Shown: piece by piece, positions 1 through 64,000 of the stretch
How the letters are laid out: the number at the start of each line of letters is the position of its first letter
How positions within the stretch are numbered: position 1 is the stretch's first letter
Assembly: GCF_013342985.1 (NCBI RefSeq)
Contig: NZ_CP054490.1
Coordinates: 558,001-622,000 of the forward strand
DNA: 64,000 nucleotides
Source of the DNA: Candidatus Ruthia endofausta
GTDB taxonomy: Bacteria > Pseudomonadota > Gammaproteobacteria > PS1 > Pseudothioglobaceae
Direction of reading: 5' to 3'
Position numbers and translations under genes: made by a program
The notes under the pieces: model-generated
Seen by the model: only the letters and a program-made list of their open reading frames with translations
Database searches by the model: none
What the model was told of the DNA's origin: nothing

Positions 1-382
1 TAACACCATAATCAAACTTTGATACCAAAATAAAATCGCCTGTTAATAAGGTTGGCATCATTGAATTTGAAGGAATTCTAAAAGGCTCAATAACAAAGCC
101 TCGAAGTACAAACACTAATAGCAATACTGGAAAAAACTCAGCCGACCATTGTACTATTTTAGGGCGATCTAGATATTTTTCAAATTTGTTAAAACGTAAA
201 AATAAGGCAAAATGGACAAACCTCCCCAAGGTTGATTTTTTCGTTTTATCTGCAACTGGCGTTTGCGTATGACTAAAGAATAATTGATCAATCATCACAA
301 TAACAAAAGCCAGTGTTAAAAATAAAGCCAAGAATGAAGAAACATCCCATGCAAAAAAAGGTGAAGCGTTTTCAATTGTCAT
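1..382 (-). CDS. lepB: Signal peptidase I, N-terminal part (cut by window edge)
   Basis: Leader peptidase that cleaves signal peptides of secreted proteins at the outer face of the inner membrane. The 127 visible residues start at an ATG complementary to 380-382. There is one hydrophobic segment at about residues 16-36, a cytoplasmic stretch rich in Lys and Arg, a second hydrophobic segment at about 83-98, and then the family's catalytic box IPSNSMMPTLLTGDFILV, with Ser107 as the expected nucleophile. The general-base lysine and the C-terminal periplasmic domain lie outside the window. It is divergent from the DsrC-like gene that starts at 451. The identification is firm; intactness beyond the edge is unknown. 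Confidence 0.93.
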   Translation of the reverse strand, partial: MTIENASPFFAWDVSSFLALFLTLAFVIVMIDQLFFSHTQTPVADKTKKSTLGRFVHFALFLRFNKFEKYLDRPKIVQWSAEFFPVLLLVFVLRGFVIEPFRIPSNSMMPTLLTGDFILVSKFDYGV

Positions 383-450
383 AATAAAAATAAGCGAATT
401 CAAAAAGTAATTATTATATAATAATTACTTTTTAATTGATGGAGAAAGAA

Positions 451-777
451 ATGGCATTAGCTGATTTAGAAAGAGATAATTATGGTTACCTAAAAGATCT
501 TAATGAATGGAATGAAGACATTGCTCGTGAGTTAGCAGAAGAAGAAGGTGTCAACTTAACAGATAACAGCTTTAAATTAATTAATTTTTTACGTGGTGAA
601 TACATCAATAACAACGCCAACCAGCCTAACGAGCGCAACATGGTCAAAGGCTTAAAAGATGACTGGAAAGGTAAATTAAGCACTAAAGAGTTATACGTAT
701 TATTTCCAAAAGGTCCTGCCAAGCAAGCAGGTAAAATTGCTGGACTGCCTGAAACTAAACGCAAAGGTGGCTACTAA
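451..777 (+). CDS. DsrC/TusE superfamily protein lacking both C-terminal cysteines
   Basis: A 108-residue member of the DsrC/TusE/RspA superfamily. DsrC carries sulfur as a trisulfide on two C-terminal cysteines, and TusE uses one for tRNA thiolation. The body is typical (GYLKDLNEWNEDIA, then the arm region LFPKGPAKQAGKIAGLP). The arm reads KQAGK where DsrC has KQACK and ends KRKGGY instead of the penultimate cysteine, and there is no cysteine anywhere. This matches the cysteine-free RspA-type subgroup, thought to be regulatory. The ATG at 451 is chosen because GGAGAAAG lies just upstream; earlier in-frame TTG (436) and ATG (439) lack a good ribosome site. It stands alone, divergent from lepB. 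Confidence 0.85.
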   Translation: MALADLERDNYGYLKDLNEWNEDIARELAEEEGVNLTDNSFKLINFLRGEYINNNANQPNERNMVKGLKDDWKGKLSTKELYVLFPKGPAKQAGKIAGLPETKRKGGY

Positions 778-828
778 ATTTTAACCTCCTTTGTTAAAAA
801 ACACCTATTCAAGCGTCTTTTTTTATAA

Positions 829-2130
829 TTAAATTTCTGTAATATTCATGCCCGAAAAATTAGCCAATTCAACAAAATTGGGAAACGAAGTTTTGACATT
901 ATCCACACCTTCAATTTCAATGTCGTGATGACACCTTAAAGAGGCAATGGCGAATGACATAGAAATGCGGTGGTCATGGTGAGATTTAATCGCAACATTA
1001 GGCTTTAAAAAAACACCGCCTTGAATTTTAATACCATCCTCAAGCACTTCATTCTCAATACTAAGAATATTCAAACCATCTGCCATCACTTGAATACGAT
1101 CAGATTCCTTAACTCTTAGTTCTTTGGCACCAGTCAGTATGGTTTCACCCTTGGCACAGCTGGCTGCAATAAAAATAACGGGAAGTTCATCAATGGCTAG
1201 TGGCACTAAATTTTCAGGAATGTGGATACCTTTTAGTCGCGCTGATTGAATGCGAATATCGGCTAACAACTCTCCACCAATCTCACGTTTATTTGATAAG
1301 CTTAAATTAGCACCCATTAACTTCAAAATATCAATAACACCTGTTCGTGTTGGATTAATATTAACACCAGTAAGGGTTATATCTGCTTTTGGTGCAATTG
1401 ATGCAGCTACCATAAAAAATGCAGCTGATGATATATCGCTTGGCACTTGTATTGCAAAAGCACTTAACTGAGCACCACCTGTTAAACATATTTTATTTCT
1501 ATTAACACCCACCTTGTAACCCAAGCCTTTTAACATGCGTTCAGTGTGGTCTCGTGTGGGTGCTGTCTCTTTAATGCAAGTTTCACCTTGTGCATATAAA
1601 CCCGCTAAAAGCACACAAGATTTTACTTGCGCTGAAGCCACTGGCAAATCATAATGAATGCCTTTTAATATTTGCCCGCCTTTAATTTTAAGGGGTAATT
1701 TGCCATCATTACTTTCAATCACCGCACCCATTTTAGTTAAAGGATTAATAACCCTACTCATCGGACGCTTTGATAGTGATTCATCACCACACAATTCACT
1801 AGCAAACGTTTGCGCCGCTAATATGCCAGATATTAAACGAATAGAAGTGCCAGAATTACCTAAATTAAGTGGTGCTAAAGGTTTTTTTAGCCCATTAAGA
1901 CCCACTCCATAAATAGTAACATTATCACCATTACGCTCAATTTTAACCCCCATAGCTTGAAAGGCTTTTAAGGTTGACAATGCATCCTCTCCTTCTAAAA
2001 AACCACTGATTTTAGTAATGCCATTAGCTAAAGAGCCTAGCATAATGCTTCGATGGGAAATCGACTTATCACCAGGCACTTTTAAATGACCAGAAAATGA
2101 ATTGGCTGGCTTTGCAACAAATTTACTCAT
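829..2130 (-). CDS. aroA: 3-phosphoshikimate 1-carboxyvinyltransferase (EPSP synthase)
   Basis: Sixth step of the shikimate pathway: shikimate-3-phosphate plus PEP gives EPSP, in the cytosol. At 433 residues it has the usual length. Visible motifs are PGDKSISHRSIM near residues 19-30 (substrate-binding Lys and Arg), LGNSGTSIRLISG near 91-103, the catalytic-region KESDRI and the C-terminal HDHRISMSFA. It is the last gene of a minus-strand run serC-(serA)-pheA-hisC-tyrA-aroA, and six bases separate it from tyrA, so co-transcription is likely. No frame damage was seen. Confidence 0.97.
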   Translation of the reverse strand: MSKFVAKPANSFSGHLKVPGDKSISHRSIMLGSLANGITKISGFLEGEDALSTLKAFQAMGVKIERNGDNVTIYGVGLNGLKKPLAPLNLGNSGTSIRLISGILAAQTFASELCGDESLSKRPMSRVINPLTKMGAVIESNDGKLPLKIKGGQILKGIHYDLPVASAQVKSCVLLAGLYAQGETCIKETAPTRDHTERMLKGLGYKVGVNRNKICLTGGAQLSAFAIQVPSDISSAAFFMVAASIAPKADITLTGVNINPTRTGVIDILKLMGANLSLSNKREIGGELLADIRIQSARLKGIHIPENLVPLAIDELPVIFIAASCAKGETILTGAKELRVKESDRIQVMADGLNILSIENEVLEDGIKIQGGVFLKPNVAIKSHHDHRISMSFAIASLRCHHDIEIEGVDNVKTSFPNFVELANFSGMNITEI

Positions 2131-2136
2131 ATTTTT

Positions 2137-2991
2137 TTAACCATCCAACCAGTTGTCTCGTGCAGATTTAGCCTCTTGAAAGAGATTTTCAAGTGCTTGT
2201 GCTTGATTATTTTTAATTAAGTTTGATATTTTTTCTAATGTTTGTTGATAACCCTCAATGTGCTTCACAATTTCCTTAGGGTTGTTAATGCAAATATCGC
2301 TCCACATAAGCGCATCTGATGAGGCAATGCGTGAAAAATCCTTAAATCCACCTGCCGCATAACGACAAGCATCTGGATTATTGCTGATTAAATAATCCAT
2401 CAATCCATACGCCAACATATGTGGCAAATGGGAGGTCATGGCTAGTAAATCATCATGCTTTTTATCACTCATAATCTCTACTTTAGCGCCGAGTGAACAC
2501 CACAGACTACTTAATATATCCACCGCCTGAGCATCTGCATTTTTTTCTGGAGTTAAAATAACACGCTTATGATTAAACAATTGAGCATCAACCGCCTCAA
2601 TACCACTTCTTTCCTTGCCAGCAATTGGATGAGCTGGAATAAACCTTACTGGCATTTGACCAAATACTAGTTTGGCAATTTTTATCACACTACCCTTGGT
2701 GCTACCCACATCAGAAATAATAACCGATTCATGAATATGGGGCTTAATCAATTCTAAAATGGCTTGAAAGCTATTCACTGGCGTTGCAATAATAACCATT
2801 TTCACTTGTTTTAAAACCTGAGCAATATCCAAACTATACGCATCAATAACGCCCATTTCTTGTGCTTTTTTAAGGTGCGACTCTTGCCTAGAAAAACCAA
2901 CAATAGTTTTCACTTGACCCATTTTCTTTAATCCAACTGCAAAGGAGCCGCCAATCAACCCAACCCCAATAATACAAATTTTATCTATCAT
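2137..2991 (-). CDS. tyrA: Prephenate dehydrogenase
   Basis: NAD(P)-dependent oxidative decarboxylation of prephenate to 4-hydroxyphenylpyruvate for tyrosine synthesis. The 284 residues start with a Rossmann motif, GVGLIGGSFA (about 9-18), followed by the family's ATPVNSF and DVGSTKG blocks, HPIAGKERSGI and the SHLPHMLAYGL helix that carries a conserved histidine. There is no chorismate mutase domain, so this is the monofunctional type; mutase activity comes from pheA. It overlaps the end of hisC by 4 nt (ATGA), which suggests translational coupling in the aromatic operon. A cyclohexadienyl dehydrogenase able to use arogenate cannot be excluded. Confidence 0.93.
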   Translation of the reverse strand: MIDKICIIGVGLIGGSFAVGLKKMGQVKTIVGFSRQESHLKKAQEMGVIDAYSLDIAQVLKQVKMVIIATPVNSFQAILELIKPHIHESVIISDVGSTKGSVIKIAKLVFGQMPVRFIPAHPIAGKERSGIEAVDAQLFNHKRVILTPEKNADAQAVDILSSLWCSLGAKVEIMSDKKHDDLLAMTSHLPHMLAYGLMDYLISNNPDACRYAAGGFKDFSRIASSDALMWSDICINNPKEIVKHIEGYQQTLEKISNLIKNNQAQALENLFQEAKSARDNWLDG

Positions 2992-4052
2992 AAGACTGAT
3001 TTTAATGCCTCTAAGAAATCATTGTTTTCTTTTAATGTGCCAACAGACACTCTTAAATAATTCTCCATCTCCACTGATCGTACAATAAAGCCCTTTGTCA
3101 ATAATTTTTGATAAGTATCAGTCGCATTATCAACTTTTAGTGCAATAAAATTTGCAAAAGACTTAATATAAGAAAGTTGTAATTCATCCAATCCTTTTGA
3201 TAACTGAATTAAGCCATTTTTATTAGCAAGTATTGACCTTGTTAAAAAAGAATCATCAGCCAATGCTGATATGGCGGCTATTTGCGCAATATGATTGACA
3301 TTAAATGGCTGACGAATACGGTTTAAATAATCAGCTATCTTAGCACTTGATACGCTATAGCCTACCCTCAATCCTGCTAAAGCATAAGCTTTAGAAAAAG
3401 TGCGAGTAATGATTAGATTATCAAATTCTTTTAGCCATTCAATCGCCCTATCTTCAACATCTAAATATTCAAAATAAGCCTGGTCTAATACCACAACAAC
3501 TGATTTTAGCACTTGCTTTAAAAACTGAAAAATGGCTTCATTGCTTAAAAGTGTACCTGTTGGATTGTTTGGATTGGCAATGAAAACAAGTTTGGTTTTG
3601 TCACTGATTGCCGCAAGCATTACATCTAAATCATGTCCAAAATTTTTAGATTTTGTCACCACTGCCTTTGCACCAAGCGCTTGAGTCACTAAAGGATAAA
3701 CCACAAATGCATATTCTGAAAACACTACTTCATCATCAAAGTGACAAACATAAGCCCTAGCCACCAGTTCTAAAATATCATTTGAGCCGTTACCCAATGT
3801 AATACAACTAGTATCAACATTCAAACGTTCACCAATTGCTTGTTTTAGTTCAAAGCTATTACCATCAGGATATCTATTAATCTCAGTAATGGCTTGTTGC
3901 ATGGCTTTTTGAACTCTAGGTCCAATACCCAAAGGGTTTTCATTACTAGCAAGCTTAACAATATGTTCTAGCTCTAGTTCACGATATAATTCAGAAACGG
4001 GTTTACCGCCTTGGTAAGGTTTTAAAGACTTTATCGCTGGACAAACACTCAT
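2988..4052 (-). CDS. hisC: Histidinol-phosphate aminotransferase
   Basis: PLP enzyme of histidine synthesis; in aromatic operons this family often also transaminates phenylpyruvate and 4-hydroxyphenylpyruvate. The 354 residues carry SNENPLG near the N-terminus, NPNNPTGT at about 160-167, DQAYFEY, and the PLP lysine in TFSKAYALAGLRVGY (Lys221). Its place between pheA and tyrA rather than with other his genes supports a dual role in Phe/Tyr transamination (inference). The frame is intact. About 100 nt separate its start from the end of pheA, with nothing obvious in them. Confidence 0.93.
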   Translation of the reverse strand: MSVCPAIKSLKPYQGGKPVSELYRELELEHIVKLASNENPLGIGPRVQKAMQQAITEINRYPDGNSFELKQAIGERLNVDTSCITLGNGSNDILELVARAYVCHFDDEVVFSEYAFVVYPLVTQALGAKAVVTKSKNFGHDLDVMLAAISDKTKLVFIANPNNPTGTLLSNEAIFQFLKQVLKSVVVVLDQAYFEYLDVEDRAIEWLKEFDNLIITRTFSKAYALAGLRVGYSVSSAKIADYLNRIRQPFNVNHIAQIAAISALADDSFLTRSILANKNGLIQLSKGLDELQLSYIKSFANFIALKVDNATDTYQKLLTKGFIVRSVEMENYLRVSVGTLKENNDFLEALKSVL

Positions 4053-4155
4053 AATGAAAATTTTCCAAACAAGGAAAAGTTTTGTAAATGTGCAAAAGAG
4101 AAAATCACCCTTTTAAAAATTGATATTTTCATAACGATCAATACGAAAAATCACC

Positions 4156-5235
4156 TTATAAAACAGCAACAGGATACGAGCCAAGTACATTAACTTTAAG
4201 TACTCTGCTAGTCACTTCTGCTAATGCTAATTTTACTTTTTTATCGTCTTTATGCCCTTCAATATCAATTAAAAATAGATATCCCCATTTAACGCCAGGC
4301 ATGGGGTGTTTTGCCAGTTGTATCATGTTAATATTTTGCTGTTTAAATGGCTCTAATAAATCAAACAGTGCGCCAGACTCGCACTTGGTCACGACCAAAA
4401 GTGAAGTCTTATCTTCACCAGAGACAGGAATATCCTCTTTACCAAGAATTAAAAAACGAGTGACATTTCCAGCCTTGTCTTCAATATTTTTGGCAATTCT
4501 TTCTAAGCCGTACAAACTTAATGCCGCCTCTGAAGCAATGGCTGCAGCGCTCACTTCATCTTTAACAATACGAGCAGCCAATGCATTTGATGCCACTGAT
4601 TTTAACTCGGTGTTTGGGTAGTGATTGCTTAGCCAGCGCTGGCATTGATCCAATGCTTGAGAGTGAGCATAAATAACTTTAATTTCTTGTGATTGATTTG
4701 CACTCATTAGCTGATGCTGAATTGAAATTTCCACTTCACCACAAATTTTCAAATTTTGAGAATAAAGCATATCAACCGTAGCGCCAATCACGCCATTAGA
4801 TGAATTCTCAATAGGCACAACGCCATAATGTGCATTACCTTTCTCAACTTGATGAAAAATTTCATCAATACTCGCACAATCAAGTGTGGATACGCTGTGT
4901 CCAAAATTTTTAAGTGCTGCTTCTTGTGTAAAGGTACCCTCAGGACCTAAGTAAGCAATACTTAAAGGTTGTTCAAGTGCAAGACAGGCTGACATAATTT
5001 GGCGAAAAATATACGCCATGTCTTTGTCTTTTAATAGACTGTCATTTCTTTTAGTAATTGAATGTAGCACTTGTGCTTCACGCTCAGGTCGATAAAAAAC
5101 ACTATTACCATCTGAGGCTTTTTTCACTTGTGCAACTTCAACAGCTAATTGCGCACGATCACCAATTAATAATTGGATTTTTTTATCTAATATATCAATC
5201 CCATCACGCAGTTCTAATAGTGTTTTTTTGCTCAT
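4156..5235 (-). CDS. pheA: Bifunctional chorismate mutase / prephenate dehydratase
   Basis: Converts chorismate to prephenate and then phenylpyruvate. Domains: AroQ-type chorismate mutase at about 1-90, prephenate dehydratase at about 92-268 (AYLGPEGTFTQ; the TRF motif in GNVTRFLIL near 257-263), and a C-terminal ACT domain at about 275-355. In the ACT domain the two Phe-binding motifs known from E. coli PheA are altered: GALV reads GALF (288-291) and ESRP reads AKHP (308-311). Reduced feedback inhibition is therefore plausible (inference). It sits in the aromatic operon, 10 nt downstream of the dead serA. Length of 359 is normal for this type. Confidence 0.95.
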   Translation of the reverse strand: MSKKTLLELRDGIDILDKKIQLLIGDRAQLAVEVAQVKKASDGNSVFYRPEREAQVLHSITKRNDSLLKDKDMAYIFRQIMSACLALEQPLSIAYLGPEGTFTQEAALKNFGHSVSTLDCASIDEIFHQVEKGNAHYGVVPIENSSNGVIGATVDMLYSQNLKICGEVEISIQHQLMSANQSQEIKVIYAHSQALDQCQRWLSNHYPNTELKSVASNALAARIVKDEVSAAAIASEAALSLYGLERIAKNIEDKAGNVTRFLILGKEDIPVSGEDKTSLLVVTKCESGALFDLLEPFKQQNINMIQLAKHPMPGVKWGYLFLIDIEGHKDDKKVKLALAEVTSRVLKVNVLGSYPVAVL

Positions 5236-5245
5236 ACTTTATCTC

Positions 5246-6203
5246 TTAAAGGCCTCTAACAGTCAATATACCTTTGACTTGTTTTAAATTATTAATAATC
5301 GAAGGTGAAATTTCATGCTCTAAATCAACCAGAGTATAAGCAACATTATCTCTTGATTTGTTAAGCATATCAACAATACTAGCATCAGAATCTACAATGG
5401 TTGGTGAGATTTGACCCACCATATTAGGAATATTTTTATGGGTAATAGCCAGTCGCTCCTTGCCCGCTCTTGGCATTAAGGTTTCGGAAAAATTCACTGA
5501 GTTGGTAATATTGCCATTTTCTAAATAATCTCTTGCTTGGTTTGTGACCATAATCGCACAGTTGTCTTCGGCCTCTATCGTCGATGCACCTAAATGTAGC
5601 AAGGCGATCACTCTGTTATGATTTTTCTTATCATCAATTGAAAAATCAGTCACGTAATACTTAACTTTACCACTATCAAGTGCAACCATCAAAACCTCTT
5701 CATCAATAATACCGTCGCGGGAAAAATTAAGAATGGCTGCATCTTTTGGCAAAACAGCAATACGCTCTTTATTTAATAAGTTTTTAGTGCCTTTAAGTAA
5801 TGGTACGTGAAATGAAACAAAATCACTGCGTGAAAATAACTCATCAACACTTAACACTTACTCTACACCTGCAGATAACTGCCACGTACTTTTAATGGTT
5901 GTACTAGGGTCAAAGCCAATAACATTCATACCTAAAGCATGTGCCGCATTAGCATTCGTACCCGGTACATTTAAAACCACCACACCTCTGTCGCTCATTT
6001 TATCCAGTGGGATGTTATTAACCCCTGCACCAGTATGGCTAATAGCTTTAAGGTTGTCATTAATTTCCATATCATGCATTTTTTACACTGCGCACTAAAA
6101 TTGTATCAGGATTACTCATTTCTGAGGCAATTTCATAATCTTTTCTTGGTAATTTTTCCAAGCCAATTGGCGAAATATTATTAAGCGTGAACACCTTAAT
6201 CAT
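5246..6203 (-). pseudogene. serA: D-3-phosphoglycerate dehydrogenase, inactivated
   Basis: Remnant of the enzyme that starts serine synthesis. It begins at the ATG at 6203 (MIKVFTLNNISPIGLEKL), joined TAATG to serC. Three lesions are visible. A run of six A near 6075 shifts the frame after LVRSVK; one A fewer would join it to MHDMEINDNLKAIS. About 60-70 residues with the Rossmann GxGxxG are missing between GTNANA and LGMNVIGFDP near 5940. A TAA at about 5858 splits SAGVE from VLSVDELFSRSDFVSFH. The distal part, including the C-terminal ACT-like region ending LTVRGL, remains open. Loss of the NAD site makes rescue by slippage or recoding unlikely. Confidence 0.93.
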
Positions 6204-7282
6204 TAGGTATTTTCTTTTTCAAACGCTTTCATAAAATTCACCAATTCGTTAATCCCCTCTTGTGGCATGGCGTTATAAATACTAGCACGCATACCACCCA
6301 CACTACGATGACCCTTTAAAGTAATTAAATTATTAGCAACTGCTTTTTCCAAAAAAAAATCATTGAGGCTCTCATCAGCTAGCAAAAATGGCACATTCAT
6401 CCAAGAGCGATATTTTACTACCACTGGGTTTGAGTAAAAATCAGAGTCATCAATAATATCATAAAGTGTTTTTGCCTTGGTTTGATTAATCTTAGCCATA
6501 GTGTTCAATCCGCCTTGTTGTTTAAGCCATTCAAACACGCGAGATGCCACGTACCAAGGATAAGTTGATGGTGTGTTATACATCGAATCATTATTTGCTT
6601 GCGTTGTATAGTCAAACAATACAGGTTGATTAGCTACCACATTGCCTATCAAATCCTCTCTAACAATCACAATGGTAAGCCCTGCAATGCCAATATTTTT
6701 TTGTGCGCCCGCATAAATAACACCATACTTTGACACATCAATCTCACGCGACAAAATACTTGATGACATATCAGCCACAAGTGGCATACTCACCTCTGGC
6801 GCATAGTCAAATTCTAAGCCTGCGATGGTTTCATTAGGCGTGTAGTGCAAATAAGCACCATCAGGGTCAATGTTCCAATTCTCAAAGGCATCAATATCGG
6901 TATATTTATTATCTGAGCTGTCGGTGCAAATGTTTACTTCGCAATAACGCTTACCTTCAGCAATTGCCTTTTTAGACCAATGACCCGTATGTGCATAATT
7001 AGCCTTAGTTTTTCCCTGAAGTAAGTTAATCGGCACCATTGAAAATTGTGCTGATGCACCGCCTTGCAAAAATAAAACTTTATAATGATTAGGAATGCCC
7101 ATCAAGTCTCTTAAATCTTGTTCTGATTTTTGTGCCATCGCCATAAAATCATCACCACGATGCGAAATTTCCATCACTGATGTTTTAGTATTGCCATATT
7201 CTAATAATTCATCTTGTATTTGTTTTAGTACTTCTGTTGGCAACATAGCAGGACCAGCACTAAAATTATAAACTTGGCTCAT
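6203..7282 (-). CDS. serC: Phosphoserine aminotransferase (also PdxF activity)
   Basis: PLP aminotransferase with two known roles in proteobacteria: 3-phosphohydroxypyruvate to phosphoserine, and the SerC/PdxF step of vitamin B6 synthesis downstream of PdxB. It is full length (359 residues), starting MSQVYNFSAGPAMLP, with EISHRG, the PLP lysine in GAQKNIGIAGL (about residue 195) and the C-terminal GGMRASIYNAMP. It shares one base with the start of dead serA (TAATG). With serA broken and pdxB intact at 60007-61044, the B6 role is the likely reason it is kept (inference). Confidence 0.96.
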   Translation of the reverse strand: MSQVYNFSAGPAMLPTEVLKQIQDELLEYGNTKTSVMEISHRGDDFMAMAQKSEQDLRDLMGIPNHYKVLFLQGGASAQFSMVPINLLQGKTKANYAHTGHWSKKAIAEGKRYCEVNICTDSSDNKYTDIDAFENWNIDPDGAYLHYTPNETIAGLEFDYAPEVSMPLVADMSSSILSREIDVSKYGVIYAGAQKNIGIAGLTIVIVREDLIGNVVANQPVLFDYTTQANNDSMYNTPSTYPWYVASRVFEWLKQQGGLNTMAKINQTKAKTLYDIIDDSDFYSNPVVVKYRSWMNVPFLLADESLNDFFLEKAVANNLITLKGHRSVGGMRASIYNAMPQEGINELVNFMKAFEKENT

Positions 7283-7344
7283 TTTTACGAACTCCTTTTT
7301 AATAAAATTAAAAGTCAGATGATTTTATCAGAACTCAGATATTT

Positions 7345-7462
7345 AAGCCTATTTAATAGACTATTACAATTTGCACCTAGTTTTGGCTATGGAAGTAGGT
7401 ATAAATCCTACACTGTCCTCGTAATGGTATTTTTCGATATTCGAAATCAGTCGATACATCAC
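7345..7462 (+). promoter_or_regulatory. Degenerate cobalamin (B12) riboswitch-like leader
   Basis: Positions 7391-7429 (GGAAGTAGGTATAAATCCTA, then CACTGTCCTCGTAATGGTA) closely resemble the conserved core of cobalamin riboswitches, GGAAG..GGTG.AAATCC..CACTG.CCCGCAACTGTA. The region 7441-7464 may be a decayed B12 box. It lies directly upstream of a short exported-protein remnant and a dead cob(I)alamin adenosyltransferase, which fits control of a B12 module. Several core bases deviate from consensus, for example GTAATGG in place of GCAACTG, so it is probably no longer functional. Outer boundaries are estimates. Confidence 0.7.
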
Positions 7463-7495
7463 TGAATTTTTTTAACTTCACAGAAGGATGATATC

Positions 7496-7610
7496 ATGCA
7501 AAAAATCTTACCTATAGTAATGCTTATCGCTAGTCTTTAATGCTAATGCAGTTTTAGGACCTATTCCCATTTATCTTAACATCTTGGGAGCAAATTTAGC
7601 TCATATATCG
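7496..7610 (+). pseudogene. Remnant of an exported protein, perhaps the B12 receptor BtuB
   Basis: An ATG at 7496 with GAAGGA upstream opens a signal-peptide-like start (MQKILPIVMLIASL). It hits TAA in that frame; after a one-base shift it continues as NANAVLGPIPIYLN before meaning is lost. The riboswitch-like leader just upstream suggests a TonB-dependent cobalamin receptor, but too little remains to prove it. The following bases to about 7700 encode a hydrophobic stretch (IGWLLFLALLYLIVATY) that I cannot assign. Confidence 0.45.
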
Positions 7611-7707
7611 CTCATTGGTAAATTATTGAGATTCCATTGGTACTATATTGGATGGTTGCTATTTTTAGCACTTTTATACTTAATCGTCGCTACTTATTAA
7701 TACCTTA

Positions 7708-7746
7708 TTTCTCAGCACAAAAAGATTAAATATTTGTGCTGAGAAA
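7708..7746. terminator. Perfect 14-bp hairpin between two dead B12-module genes
   Basis: TTTCTCAGCACAAA (7708-7721) and TTTGTGCTGAGAAA (7733-7746) form a perfect stem with an 11-nt loop. The A-rich left flank and T-rich stem ends suit a bidirectional intrinsic terminator. It probably ended the transcript of the now dead upstream gene. Confidence 0.6.
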
Positions 7747-7749
7747 ATC

Positions 7750-8040
7750 AATACAAAGCGCGTATGCAACGCAAAAAATCCTATATTGATGCTCGCATAG
7801 AAAAAGCCAAACAAATACTTAAACGATGATTCAATTAATCTGGTTGTGCTTGACGAACTCACTTATATGATTAGTTACAAACATCTTGATGAAACACAAA
7901 TCATCAACACTTTAAACAGCTGCCCTAAAGACCAACATGTGGTGATTACTGGCAGATCTGTCTCTAAAAATTTAATCGAACTTGCCGATACAGTGGGTGA
8001 AATTAAAGATATTAAAGTCCAAAAAGACATCGATCTTTAA
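7750..8040 (+). pseudogene. cobO: Cob(I)alamin adenosyltransferase, C-terminal remnant
   Basis: This family converts cob(I)alamin to adenosylcobalamin. The remnant carries its distal part: an IDARIEKAKQIL-like helix, a frameshift near 7822, then SINLVVLDELTYMISYKHLDE, HVVITGRSVSKNLIELADTVGEIKDIK and the terminal VQKDIDL. The N-terminal P-loop half is gone, and the short segment normally found between EIKDIK and the QKGID end is deleted. Together with the leader at 7345 it marks a lost B12 uptake and activation module. Assignment to CobO/BtuR is strong; the left boundary is approximate. Confidence 0.85.
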
Positions 8041-8067
8041 TCAAAAAACTTTGTTTCAATTACAATC

Positions 8068-9429
8068 TTAGGTGTTTTCAATCATAAATTGCAAAGCTTG
8101 GTGTAAATACTCTACTGGCATAATTTTTAACCCTTTAAGTGCTTTTTTTGGCGCATTCCCCTTGGGTATGATGGCCACCTTAAAGCCATGTTTTTGCGCT
8201 TCTGACAAACGCTCAATGCTGTTATAAACTGAACGCACTTCGCCTGTTAAACCCACCTCGCCAAAAGCAACCCAATTTTTGGGAATAACCTTATCCCGCA
8301 AGCTGGACATAATTGCTAACATAACCACCAAATCTGAGGCAGTCTCATTCATCTTAATACCACCAACTACATTAACAAACACATCTTGATTGTGGGTTGC
8401 AATGCCACTATGCTTATGTAGTACTGCAAGTTGCAAAGCCAAACGATTTTGCTCCAAACCAACACACACACGCTTAGGATTACCACTAGCAGTATCCACC
8501 AATGCTTGTATTTCAATCATCAGTGGTCGAGTTGCCTCACGCATTACCATTACCATAGAGCCTGGTGAAGGCTTAGCTGAGTTTGATAAGAATATTGCTG
8601 ATGGGTTCTCAACCTGTTGCAAACCTGCTTCACTCATCACAAAAATGCTAATCTCATTCACTGCGCCAAAGCGATTTTTTACCGCGCGGATAATGCGATA
8701 ACGTCCACCCGCATCCCCTTCAAAATAAAGCACCGTGTCTACCATGTGCTCAAGAATTCTTGGACCTGCTAATGCACCATCTTTAGTAACATGACCAATC
8801 ATTAAAAGAATGGTATTGGTTTGCTTAGCAAATTGAGTTAGTTGTGCAGCGCAATCACGAACTTGTGTCACTGAGCCTGGTACCGAAGTAGAGCCATCTG
8901 TTACCATGGTTTGAATAGAGTCAATTACAATAACTTTAGGTTGTACTGTTTTGGCAAGTTTGATAATTTTTTCTAGGTGTGTTTCACTCAGTAAAAGAAT
9001 GTCTTCTTTAATGCTAAGACGCAACGCCCTATCGCTGATTTGGTCAGCTGATTCTTCACCACTCACATACAAAGTTGTGTGCCTTTGATTAATCGACGCC
9101 ACAGCTTGCAGAATCAAAGTTGATTTACCAATACCAGGGTCGCCACCAATCAGTACCACCGAGCCATCGACCAAGCCACCACCCAAAGTACGGTCAAGCT
9201 CACTTAGCCCTGTTGAAAGCCTAACTCTATTTTCTGATTTAATATCAGATAAATTTTGAACTTTAGAGGCAGGCAGGTCTTGCAAAATTGTAGATTTTGA
9301 TGGCGCGGTTTGCAACAACAAAATCTCTTCTAGAGTGTTCCAAGATTTACAATTTAGGCACTGCCCTGCCCATTGATGATGCGAAGATCCGCATTCACGA
9401 CAGACGAATTCAACTTTTGTTTTTGCCAT
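8068..9429 (-). CDS. radA: DNA repair protein RadA
   Basis: RecA-like ATPase that promotes branch migration during recombinational repair. The 453 residues show an N-terminal zinc finger (CRECGSSHHQWAGQCLNC, 10-27), Walker A GGDPGIGKST near 93-102, Walker B-type VIVIDSIQTM, the RadA motif KNRFG and a C-terminal Lon-protease-like domain (VFVNVVGGIKMNE, GEVGLTGEVR). The length is normal. Its start shares TAATG with the end of the dead GDSL esterase upstream, so the two were once coupled. Confidence 0.96.
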   Translation of the reverse strand: MAKTKVEFVCRECGSSHHQWAGQCLNCKSWNTLEEILLLQTAPSKSTILQDLPASKVQNLSDIKSENRVRLSTGLSELDRTLGGGLVDGSVVLIGGDPGIGKSTLILQAVASINQRHTTLYVSGEESADQISDRALRLSIKEDILLLSETHLEKIIKLAKTVQPKVIVIDSIQTMVTDGSTSVPGSVTQVRDCAAQLTQFAKQTNTILLMIGHVTKDGALAGPRILEHMVDTVLYFEGDAGGRYRIIRAVKNRFGAVNEISIFVMSEAGLQQVENPSAIFLSNSAKPSPGSMVMVMREATRPLMIEIQALVDTASGNPKRVCVGLEQNRLALQLAVLHKHSGIATHNQDVFVNVVGGIKMNETASDLVVMLAIMSSLRDKVIPKNWVAFGEVGLTGEVRSVYNSIERLSEAQKHGFKVAIIPKGNAPKKALKGLKIMPVEYLHQALQFMIENT

Positions 9430-9879
9430 TATTCTAACGCGCCCTTATCAAGCAATAACTGATAAATTTGCTGTGCCATTAACTCATAAGCCTAATTGAT
9501 TAAAATCAATCAAATCTGACTTATATTTTTGGTCAGACAATAAATTTTTAATTAAGTCTTTTGCAAAAACCAATTGGTATTCATCAGTCAATTGCTGATA
9601 AAAATCAGCCGTTCTTAATGAAGGTTGATGCTTTGCCAAAACTTTGCCTAAGCGTCTTAACCCTCCTTGCGTTGTTTCGCCAGATATGTCTACATTAATA
9701 ACTTTATGACGGGTTAATTTTGATAAAATCGCAGGATAATTGTTATTTTTACTAACACCTTTACCAAAAGTTAAACTATCGCCAAATACTAAAATAACAC
9801 TTTGAGGTGGTATTAAATTTAAAGGTTTTTCACCACAAGTATTTAATAATAAAAAACACAGACTTAAAAAATAACACAT
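9429..9879 (-). pseudogene. tesA: GDSL-type esterase/thioesterase (TesA-like), inactivated
   Basis: The N-terminal part resembles periplasmic arylesterase / lysophospholipase L1: a hydrophobic leader, then VILVFGDSLTFGKGV with the nucleophile Ser, and the ISGETTQGGLRRL block. After KHQPSL the sequence jumps to RTADFYQQL, so the segment carrying the GxND oxyanion block is missing. Near the end the expected DxxH catalytic pair reads SDLIDFN, without the histidine. One extra T near 9492 shifts the frame; undoing it restores GYELMAQQIYQLLLDKGALE, ending in TAATG at radA. Confidence 0.85.
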
Positions 9880-9882
9880 AAA

Positions 9883-10332
9883 TTATCTCATTAATCTATC
9901 AATCTCTTTTTTAAACGCCTCAATATCTTGAAACTGGCGATAAACCGACGCAAAACGAATATATGCCACTTCATCTAATGCTTTAAGCTCTTCCATCACC
10001 CATCCGCCAATCTTAGCACAAGGCACTTCACGATCAGCTTGGGTCATTAATTTGCGCTCAATACGTGCAATGGAAGTTTCAATTTGCGAGGTTTTAACAG
10101 GGCGTTTTTCTAAAGCTTTTAACAAGCCAGAACGTAGCTTTTCCTCATCAAAAGCCTCTCTAGAGTCATCACTTTTAATCAAACGTGGCAGGTTAAGATC
10201 AACCGTCTCACGAGTTGAATAACGCTCACCACAAGAGGTGCATTCACGACGACGACGCACTTGAGAGCCATCATCAGTTAAACGTGTGTCTAATACTTTA
10301 GTATCATCAGATTGACAAAATGGACAACGCAT
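9883..10332 (-). CDS. nrdR: Transcriptional repressor NrdR
   Basis: Nucleotide-sensing repressor of ribonucleotide reductase genes. The 149 residues comprise a zinc ribbon (CPFCQSDDTKVLDTR paired with CTSCGERYSTRE; cysteines at 3, 6, 31 and 34) and an ATP-cone domain starting about residue 46 (LPRLIKSDDSREAFDEEKLRSGL). It follows glyA by 11 nt on the same strand, the order glyA-nrdR common in gammaproteobacteria. All key cysteines are present. Confidence 0.97.
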   Translation of the reverse strand: MRCPFCQSDDTKVLDTRLTDDGSQVRRRRECTSCGERYSTRETVDLNLPRLIKSDDSREAFDEEKLRSGLLKALEKRPVKTSQIETSIARIERKLMTQADREVPCAKIGGWVMEELKALDEVAYIRFASVYRQFQDIEAFKKEIDRLMR

Positions 10333-10343
10333 ATAGTCTTAAT

Positions 10344-11597
10344 CTAGTTATAAACTGGGTACTTAGCACAAAGATTAGTAACTTTTTCTCTAACCTTGTT
10401 AATCACAGCCTTATTCTCTAAATCATCACAAATATCACACATCCACGTGGCTAAATCGGCACAATCAGCTTCATTAAAACCACGTGTTGTCACCGCTGGC
10501 GTACCCACGCGAATACCACTGGTTACAAAAGGAGAGTGTGGGTCATTCGGCACAGCATTCATATTAACCGTAATATGCGCACTGCCTAAGACAGCATCTA
10601 CTGCTTTACCTGTTAACTCTTGGTCAATAAAACTTACTAAAAATAAATGATCATCCGTACCACCTGACACTACATCAAACCCGCGCTCAATAAATGTATT
10701 GGCCATCACTTGTGCATTAATCTTTACTTGTTTTTGATAAGCCTTATATTCATCACTCATTGCCTCTTTAAAACCCACCGCCTTAGCAGCAATAATATGC
10801 ATCAGTGGCCCACCTTGAATACCAGGGAAAATAGCAGAATTAAGTTTCTTCTCAATTGCCTCATTAGCCTTAGCCAAAATTAAACCGCCACGGGGGCCGC
10901 GAAGTGTTTTATGCGTGGTTGTTGTGGTTACATCTGCAATTGCCACTGGTGATGGATATTCACCCGTTGCTATCAAACCTGCAACATGCGCCATATCAAC
11001 CATCAAATAAGCGCCAACAGCATCTGCAATTTCTCTAAAACGCTGCCAATCAACCACACATGAATATGCCGAAAAGCCAGCAATAATCATTTTAGGCTTA
11101 TGCTCTTTTGCTAAAGCCTCAACTTGCTCATAATCAATTTCACCCGTTTTTTCATTCAAGCCATACTGAATGGCATTAAAATTTTTACCCGAAAACGAAG
11201 GCGCAGCACCATGCGTTAAATGCCCGCCATGTGCCAAACTCATGCCTAAAATTGTATCTCCAGGCACTAATAATGCCTGAAAAACCGCAGCATTCGCTTG
11301 AGAACCAGAATGCGGCTGAACATTCGCATAATCCGCACCAAATAATGCCTTAGCACGATCAATCGCTAATTGCTCAACTGTGTCAACATGCTCACAACCC
11401 CCATAATAGCGCTTACGAGGATAACCCTCAGCATACTTATTCGTCAATTGCGAGCCTTGCGCTTCCATCACTGCAGGTGAGGTGTAGTTTTCACTGGCAA
11501 TTAATTCAATATGCGTCTCCTGGCGAGCCTCTTCCAGTGCAATCGCTTGATGGATTTCAGCATCTACTTTAGCTAACGTTTGAGATTTATCGAACAT
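10344..11597 (-). CDS. glyA: Serine hydroxymethyltransferase
   Basis: Interconverts serine plus tetrahydrofolate with glycine plus 5,10-methylene-THF. The start is the ATG at 11597 ([10 protein letters not shown]), preceded by GGAAGAAGT; a frame extending 20 codons upstream lacks homology. The 417 residues show [12 protein letters not shown], the [14 protein letters not shown] block and the PLP lysine in [14 protein letters not shown]. The reverse reaction could yield serine from glycine, which may matter because serA is dead here (inference). nrdR follows directly. Confidence 0.97.
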
Positions 11598-12016
11598 ACT
11601 TCTTCCTATAATGTGATGTTTAAAATTTAAGTTATTTATTTTAACGCACAAACGCAAATAAAGAATAAGTTATGGCTCAAAAGCTTTAATTGTTGAAATT
11701 GCGTTTTCATCTCAAGATGTGCTCTGTATAGATGAAGCTTTATTTTCATATTCCTTACATATGATGGTGTTATATTGCTGCTGGACTTCGCGTCAATCAG
11801 AGCGTCCATGCGCCTTTACTATGTGTCGTAGATGTTATGAATATTGTCTCTGATGATTTAAGCTTAACGGGCAAGGTCGATAAATAGGGCTTTTTTTTAA
11901 AACCGCAAGCCTCTACATTAAACTTCGGTTATATATAGAGGCTTGTCTTCTAACACTTAAAGCGCCCTTCTCAAAGTTTTTAAACTAATAGCACTCTTAT
12001 GTTTAGTCTTTTTTAA
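11598..12016. other. Gene-free stretch with decayed coding sequence
   Basis: Upstream of glyA on its strand. On the plus strand, short open pieces can be read (11680-11770; a piece ending VVDVMNIVSDDLSLTGKVDK before a TAG at about 11885), broken by stops and frameshifts. They look like one eroded gene, which I cannot name. The hairpin at 11906-11945 lies inside it. Confidence 0.5.
11906..11945. terminator. Hairpin with perfect 10-bp stem
   Basis: CAAGCCTCTA (11906-11915) and TAGAGGCTTG (11936-11945) pair perfectly around a 20-nt loop, with an eight-T run at 11891-11898 on the left. It is a terminator candidate for transcripts reading into this remnant region; neither orientation has the classical immediate T tail. 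Confidence 0.5.
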
Positions 12017-12436
12017 TTAATCAAATGACTTAATTTTATCCTTACAAAGCTGTTTAGTTAGAATTTGCAAGTGGGTCACTCTTTCACCTAAATAGTTTAA
12101 CTCTTTCTTCTTCAGTGATTTTACAATGTCTAGAATAGCATGCCTTAACATAGGCTTATTTGAGTAGTTAAAAACAACGGTATTATTAACTTCTATGACA
12201 TATCCATCTATAACAATAGTACGAGTTACGCCAGACCATATAAAACAATCTTGAGTTAATTTATACAGGGAATTATAAATCATGGTAATACTATTGATTA
12301 TATTTTTATCATCAGTTTCTTTGACTATATCTGCTGATATATCGTTCTCAATTTTATTGCCAACAATTTTTTTAGATTTCTCTTCTTCTATCCAAACAGC
12401 AGAATAATTTTCACTTAACCCCTCCCCAACTGTCTT
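12017..12436 (-). pseudogene. Unrecognised gene fragment
   Basis: An 88-codon frame (ATG at 12283) ends with KQLCKDKIKSFD. The same frame stays open upstream of that ATG through NYSAVWIEEEKSKKIVGNKIE to about 12420, where it loses register with the preceding sequence. There is no signal peptide, membrane segment or motif that I recognise. It may be the 3' part of a longer gene, or of the dead hydrolase-like gene next to it, so it is listed as a fragment. Confidence 0.4.
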
Positions 12437-13217
12437 TAACAGGTTTAATCATTTGCCATTTTGTTTGTTGCTTTTTAGAAATTTCAAAACTAAAAATTGG
12501 CATAGTTACTATTCCAATGCGTATATCACTTAAAATTAGTTTATCATTCTATTCATCTAAGCGATAAAATCCACCATGGGAAAAATCTTTGTAGTTTTGG
12601 ATAATGCTATCGTCTGATAAGTTAAATTTATGTTGTTGATAAGTGCTCTTAACCCATGAGCCAGTGCCTTTATAAAGATGATAAAAATTTCATACACCAT
12701 ATTTTATCTATCGACACGACTCGCCACAATACTAAATTAAAGGATTGGCATCACAAAAGTGTTGGCTATCTCGGCTTTATGAATGGATAATTTGACAACA
12801 CCTAAAACATACGATTGTAATATCAATGAAAGTGCTAAGTACAATGTACTAATAATAGCTAACACCCAAGTATTTAGTAAATATCCAGCAACAATTGTGT
12901 GCCAAAAATGGTTAACGAATCCAACATGGGATGGGTTAATAAAACGCCTAAGCAAAATACCAACCAACATCAATAAGGCATTACATTTGTCCATATTTTT
13001 TACAAGCCCCATACCAATGGCAAGCAAAACAAACTTAATATAAAATAGAATGCGAAAAGCCAAGGTGATTAATCATGTTGCTAATGTTATCGCCATAATT
13101 AATAAATATCTCTAAATGCAAATATGCTCTAGCTATGATAGCGATTTTAGGCGATTTCTTTGGGCTAATCGCCAGCCCAACACTTGCACCTAAAACAGAT
13201 TGACTCACTGAATCCAT
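12437..13217 (-). pseudogene. YdjM/DUF457-type membrane-bound 'metal-dependent hydrolase', inactivated
   Basis: Pieces in successive frames match this inner-membrane family: the start MDSVSQSVLGASVGLAI (13217), then HLGFSHSILY, a multi-helix hydrophobic stretch (ATG at 13063) containing VGFVNHFWHTIVAGYLLNTW, and a soluble C-terminal part with GSWVKSTYQQH, FSHGGFYRLD and IRIGIVTMPIF. At least one frameshift near 13040, a TAG after YRLDE and loss of the acidic part of the N-terminal metal motif show that it is dead. The family's biochemical function is unknown. The left boundary is approximate. Confidence 0.65.
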
Positions 13218-13239
13218 ATTTATTCACGCTACTTTTAAT

Positions 13240-13316
13240 TGGTCGGGACGACAGGATTTGAACCTGTGACCACCACACCCCCAGTGTGGTACGCTACCAG
13301 ACTGCGCTACGCCCCG
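13240..13316 (-). tRNA. tRNA-Pro (anticodon GGG)
   Basis: The minus strand reads CGGGGCGTAGCGCAGTCTGG at the 5' end, with anticodon stem CCACA/TGTGG around CTGGGGG (anticodon GGG), T arm CAGGTTCAAATCCTG and 3' TCCCGACCA. CCA is encoded. The 5' end overlaps the moeB-like gene by 10 nt: that gene's TAG stop lies inside the tRNA. Confidence 0.95.
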
Positions 13317-14053
13317 TGAGCACAGATTTTACAAGACTCGTCTTTATTTATTTTAATTTTTCTAAAAGAAAGGTCTAGCGCATCAATTAGCATTAATTTT
13401 CCCACTAATTGCTCACCTAAATTTAAAAGAACCTTGATGGCTTGCAAGGCTTGTAATGAACCCATCATACCTGCAACGGGTGATAGTATGCCATTGTCAA
13501 CGCAGTTCTCATCAGAATTTCCCTTGGCTGAATACAAGCATTGATAACAAGGCTGTGTTTGCTCGTAACCTTTAAATACAGATAATTGCCCTTCAAAGCG
13601 GATAACTGCTGCTGATACTAGCTGTGTTTTTTGCACAACACAAGCCTTGTTAACTTTAAAACGAGTATCAAAATTATCAGTACCATCTAAAACCACATCA
13701 GCTTTAGCCACCCAATCATTTAGATTGCTTTGGTTAAGTGTTACAATCGTCGTGACTTTGATATTAGGATTAATGGCAAGCATTTTGTCTTTGGCAGAAT
13801 CGACTTTTTTCCTACCAATATCATCCGTAAAATGGATGATTTGTCGTTGTAAGTTTGACAATTCAACTTCATCAAAATCAGAAATGATTAAATGTCCAAT
13901 ACCAGCAGAGGCTAAATACAAGGCACTAGGTGAGCCTAAACCACCCATGCCAATTAAGAGTAACGTAGCGTTTTTAAGAGCTTTTTGTCCTTCTACACCG
14001 ATTTGGGGCAATAGTATTTGGCGAGAATATCTAAGCAGTTCTTGCTCGTTCAT
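13307..14053 (-). CDS. moeB: MoeB/ThiF family adenylyltransferase
   Basis: E1-like enzyme that adenylates the C-terminal glycine of MoaD or ThiS for molybdopterin or thiazole sulfur transfer. The 248 residues contain the nucleotide-binding GMGGLGSPSALYLASAGIG (about 34-52), DFDEVELSNLQRQIIH, DGTDNFDTRF, and two zinc-ligating pairs PCYQC and CKIC near the C-terminus. MoeB versus ThiF cannot be settled from sequence alone. The molybdoenzyme remnant at 61 kb would need MoeB, and thiO at 28.4 kb would need ThiF. The stop codon lies within tRNA-Pro, and the start overlaps the end of msrA (ATGA). Confidence 0.88.
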   Translation of the reverse strand: MNEQELLRYSRQILLPQIGVEGQKALKNATLLLIGMGGLGSPSALYLASAGIGHLIISDFDEVELSNLQRQIIHFTDDIGRKKVDSAKDKMLAINPNIKVTTIVTLNQSNLNDWVAKADVVLDGTDNFDTRFKVNKACVVQKTQLVSAAVIRFEGQLSVFKGYEQTQPCYQCLYSAKGNSDENCVDNGILSPVAGMMGSLQALQAIKVLLNLGEQLVGKLMLIDALDLSFRKIKINKDESCKICAHGA

Positions 14054-14541
14054 TGCTTAAAGTATTTAGCTAGTTTTAATGCGATTAGCATTTGGCAATA
14101 AGACTGTGATGAGTTGTCATTAAAGTAGTTTTGATGGTAATTTTCAGCGGAATAAAACACATCCAGTTTTGTAACCTGCGTTACAACCTTGTCACTCATT
14201 TGATTAATCATATCAATTGCTTGAGATTGCTGCTCGTCGTTGGTATAAAAAATGGCAGAACGATACTGCGTGCCACGATCATTACCTTGTTGATTTAGTG
14301 TGGTTGGGTCGTGCGTTTCAAAAAAAACGTTTAATAAAATCTTAAAAGATACTTTTGACTCATCAAACTCAATCTTAACCACCTCAGCATGCTCAGTTGT
14401 GCCTGTACAAATATCTTGATAAGTAGGGTCAACAGTGTTGCCATTGCAATAACCAGAGGTGAGCTTAGTAACCCCCTCAATGCGTTGAAAAATTGCCTCA
14501 ACACACCAAAAACATCCACCAGCAAAGTAGGCTATTTGCAT
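14050..14541 (-). CDS. msrA: Peptide-methionine (S)-S-oxide reductase
   Basis: Repairs oxidised methionine. The catalytic signature GGCFWC lies at 8-13 with Cys10 as nucleophile, followed by the family blocks GYCNGNTVDPTYQDICTGTTEHAEVV and FFETHDPTTLNQQGNDRGTQYRSAIFY. The 163 residues are typical of the compact form. There is no fused MsrB domain. It overlaps the downstream moeB-like gene by 4 nt. Confidence 0.97.
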   Translation of the reverse strand: MQIAYFAGGCFWCVEAIFQRIEGVTKLTSGYCNGNTVDPTYQDICTGTTEHAEVVKIEFDESKVSFKILLNVFFETHDPTTLNQQGNDRGTQYRSAIFYTNDEQQSQAIDMINQMSDKVVTQVTKLDVFYSAENYHQNYFNDNSSQSYCQMLIALKLAKYFKQ

Positions 14542-14583
14542 GTATGATTGTCCACTAACAAATTAAAGTATTAGTATAACTGA

Positions 14584-14692
14584 TGAGCAGTGATGACCAT
14601 CAAGCAACACAGCTATTTTTGCAAAAAAACTACAAACAACTACCCAGAACGACTTTAAGATATGTTACCAGAGAGTGCATATCTGAAAACCA
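14584..14692 (+). pseudogene. Short remnant resembling the C-terminus of a DNA alkylation repair protein
   Basis: About 35 codons ending at TAA near 14692 read QATQLFLQKNYKQLPRTTLRY, a pattern like the end of AlkD-type HEAT-repeat DNA glycosylases, whose C-termini often carry a PRTxLRYAIE helix. There is no start or catalytic part. The fragment is too short for certainty. Confidence 0.35.
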
Positions 14693-14727
14693 ACAATAAG
14701 ATTACTCTATTTAAAAGGTAAATTTTA

Positions 14728-15025
14728 ATGTTTCAGATCAGTTTTTATGTCCCTGAAACAAAACTAGAACTTGTAAAAAATACCATGTTTAAAGGGAGTG
14801 CTGGCAGGTTTTCGATGATTATGAAAATTGCGCTTGGCAAACGATTGGCATGGGTCAATTTAGATCCATTAAAAACGCTAGTCCCGTAATTGGGCGCTTG
14901 GATAAACTTGAAACTATTAAAGAATATAAAGTGGAGATGATATGTACAAATGATTATCTTAACTCGGTTATTAGTGCCATGAAATTCGCACACTCTTACA
15001 AAGTAAGTAGTTTACACTGTTATTA
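14728..15025 (+). pseudogene. NIF3-type (YqfO C-domain / CutA-like) small protein, frameshifted
   Basis: The ATG at 14728 starts MFQISFYVPETKLELVKNTMF, typical of the ~100-residue NGG1p-interacting-factor-3 family. After GSAGRF the frame shifts near 14815 and continues as CAWQTIGMGQFRSI, PVIGRLDKLETIKEYKVEM and VISAMKFAHSYKV. The conserved acidic stretch after the GAG motif is lost at the shift. All segments are in order, so this was a single gene until recently. Confidence 0.8.
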
Positions 15026-15173
15026 AAATGGAAAACCAATGGATAGTAGTACACAAAAACCTTTTGAATTGAACATAGATTTATGCTGAGCTTATTACTT
15101 TCATATTGATGGAAAAAAGTTGTAGAACGCATCAAAAGCTTATCGCCACTTGAGGCGCAAATACACTAGACCA

Positions 15174-15320
15174 TACTCTATCACGGTGTTATCCACTTTG
15201 ACTGGCATTATACAATTTGGCATTTTAGGCTTGTTTATTGGCTCTATTATTACCGCGATGGCCATTAGTATTTTTGATATTTATAGCATAAGATATAATG
15301 AAGATAGATTTGACTCATAA
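15174..15320 (+). pseudogene. C-terminal remnant of an AI-2E-family (PF01594-like) transporter
   Basis: An open frame of 48 codons ending in TAA at 15320 encodes one hydrophobic hairpin (TLTGIIQFGILGLFIGSIITAMAISIFDIY) with the GxxGLFxGP-like turn typical of the last helices of AI-2E/TqsA-type permeases. Upstream sequence (15030-15170) may hold more of it but has stops in all frames. Confidence 0.45.
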
Positions 15321-15387
15321 GCACGCTTACCAAGAATGGCTCATTATATTTGATTATAATAGTGGATTATAACTAAACGTCGTAACC

Positions 15388-15858
15388 ATGCTCAAAAGAC
15401 TTGTTGAATTTTTACAAAACAATTATCCTGATGCCAATATTAATGAACATTTAGATGCAAAATATATTCAGCTTAACAATCCTCAACTTAAGCAAATTGC
15501 TAATGCACTTCAAAGTGGCGAATTAAGCATAAAATCTGCATCAAATTGTAGTGCAAGCCACTTTATTTTTCATTTTGGCTCAACCCTTGTTTTGCTACAA
15601 AAAGATACAACAAATTCAGATATAGCCTATCAGGCAGAACTTGCGTGGGAAACTGACTTTTTATCGGTTAGATCTGTTAGAGACAAAGCCAAAGGTTTTT
15701 ATTTTATAAATTTTGAATTTGATGATGATTACAACACAACCTTACAAGAGACAAAAAAAACCATCAAAGATCATGTGAGCAATACTGCTAAAAATCAAGA
15801 AATTATTGACAAGATAATGCCGATATTAAAAGGTTTTATGTCAGCCATCACAGATTAA
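15388..15858 (+). CDS. Hypothetical protein, 156 residues
   Basis: I do not recognise this protein. It is an intact frame from an ATG at 15388, soluble, without signal peptide or membrane segment. The N-terminal half is helical, the middle has an aromatic strand-rich part (CSASHFIFHFGSTLVLLQ, then KGFYFINFEFDDDY) and the end is a charged helix. Codon use looks like that of the neighbouring live genes. It stands alone between gene remnants and the convergent ihfA. There is no clear Shine-Dalgarno sequence before the ATG, so the start is uncertain. Confidence 0.65.
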   Translation: MLKRLVEFLQNNYPDANINEHLDAKYIQLNNPQLKQIANALQSGELSIKSASNCSASHFIFHFGSTLVLLQKDTTNSDIAYQAELAWETDFLSVRSVRDKAKGFYFINFEFDDDYNTTLQETKKTIKDHVSNTAKNQEIIDKIMPILKGFMSAITD

Positions 15859-15925
15859 CAAGTAATTCTAATAATATTGGGAGATTTTAGCACTGCAATT
15901 TGCACTTTTTAAGATATGTTTACGA

Positions 15926-16212
15926 TTATTTGCCTTTTTGGGTGGCTGATTTAAGCTTTGGTCCTGATTTAAATACCACCACTTTTCTGGCTGAAATTTC
16001 AACCACTTCACCAGTTTTAGGGTTTCTACCCGGTCTGGCAGATTTCTCTTTAATCACAAAGTTACCAAAACTAGACAACTTTACCGACTCTCCAGAGGCT
16101 AGCGTTTGTTTGATTTGGTCAAAAAAGTCATGTGTAATTGCTAATGCCTGAACATAGGTTATGTCCATGCTTTTTGCTAATGCGCTGGCAATATTTTTTT
16201 TAATAATTGACA

Positions 16213-16213
<1 letters not shown>
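15926..16213 (-). CDS. ihfA: Integration host factor subunit alpha
   Basis: Nucleoid protein of the HU/IHF family that bends DNA as a heterodimer with IhfB. The 95 residues carry the family core LSSFGNFVIKEKSARPGRNPKTGEVVEISARKVVVFK (about 47-83), with RPGRNPKTGE on the beta arm. Location at the end of pheST is the conserved position of ihfA in gammaproteobacteria, which separates it from HU (35734-36009) and IhfB. It overlaps pheT by one base. Confidence 0.95.
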
Positions 16214-20049
<3,836 letters not shown>

Positions 20050-20071
20050 ACCTAACTCCTACTATTATTTA

Positions 20072-20431
20072 TTATGCAATCAAAGCCTGTTTTGCTTGAT
20101 CTGCAATTCTTGCAAATGCCGCTTTATCAAAAATAGCAATGTCTGATAAAACCTTACGATCAATTTCAATACCTGCTTTGCTCATACCATCAATCATTCT
20201 TGAATAGCCTAAACCATTATTACGTGCCTCAGCATTAATACGCACAATCCAAAGCCGGCGAAATTGACGACGTCTTTGACGACGATCACGATACGCGTAC
20301 TGTCCTGCTTTAATAACCGCTTGTTTAGCAACGCGATATACCTTAGACCTTGCGCCATAGTAACCCTTGACTTTCTTTAAAATTTTCTTATGTTTTGCGT
20401 GCGCTTGCACACCTCTTGATACTCTTGCCAT
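20072..20431 (-). CDS. rplT: 50S ribosomal protein L20
   Basis: 23S rRNA-binding assembly protein, 119 residues, highly basic ([64 protein letters not shown]). In E. coli L20 represses rpmI-rplT translation; the same gene order here (infC-rpmI-rplT) makes that control plausible, but I did not trace an RNA fold. 17 nt follow rpmI. Confidence 0.98.
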
Positions 20432-20448
20432 TTTCTTCTACTCCTAAA

Positions 20449-20646
20449 TTAACTATACGGTAACATTTTACGAACCATTGGTACATCGGCTTTCTCAACC
20501 GTGTCTGGTGCGCGCAAACTGCGTTTTCTAGAAGTACTCTTCTTGGTCAGAATATGACGTAGGTGGGAGTGTTTACATTTATAACCGCCACTGGCAGTTT
20601 TTTTGAAGCGCTTTGCAGCCCCCCTATTGGTTTTTAACTTTGGCAT
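20449..20646 (-). CDS. rpmI: 50S ribosomal protein L35
   Basis: A 65-residue ribosomal protein ([44 protein letters not shown]). The second of two adjacent Met codons (20646) is chosen because the family begins MPKLKT; the sequence AGGAGTAAATGATG gives suitable spacing. It lies between infC and rplT as expected. Confidence 0.97.
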
Positions 20647-20706
20647 CATTTACTCCTTTTATTACCCTATCAGGCTTTTTTTATATTTTCAGACTTTTTT
20701 TAAATC

Positions 20707-21237
20707 TTACTTTTTCTTTGATTTGGGTGCCAGCATCATGCCTAGCTGACGACCCTCTAATTTTGCCTTTTGTTCTACATTGGCAAATTCCTCTGTGTCC
20801 TTTTCAATTCTGTCTAGCATTTCCATGCCCAGTTCCTTGTGTTGCATTTCGCGACCGCGGAACCAAATACTCACCTTCACCTTGTCACCATTATTTAAGA
20901 ACTTCACCAAGTTCTTAAATTTAATTTGGTAATCACCCTCTTCAGTGCCTGGACGGTACTTAATAGTTTTAACTGTGTTTCTTTTTTGTTTTTTTTTGGT
21001 TTCTTTCTTTTGCTGCTTTAATTCATAAAGAAACTTGCCAAAATCCATAATCTTGCAAACAGGTGGCTGAGCATTGGGAGAAACCTCTACTAAATCTAGC
21101 CCAGCCTGCGTTGCTTTTTGCTTTGCAATATCGGTATCAACAATACCAAGCTGCTCGCCTTTAGCGTCAATCAATCGAACTTCTGCTACTCTAATGGTGC
21201 CATTAATTTGAGTTTTTACTTTATTTGTTTTTTTAAT
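20707..21237 (-). CDS. infC: Translation initiation factor IF-3 (ATT start)
   Basis: Dissociates ribosomes and proofreads start codons. The earliest ATG in frame (21174) would omit the conserved N-terminus; the frame continues upstream as [20 protein letters not shown] to two ATT codons at 21235-21240, preceded by AGGAG. An AUU start is the rule for infC in enterobacteria and serves autoregulation. I choose the ATT at 21237 (5-nt spacing, 176 residues); 21240 is also possible. The start overlaps the 3' end of thrS by 22 nt. C-domain motifs [11 protein letters not shown] and [12 protein letters not shown] are intact. Confidence 0.93.
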
Positions 21238-23132
21238 AATGTCTCCTGGTTTACCTTTTCTACAAACACTTCAATATTCATTGCACCTAAATCTTCACCG
21301 CCACGTTTTCGCACTGAAATTTGACCTTTTTCCATCTCTCGATTACCCACTATTAAAATATAAGGATAACGTTGTAATGAATGCTCGCGTATTTTAAAGC
21401 CTATCTTCTCATTTCGCAAGTCCGAAATGATCCTAAGTCCTTGTTTTTTTAACTTTTTAGTCATACCAACAACAAAATCTGCTTGTTTTTCAGAAATATT
21501 AATAATAACTGCTTGAATAGGTGCCAACCAACAAGGGTACGCGCCTTCGTAATGTTCAATCAAAATACCCACAAATCGTTCTAGTGAACCCACAATTGCA
21601 CGATGTAACATGACGGGGGTTTGCTTTACACTATCTTCATCAATAAATTGCGCACCTAAACGTTCTGGCATAGAAAAATCAACCTGCAATGTACCGCACT
21701 GCCACTGCCGATCCAGACAATCTTTTAATACAAACTCAATTTTAGGTCCGTAGAATGCGCCTTCACCCTCCTGCAACTCCCATTTAATGCCCTTAGTGTC
21801 AAGCGCCTCTTCTAACGCTGCCTCGGCTTTGTCCCATACCTCGTCTGAACCCACACGATTTTCTGGACGGGTTGAAAGGTTGATATCAACCTTATCAAAG
21901 CCAAAATGCTTATACACAGCAAAAGTCAAATCAATAAAGGTTGAAACCTCATCTTGAATTTGCTTAGATGTACAAAAAATATGACCATCATCTTGTACAA
22001 AATTACGCACACGCATAATACCGTGCAACGTACCTGAAGGCTCATTACGATGGCACGAGCCAAACTCTGCTAAACGTAGTGGCAAATCACGATAAGATTT
22101 TAGACCTTGGTTATAAATTTGGATATGTGCAGGGCAATTCATGGGTTTTACAGCATAATCACGATTTTCAGAACTGGTGGTAAACATAGTATCGCCAAAT
22201 TTATCCCAATGGCCTGATTTTTCCCAAAGACTTTTATCAATTAATTGTGGTGTATGTACCTCTTGATAGCCATTATCTTTGAAAATATCACGCATATATT
22301 GTTCAAGCAATTGGTACAACGTCCAACCTTTAGCGTGCCAAAACACCATGCCAGGCGCCTCTTCTTGCATGTGAAATAAATCTTGAATTTTGCCAATTTT
22401 ACGATGGTCACGCTTTGAAGCCTCTTCCAATCTGTGCAAATGTGTCTCTAAATCTTGTTTAGTTGCCCAAGCCGTGCCGTACACACGTTGTAACATTTCA
22501 TTATTAGAGTCACCACGCCAGTAAGCACCTGCCAATCTCATTAATTTAAAGGCTCTTAGCTTGGCAGTTGAAGGCACATGTGGCCCACGACAAAGGTCAA
22601 TAAAATCCCCCTGCTTATATAAAAACAGCGTTTGATCAGCAGAAATTGATTCAATAATTTCAGCCTTGTAGTACTCGCCCTTATCTTTAAGAAATTGTAC
22701 CGCTTCATCACGACCCATCTCAAATCTTTCAATCTTAAGATTTTGTTTGACCAGCTTGTGCATATTTTTTTCAATTTTAGCTAAATCACCCTCTGAAAAA
22801 CCATCTGAATATGCAAAATCATAATAAAAACCATTGTCAATCACAGGACCAATTGTCACTTGTGCATCTGGATAAAGCATTTGCGTGGCTTGTGCCAATA
22901 AGTGCGCTGTAGAATGGCGAATAACTTCAAGCCCTTTCTCATCACTCGCTGTAATAATCGCAAGACTAGCATCCGCCTTAATTAAAAACGATGTATCAAC
23001 CAACTCACCATCAACCTCACCAGCCAATGCCGCTTTAGCCAAACCCGAGCCAATAGACTTTGCTACTTGCGCAACGCTAACGGCTTGCTCAAATGTTTTT
23101 TGGGTTCCGTCTGGCAAGGTGATAATCGGCAT
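21216..23132 (-). CDS. thrS: Threonine--tRNA ligase
   Basis: Class II synthetase of 638 residues. TGS domain at 1-60 ([24 protein letters not shown]), editing domain with [16 protein letters not shown] (about 72-87) and a DFYYDFAY-type block, then the catalytic core: motif 2 [34 protein letters not shown] with the zinc Cys, [13 protein letters not shown] and motif 3 [19 protein letters not shown]. The anticodon domain ends LKKQIK. Its last 22 nt carry the ribosome site and start of infC. Confidence 0.98.
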
Positions 23133-23209
23133 GGAAAAAGTTATAAAAATAAAAGATGAACATTCTACTTTATTGATTCGCTTGAATAATGTTTTTTAAA
23201 ATTTTCAGC

Positions 23210-24730
23210 CTACTCAAAAATATCCTTGTAAATTTCGTCCCGTTCTACAGGTGGATAGCCGTATTTATCTAACAATAATATCAGCCCCACCTTTAAAGCA
23301 GATTTAATATCGTCTTGTTTATTCCAATTTAATAAGTTTGTCCTCAGAGTATTTAAAATCATATTTAATGCACAAGTCTTTTAAAATATCGTAAAACGCT
23401 TTTTACTCAAAATCAATCCCTAGCGCATCACCTGCTAATCAACTCTTGTTTAATTTGTTAAATTAAACAAGAGTTGATTAGCCATTTCTTCGTAAACTTC
23501 ACTACGCAACACGTCATCTTCTTTTCTTTCATTATAACGCTCAATCAAAGATTGCATTTTTTTAGGAAAATCAACCCCTTTAATTTTATTAATTTCTTCA
23601 ACGCCATCACTTTTTAAAGCATTTCTTATCATTTTACGAACTTTGGTATTCATTTGAGCAGTGTCAGGTACATTGCCTTTTATTAGCTTAAAAACGATTG
23701 AACGAATGGCTAAATAAAAATGCACAAAATCCCTTTCTACTTGCATTAATTGCTCACCACCTGCACAAATATCATAAGCGGCTTAGGCGTTTTACCAACC
23801 CCATAAAACGAATTTCAAACACTTTGGTTAGTTGCACGTATTCAACCGCCCCGTTCAAAGTATCTAACTATTCTAATGCAGTGCTATTAAAATAGTTAGA
23901 GCTTTCAAATTGATGAAAAACTTTAGCCAACAAATCCAAATGATTTCTAACGATGATTAAAGATTCTTCTAAGTCTTCAAAGTTTTCTCTTTCGCCTTGG
24001 TTGTATTAACTAAAGTAAGGTTAATTTGCTTTTTAATATCAATATAATCAATCACCAAGCCTTTGTTCTTTCCCTTAAATTTTCGATTAACTCGGGAAAT
24101 CGTTTGAATCAAGTTGTGCTGTTTGATTGACTTGTCAATATAAATTGAATCCAAAAATGGCACATCAAACCCTGTCAAGCATATATCAACCACAATGGCT
24201 ATCTTGAAATTAGATTTTTCATTTTTAAATTGCTTATCCAACTCTTGTGTTAATACTTGCAAGCAGTCTGGGTCGCTAAGAATAACATTCATAGTGGCAG
24301 TTGCTTTTTTGCTGGCTTCTATCTAATATTCATTCGCCCCTTCTTTTATCGCTATTTCATAGTAGGCTTCTATTTTCTCTAATTCGCTATTGTGCAATGC
24401 AACTTTAGCTGTTCGCCCTTCATAAACAATTCGCACTGTTTATTTCATCTTTAACCGATTGTATCATAGTGTAGGCATCGACAACTTTACCAAACACCTA
24501 TAAAGTTACTTCTATTGGCGTGCCTGCAAATCCTACAAAAGTTACATTGGGAAAAGAGTCATGCAAATATTTAGCAAAGCCATAAGTCTTTTTTACCTCG
24601 TTAGACGTGTTGTTCTTTTGGTTAATAATTCTATGTCTTAACTAACCCAACCTGTCCAGTTCTTGTATAAATTATATCGTCAAAATATGCCAAACATTTT
24701 ATTGGATTGCTGCTGATTCACTCATCATTA
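23210..24730 (-). pseudogene. hsdR: Type I restriction enzyme R subunit (HsdR), heavily decayed
   Basis: Pieces in several frames follow the order of the HsdR motor domain: KYLHDSFPNVTFVGFAGTPIE near 24500, VVDAYTMIQSVKDEI, then an open frame at 23969-24292 (DICLTGFDVPFLDSIYIDKSIKQHNLIQTISRVNRKFKGKNKGLVIDYI, the helicase V/VI region), and the C-terminal helical part at 23450-23746. The N-terminal nuclease domain is missing and many stops separate the pieces. It lies 3' of the dead hsdM and rhuM-like genes. Boundaries are approximate. Confidence 0.88.
23434..23482. repeat. Perfect 22-bp inverted repeat, 5-nt loop
   Basis: The left arm 23434-23455 is the exact reverse complement of 23461-23482, with TGTTA between. 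It lies at the 3' end of an open piece of the dead hsdR (the frame ends MANQLLFNLTN inside the arm). No T run follows in either direction. It may be an inverted micro-duplication or a strong hairpin terminator that formed during decay. Confidence 0.85.
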
Positions 24731-24745
24731 ACCCTTATTAGTCGA

Positions 24746-25060
24746 CTACTCTATCATCAATTTATCAAAAATGATTGCATCAAGATTATAAAATGCTATT
24801 GTTCTTTTTAAGGCTCTACTGCCTTCTTTCTGAACTATTGGGAAATCTCCAATAATTGTATTTTTATCTAACTCATCATTGTTGTAAATATTTTTTAAGT
24901 GCTCATTGACGGTACTGACATCCACTTCAAAAAGTGTTGCCATTAATTTCTGTAAAAACCAAACAGTGCCATCTTTGTATTGGGTCTCAATACTATTTTT
25001 GTCTTCTTGTGTTATAAATATCAAAAATTCTTCCGTGCTATTTCTAATTAATTTACTCAT
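24746..25060 (-). pseudogene. rhuM: RhuM family protein, truncated
   Basis: The N-terminal third of a RhuM-type protein (named from a Salmonella pathogenicity island; often found inside type I restriction operons): MSKLIRNSTEEFLIF, a winged-helix-like VWFLQKLMATLFEVDVSTVNEHLKNIY and ALKRTIAFYNLDAII, where the frame ends after 104 codons; full proteins have roughly 330. The expected GYRVNS continuation is absent. Its ATG overlaps the hsdM tail (TATGAGTAA), preserving the original operon junction. Confidence 0.85.
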
Positions 25061-26204
25061 AACCCAAGCCTTTTAGATTTTGGTCTAGTTTTTTGGCCTC
25101 ACTCATTTGTTTAAATAAGGTTTGAGTTAAATTCTTGCATTAGAATTTCAAAGACCTCTGAATCGTCCTCTTCTTCTTCCACGCCGGCATATCACCCACA
25201 TAATCATTGGCTTTAATCTCATCCATGGTGGCAGATTTACAAAAGCCTAAAATGTCTTGATAATTGCCATCTTTTGCTTCAACCTCTCCAAGCGTGGATA
25301 GGTTTGGGTAATTTTTCGAATATCCTCTATGATGAGCTGTTTATGCACACGGTCAATCATCGAGCCTAGGTTTCTAGCATCAATAAATAAAGTTTTACTG
25401 GGTTTTATTACGGGTCAAAAACCATAGGCACACAGGGATTTGCGTAATGTAGAAAAGTTGCCCCGGCAAGGCAATCATACAATCAACCAAATCATTATTG
25501 ATGATTTGTTGTCTAATACCGCCTTCTCCTGAGGTATTAAAACTCATTGAGCCATTTACCAACAGAAATCCTGCCGTGTCACTGACCGAAAGTTTGCTTA
25601 ACATATGCATATCATATCCAAGCGTAGTTAGCATTGCCAGGAGGTAATAAACTCAACACTTTGTACAAACATACCTCCTGAACCACAGGTTGGATCATAA
25701 ATAATACTTTGGTAGGGTTTGAACATTCGGGTTAGCAATTGCACCACGTATTTTGGCGTGTAAAACTCGCCACCACCTTTGCTTTCTTTAGAGACAAAAT
25801 GTGATAAAAAATACTCATAAACCCTACCAACAATATCATTTTATGCATCATTCAAGGTGTTAATATCATTAATTTTATCAATCAGTACAGCCAGTTTTTC
25901 AGTGTCTAGCCCAGCCCTAGACGAGAAAAATAATTATCAGACAATGCACCTTTTAAAGCGGGGGTTTTTCAATCGTGCTGAGTACGGTATCAATTTTTAA
26001 AGCAATGTCGTTTGTTTGACATTTTTAATGATAAAGTCCCAATGTACATGCTCTTTTTCTGAATTTTGCAAATTTATCACTGGCGAATTTTAAGAATATT
26101 AAGTCCAGCACCACATGTTTATACTCTGATGATTCAACCAAGCCACGTAATTTATCGCACAATTGCCAAAGGGTTTCTTCAATTGATTTTGATTTTTGTT
26201 TCAT
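25053..26204 (-). pseudogene. hsdM: Type I restriction-modification methyltransferase (HsdM), inactivated
   Basis: Starts [21 protein letters not shown] at 26204 and runs through [18 protein letters not shown]. After several frameshifts it continues as [36 protein letters not shown] and [14 protein letters not shown] (SAM-binding motif), a further open piece (25395-25634) with [25 protein letters not shown], and the tail KLDQNLKGLGYE. The NPPY catalytic motif region is deleted between WQC and the next piece. No hsdS specificity gene was found nearby. Confidence 0.92.
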
Positions 26205-26211
26205 GATTTAA

Positions 26212-27909
26212 TTATATATTGTGAATTTGTTCAATCATAAGTTGTAATGAAGTGCTACCTCGCCATTCATTAATGGATAGTTTGTAGGTAATTTGAGCTT
26301 TTGTGTTTTTAATAGGTGCTTGAAAAAATGCAATGCCATCATATACAGTGTTATTGTTTGTAAATTTTAAACGGCATTTTAAGTGTTTTTCGCCAACCAC
26401 TTTTTGCTCAACCAACTCAAACTCACCATAAAAAATTGGTTCATCAAACCCTTGACCCCAAGGTCCAGCATCAATTAATAATTGTGCATTATCTAAAGAC
26501 AATTCAAATGCCTCTAATTCACCATCGGTTAACAGTTCAACTTTGGGTATTTGATTGCCTAAATGAGTTTGAATAGCATTTGCAAAAGCTTGCTTAAAAC
26601 CAGTGAAATTTTCAGGCTTGATGCTTAATCCTGCTGCCATAGCATGACCACCAAATTTTAAAATTAAATCAGGATTTTGCCTATCTAATAAATCTAATAA
26701 ATCTTTGATATGTACACTGGGAATAGAGCGAATAGAGCCTTTTAAATCATTACCCGACTGAGAAAATACCGCAACTGGACAATGGTAATCCTCTTTAAGT
26801 TTACCAGCAACAATACCGACAATGCCTTCATGCCAAGATGCATCAAACAAGCTGATGGCAAATTTATCCTCTGTTACTTCTTGCGCATCCACAATGGCTT
26901 GCGCCTCATCTTGCATACGGGTTTGCTTTTGTTTGCGCTTTTGATTAAAGACTTCTAACTCTTGGGCGTAACGTCTAGCATCATTCATATTTTCAGTTAG
27001 CAAGCATTTAATGCCACGAGAAATATCACTCAAACGCCCTGCTGCATTTAGGCGTGGTGCGACTGAAAAACCTAAATCACTGGCACACAGGGTTGCACTG
27101 GGTCGATTTGAGATTTCCAGTAATGCCAAAATACCAGGGACGCATTTTTTTTGCTGGATACGCTTAATGCCTTGGTCAATCAAAATTCTATTATTTTGGT
27201 CAAGTTTTACCACATCAGCAACTGTGCCAAGTGCAACTAAATCCAATACATTTCGCAAATCTGGCGGAGTGATTTTATGATTGATAAAATAATCACACTT
27301 AATCAAATGAGTTTTAAAAGCTGAAAACAAGTAAAAACACACGCCAACACCTGCTAAATTTTTGCTTAAAAATTCACAACCCTTAAGATTGGGGTTGATA
27401 ATGGCATCTGCTTGTGGCAGGGTTTTACTGGGTAAGTGATGATCAGTGATAATCACCTGAATACTTGATGATTTTGCCAGTTTTACCCCGTCAAAACTTG
27501 AAATGCCATTGTCAACTGTGATGATCAAATCGGGTTGTTTTTCTTGAATAGCTAATTTTACAATTTCCTCGCTCAAACCATAACCATGCTCAAAACGATT
27601 AGGCACTAAGAAATCAACAAATTTTACCCCCATCATGCGTAATGACTTAACTGCTACAACAGATGCAGTTGCCCCATCACAATCAAAATCGCCAACAATC
27701 AAAATACGTTTTTGATTAAGTAGGGCCTGCTCAAGTAAAATAAGTGCGACATCTAGTTGGAGGAAATTAGGTTTTAAAAGATGGACAAGATTCAAAGATA
27801 AATGCGACTCATTAATACCACGAGCGGCGTAAATTTTCTTTAAAAAAGTATGAATGTCATCTGAATATGAATCAAATAAATTTTGGTCTATTATTCTAGT
27901 AAGCATCAC
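26212..27909 (-). CDS. recJ: Single-stranded-DNA-specific exonuclease RecJ
   Basis: 5'-3' ssDNA exonuclease of the DHH superfamily. The 565 residues contain motif I VGDFDCDGATA (about 76-86), VDNGISS, the signature TDHHLPSKTLPQADAIINPN, DLVALGTVADVV, and the DHHA1 domain with KLKEDYHCPVAVFS and FGGHAMAAGLSI, followed by a C-terminal OB-fold. Either the GTG at 27909 or the ATG at 27906 may be the start; both lie inside the end of the DUF1566 gene (14-nt overlap). Confidence 0.95.
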   Translation of the reverse strand: MMLTRIIDQNLFDSYSDDIHTFLKKIYAARGINESHLSLNLVHLLKPNFLQLDVALILLEQALLNQKRILIVGDFDCDGATASVVAVKSLRMMGVKFVDFLVPNRFEHGYGLSEEIVKLAIQEKQPDLIITVDNGISSFDGVKLAKSSSIQVIITDHHLPSKTLPQADAIINPNLKGCEFLSKNLAGVGVCFYLFSAFKTHLIKCDYFINHKITPPDLRNVLDLVALGTVADVVKLDQNNRILIDQGIKRIQQKKCVPGILALLEISNRPSATLCASDLGFSVAPRLNAAGRLSDISRGIKCLLTENMNDARRYAQELEVFNQKRKQKQTRMQDEAQAIVDAQEVTEDKFAISLFDASWHEGIVGIVAGKLKEDYHCPVAVFSQSGNDLKGSIRSIPSVHIKDLLDLLDRQNPDLILKFGGHAMAAGLSIKPENFTGFKQAFANAIQTHLGNQIPKVELLTDGELEAFELSLDNAQLLIDAGPWGQGFDEPIFYGEFELVEQKVVGEKHLKCRLKFTNNNTVYDGIAFFQAPIKNTKAQITYKLSINEWRGSTSLQLMIEQIHNI

Positions 27910-28447
27910 TTACTGCTCGAATATGAGCATCAAAAGATTTGTCAGAACCTTTGCTACCACCATAGAAAAATGGCACATCAATTGCAATATCAACATCTTG
28001 CTCATCCGTACTCCAGTAAGATTTGCGCTTGGCATTTGGAAAAAAATCTGGATTGATAAGCAAGTCATTATCGCCATAAATCAATAAAGTTCTCAATTCT
28101 GATTCACTGGGTAAGCGCCAAGCGCTTTGTTTACATAACTTAACTGTATTTAACGTATTAATAAACGCTTGAGTATTACAATTTTTGCCCCAGTGGCAAT
28201 AATGGCTATAATCGCCATTATCAACTCCTGATTTACCATCAAACCAAGTGTAGGTGTTGTTCATATCTTGTAACCCTTTATCACTTAATTTGACCTCCCA
28301 TACCAACTTAGATTGCTGGTCAAGTACACACTGATGATTTCTAGATTCGCTTTCAAGAATATTTCCTTGCGCTGAAACCTTAATTAACTGTGCATTGACA
28401 ATTAAAGTACAAATAAAGAATGACAAAAAAGCGGTTATTTTATACAT
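27896..28447 (-). CDS. Exported DUF1566 (Lcl-type) domain protein
   Basis: A 183-residue protein with an N-terminal signal peptide (MYKITAFLSFFICTLIVNAQL) and one DUF1566 domain: QSKLVWEVK, TWFDGKSG, FINTLNTVKLCKQSAWRLPSESELRTLL, NPDFFPNAKRKSYWSTDE. The domain has a C-type-lectin-like fold in predicted surface proteins. Six cysteines, several in close pairs, suggest periplasmic disulfides. It overlaps recJ (14 nt) and thiO (8 nt). The function is unknown; a cell-surface binding role is only a guess from the fold. Confidence 0.8.
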   Translation of the reverse strand: MYKITAFLSFFICTLIVNAQLIKVSAQGNILESESRNHQCVLDQQSKLVWEVKLSDKGLQDMNNTYTWFDGKSGVDNGDYSHYCHWGKNCNTQAFINTLNTVKLCKQSAWRLPSESELRTLLIYGDNDLLINPDFFPNAKRKSYWSTDEQDVDIAIDVPFFYGGSKGSDKSFDAHIRAVSDAY

Positions 28448-29435
28448 TGATAATCAGCTGTTTAATTTTATCTGCACTGGCAGATGCCATATTTAAGCCA
28501 TTGCGAAAATGCCCAGTATTTATTAATAAATGCTCAAATTGCTCATGCTTACCCAGTATAACCTTACCAGAAAGGCTTGCCGGTCTAAAGCCAGACCAAT
28601 GGTGCTCAATTTTCGCATTAAGTAAAGCTGGAAATCTTTGATAGGCAAATTCATGGAGTAATTTTTGCACACTAATATCAGTACGACCATCAAAACCAAC
28701 ATTTTCCATGGTAGAGCCCACCAGTATTCGCCCATCTGCCCTTGGAATAATGTACCTACCTTGATCTAATACAATGTTCTCTACTACGTCCTTAGTTGAT
28801 TGTAGAACAATCATTTGTCCTTTCATCGGAAAAACCTCATCAGTAAGTCTTAGCCACTTAGAGCTCCATGCGCCAGAACAAACAACAATATCCTGTGCAA
28901 AATAATCTTTATTCTTGGTTTTCACGCCAATTACTTGGTTGTCTTTTATCAATAAATTATTTGCCTGAACATACTCAATGACATTCACCCCTTTATTCAA
29001 AATATCAACCTTCAAGGCTTGTAATAACCTTGGATTTCGAACCTGAGCAATGTTAGCAAATAAGGCGCCATTAACATGAGGCTGATAACTAATCTGATAT
29101 TTATCCATCCATTGTGTCGCTAATAACGAGTCATATTCATCCATCATTAACAAGCCAGATTGGATATATTGCGGGTCAATACCTGTATCTTCAAAAATTT
29201 GCAGACATAAATCTGCATAAACTGCTTGTGAGGCAAAACTTAACTCATTGGTCAAATCATCATAACGCCAAGGATACAGTGGGCTAATAATGCCACCACC
29301 CGCCCAAGACGACTCTTTGCCACACTCACGCTGATCTAGCAAGGTAACACTAGCACCTGCTATTGCTAATGTTCTCGCACTCATCATGCCAATAATACCA
29401 CCACCAATCACCAAACAATCACTCATTTTTTCCAA
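28440..29435 (-). CDS. thiO: Glycine oxidase ThiO-like FAD oxidoreductase
   Basis: FAD enzyme of the DAO family that oxidises glycine to iminoglycine for thiamine thiazole synthesis. The 331 residues begin CLVIGGGIIGMMSARTLAIAGASVTLLDQ (dinucleotide fold) and contain SSWAGGGIISPLYPWRY, typical of ThiO, then VVCSGAWSSKWL and a C-terminal GHFRNGLNMASASADKI. Distinction from D-amino-acid dehydrogenases is by the N-terminal SSWAGGG block. It is embedded with overlaps between lspA and the DUF1566 gene. Confidence 0.85.
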   Translation of the reverse strand: MEKMSDCLVIGGGIIGMMSARTLAIAGASVTLLDQRECGKESSWAGGGIISPLYPWRYDDLTNELSFASQAVYADLCLQIFEDTGIDPQYIQSGLLMMDEYDSLLATQWMDKYQISYQPHVNGALFANIAQVRNPRLLQALKVDILNKGVNVIEYVQANNLLIKDNQVIGVKTKNKDYFAQDIVVCSGAWSSKWLRLTDEVFPMKGQMIVLQSTKDVVENIVLDQGRYIIPRADGRILVGSTMENVGFDGRTDISVQKLLHEFAYQRFPALLNAKIEHHWSGFRPASLSGKVILGKHEQFEHLLINTGHFRNGLNMASASADKIKQLIINV

Positions 29436-29881
29436 TCCAGTATGATTAATAATATCACACCAATACTGATAAAAATATCAGCAAAATTAAAAATTGGATA
29501 ATTAAATCCATCGTAATGAAAATCAATAAAATCAACAATAGACCCATTAGCAATTCGGTCAATCATATTGCCAAGTGCGCCTGATAAAATAAGTGCTAAA
29601 CTGATAAGTTTAAACTTATGTTTCAAGGGTGTTCTTAGCATCCAAACACTAATAACAATACTGGCAATAGCAGAAACACTTGATAAAAAATAACGCTGCC
29701 AACCACCACTATCAGCCAAAAAACTAAACGCTGCACCGTAGTTATGAACAAAAGTTAATGATAAAAATTCATTAATAGCAAGCGAATAACCAACGCCTAA
29801 ATATTCATAAGCCAGTAGTTTTGTTAGTTGGTCAAGCGCAATCAGTAGTATAACTAATAAAAAATAATGTCTTGTTTTCAT
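29423..29881 (-). CDS. lspA: Lipoprotein signal peptidase
   Basis: Aspartyl protease of the inner membrane that cleaves prolipoproteins. The 152 residues carry four hydrophobic helices and both catalytic aspartate motifs, GALGNMIDRIANGSIVDFIDF and FPIFNFADIFISIG-like NYPIFNFADIFIS (Asp residues in NMIDR and FNFAD). Substrates in this window include the lipoproteins at 19597 and 57425. It overlaps thiO by 13 nt and the upstream carrier gene by 4 nt. Confidence 0.96.
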   Translation of the reverse strand: MKTRHYFLLVILLIALDQLTKLLAYEYLGVGYSLAINEFLSLTFVHNYGAAFSFLADSGGWQRYFLSSVSAIASIVISVWMLRTPLKHKFKLISLALILSGALGNMIDRIANGSIVDFIDFHYDGFNYPIFNFADIFISIGVILLIILDWKK

Positions 29882-31338
29882 GCTTTATTTGGGTTAAATT
29901 TTAATATAACAACAATTGGTATTACAAATCCCACACCAATAACAACCCAAAGCAAACTACCAAGTTCTGTGTAATTTTGTGTACTAATCACAACACCATC
30001 TGTCATAACCTCTCGACTGACAACAAAAATTTTGTTTAAATATTTGGTAAGTAAACCAGCAGCAGCAAGTGCAATGTTCATTAAACTTGCCATTAAGGCA
30101 AACCAAGTGCCTTTTTTTCCTTCTGGCGCATGAATAGCCACTAATGTTAGCATTAACACTTGAGAGATATAATTAAAAGGTGAGGAAATAGCCGTGTCAA
30201 CCAATGCCACAGTACGCGCATCAACACCTAGCCAAATGTGCACATCGTAATACATCGCCACAATAGGTATTGATAACAGGGTGCCTATAATGGTTAAAAA
30301 GATTAATACTTCAACAATACTCCTTTTAATGATAAATTTAGCAGAAAACCACATACCAGCAAGCGCAATAGCACCAGCAATAGCAGATAATTTAGCAAAA
30401 AAAGCCTCATCAAAACCAAGTACATCAATTTGCCACCAATTAAGACCTGCACCCACTGATGGCATTGCTCGATAAACAAAAATAACAATCATTGCCATTT
30501 TAATGTGCATAATAGTGCGAGCATCCAAATCAGTAATTAATCCTCGAAGAAAATACAGCACCACGCTAAAAGAAACAATAAAAACAATTTCTTGCGAATA
30601 AGGCACGTCGTTATACCCCATCAGTACAATAAAAACAGCAAATGTCAAACCGCCAAACAATACTTGCTTGTTAATAGGTGATACAGTTACTATATTTAAC
30701 TTAACCAAACTGATGCCTAAGATTGACAATAAAGGCACAAACAACGCAATCATAAACACCACTTCACGATTATCTTTAAAAACACTAGCCAGTTCACCAC
30801 CAATCCAGCTTGTTAAAAAGATAGCCAAACCTAATGAAAGTCTTGATAAAACCTGAATGGTGGCAAGTTCTTGGTTAATTTTATCCTTACTTTGGGATTT
30901 ATCAACAACCTCTGTTGTCATAGTGTCAGCAACCACATCTTGTATCACAAACCCTACTACAGCGATGACACTGGCAATAATATAAATAAACTTTTTAGAA
31001 AAATCCTGCACAATAACGTAATCACCAATAACAGCAATCATTAATACAGAACTTAATGTAATTAAAGCAGCACCAATATAAACATAAGACTTGCGATTAG
31101 AGCCAAAAATTTGAATACTATCAATCATTTGCCCAAAAATCATCTTAACAGTCCAAGGAGTGGTTAACCATACAGCAAGCTCGGCCAAGTCAGAAGCTGA
31201 CATGTCTAACGCCTCTTTCACCCAAAAATTTTCAGCAATGGCAGTAAAAATACTACTACCATAGGAGAAATAAATCAGCAACAGGGGAGCGTAGCGTATT
31301 CTAAGCGCTCGAATGGGGATTAAGAAAATATCCAACAT
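29878..31338 (-). CDS. MFS / BT1 (folate-biopterin transporter) family membrane protein
   Basis: A 486-residue integral membrane protein with about 12 hydrophobic segments. The N-terminal FFSYGSS-like start (LLLIYFSYGSSIFTAIAENFWVKEAL), the WTVKMIFGQMIDS loop and VQDVVADTMTTEVV match the BT1/FBT branch of MFS, known for folate and biopterin carriers in protists, plants and some bacteria. The substrate here cannot be read from sequence. It is the first gene of the run leading into lspA-thiO-(DUF1566)-recJ and is divergent from fabI. Confidence 0.75.
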   Translation of the reverse strand: MLDIFLIPIRALRIRYAPLLLIYFSYGSSIFTAIAENFWVKEALDMSASDLAELAVWLTTPWTVKMIFGQMIDSIQIFGSNRKSYVYIGAALITLSSVLMIAVIGDYVIVQDFSKKFIYIIASVIAVVGFVIQDVVADTMTTEVVDKSQSKDKINQELATIQVLSRLSLGLAIFLTSWIGGELASVFKDNREVVFMIALFVPLLSILGISLVKLNIVTVSPINKQVLFGGLTFAVFIVLMGYNDVPYSQEIVFIVSFSVVLYFLRGLITDLDARTIMHIKMAMIVIFVYRAMPSVGAGLNWWQIDVLGFDEAFFAKLSAIAGAIALAGMWFSAKFIIKRSIVEVLIFLTIIGTLLSIPIVAMYYDVHIWLGVDARTVALVDTAISSPFNYISQVLMLTLVAIHAPEGKKGTWFALMASLMNIALAAAGLLTKYLNKIFVVSREVMTDGVVISTQNYTELGSLLWVVIGVGFVIPIVVILKFNPNKA

Positions 31339-31430
31339 TTATAAAATAATAATAGCAAGAAACGATTAATCATTATAGGTGCTGTGTAGGTTATAATTTA
31401 CTTTTCTGTTAATAACAAAATTGGAGATTT

Positions 31431-32213
31431 ATGGGCTTCTTAACTGGGAAAAAAGCGCTCGTTGTTGGTGTGGCGTCAAATCGCTCTATTGCTTGGGGAA
31501 TCGTTGAGGCTATGGCTAAACAAGGCTGTGAAATTGCACTCACCTACCAAAATGAAAAACTCAAAAAGAGAGTTGATAAATGCGCCGTAGCTTGCCACTC
31601 AAATATTGTCATTGAATGTGACGTTGCTAGTGATGAGGGTATTGAAAGAACCTTTAAAGAATTAAAAAATCATTGGGATAATTTTGATATTATCGTTCAT
31701 TCGGTCGCCTTTGCACCACGTGAAGCGCTAGATGGTAACTATATTCAAGCAACCACTCGTGAAAATTTTACCACGGCGCATGATATTAGCTCATACAGTT
31801 TTACTGCACTTGCAAAAGCTGCTTATTTCATGCTTAATGACAATGGCGCTTTATTAACAGTTAGTTATTTAGGCAGTATTCGCGCTATTCCAAATTACAA
31901 CATAATGGGTGTAGCCAAAGCCTCACTTGAAGCTAATGTTCGTTATATGGCAGCAGCTTTAGGACCTGAAAGAGGTATTCGCGTTAATGCAGTCTCAGCA
32001 GGACCAATTAAAACTTTAGCAGCATCTGGTATTAAAGATTTTGGCAAACTGCTTGATTATGCCGCAGATAATTCTGCACTTAAACGCAACGTAACTACTG
32101 AAGAAGTGGGTAATACCGCTGCATTTTTGTGTTCTGATTTAGCCTCAGGCATCACTGGCGAAATAACCTATATTGATTCTGGTTATAACTTTTATGACAA
32201 GGGGCCAAATTAA
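31431..32213 (+). CDS. fabI: Enoyl-[acyl-carrier-protein] reductase (NADH)
   Basis: Last reductive step of each fatty-acid elongation cycle. The 260 residues show [16 protein letters not shown] (about 13-28, FabI-type NAD motif), [25 protein letters not shown] and the catalytic Tyr/Lys stretch [30 protein letters not shown]. The C-terminal [13 protein letters not shown] loop is standard. TATAAT at 31392-31397 is a likely -10 element. A single-gene unit ended by the hairpin at 32231. Confidence 0.97.
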
Positions 32214-32230
32214 TAAATAAAGGTAATTAT

Positions 32231-32278
32231 CAATCAAACAAGCCCTGCACTTTTTTAGAGTCAGGGCTTGTTTGATTG
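32231..32278 (+). terminator. fabI terminator, perfect 17-bp stem
   Basis: CAATCAAACAAGCCCTG (32231-32247) is exactly complementary to CAGGGCTTGTTTGATTG (32262-32278), with a 14-nt loop containing a T run. It lies 18 nt after the fabI stop. There is no T tail 3' of the stem. Confidence 0.8.
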
Positions 32279-32280
32279 TC

Positions 32281-33490
32281 TGCTGAATGTCTCTAAAAAT
32301 CTATAGCGACTAACAAAGAATTTTTTAAAGGTATCCTATTGTTGATACTGGTTTTTAACTTGTTTTTAAGATACTTTTTATATCTTCTTAGCAGTGAAAA
32401 ATAGTCATACGTTCTTCATTTGTTTGAACCAATGGCAAGAGTGTAATTGATAGGGTGGCAATTATTAAAGTATATGCACTCTCTTTCCTTAATGGAAAAA
32501 ATGGCACAATTTCAGGATATTTTTTGCTTATTTTTTTTATTTCATCATACTTACCAAAAATAAAATACGGTATTTATCGGATTTATAATGACGCTCATTA
32601 AGCGAAAAATCACAACGTTGCAAATAAGCTGGCTTAAAATGATAGCCTGTAATGGTTTTATCAAGTGCTGATCAAGCATATGAAAATTTCGCATTAACAC
32701 GCTCAATCAAAAGCTCTTCATGTCCTGAAAATATTGAGCCAACAATATTATGTGCAATATTAAAGTTCTAATTACCACAACCCTTGCTCAACCATTTCTT
32801 GTATTTTTTCTATTAGGTCACCAGCTGATTGGCTCAGTTTTCAAGCATCACGCTTACTACCTTGCCCATAACCCCCTCCCCTTCTATAGCTGTTGCTCTA
32901 CATGGTAGCATACGCCCAATCTAGGATCTAGTTTCAAAAATACTTGCATATTCCTAAAATTACAAAAGCGAACCACAACTTTTGCTTTTCATCGCCAATT
33001 TCAAACTCTCCTAAACCTTGAGGTAACGCCCTATTAAACACTCTGGTAAAAGATATCATCTCAGTATCTTTAATACCACTAACAATGATATGTTTAATCA
33101 TTTGCTCTTCTACTGAATATAAAAAGCACTTGATTGGCAAGTGCTGTGGTGAAATTTCTCTGTCCTTTTGCCAAGAAAAAAAATTTCCAGTGCCCTGTGT
33201 GTGTCCGCCCCCAAAAAAAATCAATCCCGTGGCGCCTTGACAATATTGCTCATAAGTATATTACCTTTAATAGGTGTTGTGTCGTATTTTGGTGTTTGAT
33301 TCCAGCACGCAAAAATCTAATTAATTTAGCCGCCTGAGCATCAGACAAGTTAGATTCAGGCATAATCCGACCTGATCTACTACTCAATATAGGCAATAAC
33401 ATCAATATCAATATTAATTTTATTTTCATAAATTGAAAGAATATTACAATATTTAAAAAGTTTAAAATAAACAATTTATTTAAAGTAAAA
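32281..33490 (-). pseudogene. Degraded coding sequence, unrecognised
   Basis: About 1.2 kb without an intact gene. On the minus strand, coding-like pieces can be followed from 33474 (a lipophilic start MKIKLILILMLLPIL, then MPESNLSDAQAAKLIRFLRA, reminiscent of c-type cytochrome C-termini), through 33224-32934 (YSVEEQMIKHIIVSGIKDTEMISF, GLGEFEIGDEKQKLWFA) to about 32400 (IFSGHEELLIERVNAKFSY, YPEIVPFFPLR, a hydrophobic end). Stops and frame changes separate them. At least two former genes are likely. I cannot assign a family. Confidence 0.5.
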
Positions 33491-33501
33491 ATAATTCTAG
33501 A

Positions 33502-35355
33502 TTATAAATTTCTACTGAAAACTTTAATTTTTGCTTGAGATTTAAGCGTTTCAAGGATATTTGCAAATACTTCACTTGATTCAAAGCTTAATAAAGAGCT
33601 TTCAAGAGTAGCATTAATCGTCTTTATATCTGTCGTTTTAACGCCTGATAATTTGATTACAACCGTATTATTCTCATCCAAATTTTGAGCGCCATAGCTA
33701 GAATTACCATTAGTTGGCTTGGACAATGCAAACACTTTATTGATAATAGCCATCTCAACTTTGTTGGAATCTCGTTTCACCCAATCAACATGATGCCATT
33801 TAAGTTTATTCTTATTCATTAGTTTTTTGAGTATGTCTTTATCGTTGTGCGTCAATAAATCAACAATATTCTTGGCAAGATTATCAACAAAAGTTTTAGC
33901 CAGTAGTATCATTAAATGTGCATTAATTTCATCTTTAACTTCAATAAAGGATTTTTGTCTTTGTGCTAATTTTTTTTGTGCGCGGATAACCATTAATTTA
34001 TCTTTTGATAATTCCAAAATTTCTGAGTTTTCGCCCTTGTTAAGAACCACGTCACTAAATGCAGTAGTAACAATTTTTTGGTTTAATTGAGTACTACTCC
34101 TGTCAAAAAAATCACTTACCTGAAGCTTTAAATCCATTTGATCAACAATTTTCTCTAAACTTGCCTCGTAAGCCAAGTTGGCCAATTGTTCAGTTAAGCT
34201 GTAAAACACTTTTTGTGCTTGTGCTTGAGTGTATAAATCAAGTAATTCAGATTTAACTGCATCAAACGGTTTAAGCGTTTTGGCTTTAATATTGTTAAGT
34301 TTAATAATATGATAGCCAAACTTAGATTTAACCAAATCACTAACTTCAGCAAGTTTCATTGCAAATACTTTTTTCTCAAATTCTGGCACCATAACACCAC
34401 GAGTAAAAAAGCCTAAATCTCCTGCGTCAGATTTAGAGTCTGTGTCTTGAGAGTATTGCCTAGCAAGTTTAGCAAAGTCACCACCGCTGTTTAATAGGGT
34501 AATAACTTTTTGCGCAGTTGATTCATCTTCAAGCAAAATATGTTGTGCTTGCCTTTCTTCTTCTATGGTAAAGCGTTCTTGTTCATCTTCATAAAAATTA
34601 AATAATTCATCGTCACTTACTTTAATATTTTTTGAAATTTCATTTAATGACAACTCAACAAATTCTATTTTTACTTGCTCTGGTGCGAAAAATAACGTCT
34701 TTTTATTATTATAAAAATCTTTGACACTTTGCGCATCAACCTTAACTTCTTTAACGTAATCATTAGCGTGAATAGCAATATAACTAAATTGTCGCTGCTG
34801 ATCATTCAATTTTTGTAATCTTAGAAGTTGTGTTGGTGTTACGAAAGCAGAATCTAATAAATTGTATTTGATTTGAGTTTGAGTTAATTCTTGTAACTTT
34901 ATCGCCTCATATTTTCTTGTCGTATAACCATTAAGCCTTAATAATTGCTTATATTTTTCTAATGAAAATCGTCCCTTTTCTTTGAATAAATTATTGGCTT
35001 GAATAATAGTATTAAGTTCATTGACAGTTGTTTCATACAACAATTCGCTAGATAATTGCTCAAGCAAGTATTTGTCAATCATTTGATTAAGAATGGATTG
35101 CTTTAACATGGCATCAAATTCTATGTCATATTTTTTGTCCAGTTCTTGTTGCAAGCGTCTTTTTTGCGGATTGAATTCTGTAAGAAATTCTGCTTTTGAG
35201 ATGTCAGCACCATTAACAGAAGCAATAATAATATTTGAAGTACCAGTGAAGTATTCACTAATACCAAATAAAGCAAAAGGAATGGTAATCAAACCAACGA
35301 CTAAATAAGCAAACCAACCCTTAGTTTTGGTTTTGTTTCTAATTGAACCTAGCAT
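33502..35355 (-). CDS. ppiD: Peptidyl-prolyl cis-trans isomerase D (periplasmic chaperone)
   Basis: SurA/PpiD-type folding factor anchored in the inner membrane. The 617 residues start MLGSIRNKTKTKGWFAYLVVGLITIPFALFGISEYF (one membrane anchor, about 13-34), with a SurA-N-like chaperone domain, a central parvulin domain near 260-360 (RQAQHILLEDESTAQKVI, FAKLARQYSQDTDSKSDAGDLGFFTRGVMVPEFEKKVF, VKSKFGYHIIKL), and a C-terminal chaperone part. The frame is intact and length normal. Its neighbour HU across the tRNA pair matches the frequent hupB-ppiD order. Confidence 0.93.
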   Translation of the reverse strand: MLGSIRNKTKTKGWFAYLVVGLITIPFALFGISEYFTGTSNIIIASVNGADISKAEFLTEFNPQKRRLQQELDKKYDIEFDAMLKQSILNQMIDKYLLEQLSSELLYETTVNELNTIIQANNLFKEKGRFSLEKYKQLLRLNGYTTRKYEAIKLQELTQTQIKYNLLDSAFVTPTQLLRLQKLNDQQRQFSYIAIHANDYVKEVKVDAQSVKDFYNNKKTLFFAPEQVKIEFVELSLNEISKNIKVSDDELFNFYEDEQERFTIEEERQAQHILLEDESTAQKVITLLNSGGDFAKLARQYSQDTDSKSDAGDLGFFTRGVMVPEFEKKVFAMKLAEVSDLVKSKFGYHIIKLNNIKAKTLKPFDAVKSELLDLYTQAQAQKVFYSLTEQLANLAYEASLEKIVDQMDLKLQVSDFFDRSSTQLNQKIVTTAFSDVVLNKGENSEILELSKDKLMVIRAQKKLAQRQKSFIEVKDEINAHLMILLAKTFVDNLAKNIVDLLTHNDKDILKKLMNKNKLKWHHVDWVKRDSNKVEMAIINKVFALSKPTNGNSSYGAQNLDENNTVVIKLSGVKTTDIKTINATLESSLLSFESSEVFANILETLKSQAKIKVFSRNL

Positions 35356-35497
35356 AATGATGTGTGTTAACGGCTAATTGATTAATAATCTAAAAACCTT
35401 TCATTTAATAAGAAACGGGAATTATAAACGAAAACCTTTGTATGCTTACATGGGTTTTGTTATGTTTCGAAAATTCGGATGTTAGACAAATCGGAAA

Positions 35498-35519
35498 CCA
35501 TAACAAAGAAAAGTTATGG
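35498..35519 (-). terminator. Hairpin at the end of the tRNA-Val/tRNA-Asp unit
   Basis: On the minus strand CCATAAC-TTTTCTTT-GTTATGG is followed by TTT. The first three bases are the encoded CCA of tRNA-Asp. A short stem, plausible as a terminator or as a 3'-processing signal. Confidence 0.4.
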
Positions 35520-35593
35520 CGGAGCGGACGGGATTCGAACCCGCGACGTCCTGCGTGACAGGCAGACACTCTAACCAGCTGAGCTACCGCTCC
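35517..35593 (-). tRNA. tRNA-Asp (anticodon GTC)
   Basis: The minus strand begins GGAGCGGTAGCTCAGCTGGT, with anticodon stem around CTGTCAC (GTC), T arm CGGGTTCGAATCCCG and 3' GCTCCGCCA. CCA is encoded. It follows tRNA-Val by 9 nt and is probably co-transcribed with it. Confidence 0.97.
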
Positions 35594-35602
35594 GAAAAAT
35601 TT

Positions 35603-35678
35603 TGGTGGGCGCTACAAGACTCGAACTTGTGACCCTCGCCTTGTAAAAGCGATGCTCTACCAACTGAGCTAAGCGCCC
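35603..35678 (-). tRNA. tRNA-Val (anticodon TAC)
   Basis: The minus strand begins GGGCGCTTAGCTCAGTTGGT, with anticodon stem TCGCT and loop TTTACAA (anticodon TAC), T arm AAGTTCGAGTCTT and 3' GCGCCCACCA. CCA is encoded. It lies between HU and tRNA-Asp. Confidence 0.96.
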
Positions 35679-35733
35679 AAAAAAAATATGCCCAATACTG
35701 TGAAAGCACCGGACATATTATACTTAAAAAATT

Positions 35734-36009
35734 CTAAGAATTAACCGATTCTTTAAGTAATTTACCTGCTTTAAATGCAGGCACTTTAGAGGCCTTAATT
35801 TGGATTGCTTCGCCCGTTTGAGGATTGCGACCAGTACGTGCTGCACGATCACGGACAACAAAACTGCCAAAACCTGTAATGGCTACATTATCACCAGTGG
35901 CTAATGCTGAGGTAATTGCGCCTGTCATTGCATCCAATGCACGAGCTGCATCTGCTTTTGTTAAGTTGGAAGTTTGTGCAATTGCTGCAACTAAATCTGA
36001 TTTATTCAT
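35734..36009 (-). CDS. hupB: DNA-binding protein HU
   Basis: Nucleoid protein of 91 residues (MNKSDLVAAIAQTSNLTKADAARALDAMTGAI, then VAITGFGSFVVRDRAARTGRNPQTGEAIQIKASKVPAFKAGK). The arm reads RTGRNPQTGE and there is no IHF-type extension, so HU rather than IHF. Position before ppiD, with tRNAs between, agrees with hupB. AGGAGAATAAAG precedes the ATG. Confidence 0.95.
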   Translation of the reverse strand: MNKSDLVAAIAQTSNLTKADAARALDAMTGAITSALATGDNVAITGFGSFVVRDRAARTGRNPQTGEAIQIKASKVPAFKAGKLLKESVNS

Positions 36010-36135
36010 TGACTTTATTCTCCTGTGTGTGAATCTTATTTTGATTAAAAAACATCAAGCTCTAAATTAAACTTTGGTTAAATTATCCATTAAATATCAG
36101 CACTGTCAATGGACTTTAATAAAAAAATATACCAA

Positions 36136-36175
36136 ATTTTATCTTGCACTATTTTATTTTATCTTGCACTATTTT
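36136..36175. repeat. 20-bp perfect tandem duplication at the ccmG stop
   Basis: The unit ATTTTATCTTGCACTATTTT occurs twice in direct succession (36136-36155, 36156-36175). The duplication covers the last codons of ccmG (NSAR-stop) and copies them into the downstream spacer; the reading frame is unaffected because the first stop is kept. Confidence 0.9.
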
Positions 36176-36689
36176 TTAGCTGGCTAATGAGTGGCAAAAT
36201 TTGCCTTTCCCAAATCCCTGGCGTTAATTCACCAATACGCTTAAAACGAATAATACCTTGCTGATCGGTGATAAAAGTTTCAGGTGTTGCATAGACACCT
36301 AATTCAAGTCCAAGCTTACCTGATTGGTCAAACACAATCAAATCATACGGGTTGCCAAGTCTAGTTAAGAACATATTGCCATCCTTTTTGGTGTTTTTGT
36401 AATTAATCCCTAATATTTGTAATGAGTCGGTTTTGGCTATTTGCATCAACATTTCATGTTCTGCTCTACAAGTAACGCACCAAGAGGCCCAAACATTAAC
36501 CAAAGATATTTTTCCCTGTAACTTATCTTGAATGGCGTAAATTTCACCAGTATTAAAGTCTTCAACTTCTAAATTTGGAAATGTTTTACCAATTAAAGGC
36601 GAGGGTAATTTTTTAGGGTCAAGCCCAAGACCTATATATAAAAAACCAGCCAATACAATAAATAAAACCAAAGGTAAAAATTTTTTCAT
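36159..36689 (-). CDS. ccmG: Cytochrome c maturation thioredoxin-like protein CcmG/DsbE
   Basis: Membrane-anchored periplasmic thioredoxin that reduces apocytochrome or CcmH in system I cytochrome c maturation. 176 residues with an N-terminal anchor (about 4-20), LVNVWASWCVTCRAEHEML (WCxxC active site near 70-73), the acidic GLDPKKLPSPLIGKTFPNL start typical of CcmG and YATPETFITDQQGIIRF with the cis-Pro. It overlaps ccmE by 4 nt. Confidence 0.93.
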   Translation of the reverse strand: MKKFLPLVLFIVLAGFLYIGLGLDPKKLPSPLIGKTFPNLEVEDFNTGEIYAIQDKLQGKISLVNVWASWCVTCRAEHEMLMQIAKTDSLQILGINYKNTKKDGNMFLTRLGNPYDLIVFDQSGKLGLELGVYATPETFITDQQGIIRFKRIGELTPGIWERQILPLISQLKNSAR

Positions 36690-37114
36690 TGTTTGTTTTT
36701 GGTTTTTTCCAGTGCATCCGCCACTTCTGGTGGCATATAGTTTTCATCATGTTTGGCAAGCACTTCAGTTGCCATGAAAACACCGTTAACTAAAGAGCCA
36801 GTCGTAATAATACCCTGACCCTCTTTAAATAAATCAGGCAAAATTCCCGAATAACTAATACGAAAGGTGTTGGCATAATCAGTGACGTCAAACATAACCT
36901 TAATACCATCACGCTTAACACTACCCTTAGCAACCATACCGCCTAAACGAAAACTTTTACCTTTTGGGGCCTTGCCTTCAGCGACATCAGTAGGAGAAAA
37001 AAAGTACAGTAAATTTTCGTTAAAGGCTTTTAAGCCTAAATAACCTGCTAAGCTCACACCTATTACCAGTAAAGCAACCAGTGTCATTCTATTTTGTCGT
37101 TTTGTCATGATCAT
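36686..37114 (-). CDS. ccmE: Cytochrome c maturation heme chaperone CcmE
   Basis: Periplasmic heme chaperone, single-pass membrane protein. The 142 residues start with an anchor (about 11-30); then comes the OB-fold with KGKSFRLGGMVAKGSV, FDVTDYANTFRISYSGILPDLFKEGQGII and the heme-attachment motif LAKHDENYMPP (the His of HxxxY). The start overlaps the end of ccmD (ATGATC with TGA). All key residues are present. Confidence 0.95.
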   Translation of the reverse strand: MIMTKRQNRMTLVALLVIGVSLAGYLGLKAFNENLLYFFSPTDVAEGKAPKGKSFRLGGMVAKGSVKRDGIKVMFDVTDYANTFRISYSGILPDLFKEGQGIITTGSLVNGVFMATEVLAKHDENYMPPEVADALEKTKNKQ

Positions 37115-37281
37115 TTCTCTCTTAAATATTTAATGCGCAACTGTTTGATTGCATTTTTATGAATGGAACGAGTGCGTATAAATAAAGTTGCAATCACAAT
37201 TAAAGTTGTCAAATAAGAAAACCAAATATAAAAAGCATACTTTCCATACGGAAGAAAAGAAAAATATTCTGCTAAGGTCAC
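37111..37281 (-). CDS. ccmD: Heme exporter protein D (small membrane protein)
   Basis: A 56-residue frame between ccmC and ccmE. The GTG start at 37281 gives TLAEYFSFLPYGKYAFYIWFSYLTT followed by a hydrophobic helix (LIVIATLFI) and a basic tail RTRSIHKNAIKQLRIKYLREK, exactly the make-up of CcmD, which helps release holo-CcmE from the CcmABC complex. It starts 3 nt after the ccmC stop and ends in a 4-nt overlap with ccmE. Its small size and GTG start make it easy to miss. Confidence 0.92.
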   Translation of the reverse strand: MTLAEYFSFLPYGKYAFYIWFSYLTTLIVIATLFIRTRSIHKNAIKQLRIKYLREK

Positions 37282-37284
37282 TGC

Positions 37285-38022
37285 CTATTGTTCCATAATT
37301 ATTTTTTTAACCCAGCTAGAGTTTTGCTCTGTCAGCAACACCTCATCTCTAGCCCTCATTAACATAAGTGCGCCATATAAAAACTTAAATGCCATACCCA
37401 TTAATAATAGTGCAATCAACATATCAGCATCTTGAATGGCCACTTTATTGACACTGAGTGACGCACCTTGGTGTAAGGTATTCCACCACTTAACCGAATA
37501 ATGAATAATGGGCAAATTAACCAAACCCACAATAGCCAACACTGAAGAGGCCTTAGATGCAGTTTTAGGATTATCAAATGCATTGTTAAGTGACATATAA
37601 GCCAAATATAAAAACAGCAAAATTAACTCTGAGGTTAAACGTGCGTCCCACACCCACCAAGTGCCCCACATCGGTTTGCCCCAAACTGCACCAGTAACCA
37701 AAGCTAAAAAGGTAAACGCCGCTCCAATGGGTGCTGATACCTTAGCAACCACATATGCTAATTTAATTTGCCAAATCAGGCCAATACCACCTGAAATCGC
37801 CAATACCAAATAAATAAACATACTCATCCATGCAGCAGGTAGATGAATAAACATAATGCGATAACTCTCACCTTGCTGGTAATCAATGGGTGCAACAATC
37901 AATCCCCAGTATAAACCCACCAATGTTAAAACAATAAAAGGAAATAAAAACCAAGGGATAATTTTTTGACTAATTTGGTAGAAGTTTTTAGGCGAAGCAA
38001 ACGCTTGAATCCATTTCCACAT
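37285..38022 (-). CDS. ccmC: Heme exporter protein C
   Basis: Polytopic membrane protein that presents heme to CcmE. The 245 residues carry six hydrophobic segments and the tryptophan-rich heme-handling motif KPMWGTWWVWDARLTSELILLFLY, with conserved histidines in IHLPAAWM and IHYSVKWWNTLHQGAS. It is the first ccm gene in this window (ccmC-ccmD-ccmE-ccmG). ccmA, ccmB, ccmF and ccmH are not here, so the ccm set is split in this genome. Confidence 0.96.
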   Translation of the reverse strand: MWKWIQAFASPKNFYQISQKIIPWFLFPFIVLTLVGLYWGLIVAPIDYQQGESYRIMFIHLPAAWMSMFIYLVLAISGGIGLIWQIKLAYVVAKVSAPIGAAFTFLALVTGAVWGKPMWGTWWVWDARLTSELILLFLYLAYMSLNNAFDNPKTASKASSVLAIVGLVNLPIIHYSVKWWNTLHQGASLSVNKVAIQDADMLIALLLMGMAFKFLYGALMLMRARDEVLLTEQNSSWVKKIIMEQ

Positions 38023-38145
38023 AAATCAATCCTGTTAATTATTTAGACTTGAAACCTTTGTATAAATAGGGATGATTAGAAAAATAACAATTTTCATCAA
38101 CTTGATTTTCCATATTTATACAAATATCTTAACTTATAAAACATA

Positions 38146-38805
38146 TTATTTTAGCGACTTATGTGCAACATTATTACGCAAATAAGTTGGCAACGCTAAC
38201 TTATTGCTAAAATTGATGTTTTTGTTAACATAGGTTAAGTAAAGCGCTATAAGGTTTTCAGCCTTTGGATAAAAATCGGCAATATAAGTACCAATGCCCG
38301 TTTGTTGAATAAGTTCATTTTCATAAGCACCCCATCCACTACCCACACCAATAAAATCTTTTTCAAGTGTGTCCACCTCATTAGGCTTTTGTAAACTTTC
38401 CTTAGATAAGACTTGGTTTTGATAAATACCCCAATATACCTCGCTCATACGCGCGTCAAGCGCAATGGCAACCTTGTTGGTATTGTATTTTTTAAACGCA
38501 CCAAATCCAAGCAACTCAAGTGTTGAAAGACCCATTGTAGGAATGTTATGTGCCAATGATATGCCCTGAACCACACTAACGCACATCCTAACCCCTGTAA
38601 AAGCACCAGGGCCTTTGGTGTAAATAATACCACTCAAAGCAGATGGTGATAATTGACCGGCTTTAAAAATCTCATCACAAAGTGATAATATTAAACCTGA
38701 ACTTTTCTCCACACCTTGAACAAAACGAGAAAATATTTCACCTTGAGTATGAAGACTCACTGAGCACGTATCAGTACACGTATCAATTGCTAATAAATTC
38801 ATCAT
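38146..38805 (-). CDS. tsaB: tRNA threonylcarbamoyladenosine biosynthesis protein TsaB
   Basis: ASKHA-fold partner of TsaD in t6A tRNA modification. The 219 residues show MNLLAIDTCTDTCSVSL at the start, the family stretch GPGAFTGVRMCVSVVQGISLAHNIPTMGLSTLELL, LDARMSEVYWGIY and the late FYPKAENLIALY. The frame is intact; the length is slightly below the E. coli protein. It stands alone on the minus strand. Confidence 0.93.
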   Translation of the reverse strand: MMNLLAIDTCTDTCSVSLHTQGEIFSRFVQGVEKSSGLILSLCDEIFKAGQLSPSALSGIIYTKGPGAFTGVRMCVSVVQGISLAHNIPTMGLSTLELLGFGAFKKYNTNKVAIALDARMSEVYWGIYQNQVLSKESLQKPNEVDTLEKDFIGVGSGWGAYENELIQQTGIGTYIADFYPKAENLIALYLTYVNKNINFSNKLALPTYLRNNVAHKSLK

Positions 38806-39360
38806 TTTGTTATTTTACAATTTTCTCAAACTTATGGTAGATAGATAAAATCAATTGCTTGCGATTGCTTGCGTTTAAGTAGTCTTAACAAATGTCTAAC
38901 TGGATGGTAATAATCAGGACCTTTAATCAAAGCCAGAAGGGTAGCTATTTCTTTTAATGATAACAATGCCAGCTCTTTATTAAAATAAAACCGAGTAACA
39001 TTGGTAAAATCATTAATACTCGCATTGCCTTTTTAACCTAAATATACAGTATTCATGTAACAATGTAAGTATGGATTTTTTATCAAATAAATGCTTCATA
39101 CAATAATACCATACCATCTAATGCTTTTTAGCTTTTCGCCCAAAACTTAAAGTATCTACGCTTACCTTGTAAGAAAATGCATCATCAAATAACTGACTTA
39201 AATGGTTTAAATACACAGCAAAAATCACCGCACTTAGCAAAATTAAAGTGATGAAAAATTTAACAATGGCTAGCTGTTTAAACAAAATAAAAAAACAAGG
39301 TAATAAAAATTTAACTGAATTTTAACAAAATCCATCCGTAAAAGATTTTTTCATACAAGT
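38806..39360 (-). pseudogene. Eroded gene remnant upstream of rpsF
   Basis: No intact gene. The minus strand shows a start-like hydrophobic segment (LFKQLAIVKFFITLILLSAVIFAVYL) followed by LFDDAFSYKVSVDTLSFGRKAKK, then many stops. A single membrane anchor followed by a periplasmic part would fit a penicillin-binding-protein or similar envelope gene, but the match is too weak to name. A 10-bp perfect tandem repeat (ATTGCTTGCG twice, 38854-38873) lies in it. Confidence 0.4.
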
Positions 39361-39377
39361 ATATAAACGCTAAACAA

Positions 39378-39406
39378 TTGTTAAAAACAAATAACTAGTA
39401 TAAAAT
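39378..39406 (+). promoter_or_regulatory. Sigma-70 promoter for the rpsF operon
   Basis: TTGTTA (39378-39383) and TAAAAT (39401-39406) are separated by 17 nt, close to the consensus elements and spacing. It lies about 67 nt before the rpsF ATG, which has the strong ribosome site AAGGAGGT. No competing element of similar quality was seen. Confidence 0.65.
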
Positions 39407-39472
39407 ATCCCTTTCCTTGCTTGAGAGCGCGGCGTTCCAAGCTACTATAATAGCCATAAGGAGGTACAACTC

Positions 39473-39814
39473 ATGAGACATTATGAGATTACATTGATTG
39501 TCCACCCTGACCAGTCAGCCCAGGTAGGCATAATGATGGACAACTACAAAGAAATCATCATCACTGGTGGCGGTAAAATTCACAGAAAAGAAGACTGGGG
39601 GCGTAAACATTTAGCTTATCCAATCAAAAAAATTTATAAAGCACATTACTTAATGATGAACATTGAATGTGACCAAGAGGTGCTTGATAAACTTAATTAT
39701 AATTTCCGTTTTAACGATGCTATTCTTCGAAATTTAATAATTTCTGAAGATGAAGCAATCACCACACCTTCAATCATGATGATTAGTAAAGACAAAGAAA
39801 AAGGGAGGTCATAA
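39473..39814 (+). CDS. rpsF: 30S ribosomal protein S6
   Basis: Small-subunit protein of 113 residues ([71 protein letters not shown]). AAGGAGGTACAACTC precedes the ATG. First gene of rpsF-rpsR-rplI; its stop shares a base with the rpsR start (TAATG). No priB lies between rpsF and rpsR, unlike in E. coli. Confidence 0.97.
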
Positions 39815-40068
39815 TGGCCAAGCAAGTAAAAAGAAAACGCAGACCTCAAATTAAAATCAACACTTTTTGCCGTTTTACGGCAGCAGGCGTTACAAGGATT
39901 GATTATAAAGATGTTAATACACTACTTAAAAATATTAATGAAAGTGGAAAAATCACACCATCAAGAATGACAGGCACCAGTGCTAAATTTCAACGTCAAC
40001 TAACAACCGCCATTAAAAGAGCTAGATTTTTAGCCCTTATTCCTTACACTGACAAACACAAGAAATAG
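39814..40068 (+). CDS. rpsR: 30S ribosomal protein S18
   Basis: An 84-residue basic protein, binding partner of S6 in the small subunit ([65 protein letters not shown]). Typical in every segment. Translationally coupled to rpsF by TAATG; 9 nt precede rplI. Confidence 0.97.
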
Positions 40069-40077
40069 GAGTCTATC

Positions 40078-40521
40078 ATGCAAGTAATTTTATTAGAAAA
40101 AATCCAAAAATTAGGCAACTTAGGTGATTTATCCAATGTTAAAGCAGGCTATGCTCGTAACTTTTTAATTCCTAAAAATAAAGTTACGCCTGCAACTAAA
40201 ACAAACTTGGCTGAATTTGAATTAATTAAATCCGAACTTCAAGCTAGAGCAGCCGAAACACTTAAAAATGCACAAGTAGTTGAGGCTAAGATGATAGGTA
40301 CTGTTTGTACCATTCAAGCCCATGCAGATGAAGAGGGCAAATTGTTTGGCTCTATCAATACCACTAATATTCAAATAAGCCTGGCAGCAAGCGGTTTTGA
40401 AGTTAAAAGACGCAATATCAACATGTCTGAGGCAATTCGCCATACAGGTGAATATGAAATCAGTGTTGATTTGCATACAGATATTACGGTGAATATTAAA
40501 GTTGTTATTAGTGCCTCTTAA
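40078..40521 (+). CDS. rplI: 50S ribosomal protein L9
   Basis: Large-subunit protein of 147 residues: N-terminal domain MQVILLEKIQKLGNLGDLSNVKAGYARNFLIPKNKV with the family signature, a long connecting helix (about 45-75), and a C-terminal domain (GKLFGSINTTNI, HTGEYEISVDLHTDITVNIKVVI). AGGAGTCTATC precedes the ATG. It ends the ribosomal part of the operon; a hairpin follows at 40569. Confidence 0.97.
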   Translation: MQVILLEKIQKLGNLGDLSNVKAGYARNFLIPKNKVTPATKTNLAEFELIKSELQARAAETLKNAQVVEAKMIGTVCTIQAHADEEGKLFGSINTTNIQISLAASGFEVKRRNINMSEAIRHTGEYEISVDLHTDITVNIKVVISAS

Positions 40522-40568
40522 GAAGCATAAAAACCAACTCATTGTTCCCCATTGTGCATTAAAATTAA

Positions 40569-40593
40569 AAAAACTCCTTACACGAGGGTTTTT
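40569..40593 (+). terminator. Weak intrinsic terminator after rplI
   Basis: AAAAACTC (40569-40576) can pair with GGGTTTTT (40586-40593, one G-U pair) around a 9-nt loop, the T-rich right arm serving as tail. It could partly separate rplI from dnaB, whose ATG is 31 nt further. Confidence 0.45.
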
Positions 40594-40623
40594 AATTCTC
40601 TAAAAAAGTGTTTTTAAAAGCCA

Positions 40624-42069
40624 ATGGATATCAAAAACACCAAAATACCACCCAATTCAATCGAATCAGAACAATCTGTTTTAGGTGGCTTATTGCTACA
40701 CAATGAGGCATGGGATCGTATTGCAGATATTTTAACCGAGGCAGATTTTTACAATGCCTCGCATAGAATGATTTTTAATGCCATTACCATCCTATTGCAA
40801 CACAACCAACCTGCTGACATTCTCACAGTTAAAGAGCAAGTTAAAAAAACAGGCTCTGAAAAAACCATTGGTGGCTTTATCTATTTAGCTCAAATTGCTG
40901 AAAACACTCCTAGCATTTCTAACATTGAAGCTTATGCTAAACACGTACGTGAATTATCTGTTTATCGCCAACTGATTGTTATTAGTCACGAAATTGCTGA
41001 CACTGCCTATCATCCAAAAGAAATTGAAGTTCAAGAGCTTATTAACCTTTCTGAGAAAAAAATATTTGAAATTGCCGAACAAGTGACTCGTGGAAGACAA
41101 GACATTAGCAATGTAAAAGACATTATTAAAGATGTTGTCAATCACGTACACGAAATGCAAGAATCTAGCGGCATAAGTGGTTTAGAAACTGGCTTTAGCG
41201 AATTAGATAAATTAACTTCTGGCTTGCAAAATAGTGATTTAATTATCATTGCTGGACGCCCCTCTATGGGTAAAACTGCTCTTTCAATGAACATTATTGA
41301 GCACGTTGCTATTACTGCTAAAAAGCCTAAACCAGTTGTAATATTTACTTTAGAGATGTCAACCGAACAGTTAGTAATGCGTATAATTTCATCATTTGGC
41401 CATATTGAAGGCTCAAAACTACGCAACATCATGACTGAAACTGACTGGAACAGCTTTAATCATACCGTATTAGCCTTGGGAAAATCCACGGTTCTTATTG
41501 ATGAAACCCCTTCCATTACACCAACAGAAATTCGCGCAAAATGTCGGCGATTAAAACGCCAATATCCTGACTTGGCACTAATTATGGTAGATTACTTGCA
41601 ACTGATGACCGTACATGGAAAGAGTGAAAATAGGGTACAAGAAATTTCTGAAATTTCCCGCTCTCTTAAAGCCTTAGCCAAAGAAATTAACGTACCCGTA
41701 CTTGCTTTGTCACAACTTAACCGTGCTGTTGAATCACGCCCTAAGGCTGGTAAAGGTCGTATGCCACAAATGTCTGATTTACGTGAATCAGGTTCAATTG
41801 AACAAGATGCTGATATTATTGGTTTTATCTATCGCGACCAACAATATCATGATGACACCTATTCCAATCCAGAAGAGGTCGGTAAAGCAGATTTAAAAAT
41901 TGTCAAGCATAGGAACGGTGCCACTGGTACAATCAACTTAGCTTTTATTGGCGAATATGCACGATTTGAAGATTTAGCCAACGAGGACCAATTTCACGGT
42001 ATAGTTGATGAGCAAATAGACACAGTTTATGCACATAATATAGCTAATTTTAAGCAAGAGCCTTTTTAA
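40624..42069 (+). CDS. dnaB: Replicative DNA helicase
   Basis: Hexameric 5'-3' helicase of the replication fork. The 481 residues have the N-terminal primase-interaction domain (NSIESEQSVLGGLLLHNEAWD, about 9-110), a linker, and the RecA-like core with Walker A IIAGRPSMGKTAL (about 211-223), FTLEMSTEQLVMR, IMVDYLQLM (Walker B), and LSQLNRAVESR / DLRESGSIEQDADIIGFIYRDQ. There is no intein. It is followed 15 nt later by alr, the conserved dnaB-alr pair. Confidence 0.97.
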   Translation: MDIKNTKIPPNSIESEQSVLGGLLLHNEAWDRIADILTEADFYNASHRMIFNAITILLQHNQPADILTVKEQVKKTGSEKTIGGFIYLAQIAENTPSISNIEAYAKHVRELSVYRQLIVISHEIADTAYHPKEIEVQELINLSEKKIFEIAEQVTRGRQDISNVKDIIKDVVNHVHEMQESSGISGLETGFSELDKLTSGLQNSDLIIIAGRPSMGKTALSMNIIEHVAITAKKPKPVVIFTLEMSTEQLVMRIISSFGHIEGSKLRNIMTETDWNSFNHTVLALGKSTVLIDETPSITPTEIRAKCRRLKRQYPDLALIMVDYLQLMTVHGKSENRVQEISEISRSLKALAKEINVPVLALSQLNRAVESRPKAGKGRMPQMSDLRESGSIEQDADIIGFIYRDQQYHDDTYSNPEEVGKADLKIVKHRNGATGTINLAFIGEYARFEDLANEDQFHGIVDEQIDTVYAHNIANFKQEPF

Positions 42070-42084
42070 TAAAAAATATTACCC

Positions 42085-43134
42085 ATGCACGCCATTGCCT
42101 CAATTTCTCAATCAGCATTAAAACACAATCTTTCAGTTGTAAAAAAAAATGCGCCTAATGCTAGGATAGTTTCCATGGTGAAAGCCAATGCTTATGGCCA
42201 TCATATTGATTTAATTGACCCAATTATTAATCATTCTGATTTGTTAGGTGTTAGCGAAATCTTGGAAGTAGAAAAATTACGCAAAACAACAAATCAGCCA
42301 ATTTTACTTCTATCAGGCGTCATTAAAGACCAAGAACTACAACAAGCCATTAAACTAAATTGCCAAATTGTTATACACCATAAAACTCAACTATCCATTA
42401 TTAATAATACCAAACAGAGTATAGATATTTGGATAAAAATTAACACAGGTATGAATCGATTGGGCTTGTCTACCAATGAATACAAATACTGTATAAAGTT
42501 ACTAGAAAATAATCCACTGATTAATATCCAATGTGTCATGAGCCATTTCGCTTGTGCTGATGAAATTAACCACCCAATGAATCAATCCCAGCTCTTTGAG
42601 TTTAAAAAATCAACACACGCCACCGTCAAACGCTCAATAGCAAATTCTGCTGCAATTTTGTCAAATTCAGCCTCACACTTTGATTATGTTCGCCCTGGCA
42701 TTATGTTGTATGGTGTTTCTCCTTTTGATATTATTAATCACAATCTTAAACCAGTTATGCAATTATCAGCGCCAATTATATCAATTAAAATCATCAAAAC
42801 TGGTGATTCAGTTGGCTATAGTGCTACTTGGACAGCCAACAAACCAACAACCGTAGCAACTATCGGCATTGGCTATGGCGATGGCTACCCGCGCCATGCT
42901 AAAAATGGTACACCTGTGCTAATTAATAACACCTTATGCCCACTTATTGGTCGCGTGTCGATGGATTTAATTTGTGTTGATATAAGCAACATTAATGCCA
43001 GTGTTGGAGATAACGCGATTCTTTGGGGTAATCAGCAATTACGCATCGAAACCATTGCAAAATGCAGTGCTACTATTGCTTATGAACTACTAGCAGGTGT
43101 TAGTTCCCGAGTTACCTTTATCAATGCTATATGA
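42085..43134 (+). CDS. alr: Alanine racemase
   Basis: PLP enzyme making D-alanine for peptidoglycan. The 349 residues contain the PLP lysine in MVKANAYGHH (about 31-40; most homologues have NAYGHG), INTGMNRLG, FDYVRPGIMLYGVSPF, the catalytic tyrosine of the second half in VGYSATWTA, and the C-terminal GRVSMDLICVD and YELLAGVSSRV. The stop overlaps the next gene by 4 nt (ATGAG). An intact gene implies the organism still makes peptidoglycan. Confidence 0.95.
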   Translation: MHAIASISQSALKHNLSVVKKNAPNARIVSMVKANAYGHHIDLIDPIINHSDLLGVSEILEVEKLRKTTNQPILLLSGVIKDQELQQAIKLNCQIVIHHKTQLSIINNTKQSIDIWIKINTGMNRLGLSTNEYKYCIKLLENNPLINIQCVMSHFACADEINHPMNQSQLFEFKKSTHATVKRSIANSAAILSNSASHFDYVRPGIMLYGVSPFDIINHNLKPVMQLSAPIISIKIIKTGDSVGYSATWTANKPTTVATIGIGYGDGYPRHAKNGTPVLINNTLCPLIGRVSMDLICVDISNINASVGDNAILWGNQQLRIETIAKCSATIAYELLAGVSSRVTFINAI

Positions 43135-43832
43135 GCCATAGCTTTGTTCAAATTAGTGATTGCCATATTGATGATCTTGAAAACACTATGGGTGTTAATA
43201 CCCATGTCAATTTAAAAAAAATCATCAATAAAATCATCAACATCAACATTGATGCCTTATTAATTAGTGGGGATCTTACCCACAATGGCACAATCACTTC
43301 TTACAAAACTTTACAACAAATACTTTCTCCTGTCCAAACAAGGCTATTAGTCATATCTGGCAATCATGATATTGATAACAATTTAAATGCTATTTTTTCT
43401 AAAAATTTATCCAGCCAATTCACACTGGGAAAATGGGAAATTATCGCTACAAATTCCGTGCAAATATCAAAGACTAGTGGATTTTTAACAAAAGATGAAC
43501 TTATAAAACTAGACTTTAATTTAACACAATCAACTGCTAAATATATACTCATTGTCTTACACCACCCTATCGTACCAATGAACAGCACTTGGGACGATTC
43601 ATTATCTTTAGAAAACCCAAAAGCATTGTTTAACGTGCTTGATAAATACCCTAAAATACAAGCTATACTATTTGGTCATACGCATCAAGCAGCTGAATTT
43701 AGTAGATTGGGGGTAAAAATTATTTCATGCCCATCAACTGCCTTGCAATTTAACAATGAAACTAGGATTGGCTTTAACCATTACACGCTGCATGATAGTG
43801 GTCAAGTAACAATTGACACACAATGGATATAG
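43131..43832 (+). CDS. Calcineurin-like metallophosphoesterase, CpdA-type
   Basis: A 233-residue phosphodiesterase with the complete dimetal motif set: FVQISDCHI (D-x-H), SGDLTHNG (GDxxH region), SGNHDI, LHHP, and GHTHQA. This pattern fits the class III cAMP phosphodiesterase CpdA, but the substrate cannot be fixed from sequence. It overlaps alr (4 nt) and the frameshifted gene downstream (10 nt), so it belongs to the dnaB-alr unit. Confidence 0.85.
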   Translation: MSHSFVQISDCHIDDLENTMGVNTHVNLKKIINKIININIDALLISGDLTHNGTITSYKTLQQILSPVQTRLLVISGNHDIDNNLNAIFSKNLSSQFTLGKWEIIATNSVQISKTSGFLTKDELIKLDFNLTQSTAKYILIVLHHPIVPMNSTWDDSLSLENPKALFNVLDKYPKIQAILFGHTHQAAEFSRLGVKIISCPSTALQFNNETRIGFNHYTLHDSGQVTIDTQWI

Positions 43833-44220
43833 AACAACATTTTTTAAAATCTTTATACAATCAGAAAGAGCCAAAAACTTACACCCAAGTTTCGCAGTTG
43901 TTTGAATTGAACTATCAAAAAATTTTAAAACTTATGCCACTATTAAAGCAAACCTCTGATGATTATGTCATTAAGCACAATAGTGAAAACGACTTACATT
44001 TTATTGTAGAAGAGAGGTTTACCCACACAGATGTTTTCACACTAATGCACAATTATTAGAAGTCATCTCTGTGTGCAATCAAACCAGCCTTAATCGCACC
44101 CGCCCATATTTAGCACAATGCTCTGATATGAATATACAATGGGAGTTAAATACATCTATCGATAAATGGTTGGATTATTGCTTAAATAAGTACCAAGAAA
44201 AAGCATGGCAAACACTATAA
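43823..44220 (+). pseudogene. Unrecognised gene with a frameshift
   Basis: The frame from the ATG at 43823 (MDIEQHFLKSLYNQKEPKTYTQVSQLF) ends at 44059. One frame over, from about 44040, it continues without a stop as NAQLLEVISVCNQTSLNRTRPYLAQ to EKAWQTL and a TAA at 44218-44220. The second part overlaps the nucleotidase start exactly as operon neighbours do here, so this was a single gene of about 132 codons. The N-terminal part looks like a small helical DNA- or RNA-binding fold. No family recognised. A sequencing error would also explain it. Confidence 0.6.
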
Positions 44221-45095
44221 AAAAAAAATTGATTATTGCCATCTCATCAAGAGCCTTATTTAATCTTGATGAATCGCATAAAATATTTAAAGAACAAGGG
44301 GTTGAGGCTTACGCCGAACATCAAGAAGAAAATGAGAAGGTTGTTTTACAATCTGGGGTTGGTTTTTCACTGGTCAAAAAATTACTAGCCCTCAACAGCA
44401 CAAGAGATCCCATTGATGTCATCCTGCTTTCACGCAATAGCGCTGACACGGGCCTACGTATTTTTAATTCCATTGAACATTACGGCTTAAACATTTCAAA
44501 AGCAGCCTTTACCTGTGGAGAAAGCACGCACAATCTTGTCGGTACATTTGAGGCAGATTTATTCTTATCAAGTAATTATCAAGATGTACAAAAAGCCTTG
44601 GAATCAGGTTTTGCAGCAGCATCAATCCTCGGTTCTGACTCACAAGAACCACACGAAACTCAGTTGCGTATCGCTTTTGATGGCGATGCCGTTATTTTTT
44701 CAGACGAATCAGAGCGAATTTTTCAAGAAAAAGGCTTAGAAGCCTTTTCAGAAAACGAAAAAAACTTAGCTAATATTGCACTCAAAGCTGGCCCATTCAA
44801 ATACTTTCTAATGTCATTACAAAAAATACAATCTGCCTTTCCAGCAGCAAACAATCCAATTAGAACCGCCCTAGTAACCGCACGCTCAGCACCATCACAC
44901 AAGCGTGTTATTCACACCATGCGTAAATGGGGTATTCGTATTGACGAATCTTTCTTTCTAGGCGGGCTAGACAAAGGCATATTTTTAAAAGAATTCGGTG
45001 CTGATATCTTTTTCGATGATCAGCGCCAACACTGTCAATCAGCCTCCCAATACGTACCTACAGGGCATGTCCCTAATGGTATTAACAATCAATAA
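44205..45095 (+). CDS. 5'-nucleotidase, cytosolic NT5C1-like family (PF06189)
   Basis: A 296-residue protein of the 5'-nucleotidase family found in many proteobacteria and in animal NT5C1: ISSRALFNLDESHKIFKEQGVEAY, DVILLSRNSADTGLRIFNSIEHYGLNISKAAFTCGES, then the HAD-like core LRIAFDGDAVIFSDESERIFQEKGLEAF and FFLGGLDKGIFLKEFGADIFFDDQ. The DGDAVIFSD motif carries the expected acidic catalytic pair. It dephosphorylates nucleoside monophosphates in the cytosol; specificity is unknown. The strong palindrome at 45097 follows. Confidence 0.88.
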   Translation: MANTIKKKLIIAISSRALFNLDESHKIFKEQGVEAYAEHQEENEKVVLQSGVGFSLVKKLLALNSTRDPIDVILLSRNSADTGLRIFNSIEHYGLNISKAAFTCGESTHNLVGTFEADLFLSSNYQDVQKALESGFAAASILGSDSQEPHETQLRIAFDGDAVIFSDESERIFQEKGLEAFSENEKNLANIALKAGPFKYFLMSLQKIQSAFPAANNPIRTALVTARSAPSHKRVIHTMRKWGIRIDESFFLGGLDKGIFLKEFGADIFFDDQRQHCQSASQYVPTGHVPNGINNQ

Positions 45096-45096
45096 G

Positions 45097-45126
45097 CTTA
45101 AATTCAACTTGCAAGTTGAATTTAAG
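45097..45126. terminator. Perfect 30-nt palindrome after the 5'-nucleotidase
   Basis: CTTAAATTCAACTTG (45097-45111) is followed at once by its exact reverse complement CAAGTTGAATTTAAG (45112-45126), with no spacer. It begins 2 nt after the stop codon. A terminator hairpin is the simplest reading; a perfect spacer-free palindrome is also what a cruciform or a symmetrical protein site looks like. Confidence 0.7.
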
Positions 45127-45551
45127 TGCTACACCTTTTCTAGGTGTCTGCCAACACTCTTAAACCCTAAATCTCTGCCAATCATCTTAACCAAGATTAG
45201 CAATAAAATAATCACTACCACACGATAGCCCTTTATAAATATTACCCCTTAACATGTCAATGCTTTTTCTACCATGTTTGCACGGCACTTGGATTGTTTT
45301 CAACATAACGAAAGGCATGGTAACTGTATTGCTCATAAGTGCTAGATAACATCATTGACATATAATTTAACTTCAAAGCCTAGCAAAACAGACAGGACAA
45401 CTGCATCAAATCTATGCTAAAGCTTTAAATCAATCCAAATTAATATTGGCCTAATGCAATAAAATGAAAAAGATAAATAGCGTATTTTATTTTTCTAATC
45501 CGTAAGATAGAAATTGGTAAAATACTTAAGACTTCTAACACTTACCAATAA
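45127..45551. other. Gene-free stretch with unassigned remnants
   Basis: No intact gene before hisS. The minus strand shows a short membrane-type piece (GYRVVVIILLLILVKMIGRDLGFKSVGRHLEKV, ending at about 45130) and a piece TYEQYSYHAFRYVENNPSAVQ near 45330, separated by stops. They look like parts of eroded genes, which I cannot name. Confidence 0.4.
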
Positions 45552-46820
45552 ATGAGTAAAAAAATCCAAGCCATTCGTGGCATGAACGACTTATTACCTA
45601 AAGACTCTGCGTTTTGGCTGTCGTTAGAAAAGACAATTTTTGATTTGTTTATTAGTTATAGTTATCAAAATATTCGTACGCCAATCGTTGAAAAGACGGA
45701 TACCTTTTCTCGTGCGATTGGCGGGGCTACGGACATTGTTGAAAAAGAAATGTATTCGTGGAGAGAGTCAGGTGGTGAATCATTAAGTTTAAGGCCTGAA
45801 GGTACAGCGGGTTGTGTGCGTATGATGATTGAGCATAATTTGCCCAGAGAGGGGATTCAAAAAGTTTTTTATCAAGGGGCGATGTTTCGACACGAGCGTC
45901 CGCAAAAGGGGCGTTATCGCCAGTTCCACCAAGTGGGGCTTGAGGTATTTGGTGCAACTAATGTCAAGGCGGATGCTGAACTTATAATGGTGATGCGTGC
46001 TTTGTGGCAAGCTTTGGGTTTGAAAAATATTGTATTAGAGATTAATACTTTAGGCTCTAGTGAAGCTAGAGCTGCTTATAAAAAAGTATTGGTTGCGTAT
46101 TTTAATCAGCGCAAAGACCGGCTTGATGAAGGCAGCTTAAGACGATTAAACACCAATCCCTTGCGCATCTTGGATAGTAAGAATAAAGCGATGCAGTCTT
46201 TAATTAGTAATGCACCTAAGCTAATGGATTATTTAGACAAAGAATCTGCACAACATTTTGAGCAATTTAAGACTTATTTAGACGCCTTGGATATTGCTTA
46301 TGTAGTTAATACTTCCTTGGTTCGTGGGTTGGATTATTACAACCGTACTGTGTTTGAGTGGACAACAACTGATTTGGGTGCACAAGGTACAATTTGCGCT
46401 GGTGGCAGATATGATGGCTTAGTTGAGAAAATGGGCGGTATACCGACACCAGCAGTTGGTTTAGCAATTGGTTTAGAGCGCTTGGTGTTGCTATTAGAGG
46501 CACAGAACCTAATGACAGTTGAGTCTACTTTGTCTATTTATTTGGTTGCATTGGGTGAAAAAGCGCAGATTAAATCGATGCAAATAGCAAGTACTTTGCA
46601 TGATACATTACCTAATGCAATCCTTTATAATGACATCACTTTAGGTAATTCTAAAAATCAGTTTAAAAGGGCAGATAAAGCCAAAGCACATTTTGCGTTA
46701 ATCTTGGGCGAAGAAGAGTTAAACAACAATCAAGTTAGTATCAAGCCTCTAAAAGGTCAAGGGGCGCAACAAACCATGGATTTAGAAGAGGCGATTAAAT
46801 ATTTTAAGGAAAGCAAATGA
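45552..46820 (+). CDS. hisS: Histidine--tRNA ligase
   Basis: Class II synthetase of 422 residues. IRGMNDLLPKDS at the start, motif 1 region YQNIRTPIVEKTDTFSRAIG, motif 2 FYQGAMFRHERPQKGRYRQFHQVGLEVFG, the His-specific LVRGLDYYNRTVFEW and CAGGRYDGLV, motif 3 PAVGLAIGLERLVLLL, and a C-terminal anticodon-binding domain. It overlaps yfgM by 4 nt. Base composition is slightly more GT-rich on the coding strand than neighbours, but codon use is ordinary. Confidence 0.97.
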   Translation: MSKKIQAIRGMNDLLPKDSAFWLSLEKTIFDLFISYSYQNIRTPIVEKTDTFSRAIGGATDIVEKEMYSWRESGGESLSLRPEGTAGCVRMMIEHNLPREGIQKVFYQGAMFRHERPQKGRYRQFHQVGLEVFGATNVKADAELIMVMRALWQALGLKNIVLEINTLGSSEARAAYKKVLVAYFNQRKDRLDEGSLRRLNTNPLRILDSKNKAMQSLISNAPKLMDYLDKESAQHFEQFKTYLDALDIAYVVNTSLVRGLDYYNRTVFEWTTTDLGAQGTICAGGRYDGLVEKMGGIPTPAVGLAIGLERLVLLLEAQNLMTVESTLSIYLVALGEKAQIKSMQIASTLHDTLPNAILYNDITLGNSKNQFKRADKAKAHFALILGEEELNNNQVSIKPLKGQGAQQTMDLEEAIKYFKESK

Positions 46821-47434
46821 AAAATTTTATTGAAGTAGATAAGACTGAAGAAGAACAGGTCGAACAAGTTAAACGCTGGATTAAAGAAAATACGCTACAA
46901 ATTGTTGTTAGTGTTAGCTTGGGTTTGGGTAGCATTTGGGGGTTTGATGCTTATAAAAATTATCAACACTCACAACTGATTGAAGCACGAAATATTTACT
47001 TAGCACTTACCTCAAATCCTAGCGACACACAAGCTTATGAACAGCTAAAAAACAACCATGCAGATAGCGGTTATCTTGATCAAGCAACCTTGATCTTAGC
47101 TAAAAATGCAGTGGCTAATAAAGATTATACACAAGCGCTTGAATATCTTACTCCGTTGAGTGATGCAAGCAATGTCTCTATTGCTAAAGTTGTCAATATG
47201 AGAATAGCCAGCCTACATTTAGAAATGGGCAGTTATAAACAAGCACTTGATGCGCTAAATACTGCGCCTAATAGTGCATTTAACGGCTTGTATAATCAAC
47301 TTAAAGGGGATATTTATTTAGCTGATAATCAAATTGACAATGCTAAAAAATATTATAAATTAGCATTTAATCAAATTTCTAAAGATTCTGGATTGCAAAA
47401 TTTGATTAAAATTAAGTTAAACGACCTTAACTAA
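46817..47434 (+). CDS. yfgM: YfgM-type TPR membrane protein
   Basis: Inner-membrane protein with periplasmic tetratricopeptide repeats; in E. coli it works with the SecYEG translocon and PpiD. The 205 residues start with acidic EVDKTEEEQVEQVKRWIKEN, then a single membrane helix (about 26-43), then TPR-like helices (YTQALEYLTPLSDAS, GSYKQALDALNTAPN, NQIDNAKKYYKLAFNQI). Position between hisS and der is conserved, but bamB, which normally lies between yfgM and der, is missing. Its partner ppiD is intact at 33502-35355. Confidence 0.88.
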   Translation: MKNFIEVDKTEEEQVEQVKRWIKENTLQIVVSVSLGLGSIWGFDAYKNYQHSQLIEARNIYLALTSNPSDTQAYEQLKNNHADSGYLDQATLILAKNAVANKDYTQALEYLTPLSDASNVSIAKVVNMRIASLHLEMGSYKQALDALNTAPNSAFNGLYNQLKGDIYLADNQIDNAKKYYKLAFNQISKDSGLQNLIKIKLNDLN

Positions 47435-47440
47435 TCAGCC

Positions 47441-48841
47441 ATGGGTTTGCCTATTATTTGCCTTGTTGGACGGCCTAATGTTGGCAAATCCACGCTGTTT
47501 AATCGCCTAAGCCGTTCATGCCAAGCATTGGTGTCTGATTTTGAAGGGTTAACTCGCGATCGTCAATACGTAGAAGTACTTTTAGATGATGACACGCAAA
47601 CTTTTGCCACAATTATTGACACAGGCGGACTTACCAATAAAGACAATCTAGTTGACAGTGGAATCCAAGATCAAGTACTGAACGCGTTAGAAGAGTCAGA
47701 TGTTATTTATTTTATGGTCAGTAGTCGAGATGGTGTGATTGGTCTTGATTTAGAAATCGCAGCACGCCTTAGAAAGCTTAAAAAAAAAATCATCTTAGTT
47801 TGCAATAAAGCTGAGAGCTTAAACCCAACCTTAGCTGCTGAATTCTTTGAGCTTGGAGTGGGTGAGCCTATACTGATTTCAGCCGAACATGGCCAAGGCA
47901 TTGCTGATTTAATTGACGCTACCTTGCCCCTACTACCTCATCAGGCCACCATTGAGGAACTAGGGGAAATAGAAGGTATTGCTGTGGCCGTACTTGGCAG
48001 ACCTAATGTGGGTAAATCAACATTAATTAACCGTATTTTAGGGCAAGAGCGCGTACTGGTAATTGATTTACCAGGTACCACACGTGATAGTATTTATATC
48101 CCTTTTGAACGCGAAGGGCAAAAATATACACTCATTGACACGGCAGGCATTCGTCGTAAACGCTCAACTCATGAAAAAGTTGAAATATTCTCTATTATTA
48201 AGGCTATTGACGCCTTAGAAAAGGCTCATGTTGTTATTCTTGTATTAGATGCACAAACTGGGGTGACTGAACAAGATGCAACCCTATTAGGCATGATTTC
48301 AGATAAAGGTAGAGCGCTACTCATTGTCATTAACAAATGGGATGGTTTGGATGATTACCAAAAACTAGAAGTTAAACGAAAACTAGAAGTTAAACTTTCT
48401 TTTGTAAATTATGCCAGTGTTCATTATATTTCTGCCCTACACGGCTCTGGTGTCGGTAAATTATTTGCACCCATTAACCAGTCTTATCAAAATGCTGGTG
48501 GGCAATATCCAACCTCAGTATTGAATAAAATTTTAGAAAAGGCCAATCAAGGTCATCAGCCACCACCTGTTAAAGGCAGAAGGCTAAAAATCAAATACGT
48601 CAACCAAACTGGTGTGTTTCCGCCAACGTTTACTTTTCATGGTAATCATCTACAAAACGTGCCAAATGCCTATGAGCGTTATTTAAAGAACTTTTTTATT
48701 AATGCTTTAAAGTTAACTAATACGCCTATCAAAATTGAATATAAAAGTGGCGACAATCCTTTTAAAGATAGAAAAAATATATTGAGTGCTAGACAAATTG
48801 CTAAAAAACGTCGTTTAATGAAATTTGTTAAAAAGCGTTAA
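47441..48841 (+). CDS. der: GTPase Der (EngA), ribosome assembly
   Basis: Double-GTPase needed for 50S maturation. The 466 residues have G domain 1 with VGRPNVGKSTLFNRL (about 7-21), DTGG and NKAE; G domain 2 with LGRPNVGKSTLINRIL (near 183), DTAGIRRK and NKWD; and a C-terminal KH-like domain (KIKYVNQTGVFPPTFTFHGN) with a basic tail. NKAE stands for the usual NKxD in the first G domain, a substitution worth noting. It follows yfgM directly. Confidence 0.96.
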   Translation: MGLPIICLVGRPNVGKSTLFNRLSRSCQALVSDFEGLTRDRQYVEVLLDDDTQTFATIIDTGGLTNKDNLVDSGIQDQVLNALEESDVIYFMVSSRDGVIGLDLEIAARLRKLKKKIILVCNKAESLNPTLAAEFFELGVGEPILISAEHGQGIADLIDATLPLLPHQATIEELGEIEGIAVAVLGRPNVGKSTLINRILGQERVLVIDLPGTTRDSIYIPFEREGQKYTLIDTAGIRRKRSTHEKVEIFSIIKAIDALEKAHVVILVLDAQTGVTEQDATLLGMISDKGRALLIVINKWDGLDDYQKLEVKRKLEVKLSFVNYASVHYISALHGSGVGKLFAPINQSYQNAGGQYPTSVLNKILEKANQGHQPPPVKGRRLKIKYVNQTGVFPPTFTFHGNHLQNVPNAYERYLKNFFINALKLTNTPIKIEYKSGDNPFKDRKNILSARQIAKKRRLMKFVKKR

Positions 48842-49074
48842 AGGTACCTCTAATAACCCAAAATTCTTGTCAAGAAGATAGATTCTTACTTTAGAATAGA
48901 TTTTAAAAAATTAGTCATATAAAGGGTTCTAGCTGGTTTTTTTAAAAATTCATTATAAAGTGAAAGGTCGGTTTTTGATGAGTGTTTTAGATTTTTAGAG
49001 ATACCCTTAAGATATTCTTGATATGAGTATTGCACTAAAGACCACGCTTACGTTGCTCTTGCTTGGCTTTTTTC

Positions 49075-49520
49075 TACCTCAACATAAGCGTTTACCCAAA
49101 ATTTCAAATAAGGATAAAAACTCACCACCCTCACCCGCTTTAAGAGTCGATGCATCTTGATGAAAAAACACAGCATTATTCGCCAATAGCGTTTTATAAT
49201 CCTTATTTATCTTGCCGCTGTGATAGTACTGTTCAGTTAGCTTTGTGTAACGTATTAAGCTTTTTATCAAGTAATTTTGATAACATTAATTTACCTTGTT
49301 TTTCACTGGTATGTTTGGCATTTATATGTGCCAAAATAGCTGCCAACTTCATCATCAGAGCGCACTACCAATTTGCCTTTAAATAACCCTGTGTAAACAA
49401 AAACTTTACCACCACCAATGGTAAAAGCATTTCACTGTTGCTTGTTAATATAGATGTACTTCCCAAGGTAAATCTGTTCTGTGTGTGACTTTTAAAAGCT
49501 GATTAAACACACGTTGAACA
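49075..49520 (-). pseudogene. M48-family zinc metallopeptidase remnant
   Basis: In the 725-nt gap between der and pyrG, minus-strand pieces in changing frames read GGGKVFVYTGLFKGKLVVRSDDEVGSYFG, then HINAKHTSEKQGKLMLSKLL, then EQYYHSGKINKDYKTLL. This is the order around the HExxH motif in periplasmic M48 proteases (YcaL/LoiP-like; usual text VRSDDELAAVLGHEIAHVNARHTSE). The HExxH itself is lost at a frame break. The rest of the gap (48842-49075) shows nothing I can assign. Confidence 0.65.
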
Positions 49521-49566
49521 CGAGAAAAATAAAAGAAACAGTCAGATCAATATTTTTATAAACAGA

Positions 49567-51264
<1,698 letters not shown>

Positions 51265-51284
51265 TTAAGATTAATTATTCACAA

Positions 51285-53006
51285 ATGCAATACAAACAAT
51301 TCATCTCTCATTTATTTATTTATTTAAAGCCACACGTTGGAAAACTTATCTTTACTTCAGTCATGATGATGTTGGCAACAGTGCTTGAGAGTTTGGTGCC
51401 AGAAATCACAGGCAGAATTGTTGATGAGTTGTTTGCAACTGAACGTGAATCAAAAACTGCGTTTATTTATGCTTTTGCTCTGTTTGGTATTGTTGTTCTT
51501 AGTTCACTATTTACACTTACTTCTACTGCGGTTAGTTCTTGGGTGTCAAACAAAATGATTATGGATTTACGTATCACCATGTTTGCTAAATTATTGAAAT
51601 TATCTAAGTCGTATTTTGATCAACATCCTACGGGGAAAACGTTATCTAAACTCACTTTTGATGTTGAGCAAATTGCAGCCAGTGCCTCAACTATTTGGCT
51701 GGATTTTATTAAATCATCAATGACTGTTATTATCCTAATTGGCTATTTATTTTATAAAAACTGGCAATTGAGTTTAACTCTTTTAGTGCTTTTACCGCTG
51801 GTGTATTTAGCCGTTAAACTCTCCTCTAATCGCATGCGTCGTTCGAGTGTTAATGTACAAAAATCAATGGGTGATATGACGCATTTACTTAATGAAAATA
51901 TTTCTGGTAACACCTTGGTTAAGATTTATCACGCCCAATCCCAAATAAGTGAAAAATTTAACAGTTTGATTAAAAATATCCGTCAACAACGTTTTAAAGT
52001 TGATATGACCAGTAGTTCTAATACCGCTTTTATTAATGTTTTAATTGGGTTATCTTTAAGTAGCGTGGTGTATCTTTCCTCTACTTCACTACAAATGAGT
52101 GCAGGTGAGTTTTTGTCTTTTTTCACTGCCATGGGTATGCTACTTAAACCTGCCAAAAGTTTGGTCAATATTAACAAACCTTTACAAAATGCAATGGCAG
52201 CAGGTGAAAGTGTGTTTGGGCTTATTAACGAAAAAGAAGAATCTAATGCTGGCACTAAGAAACTAAAAGAACCTAAAGGTGCCATTCAATTTAACGACGT
52301 ATCATTTGCTTATAACAATAATACGACCGTGCTTAAACGTATCAATCTAGACATCAAACCAGGTGAAACAATTGCATTTGTTGGTGCAACAGGCAGTGGC
52401 AAAACCACTATTATTCAATTATTGATGCGCTTTTATTCGCCAAAACAAGGCTCTATCACTATTGATGGTGTCGATATTAACCAGTTTGAAATTGATTCAT
52501 TGCGCTCAAATGTTGCCTTTGTTGATCAAAATGTGCAACTATTTAATGACTCTATTAGAGGTAATATTGCTTTGGGACAACTAGGCACCATGCCAGATAA
52601 ACAAATCAAACACTCAGCAATTGCTGCCAATGCTGATGAATTTATTCAACAACTAGAACATGGGTTCGATACACAAATTGGAGAAAATGGCGTATCACTT
52701 TCAGGCGGCCAACGCCAACGACTTGCTATTGCAAGAGCAATTGCTAAAGACAGCCCTATTTTAATTTTAGACGAAGCCACCTCAGCATTAGACAGCACTA
52801 CCGAAAAACAAGTGCAAAATGCAATCCATGAAATGCAAAAAGACAGAACCACTATTATTATTGCCCATCGACTAAGCACCATTCAAAAGGCCGACCGCAT
52901 TATTGTACTGCGCCATAGTAGTATCATTGAACAAGGCACTCATCAAGAACTATTAGACCATCAAGGTGAATATGCTCAACTGTACAAGCATCAATTTGAG
53001 GATTAA
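51285..53006 (+). CDS. msbA: Lipid A export ATP-binding/permease protein MsbA
   Basis: ABC half-transporter flipping lipid A-core across the inner membrane. The 573 residues show six hydrophobic helices in the first ~310 residues, then the nucleotide-binding domain: Walker A FVGATGSGKTTIIQLL (about 363-378), Q-loop VDQNVQLFNDSI, signature VSLSGGQRQRLAIARAI, Walker B ILILDEATSALD and the H-loop IIAHRLSTI. Assignment to MsbA rather than another exporter rests on the overall type-1 exporter pattern. Downstream lies a gene graveyard. Confidence 0.88.
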   Translation: MQYKQFISHLFIYLKPHVGKLIFTSVMMMLATVLESLVPEITGRIVDELFATERESKTAFIYAFALFGIVVLSSLFTLTSTAVSSWVSNKMIMDLRITMFAKLLKLSKSYFDQHPTGKTLSKLTFDVEQIAASASTIWLDFIKSSMTVIILIGYLFYKNWQLSLTLLVLLPLVYLAVKLSSNRMRRSSVNVQKSMGDMTHLLNENISGNTLVKIYHAQSQISEKFNSLIKNIRQQRFKVDMTSSSNTAFINVLIGLSLSSVVYLSSTSLQMSAGEFLSFFTAMGMLLKPAKSLVNINKPLQNAMAAGESVFGLINEKEESNAGTKKLKEPKGAIQFNDVSFAYNNNTTVLKRINLDIKPGETIAFVGATGSGKTTIIQLLMRFYSPKQGSITIDGVDINQFEIDSLRSNVAFVDQNVQLFNDSIRGNIALGQLGTMPDKQIKHSAIAANADEFIQQLEHGFDTQIGENGVSLSGGQRQRLAIARAIAKDSPILILDEATSALDSTTEKQVQNAIHEMQKDRTTIIIAHRLSTIQKADRIIVLRHSSIIEQGTHQELLDHQGEYAQLYKHQFED

Positions 53007-53179
53007 TGTTTAATAACAATCATTTTATGCTCAAACATATCATGCATAGTATGATTAATGCTGGAATTTGCCTTGCAATCCCGCTTTAATGGATTTTTGT
53101 CCTGTAATGGTTACCAATTAGTATCACACTAATTGAGCATAAGCAATAGCAGTAACTTAAGTTACTTGCATCTGAACCT

Positions 53180-53770
53180 AACGTTGAAACACACACCAGC
53201 TTTGCCGGTTAAGCGCCCATAAGTTGCTGCCACGAATTTCAGCAATTTTCTTGGTTACTTTTTCCTTTGGTAAAATACCGCTCTTACCTGCTTTGGTACC
53301 TTGACTCATCTTAATTTCAAACATTTTCACTTGGTTATACGCAGCCCAATCTTAAGCAATTTTTCATCGCTTAATTTGCCCATTTCATCACGCACGCCAT
53401 ATTTAGCCGTGCCAATTTGAAAAACAATATCTGTACCACCTTCGTCTGTGCTGTGCCAACAATTTGCCATTCTTGCACCATTTGACAATGCCAATACCAC
53501 AGGCCTTGAAATGGCATCAAAACTCATACCTGATATATTAAAAACTGATTTTGCCCGATAAGGTTGTTTACAAAAATTCCTTCCAATAGTAATAGAGCGT
53601 GTCTGTGTCTCTATAGCCATCTTCATCTAAAGTAGGAAAAGGACAATTAGCAAAAAGTACCGTACCAAATAGGATTGAGATTTTTAGTTGAGTCAAATGC
53701 AACTGTAGCATTGTTGTTATTTCCTGCTCTATGCGCCCAATCTCTCTGCACGGTTAAAGGGCATTTTCAT
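53180..53770 (-). pseudogene. FMN-binding glutamate synthase-like protein, remnant
   Basis: Pieces resemble the FMN-binding domain of the stand-alone GltB-like (YerD-type) family: CPFPTLDEDGYRDTD, an open frame at 53327-53626 with SVFNISGMSFDAISRPVVLALSNGARMANCWHSTDEGG and DIVFQIGTAKYGVRDEMGKLSDEKLLKI, then, one frame over, QVKMFEIKMSQGTKAGKSGILPKEKVTKKIAEIRG. About 300 or more residues are missing, including the Fe-S cysteine region. Decay may extend to 53050. Confidence 0.85.
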
Positions 53771-53789
53771 TTTCATTGATAGCTCCTTT

Positions 53790-54235
53790 TTATTAACAAT
53801 ATTTCTTACAAATTAAATGGTCCAATGACAACTTTTCCTGCCCATAAACAAGCGTTAATAGCAACATAGTACCCTAAAGCTTATGATCATAAAATCCACC
53901 TTCCCACAAAACAGGATAGGACAGCCACTGCAATAATATTAAATAAAAACAACATGAGTGCTGTTAAACGTGTTGCCAATTCAAGCAGTAAAAATATAGG
54001 TAAAACAGGCTCTGCTGCTGTACCTAAATAGACTACTGACTCCCAAAGAATAAAGGGTGCGTTGTATCTGATTCAAATAGATATAAGGTTAAATCCCAAG
54101 CATTAAGTTTAATCTAGCCAGCACGAAAAAAAGCATCTGCAACATGGAGACGCACAAATAATTTAAGAGAATCGTTGCTAAATATATAGATTTTGTTAAA
54201 AACTGTATTACGTAAATAAAGTAATTTTTTCCATT
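53790..54235 (-). pseudogene. DoxX-family membrane protein (BufD-like), remnant
   Basis: In mixed frames: LFVRLHVADAFFRAGWIKLNAWDLTLYLFES near the start, HPLFFGSQ, and the strongly typical SYPVLWEGGFYDHKL followed by GTMLLLTLVYGQEKLSLDHL at the end. This is the standard pattern of DoxX proteins that sit next to DUF692 and DUF2063 genes. Several frameshifts and stops. It is the 3' member of the dead DUF692 cassette. Confidence 0.8.
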
Positions 54236-54373
54236 TTCTCCCCCTGGTGTTAAGAAATCTAACTGACTTATTTTACTAACCACGATTTCTAATTTTCTCT
54301 TGGCTATTAGAATATACTGCGCTTGCTTATTAATAACATCATTAGAGAAAGTGGTTTGGATGACTTTAAGCAT
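54236..54373 (-). pseudogene. DUF2063-like (BufC) N-terminal remnant
   Basis: An ATG at 54373 overlaps the end of the DUF692 remnant and opens MLKVIQTTFSNDVINKQAQYI, the position and start style of DUF2063 proteins, the usual partner of DUF692. After about 40 codons the sequence passes straight into DoxX-like text, so at least 200 codons are deleted. Assigned mainly by position. Confidence 0.4.
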
Positions 54374-55015
54374 TGAGTGTCTTTTGCGCTCCACCCAATA
54401 AAACTGATAAAGCTAATAAAGCTAATAAAGCTGGAATGTTATTATCCCACTCAATTAGAGTAGGTTTTTGACCAAACTTTTGAATAGTTTTTTAGTACAA
54501 ATTCCACACCTGCTCACTTACTTTAGAGCCGTGGTCATCAATATAGACATCGCCTTTCTCATAAGTGTTTATCGCATACCCTGCTAGATGAATCTCAGCC
54601 ACATCCTCACTATTAACAGCATTTAAGCAATCAAATACATCATAAGCAAAATTTTGACAACTGACATAAATATTATTAATATCAAGCAATGACCCGTAAC
54701 CTGTTAAGCTGGACGATTGACCATTAATATCCCCCCCAATTCAAATGCTCGGAAAACAGTTTTGGCTTATATCTATTAATAGCGCGCTTTAGCTGGTTTA
54801 AATGATTCTGATTCAACTTATCGAACGAGCCTAAAAACAATCCAACGCCGTACAAACTTAATGGATAATGTTGCGCTATTTCCTCTACTTGATAAGTATG
54901 CTTACCTTGAGAGAAGAAATTTTCAGCATGTACTTCTAATCTGGCTTTTCATCAACAAATTGTACCAAATTCTGATGTCTTAATCCTATGCCAACACTAT
55001 TGGATGTTATTATCA
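54366..55015 (-). pseudogene. DUF692 / MNIO-family iron enzyme (BufB-like), inactivated
   Basis: Successive pieces follow the TIM-barrel family in order: VGIGLRHQNLVQFV, RLEVHAENFFSQGKHTYQVEEIAQHYPLSL, GSFDKLNQNHLNQLKRAINRYKPKLFSEHLNWG, LLDINNIY-type MLDINNIYVSCQNFAYDVFDCL, and EDVAEIHLAGYAINTYEKGDVYIDDHGSKVSEQVWNLY, where TAA (54492) interrupts before KTIQKFGQKPTLIEWDNNIPALL. Members are multinuclear iron oxidases that modify cysteines of RiPP precursors. A 9-bp unit AATAAAGCT is tandemly repeated at 54406-54432. Confidence 0.88.
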
Positions 55016-55059
55016 AAACTTCCGTCAAGGTTTTTTGACCCTACCAGTACTTTAGTGAC

Positions 55060-55440
55060 ACTTAAACCTTTATCAATTCAACCATTATTAATACCGCCAC
55101 TCAATTCAAGAATATGTTGATAATCTATTTTGGTATCTAAAAACCTACCAATAATCTTGGTACGATTGGAGTGAGCGCAAACCAAAATAAATGGCGTACC
55201 TTTGGTCTTAACAATGTTAGATAAATTGCTTAGCCACTTTTGCATGTTGTAATTACCTCTGTTGTCAAAAAATGTTAACTTAAGTGTAGCAGGAATAATG
55301 CCATATTTATCGACTTCATCTTGTCTTCAAACATTAATAATTACAACACCTTCAGCTATTTTTTCTTCTACTTTCTTAGTTGAAAGTGTTGTAGAATCAG
55401 CAAAATCTTCTATTAGCAATTAGATTTTTTAAGTGAGCTT
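55060..55440 (-). pseudogene. Rhodanese-domain protein, inactivated
   Basis: A single-domain rhodanese-like sequence: STKKVEEKIAEGVVIINV, a TGA, RQDEVDKYGIIPATLKLTFFDNRGNYNMQKWLSNL, then PFILVCAHSNRTKIIGRFL, HILELSGGINNG, a TGA where Trp is expected, and IDKGLSVTKV. The active-site loop CAHSNRT still has its Cys. Two in-frame TGA codons replace likely Arg/Trp positions, so it died by point mutation. It lies just 5' of the DUF692 remnant. Confidence 0.8.
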
Positions 55441-55990
55441 GAACAAGAACAAACTCATCAACAGCTCAGTGCCTAAAACAAATCAAACCACCTTGTTGTT
55501 TGATTTGTTTATCAAGTAATATTGTGTTTATTGAACCATCTTTAAAAGTAGCTATCTTAATTAAATGTTAGATGCCAATGCCCAATATATTAGCCGCCTT
55601 GTCTAACGGACAATGCACATTTACATTGACAAAGGCAAATAAAGGTTTCTTGATTAAATAGCCCTTACTTTTTACCTCTTTCAATGCCTGGTTACGCGCA
55701 ACCATTATGGCAATCATATTGGCATTACTCGACCTTCTTGTCATTTGACCTTTGCCGTTTTTAAAGCCTACTATATCAAGTATTTGCTCAATCATATATT
55801 TTTTCCATTAACGTCGCAACAGGTTCAGATTCAAAAGTGCAACGTGAAGTATTTGCTCAGTGCAGTCACAATTTCATCCACAATGGAGGGTTGATTGGCG
55901 CCCGACCACATACGATTGGCAAAATTAGGATGGCTAGTATTAGGAGAATATTCTAAAATAGAAAAGATATATAAGGGGCCTTGCTGCACT
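55441..55990 (-). pseudogene. PLP-dependent group II decarboxylase, remnant
   Basis: N-terminal half of a PLP decarboxylase (aspartate/glutamate/diaminobutyrate type): SHPNFANRMWSGANQPSIVDEIVTAL, a break near 55850, then an open frame 55568-55795 (QILDIVGFKNGKGQMTRRSSNANMIAIMVARNQAL, FAFVNVNVHCPLDKAANILGIGI), a stop, then HLIKIATFKDGSINTILLDKQIKQQGG. The PLP lysine region is missing. The substrate cannot be told. It lies immediately 3' of the TrpD2-like gene. Confidence 0.8.
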
Positions 55991-56053
55991 ATTAAATTTA
56001 TACGGCAATGAATCTAGAAAAACATACGATACTCATAAGAATTAACAACAACA

Positions 56054-57118
56054 TTATAAACGATTCAATGCTTTACCAGAATCTAAGGCTACTCTTGTTA
56101 TGTCGGCAGCTTCAACTAATGAAGTGGCTTTTTTAGTGTGCCAAAGAATCAAACTAGAAGCTAAAACCAAACCATCATAAAACAGCCCTTTTTCACCCGA
56201 TAAGGCAGATTTTCCTAATTTAACTGTGTAATCTGCCAAGGCTTTAATGTCACTATGTACATCTAGTTCGCTAGGAAATGAAATAGTGCGTATGTCTTGA
56301 TTAATGCCCAACGACTTAGGGTCAATATCTACTCTCTCTTGCTCAACCAAGCCTTGATAAGAAATCATTAAACCTTTTTGTCGAAGTGAGGGAATTACAC
56401 CACCCTCAACGCCACGAACTAACAACGATGTATCCATACCCGAAACAGTTACCAAGTGTGCATAAATAGGGGGATAAGGCTTATGCACATAACCCAAAAT
56501 AGAATGCGTTTTTTTGCCACGCAATACTCCAATTAAAGTTTCTACTGTGTTAATCACACTGCGTTTAATGATTTGATTACGCAAAGGCACAAGGTTGTGT
56601 AAGCCTTGGCAGTAGTTTGCTTGATCAATATATGACCAACCAATATTGTCATCTTCAAGCCGAACTTTTGCTTGTGCAGTTGAACGGTCAACCTCTAAAC
56701 CCAGAGCCTCATTAATATGTCGATGAGTGAGTCCATATTTTGGTGATACACTGTCCAAGCCATGAATAACAGTAGGCAAACCAAGCTCAGCCAACAATGG
56801 CGGTAAAAATGATGAAATTGGAACAGAGCGATTATAACCACTGTAAGGATCGCCTAAATCTACTAAATCATCAACCATAACTTGCTGTTGATCAGACTCG
56901 CTAAGAATGGCAGCAAGAATGCCCTCATTCTCTTCACGTGTTTCGTGCTTCATACGAAGTGCAATTAAAAATATAGCTGATTGCACCTCATTAACCTCGC
57001 CACGCAATATACCTTGCATGCCTGCTTTAGCTTCTTCAAAATCAATATTTTTACTCAAATCAGGGCCTGTTGCTATGCGTTGAATAATTGAGTGCATGAG
57101 TGTTCTAGATGTTTCCAT
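56054..57118 (-). CDS. Anthranilate phosphoribosyltransferase-like protein (TrpD2/YbiB type)
   Basis: A 354-residue homologue of the nucleoside phosphorylase / TrpD fold: LRGEVNEVQSAIFLIALRMKHETREENEGILAAI, VDLGDPYSGYNRSVPISSFLPPLLAELGLPTVIHG, YGLTHRHINEALGL. Real TrpD has the PRPP-binding GTGGD and KHGNR motifs; here the corresponding text is GDPYSGYNRS, as in the TrpD2/YbiB group, whose E. coli member binds DNA. Synthesis of tryptophan is therefore unlikely. The ATG at 57118 is preferred over an upstream frame of hydrophobic residues that lies in the Rieske gene. Confidence 0.8.
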   Translation of the reverse strand: METSRTLMHSIIQRIATGPDLSKNIDFEEAKAGMQGILRGEVNEVQSAIFLIALRMKHETREENEGILAAILSESDQQQVMVDDLVDLGDPYSGYNRSVPISSFLPPLLAELGLPTVIHGLDSVSPKYGLTHRHINEALGLEVDRSTAQAKVRLEDDNIGWSYIDQANYCQGLHNLVPLRNQIIKRSVINTVETLIGVLRGKKTHSILGYVHKPYPPIYAHLVTVSGMDTSLLVRGVEGGVIPSLRQKGLMISYQGLVEQERVDIDPKSLGINQDIRTISFPSELDVHSDIKALADYTVKLGKSALSGEKGLFYDGLVLASSLILWHTKKATSLVEAADITRVALDSGKALNRL

Positions 57119-57122
57119 AATT

Positions 57123-57419
57123 TTAAATATTAATATAAATTCTATTATTTTCTTGCTTGATAGGGTAAACGCATAAATTATCAACATCTATTTGTGCGCT
57201 ATCCCCTGTGGTCAAATCAAAGCTAAATCCATGTAGTGAACATTTAATTCGATTGCCTTTTAAACAGCCTAACGTCAATTTAATATCTTCATGTGGACAA
57301 CGGTTATCTGCACAATACAACTCACCTTGACTAAGTGTAATCAATAAATCCCTGTTCTCTACAATAACTTCAACCATTGTGCCTTCTTTTAACGCTTGGT
57401 CTAGAACTTTTACCCACAT
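57123..57419 (-). CDS. Rieske [2Fe-2S] protein (ferredoxin-like)
   Basis: A 98-residue single-domain Rieske protein. The cluster ligands are complete: C-P-H in RCPHEDIKL and C-x2-H in IKCSLHGFSFD, 16 residues apart. This resembles NirD-like or dioxygenase-type ferredoxins, soluble and without signal peptide. The start MWVKVLDQ (57419) is preferred to an ATG further upstream that would overlap the lytic transglycosylase. The TrpD2-like gene follows after 4 nt. The electron partner is unknown; nitrite reduction is possible given NasA nearby (inference). Confidence 0.85.
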   Translation of the reverse strand: MWVKVLDQALKEGTMVEVIVENRDLLITLSQGELYCADNRCPHEDIKLTLGCLKGNRIKCSLHGFSFDLTTGDSAQIDVDNLCVYPIKQENNRIYINI

Positions 57420-57424
57420 AAAAT

Positions 57425-58033
57425 CTAAAAGAGTCTCCAAACATTATTATCATCCAATTGAGAGGCGCATTGTTTAAGTTGGTGTTTATAACGCTGTGCA
57501 TTGTCATCAACACCACGCGCTATTTTTAGCAGCCATGGCTTAGCAGAATAAGTTTGTTTATTAAAACCAGCGTGTCCTTCATGATAAGCAAGGTACTGAT
57601 TGTGAGTATCTGATTTATCAATACCAGAACGCTTACTGGACTGATTAATGTACCAGCCAATAAAGTCTATAGCATCGTCAAAATCATCACGATTGGCATT
57701 TTGATTGCTCGTTTTTAGCTGATACCATTCCCAAGTTGTGTCTTTAACTTGTGCAAAACCATAGGCACTACTTGATCTAAGCCATGGCACGACGCCAAAC
57801 AACTTATTTCTTGGTGGTCTTGCATCTGATGCAAAGTGCGATTCTTGATACATAATAGCCAACTGTACATGCATAGGTGAACCATACTTTTTCTCGCTAG
57901 CTTTAACCGCTTGATACCAACTCACCTGTTCATCCATTAGATGGCAAATATTGCTCACTTGCACGGCAGGTGTTGAAAAACACCCGCTAAGTGTTAATGA
58001 AATTAACGCAATGAGTAAGTATTTTTTTATCAT
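57425..58033 (-). CDS. Lytic transglycosylase-like lipoprotein
   Basis: A 202-residue lipoprotein (lipobox LTLSGCFS, Cys18) with an SLT-type domain: AIMYQESHFASDARPP carries the catalytic glutamate (ESHF), followed by SSAYGFAQVKDTTWEWYQ (GxxQ motif) and YLAYHEGHAGF. Cleaves peptidoglycan glycan strands at the outer membrane. Many gammaproteobacteria have this small variant. It overlaps the CSD gene by 4 nt. No damage seen. Confidence 0.87.
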   Translation of the reverse strand: MIKKYLLIALISLTLSGCFSTPAVQVSNICHLMDEQVSWYQAVKASEKKYGSPMHVQLAIMYQESHFASDARPPRNKLFGVVPWLRSSSAYGFAQVKDTTWEWYQLKTSNQNANRDDFDDAIDFIGWYINQSSKRSGIDKSDTHNQYLAYHEGHAGFNKQTYSAKPWLLKIARGVDDNAQRYKHQLKQCASQLDDNNVWRLF

Positions 58034-58344
58034 ACAAATATTTTATAAATAACAATCGCTTGAATGACAAACAAAATGACAAACATACTTTTAACAGCAT
58101 TATTTGATAACGACCCAGACTCAGAATTAGGCACCTTAGCATCTTTTTCTAGATTAACATCCATTGCCACCCAACCCTTCTCAGAGTTTTGTACGCTAAA
58201 CACAACGCGTGTATTAACTTTTAGACGAGATTTATTAAAAATATTTTTTTGATGAATGAAATATTTTTCACCATCATCACCCGTAATAAAACCATATCCT
58301 TTAGTGCCAAATTGCGCCACCATTCCTTTTATTTTCTTTGCCAT
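58030..58344 (-). CDS. Cold-shock-domain protein with C-terminal membrane segment
   Basis: 104 residues: a CSD at 1-70 with both RNA-binding motifs (KGYGFITGDDG, YFIHQKNI), a short polar linker with serines (about 71-86), then one hydrophobic helix (KSMFVILFVIQAIVIYKIFV). CSD proteins with a C-terminal membrane part exist (CspA fused to DUF1294); here the membrane part is reduced to a single helix, perhaps the rest of a DUF1294 domain. The target RNA is unknown. Confidence 0.82.
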   Translation of the reverse strand: MAKKIKGMVAQFGTKGYGFITGDDGEKYFIHQKNIFNKSRLKVNTRVVFSVQNSEKGWVAMDVNLEKDAKVPNSESGSLSNNAVKSMFVILFVIQAIVIYKIFV

Positions 58345-58352
58345 TTTTTCTC

Positions 58353-58853
58353 TTATTTTTTACGCAAACAATACGTTGCTTTTTCAAAAAAATCAACATT
58401 TACACGTTGAAACTTGGGCTCATTTTTAATGTCATTAAAACATTGTAACTGCTGACATTCAAACCCTTTAAAAAGTAAAACTACCTCCGCCTTATTAACC
58501 GCATAAGGCGGTCCACTCATTTGTGATTGAGGATAATTTAAGGTTAATAATAGCATCCTGCAATCAGCAGGTATTATAGCGTATAAGTGAGATGCATATT
58601 TCGCTCTTAAAGCCAAAGGTAGTGCGATTAAAGACGCTCTATCATACACAGCACTAACATGATTCAAAATACTGGTATCAAAATCAAAATAATCATCACA
58701 ATAAATATCAACGCTTTTTCCACATAATGGCACAAATACACAAGCATTAGTACTTAGTTTTAAACAAGCAATAAATTCAATTAGTCTTGAGTTAGGTTGA
58801 TTTTTATGCCAGCCTATTTTCCATTCGTGCCAGCACGTTATCCAATCAGTCAT
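58353..58853 (-). CDS. tpm: Thiopurine S-methyltransferase family protein, internally deleted
   Basis: SAM-dependent methyltransferase of the TPMT family, in bacteria linked to selenium/tellurium and thiol methylation. 166 residues against about 215 for the family. Present: WITCWHEWKIGWHKNQPNSRLIEF, VFVPLCGKSVDI, DFDTSILNHVSAVYDRASLIALP, YPQSQMSGPPYAV and a proper end. Missing: the LGVELS-type block and ~50 residues between CGKSVDI and YCDDYFDFD, which form part of the SAM site. The frame is open, so it may be a recent in-frame deletion and non-functional. Confidence 0.8.
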   Translation of the reverse strand: MTDWITCWHEWKIGWHKNQPNSRLIEFIACLKLSTNACVFVPLCGKSVDIYCDDYFDFDTSILNHVSAVYDRASLIALPLALRAKYASHLYAIIPADCRMLLLTLNYPQSQMSGPPYAVNKAEVVLLFKGFECQQLQCFNDIKNEPKFQRVNVDFFEKATYCLRKK

Positions 58854-58868
58854 ATATAATAATAATCC

Positions 58869-59351
58869 ATGATAAAAAGAAAAACAATTTTACAATGGCT
58901 ACTGGTTATTATTGCTATTTTTAGTTTTCGTGCTTATCAGCAACATAACTTGAGTAGTGGCATTGTACCAAGCTTTAATAGCAAGACTTTAAGCGGAGCG
59001 ATTGTTTCATCACACTCAAGTGAGCCAACTTTAATACACTTTTGGGCGACTTGGTGTGGCATTTGCCAACTCGAAAATGACAATATTCAGAATATAAGCC
59101 GTGATTATAGAGTGCTTAATATTGCCATGCAATCTGGCTCTGATACTGATTTGCAAGCATACGCACAAAAGCATGATATGAAAACAGACATTATCATTAA
59201 TGATAATTCTGGCTCTTTAGCAAGGCTACTTGGCGTTAAAGCTACGCCAACAAGTTTTTTCATCTCAAAAGATAGTCAAATTAAATTTAGCGAGGTGGGT
59301 TATGTGAGTACACTGGGTTATCGCTTAAGATTATGGTGGATAAGTTTATGA
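58869..59351 (+). CDS. Thioredoxin-like membrane-anchored disulfide protein (TlpA/ScsD type)
   Basis: A 160-residue protein with an N-terminal anchor (about 8-22), then a thioredoxin fold facing the periplasm with active site LIHFWATWCGICQLEND (WCGIC) and the cis-Pro block VKATPTSFFISKD. Resembles ScsD / TlpA-type reductases. It is separate from the CcmG at 36159. It overlaps ung by 4 nt (TTATGA). Confidence 0.85.
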   Translation: MIKRKTILQWLLVIIAIFSFRAYQQHNLSSGIVPSFNSKTLSGAIVSSHSSEPTLIHFWATWCGICQLENDNIQNISRDYRVLNIAMQSGSDTDLQAYAQKHDMKTDIIINDNSGSLARLLGVKATPTSFFISKDSQIKFSEVGYVSTLGYRLRLWWISL

Positions 59352-60007
59352 ACATACAAAACTGGCATTCAAGCATCAAAACATTACTTGAAACACATTC
59401 AATGATTGATCTAAAACAATTTTTACAACAACAAAAACAAGCCAAAATAGTTATTTTTCCCCATTCTAAAAACTGGTTTAAAGCGTTTAAGTTAACTGCG
59501 TTTGATAAAGTTAAGGTTATTATTCTTGGACAAGACCCTTATCACGGATTAGGGCAAGCTCATGGTTTGAGTTTTTCAGTCGCCCAAGGCGTAAAAAAAC
59601 CACCATCGCTTGGCAATATCTTTAAAGAGTTACATCATGATTTAAATATTGAGCCCAGCCAAAGTGGTGATTTAACACACTGGGCAACACAAGGTGTTTT
59701 ACTACTTAATAGTGTTTTAACTGTCGAAGCTCATCAAGCAGCTTCCCATGCTAATCAAGGTTGGGAGGTATTTACTGATGGTATTATTAGAACTTTAAGC
59801 GAAGAAAGGCAACATTTAGTGTTCATGCTTTGGGGTGCTTATGCACAAAAGAAAACGGTACTTATTGATAAGGATAAACACTTAATTCTTACTACCACGC
59901 ATCCTTCTCCTTTATCAGCACATCGTGGTTTTTTAGGGTGTCGGCATTTTTCAAAAGCCAATGATTATCTTAAAATACACAATCAACAAGCAATTAATTG
60001 GTCATAA
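59348..60007 (+). CDS. ung: Uracil-DNA glycosylase
   Basis: Removes uracil from DNA. The 219 residues contain the catalytic water-activating motif [22 protein letters not shown] (about 61-82), [36 protein letters not shown] and the DNA-intercalation loop [17 protein letters not shown]. The ATG at 59348 overlaps the upstream stop; an earlier GTG at 59333 is unlikely. The stop TAA shares a base with pdxB (TAATG). Confidence 0.97.
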
Positions 60008-61044
60008 TGAAATTAGTTATTGACAATACTTGCTATGCCTATAAGGAAATTTTTGACTGTTTTGGTGAAATTACTGCCATTGCTGGTAGAGATATTAACG
60101 CCAGCTCGGTTAAAGATGCAGATGTATTAATTGTACGTTCGCGCACCCAAGTTAATCAGGCGTTATTGAGCGGTAGTCAGGTGAAGTTTGTCGGTTCAAC
60201 AGTTGTTGGGCTGGATCATGTTGATCAAGACTATTTAAAGGCCAAGGGTACTCAATTTTTCTCAGCCCAAGGTTGCAACTCAATGGCAGTAGCTGAGTTT
60301 GTGATAAGCACCATTGTTAATTTAGCAAATGAGTTGAATTTTAACTATCAAAAGAAAACTTTGGGTATTATTGGTGTCGGTAATGTGGGCACAAGATTGG
60401 CAGAAAAATCCAAGTTGATGGGCATTAAAACCTTGCTGAATGATCCACCACGCCAAATGCATGAAAGTCTAGACAACTTTGTTGATTTAAATACAGCATT
60501 AAGCGCTGATATTGTCACTTTCCATACACCATTGACCGTTGATGGTAAGCATCCATCCTATCAACTACTTAATGAAAATAATTTTCATCACATCACAAAT
60601 AAAACTATTCTTTTTAATGCAGCACGTGGCGGTGTGATAAAAGAAGCAATATGGCAAAAGCATAAAACACTTGCTAATATTATTGACTGTTGGGAAGACG
60701 AACCTAACATCAACCCAAGTTTACAAAATACTGCCTATTTAGCCACGCCACACATCGCCGGACACTCAGTTGATGCAAAATTTATGGGTAGTTTTATAGT
60801 ATATAAAGCATTATGTGCTTTCTTAGGTGAGAAAGAAGATAAAAATATCAGAAATTTAATTAATTCTGGTGAATTATCCATAGATGGGGGTAATTTAAAA
60901 GACACTTTAAATGAAATTTATGATTTTCAACAAGATGCAAACGCCATTAAAGATATCAACAACTTTGAAGACTATCGTAGAAACTACCCCATTCGTTATG
61001 AATGGCATCATTTTAAAAGCAAAACTGCCCTTCCGATTGCTTAA
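60007..61044 (+). CDS. pdxB: Erythronate-4-phosphate dehydrogenase
   Basis: Second step of DXP-dependent vitamin B6 synthesis, 345 residues from the ATG at 60007. D-2-hydroxyacid dehydrogenase fold: [25 protein letters not shown], Rossmann [16 protein letters not shown] (about 117-132), [15 protein letters not shown], and the catalytic His in [13 protein letters not shown]. The C-terminal PdxB dimerisation domain (about 280-345) identifies it against SerA. Its product is transaminated by SerC/PdxF, intact at 6203-7282. Convergent with the nitrate reductase gene (4-nt overlap of ends). Confidence 0.95.
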
Positions 61045-62498
61045 CCTTTAAAACAAGGTTGTTTAGAATATTTATCCAGTTCAACGGTTTTGTTTTTAAA
61101 CAACTCAGAATTGCTTACATGATGCATAGAAATAACTTCATTAGAAGCCTTTGTCATTTTATTAAGAGTTTTGCTTTTTCCTGTCCGTGACATTGAGTGC
61201 CACTGTGTCAAAAGTCTAACATTGTTAACTGGATCATTATCGGTACGGTGAGTAACTTTAATATCTACCAACTTTTCTTTAACTTGAATTCTAGGCTGCC
61301 AAGATTCATCAATATCCATTTGTTGCCAAATATCATCTGCTGATTGATAATCAAATCCATCAAGTCTTAATTCTTTAGCAAGTAAGCAAATAATTTCCCA
61401 ATCAGGTTTCGAATCGCCAGCAGGTGGTAAAAAGGCATTTTGTTTTAAATATCTACGTTCTGAGTTTCTTATGTGCCCTATTTTTTCTGACCAACTGCAT
61501 GCTGGCAAAACGATGTCTGCATCATCAGTAGTTAGGGTTCTTGTAAAATCAGACACAATTAATGTCTCAAATTGTCGATAGTTAATCATACTATGTGCAG
61601 GATTTGTTGCCATTACCCATAAGGTTTTAATTTGATTACTGGAGAAAAATTCAGTAGCAGTTAAATCATTGGTTCGTATGCCAATTTCACGACCACCCAT
61701 GGCGTTACATTGTCCTGTTAAAGACAACACGCCACAACCAGGTTTGTTGATATTACCAGTGATAATATGTGCATTAATCAAAGCATTGACCTTGTCAGTT
61801 GCATCGGTTGATTGGGTTAATCCTTGTGAGTAAACACTGAGTACTTTTTTGTCTTTAAACCAAGACTGGTGTGGTAGGTTATTAATAATACCCATGTCTT
61901 TGCCAGGTTCAACTTGAATAAATAAATCAGATCTTTTAGCTGTGGTACTTTCATAGACATCAACACAAACCACAAAAGCCTTGGATTTTTTAATATGGTT
62001 AAACACAATAGGGTGACAATCCGCAGTATTACTGCCAATAATAAAAATAGTTTGTGCTTGATAAATATCATCAAATGACACAGGTACAATATCAGCACCA
62101 TAGGCTCTTTTATTGGCTTCAACAGTAGAGTACATGCACAACCTTGAATTACTTTCAATATTGTCAATGCCGTAAGCTTCTGAAAATTGTTTAGCAACAT
62201 AAAAATCTTCCATTAACATTTGTCCGGACAAGTACAAAGCTATTTGATGTTTTGGTGTTGATCTAAACGCTTTGGCCATGGCTTTAATGGTCTTGTCCCA
62301 ACTGCCTAATGATGGATTAATTAATCTCGCATTATCTGTGCCTACTGTTTCTAATAAAGTCTGCCCTTTAATACAAAGCATGCCTTGATTAACAGGAGAG
62401 TCTTTGTCTCCTGTTAATTTTAATACAGATCCCGTTCGGGTAATTTCAATGCCGCATCCCACACCACAGTAAGGACAAGTTGTCTTAAAATTCATCAT
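61041..62498 (-). CDS. nasA: Assimilatory nitrate reductase-like molybdoenzyme, strongly shortened
   Basis: Catalytic subunit pattern of assimilatory nitrate reductase: [4Fe-4S] ligands Cys8, Cys11, Cys15 and Cys42 (CPYCGVGCG ... CIKG), [105 protein letters not shown] and the C-terminal [11 protein letters not shown]. The frame is open, but 485 residues compare with 700-900 in the family. Segments are missing after LCIKGQTL, after EPGKDMGI and near the C-terminus. It may be an in-frame decaying gene or a minimal enzyme. Confidence 0.82.
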
Positions 62499-62507
62499 TC
62501 TTTTCTT

Positions 62508-64000
62508 TTACTTAATAGCCAATATTAACAATAAAATAAAATTTAACGCAAGCAACAGTGTATTTAATGGTCGGTATTTTGTTAACTTTGATTTTGATTG
62601 TTTGTTCTTTTGAGGTAATAAAAATACTGAATTTGGATGTTCCAAATCATATAAAAATTCTGATAAAGCCTCATACCTTTGCGTATAATCCAGGCAACAC
62701 GCTTTGCGTATAGCACCATCAATCCACACAGGCAAATTTGAATTGTATGTCAACACTGGCTCATAAATTAAATTAGATAGTTTCTTAATATTCAGACTCT
62801 TATCTAATTTATTTTGATAAGGCAGATGAGATGAAAACATCTCATACACAATCACACCTAAACTAAATTGATCAGAGGCTTGTGAAACACTTTCATTTAA
62901 AATTACCTCTGGTGCAGTATAACCTTGCGTGCCCTGATTACCTATGAAATTAATAGGGTTAACCAATTCTGCCACACCTGCAATTCTAGCTGAGCCAAAA
63001 TCAATAATCTTAATTTGACCAATTTCATCAATCATAATATTTTCTGGCTTTAAATCACAATGCAACATTTCTTGACGGTGAAATGCTCGAAGCCCTTGAA
63101 TAATTTGCTTCACAAAATTAACCACCATTTCAATATCAGAATGCTTATTTTCATCCATCCACGCTCGCAAAGTTTGTCCTTTAACATACACCATGGCATA
63201 AGCCAAAAAGTTAGCCTTTTTATGACTGTTATAAATTTTAACGACATTCGAGCTGTGCACTCGTTGCCCTACCCACTTTTCATACATAAAATGTTGTAAG
63301 TATTCTGGATCATCTTCAAAATTAACAGAAGGGGTTTTAAGGGCAACTAACTGCTCAGTATTAATGTCTTTAGCTAGATAAAGTTGCATTTTTGCACTTG
63401 AAATAATTAAAGATTCTATCTCAAAGCCATTGATTTTCATTCCCTTGGTTAACTCAGGTGGTACAGGTTTTTGGGTTAATTCATCAAATACTTCACTTAA
63501 ATTTTTTTCTGGCAGTTGCTCAATCGTTATGATCATAGCCGAGGCATTATCTTGAGAGTCTTGCTTAATTGCTCGCTCAACAATCTTATCAGCAGACGAG
63601 GATTTGTTCATTAATGTTGCTAGCAATGCATCTTGTAAATAATCATGCACACCATCAGTTGTCATTAAAAATTGATCACACAGTTCAAGATCAAAAGTTT
63701 GGTAGTCAACATTAATGCTTAGATCAAAACCCATCGCCCTTGATAGATAGGTTTTTTTCTTGTTAAAGCTTAAAATATGGTCTTTAGTCAGTTGTGTTAA
63801 CACTCCTTTTCTATAACGATAGATTCGTGAATCTCCTACATGAAAAATATGTGCTATATTTGATTTAATAATAACTACACTAAGTGTAGATAACATGGAT
63901 GAAATTTCACCAAAACGCATTGATTGAGAATATAGCCAATTATTAAGTGCTGAAATGACTTGACCAGCTGAATGCTCAACACTCCAAGATTCAGGGGTTG
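62508..64000 (-). CDS. Bifunctional PP2C phosphatase / Ser-Thr protein kinase (5' end off window)
   Basis: The frame is open to the window edge; 497 codons visible. N-terminal PP2C part: ESWSVEHSAGQVISAL, AHIFHVGDSRIYRYRKGVLTQLTKDH, FLMTTDGVHDYL, DNASAMIITIE. Then a Hanks-type kinase from about residue 190: VALKTP (ATP lysine), HCDLKPENIMID (catalytic loop), IDFGSAR, YTAPEV, SDQFSLGVIVYEM; and a C-terminal membrane helix (LLLALNFILLLILAI). The glycine-rich loop is degenerate. In Pseudomonas a kinase of this type lies in the nitrate assimilation cluster, matching nasA 9 nt downstream. Confidence 0.88.
   Translation of the reverse strand, partial: TPESWSVEHSAGQVISALNNWLYSQSMRFGEISSMLSTLSVVIIKSNIAHIFHVGDSRIYRYRKGVLTQLTKDHILSFNKKKTYLSRAMGFDLSINVDYQTFDLELCDQFLMTTDGVHDYLQDALLATLMNKSSSADKIVERAIKQDSQDNASAMIITIEQLPEKNLSEVFDELTQKPVPPELTKGMKINGFEIESLIISSAKMQLYLAKDINTEQLVALKTPSVNFEDDPEYLQHFMYEKWVGQRVHSSNVVKIYNSHKKANFLAYAMVYVKGQTLRAWMDENKHSDIEMVVNFVKQIIQGLRAFHRQEMLHCDLKPENIMIDEIGQIKIIDFGSARIAGVAELVNPINFIGNQGTQGYTAPEVILNESVSQASDQFSLGVIVYEMFSSHLPYQNKLDKSLNIKKLSNLIYEPVLTYNSNLPVWIDGAIRKACCLDYTQRYEALSEFLYDLEHPNSVFLLPQKNKQSKSKLTKYRPLNTLLLALNFILLLILAIK

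Follow-up and report, generated by a model that had tools for sequence, protein, structure and literature searches.

Remnants of a probable Buf1-type bufferin operon of a rhodanese-containing variety in Candidatus Ruthia endofausta

One locus in the genome of Candidatus Ruthia endofausta (1,188,809 bases, a single contig), whose genus we infer to comprise vesicomyid clam symbionts, raises the question of which system its broken genes once formed, and in what order and how often that system was lost. In this work, we are presenting an analysis of a window of 64,000 nucleotides, which contains, on the minus strand at 53.8-55.0 kb, broken genes for an MNIO enzyme (DUF692), a DUF2063 protein and a DoxX protein. 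A sequence-only reading had interpreted them as a fossil of three genes, at 53790-55015, from a dead bufferin-type operon which became useless in the host.

Remnants were detected by searching with the proteins of G051 (locus L028), an intact relative, in tblastn and with the genes of sister species in blastn (Table 1). The four DUF692 motifs reported earlier (EVHAENFF, SEHLNWG, EIHLAGY and IDDHG) are all present in minus-strand frames, as is the DoxX motif SYPVLWEGGF. The three genes stand where they had been placed, but five further operon remnants had been missed, and the whole fossil spans about 53,003 to 55,490. It is flanked on one side by an intact ABC transporter gene (51,285-53,006) and on the other by a PLP-decarboxylase remnant.

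Table 1. Parts of the fossil locus (window coordinates)
Feature	Position	Strand	Evidence
ECF sigma remnant, divergent	55412..55490	+	blastn 84% G005, 79% G007, E 1.7e-20 / 1e-14
Deletion junction, expected site of the DUF2282 precursor and YgaP-like_TM (DUF2892) genes	55402..55416		comparison with G005
Rhodanese remnant, stops and one frameshift	55036..55401	-	tblastn 60% over 122 aa vs G051, E 4e-48
MNIO (bufB-like) 5' part, about residues 1-99, frameshift	54716..55031	-	NF050167 BufB, E 3.2e-22
MNIO 3' part, about residues 166-264, internal stop	54411..54733	-	NF050167 BufB, E 3.4e-22
DUF2063 (bufC-like) 5' remnant	54318..54414	-	blastn 88% G005, also G007
DUF2063 3' remnant, core between the ends deleted	54219..54327	-	blastn 91% G006, E 6.5e-39
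DoxX (bufD-like) pseudogene, stops and frameshifts	53802..54227	-	tblastn 43% over 150 aa, E 2.5e-31; PF07681 6e-6
Glutamate-synthase-like remnant, first codons and about residues 95-273 of 513	53229..53807	-	tblastn, joint E 2.5e-55
Acetolactate-synthase-like TPP enzyme remnant	53062..53236	-	blastn 84% G007, E 4.7e-47
Aldehyde dehydrogenase, last codons, remainder deleted	53003..53059	-	blastn 96% G007, E 3.6e-22

The MNIO family PF05114 matches three separate fragments in the Pfam search (E 5.9e-19, 9.8e-20 and 1.7e-4, the third at 21.4 bits, under the 25-bit cut-off), and in the whole genome it matches at this locus only. For both large pieces the best NCBIfam model is BufB, with scores under the whole-protein cut-off, as expected of fragments. 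The profile scan proposed earlier thus succeeded for PF05114 and DoxX and failed for DUF2063, which has no HMM match anywhere in the genome because the core of the gene is deleted; its two ends were found by DNA alignment with sister-species copies. About 66 residues are absent between the two MNIO parts, and the aligned flanks overlap by 18 bases at this junction and by up to 9 bases at that of DUF2063, which fits slippage between short repeats. Two symbionts of this kind are described as lacking recA in the available text of PMC3202245. The rhodanese remnant reaches E 0.0014 and 19.5 bits on PF00581, under the cut-off of 22.2, and the glutamate-synthase-like remnant, which tblastn matched over 53748-53229, is additionally matched by PF01645 (5.4e-7) and by blastn to G007. 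The ECF remnant lies in divergent position, as in intact relatives; against G051 its tblastn match is weak (E 0.028) and stretches weakly to 55517.

Several of the frameshifts involve only one or two bases, and one might ask if they are sequencing errors in genes that are alive. We give this practically no credence: there are deletions of tens to hundreds of bases and stops created by substitution, the precursor gene is deleted, and long open frames flank the locus on both sides. The window copy is dead, and no working system can come from it, since the precursor is deleted, the enzyme has lost a part and the other genes bear stops and frameshifts.

The sequence-only reading had remarked that no precursor gene is visible and had suggested looking for one in relatives; the gene is indeed deleted in the window, and a DUF2282 precursor was found upstream of the intact cassette in relatives. 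PF10048 (DUF2282) has no match in the whole genome of Candidatus Ruthia endofausta. This search and that with PF05114 revealed no intact cassette elsewhere in the genome, which would have spoken against the operon being lost. By tblastn with the G051 precursor, the best window match has E 0.12 and lies far from the locus, at 20.4 kb; it was rejected. In G005 a DUF2282 gene, cut by one stop, and a YgaP-like_TM gene still lie between the rhodanese and ECF genes. As the precursor is absent from the window, its type is taken from relatives, and because the DUF2282 gene is gone at the deletion junction (55402-55416), the window copy is to be counted as a fossil of a Buf1 operon and not as a working member. 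We read 14 Thioglobaceae precursors: four cysteines are present in each of the 13 that have no stop, the G005 copy shows three ahead of the stop which splits it, and EGKCG repeats occur in none of the 14. The relatives' precursor exceeds the PF10048 cut-off, yet obtains 26.7 of 60 bits on the BufA2 model; the N-termini are hydrophobic and, by eye, signal-peptide-like. Stand-alone extra DUF2282 genes with four cysteines were also noticed in G013, G053 and G014 (L049, L050, L051), with no MNIO match within 1.5 kb.

The gene families of relatives were assigned by Pfam and NCBIfam. Two named records have a complete row: L057 (Gammaproteobacteria bacterium Gsub, which we take to be a Guaymas plume bacterium) and L061 (Candidatus Thioglobus sp. 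KZ2-2019). One strand carries a YHS-domain gene, a candidate anti-sigma gene and an ECF sigma gene, and the other carries, in order, DUF2282, rhodanese, MNIO, DUF2063, DoxX, glutamate-synthase-like, TPP-enzyme and aldehyde dehydrogenase genes. The symbiont of Bathymodiolus sp. 5 South (L056) has the row from DUF2282 through the TPP enzyme, reaching the contig ends, and G051 has it from the YHS gene through the glutamate-synthase-like gene within the part listed. In intact relatives PF10048, PF00581, PF05114, PF09836, PF07681 and PF01645 thus form one close-packed row on the same strand; in some genomes a small YgaP-like_TM gene precedes the rhodanese gene. For the candidate anti-sigma protein (one tested), Pfam gave nothing up to E 0.01, hence no NrsF match either, and an NCBIfam anti-sigma model matched weakly (1.7e-4, 21.7 of 100 bits).

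Two intact MNIO proteins were tested, and they scored 360.5 and 380.7 bits on the BufB model NF050167 (cut-off 310), about 134 bits above HvfB. MNIO enzymes of all types are kin to one another, and the cassette could have made another MNIO product, of the oxazolin/EGKCG or methanobactin type, instead of a bufferin. Such a reading could draw on the partner and DoxX proteins of a relative, which match PF09836 (1.4e-22) and PF07681 (1.9e-16) and among NCBIfam models score on HvfC and HvfX alone, under the cut-offs (37 of 142 and 55 of 80 bits, respectively). We consider it very unlikely, as BufB is the best model for the two intact and the two fossil MNIOs and the precursors are four-cysteine DUF2282 proteins devoid of EGKCG repeats. 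The gene remnants, together with BufB as the best MNIO model, bear out the earlier view that the MNIO, DUF2063 and DoxX genes belonged to a bufferin-type operon now dead, and with high confidence we regard the region as a decayed Buf1-type bufferin operon of a Thioglobaceae variety.

The copper role, chemistry, export and regulation of the Thioglobaceae operon are inferred by analogy with described systems. In those, an MNIO-DUF2063 pair makes thiooxazoles from cysteines of the precursor, and the exported peptide sequesters copper (PMC12452194 and PMC13097082, available text). The precursor of the intact operon would accordingly be an exported DUF2282 protein with four cysteines; the MNIO/DUF2063 pair would convert the two central ones into thiooxazoles, and the modified peptide would bind copper in the periplasm. 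The divergent ECF sigma factor, with the candidate anti-sigma protein, would switch the operon on. The genes between precursor and enzyme encode a rhodanese, likely with a signal peptide, accompanied in some genomes by a YgaP-like membrane protein.

Presence of the operon in the family is patchy, with MNIO matches in 15 of 83 genomes (the order-level search covers the same 83), and its make-up varies. The locus of Ca. Thiodubiliella endoseptemdiera has a truncated MNIO gene and lacks a DUF2282 or DUF2063 match, the loci of the B. brooksi symbiont and of Thiodubiliella TVD4 retain the rhodanese alone, and in the B. azoricus symbiont another frame, of 507 residues, lies between DUF2282 and rhodanese. 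In G071 (L034) a different MNIO gene is followed by DoxX and by the trio of glutamate-synthase-like, TPP-enzyme and aldehyde-dehydrogenase genes known from the operon; neither DUF2282 nor DUF2063 was matched within the 9 kb fetched, and this trio may be a wider companion of MNIO-DoxX pairs.

The Thioglobaceae variety is marked by the position of the rhodanese gene. In 7 of 7 Thioglobaceae loci with both a precursor and an MNIO gene (14 DUF2282 loci in all, the broken G005 locus being counted among the seven) it separates the two, against 0 of 24 other gammaproteobacterial loci. The latter come from a class sample in which DUF2282 was found in 96 of 369 genomes; 30 loci were fetched and 24 of them had an MNIO match. 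With a profile built from Thioglobaceae sequences, no rhodanese match was obtained in these 24, and wherever both genes were seen there is no room for one, because their segments overlap or lie within about 55 bases. Among the family genomes the rhodanese occurs in 19 of 83, including 14 of the 15 with an MNIO match. Its N-terminus in intact relatives looks by eye like a signal peptide.

A role of this rhodanese as a general MNIO partner was rejected: an MNIO match accompanies it in 10 of 33 rhodanese loci taken from named genomes, all ten from Thioglobaceae or matching such genomes, and with an MNIO profile from Thioglobaceae sequences no match was found within the fetched stretch of the Campylobacterota and other rhodanese loci. 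In a campylobacterial MAG (L063:5345-6393) a related rhodanese was observed one gene after a gene whose product resembles, by eye, the YgaP-like membrane protein, again with no MNIO match at the locus. Five of the 83 family genomes (G052, G055, G056, G057 and G080, some of these assemblies being fragmented) have the rhodanese but no MNIO match, and in G010 it has outlasted the MNIO gene; together these findings argue against the rhodanese depending strictly on the bufferin.

The main text (supplements aside) of PMC12452194, PMC13097082 and PMC12538549 makes no mention of rhodanese, nor does it appear among the matches listed by a literature search on MNIO/DUF692, which covered few subscription papers. 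The matches listed also held no joint treatment of Ruthia magnifica with DUF692, DUF2063, DUF2282, bufferin or metallophore. As far as the available text of PMC12452194 and PMC13097082 goes, the rhodanese-containing bufferin operon is a variant beyond those described there.

As to the role of the rhodanese, our guess is the handling of sulfane sulfur in a sulfur oxidiser. A bolder proposal, which we offer tentatively and hold to be rather doubtful, is a sulfur-coupled bufferin: the predicted periplasmic rhodanese and its YgaP-like partner would be a working part of the system, acting on sulfane sulfur or polysulfide and thereby sparing copper and peptide thiols from sulfide, with the glutamate-synthase-like protein belonging to the same response. 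If it were true, the independent deaths in clam symbionts, which are transmitted vertically, ahead of the downstream genes would mean a release from the combined copper and sulfide exposure of free-living cells.

Within the genus, an intact MNIO gene is found in 0 of 12 genomes and MNIO remnants in 6 (five by HMM and G003 by blastn). All 12 have the flanking ABC transporter gene; in 10 of 12 it shares the fetched stretch with a TrpD2-like gene (the stretches of G006 and G007 stop short of the TrpD2 side), and all stages of erosion are found between them. The genes of G006 and G007 are broken but almost full length, with cytochrome oxidase genes upstream of the cassette in G006, while G010 has an uninterrupted rhodanese gene with MNIO and DUF2063 fragments, relocated elsewhere in its genome. 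The window species and G003 have scraps only, G008 (which the tree places as sister to the window species) has only a part of the aldehyde dehydrogenase gene, G011 has DoxX scraps with full-length TPP-enzyme and aldehyde-dehydrogenase genes, and in G004 and G009 the genes downstream are present as scraps. At E 1e-4, no trace of the operon was found in G001 and G002 within the interval that the flanking genes bound. A putative copper-type P-ATPase exceeds the cut-off in 11 of 12 genus genomes.

Genome reduction is general in these symbionts (PMC5310779, available text), and the locus erodes because of it; as the sole cause, however, pure erosion was rejected. In G005, G006, G007, G010 and G011 the frames of the TPP enzyme and of the aldehyde dehydrogenase have kept their full length, as has that of the glutamate-synthase-like gene in G010. 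As the bufferin genes of these five species are broken or gone beside such frames, they were lost ahead of their downstream neighbours, which hints at a weaker need for them. In the other seven genus genomes, the window's included, erosion or absence extends to the downstream genes. For the TPP enzyme, the genes of G005 and G010 (L026:3060-4700, L089:7885-9536) have only 71% DNA identity to that of G007, the neighbouring genes 87-90%; a replacement by a foreign allele is possible.

Next to the fossil, the PLP-decarboxylase remnant of the window (55487-55957) has its counterpart in a cluster of relatives (L025:10651-14498), which also encodes a VTT-domain membrane protein (33.2 bits, just under the cut-off), two ATP-grasp-like proteins and a cysteine-dioxygenase-like protein (PF05995, 8e-8). 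The pairing of the latter with the decarboxylase suggests hypotaurine-type synthesis. By DNA alignment, not by frames, all five cluster genes align near full length in G001, G002, G004, G009 and G010, and also in G007; at this locus the cluster is absent or reduced to scraps in the window species, G003, G008 and G011.

Lesions were tabulated for five species (G010 for rhodanese, MNIO and DUF2063 only; the scraps of G003 and G011 were excluded). Each stop, frameshift and deletion of the MNIO and rhodanese genes belongs to a single species, except that G006 and G010 have a stop at the same MNIO codon. Further downstream, a DoxX stop is common to G000 and G007, a glutamate-synthase frameshift to G000 and G005, a 15-bp in-frame deletion in the glutamate-synthase-like gene to G005 and G007, and a 24-bp in-frame DoxX deletion to all four species compared. 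Since the inactivating lesions of the MNIO and rhodanese genes are nearly all confined to one species, they point to several separate deaths; some lesions are shared between species, so an earlier partial loss is possible.

Codon positions were counted without DUF2063, for G010 with rhodanese only and for G006 without rhodanese. The third-position excess is 1.18-2.59 in nine fossil pairs, against 3.10-3.39 in three intact pairs and 2.73-5.83 in ten pairs of the ABC gene; as judged from these sequence counts, constraint is relaxed in the fossils. For G005-G007 the contrast is small (2.00 in the fossil, 2.73 in the ABC gene), and G005-G006 is the least relaxed pair. Because its excess is still 2.59, some constraint persisted past the split of these two.

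An operon already silent in the genus ancestor, with the private lesions as later drift of a dead locus, would agree with the lack of any intact MNIO gene in the genus, the 24-bp deletion in all four species compared and the three inactivating lesions each found in two species. No inactivating lesion, however, is present in every species compared, those of MNIO and rhodanese are private except at one codon, constraint acted after the G005-G006 split and the G010 rhodanese is uninterrupted; we hold a single early death to be unlikely. The enzyme gene seemingly outlived the start of the genus, as the MNIO and rhodanese lesions are nearly all private, and these patterns indicate that the MNIO gene probably died several times, after the radiation of the genus. 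The tree used is midpoint-rooted, with support of 100 for two inner branches and 57-82 for the other seven; the four outgroup loci tried lack both marker genes, and G003, G005, G010 and G011 lack one of them, for which reason there is no rooted tree. The idea that the system became useless in the host is partly borne out: it agrees with the absence of an intact MNIO gene and with the earlier loss of bufferin genes in five species. A simple version of it is opposed by the Bathymodiolus gill symbiont (L056), which retains an open row up to the contig end, and by MNIO and rhodanese lesions nearly all limited to single clam-symbiont species.

Obtained results extend putative copper-binding RiPP operons to Thioglobaceae, including clam and mussel symbionts, and add a rhodanese to their make-up. 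The 12 genomes form a graded series, from near full-length pseudogenes to clean excision, in which one can set the time of loss of a single metal-stress system beside the mode of transmission and the reduction of the genome.

YgaP, a membrane rhodanese, consists of a rhodanese domain and a transmembrane domain. The same combination of rhodanese and YgaP-like_TM domain is found in G005, G007 and G069 as two adjoining genes; they differ from YgaP in being separate, in the signal-peptide-like N-terminus (by eye) of the rhodanese and in their place inside a bufferin operon. With the oxazolin/EGKCG (Hvf) operons the Thioglobaceae operon shares an MNIO, a DUF2063-type partner and a DoxX-type protein, whereas its precursors are free of EGKCG repeats and its MNIO fits the HvfB model far worse than the BufB model. 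The closest resemblance is to the Buf1 bufferin operons (bufABCD), also termed gig operons, whose products are called captophorins in PMC13097082 (available text). Their precursors have four cysteines (PMC12452194), and sigma and anti-sigma genes accompany them (PMC12452194, PMC13097082); according to the available text of PMC12452194, the bufABC order is strictly conserved and other conserved genes occur in extremely low proportions. The Thioglobaceae operon has the same order of DUF2282 precursor, MNIO, DUF2063 and DoxX, with an ECF sigma gene close by. It differs in the glutamate-synthase-like, TPP-enzyme and aldehyde-dehydrogenase genes downstream and in the rhodanese, sometimes together with the YgaP-like_TM gene, that separates precursor from MNIO; it may also differ in the anti-sigma protein, as Pfam matched the one candidate tested neither to NrsF, which is found in Buf1 operons, nor to any other family. 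The bufABC order is maintained despite this insert, a gene which the available text of PMC12452194 does not describe.
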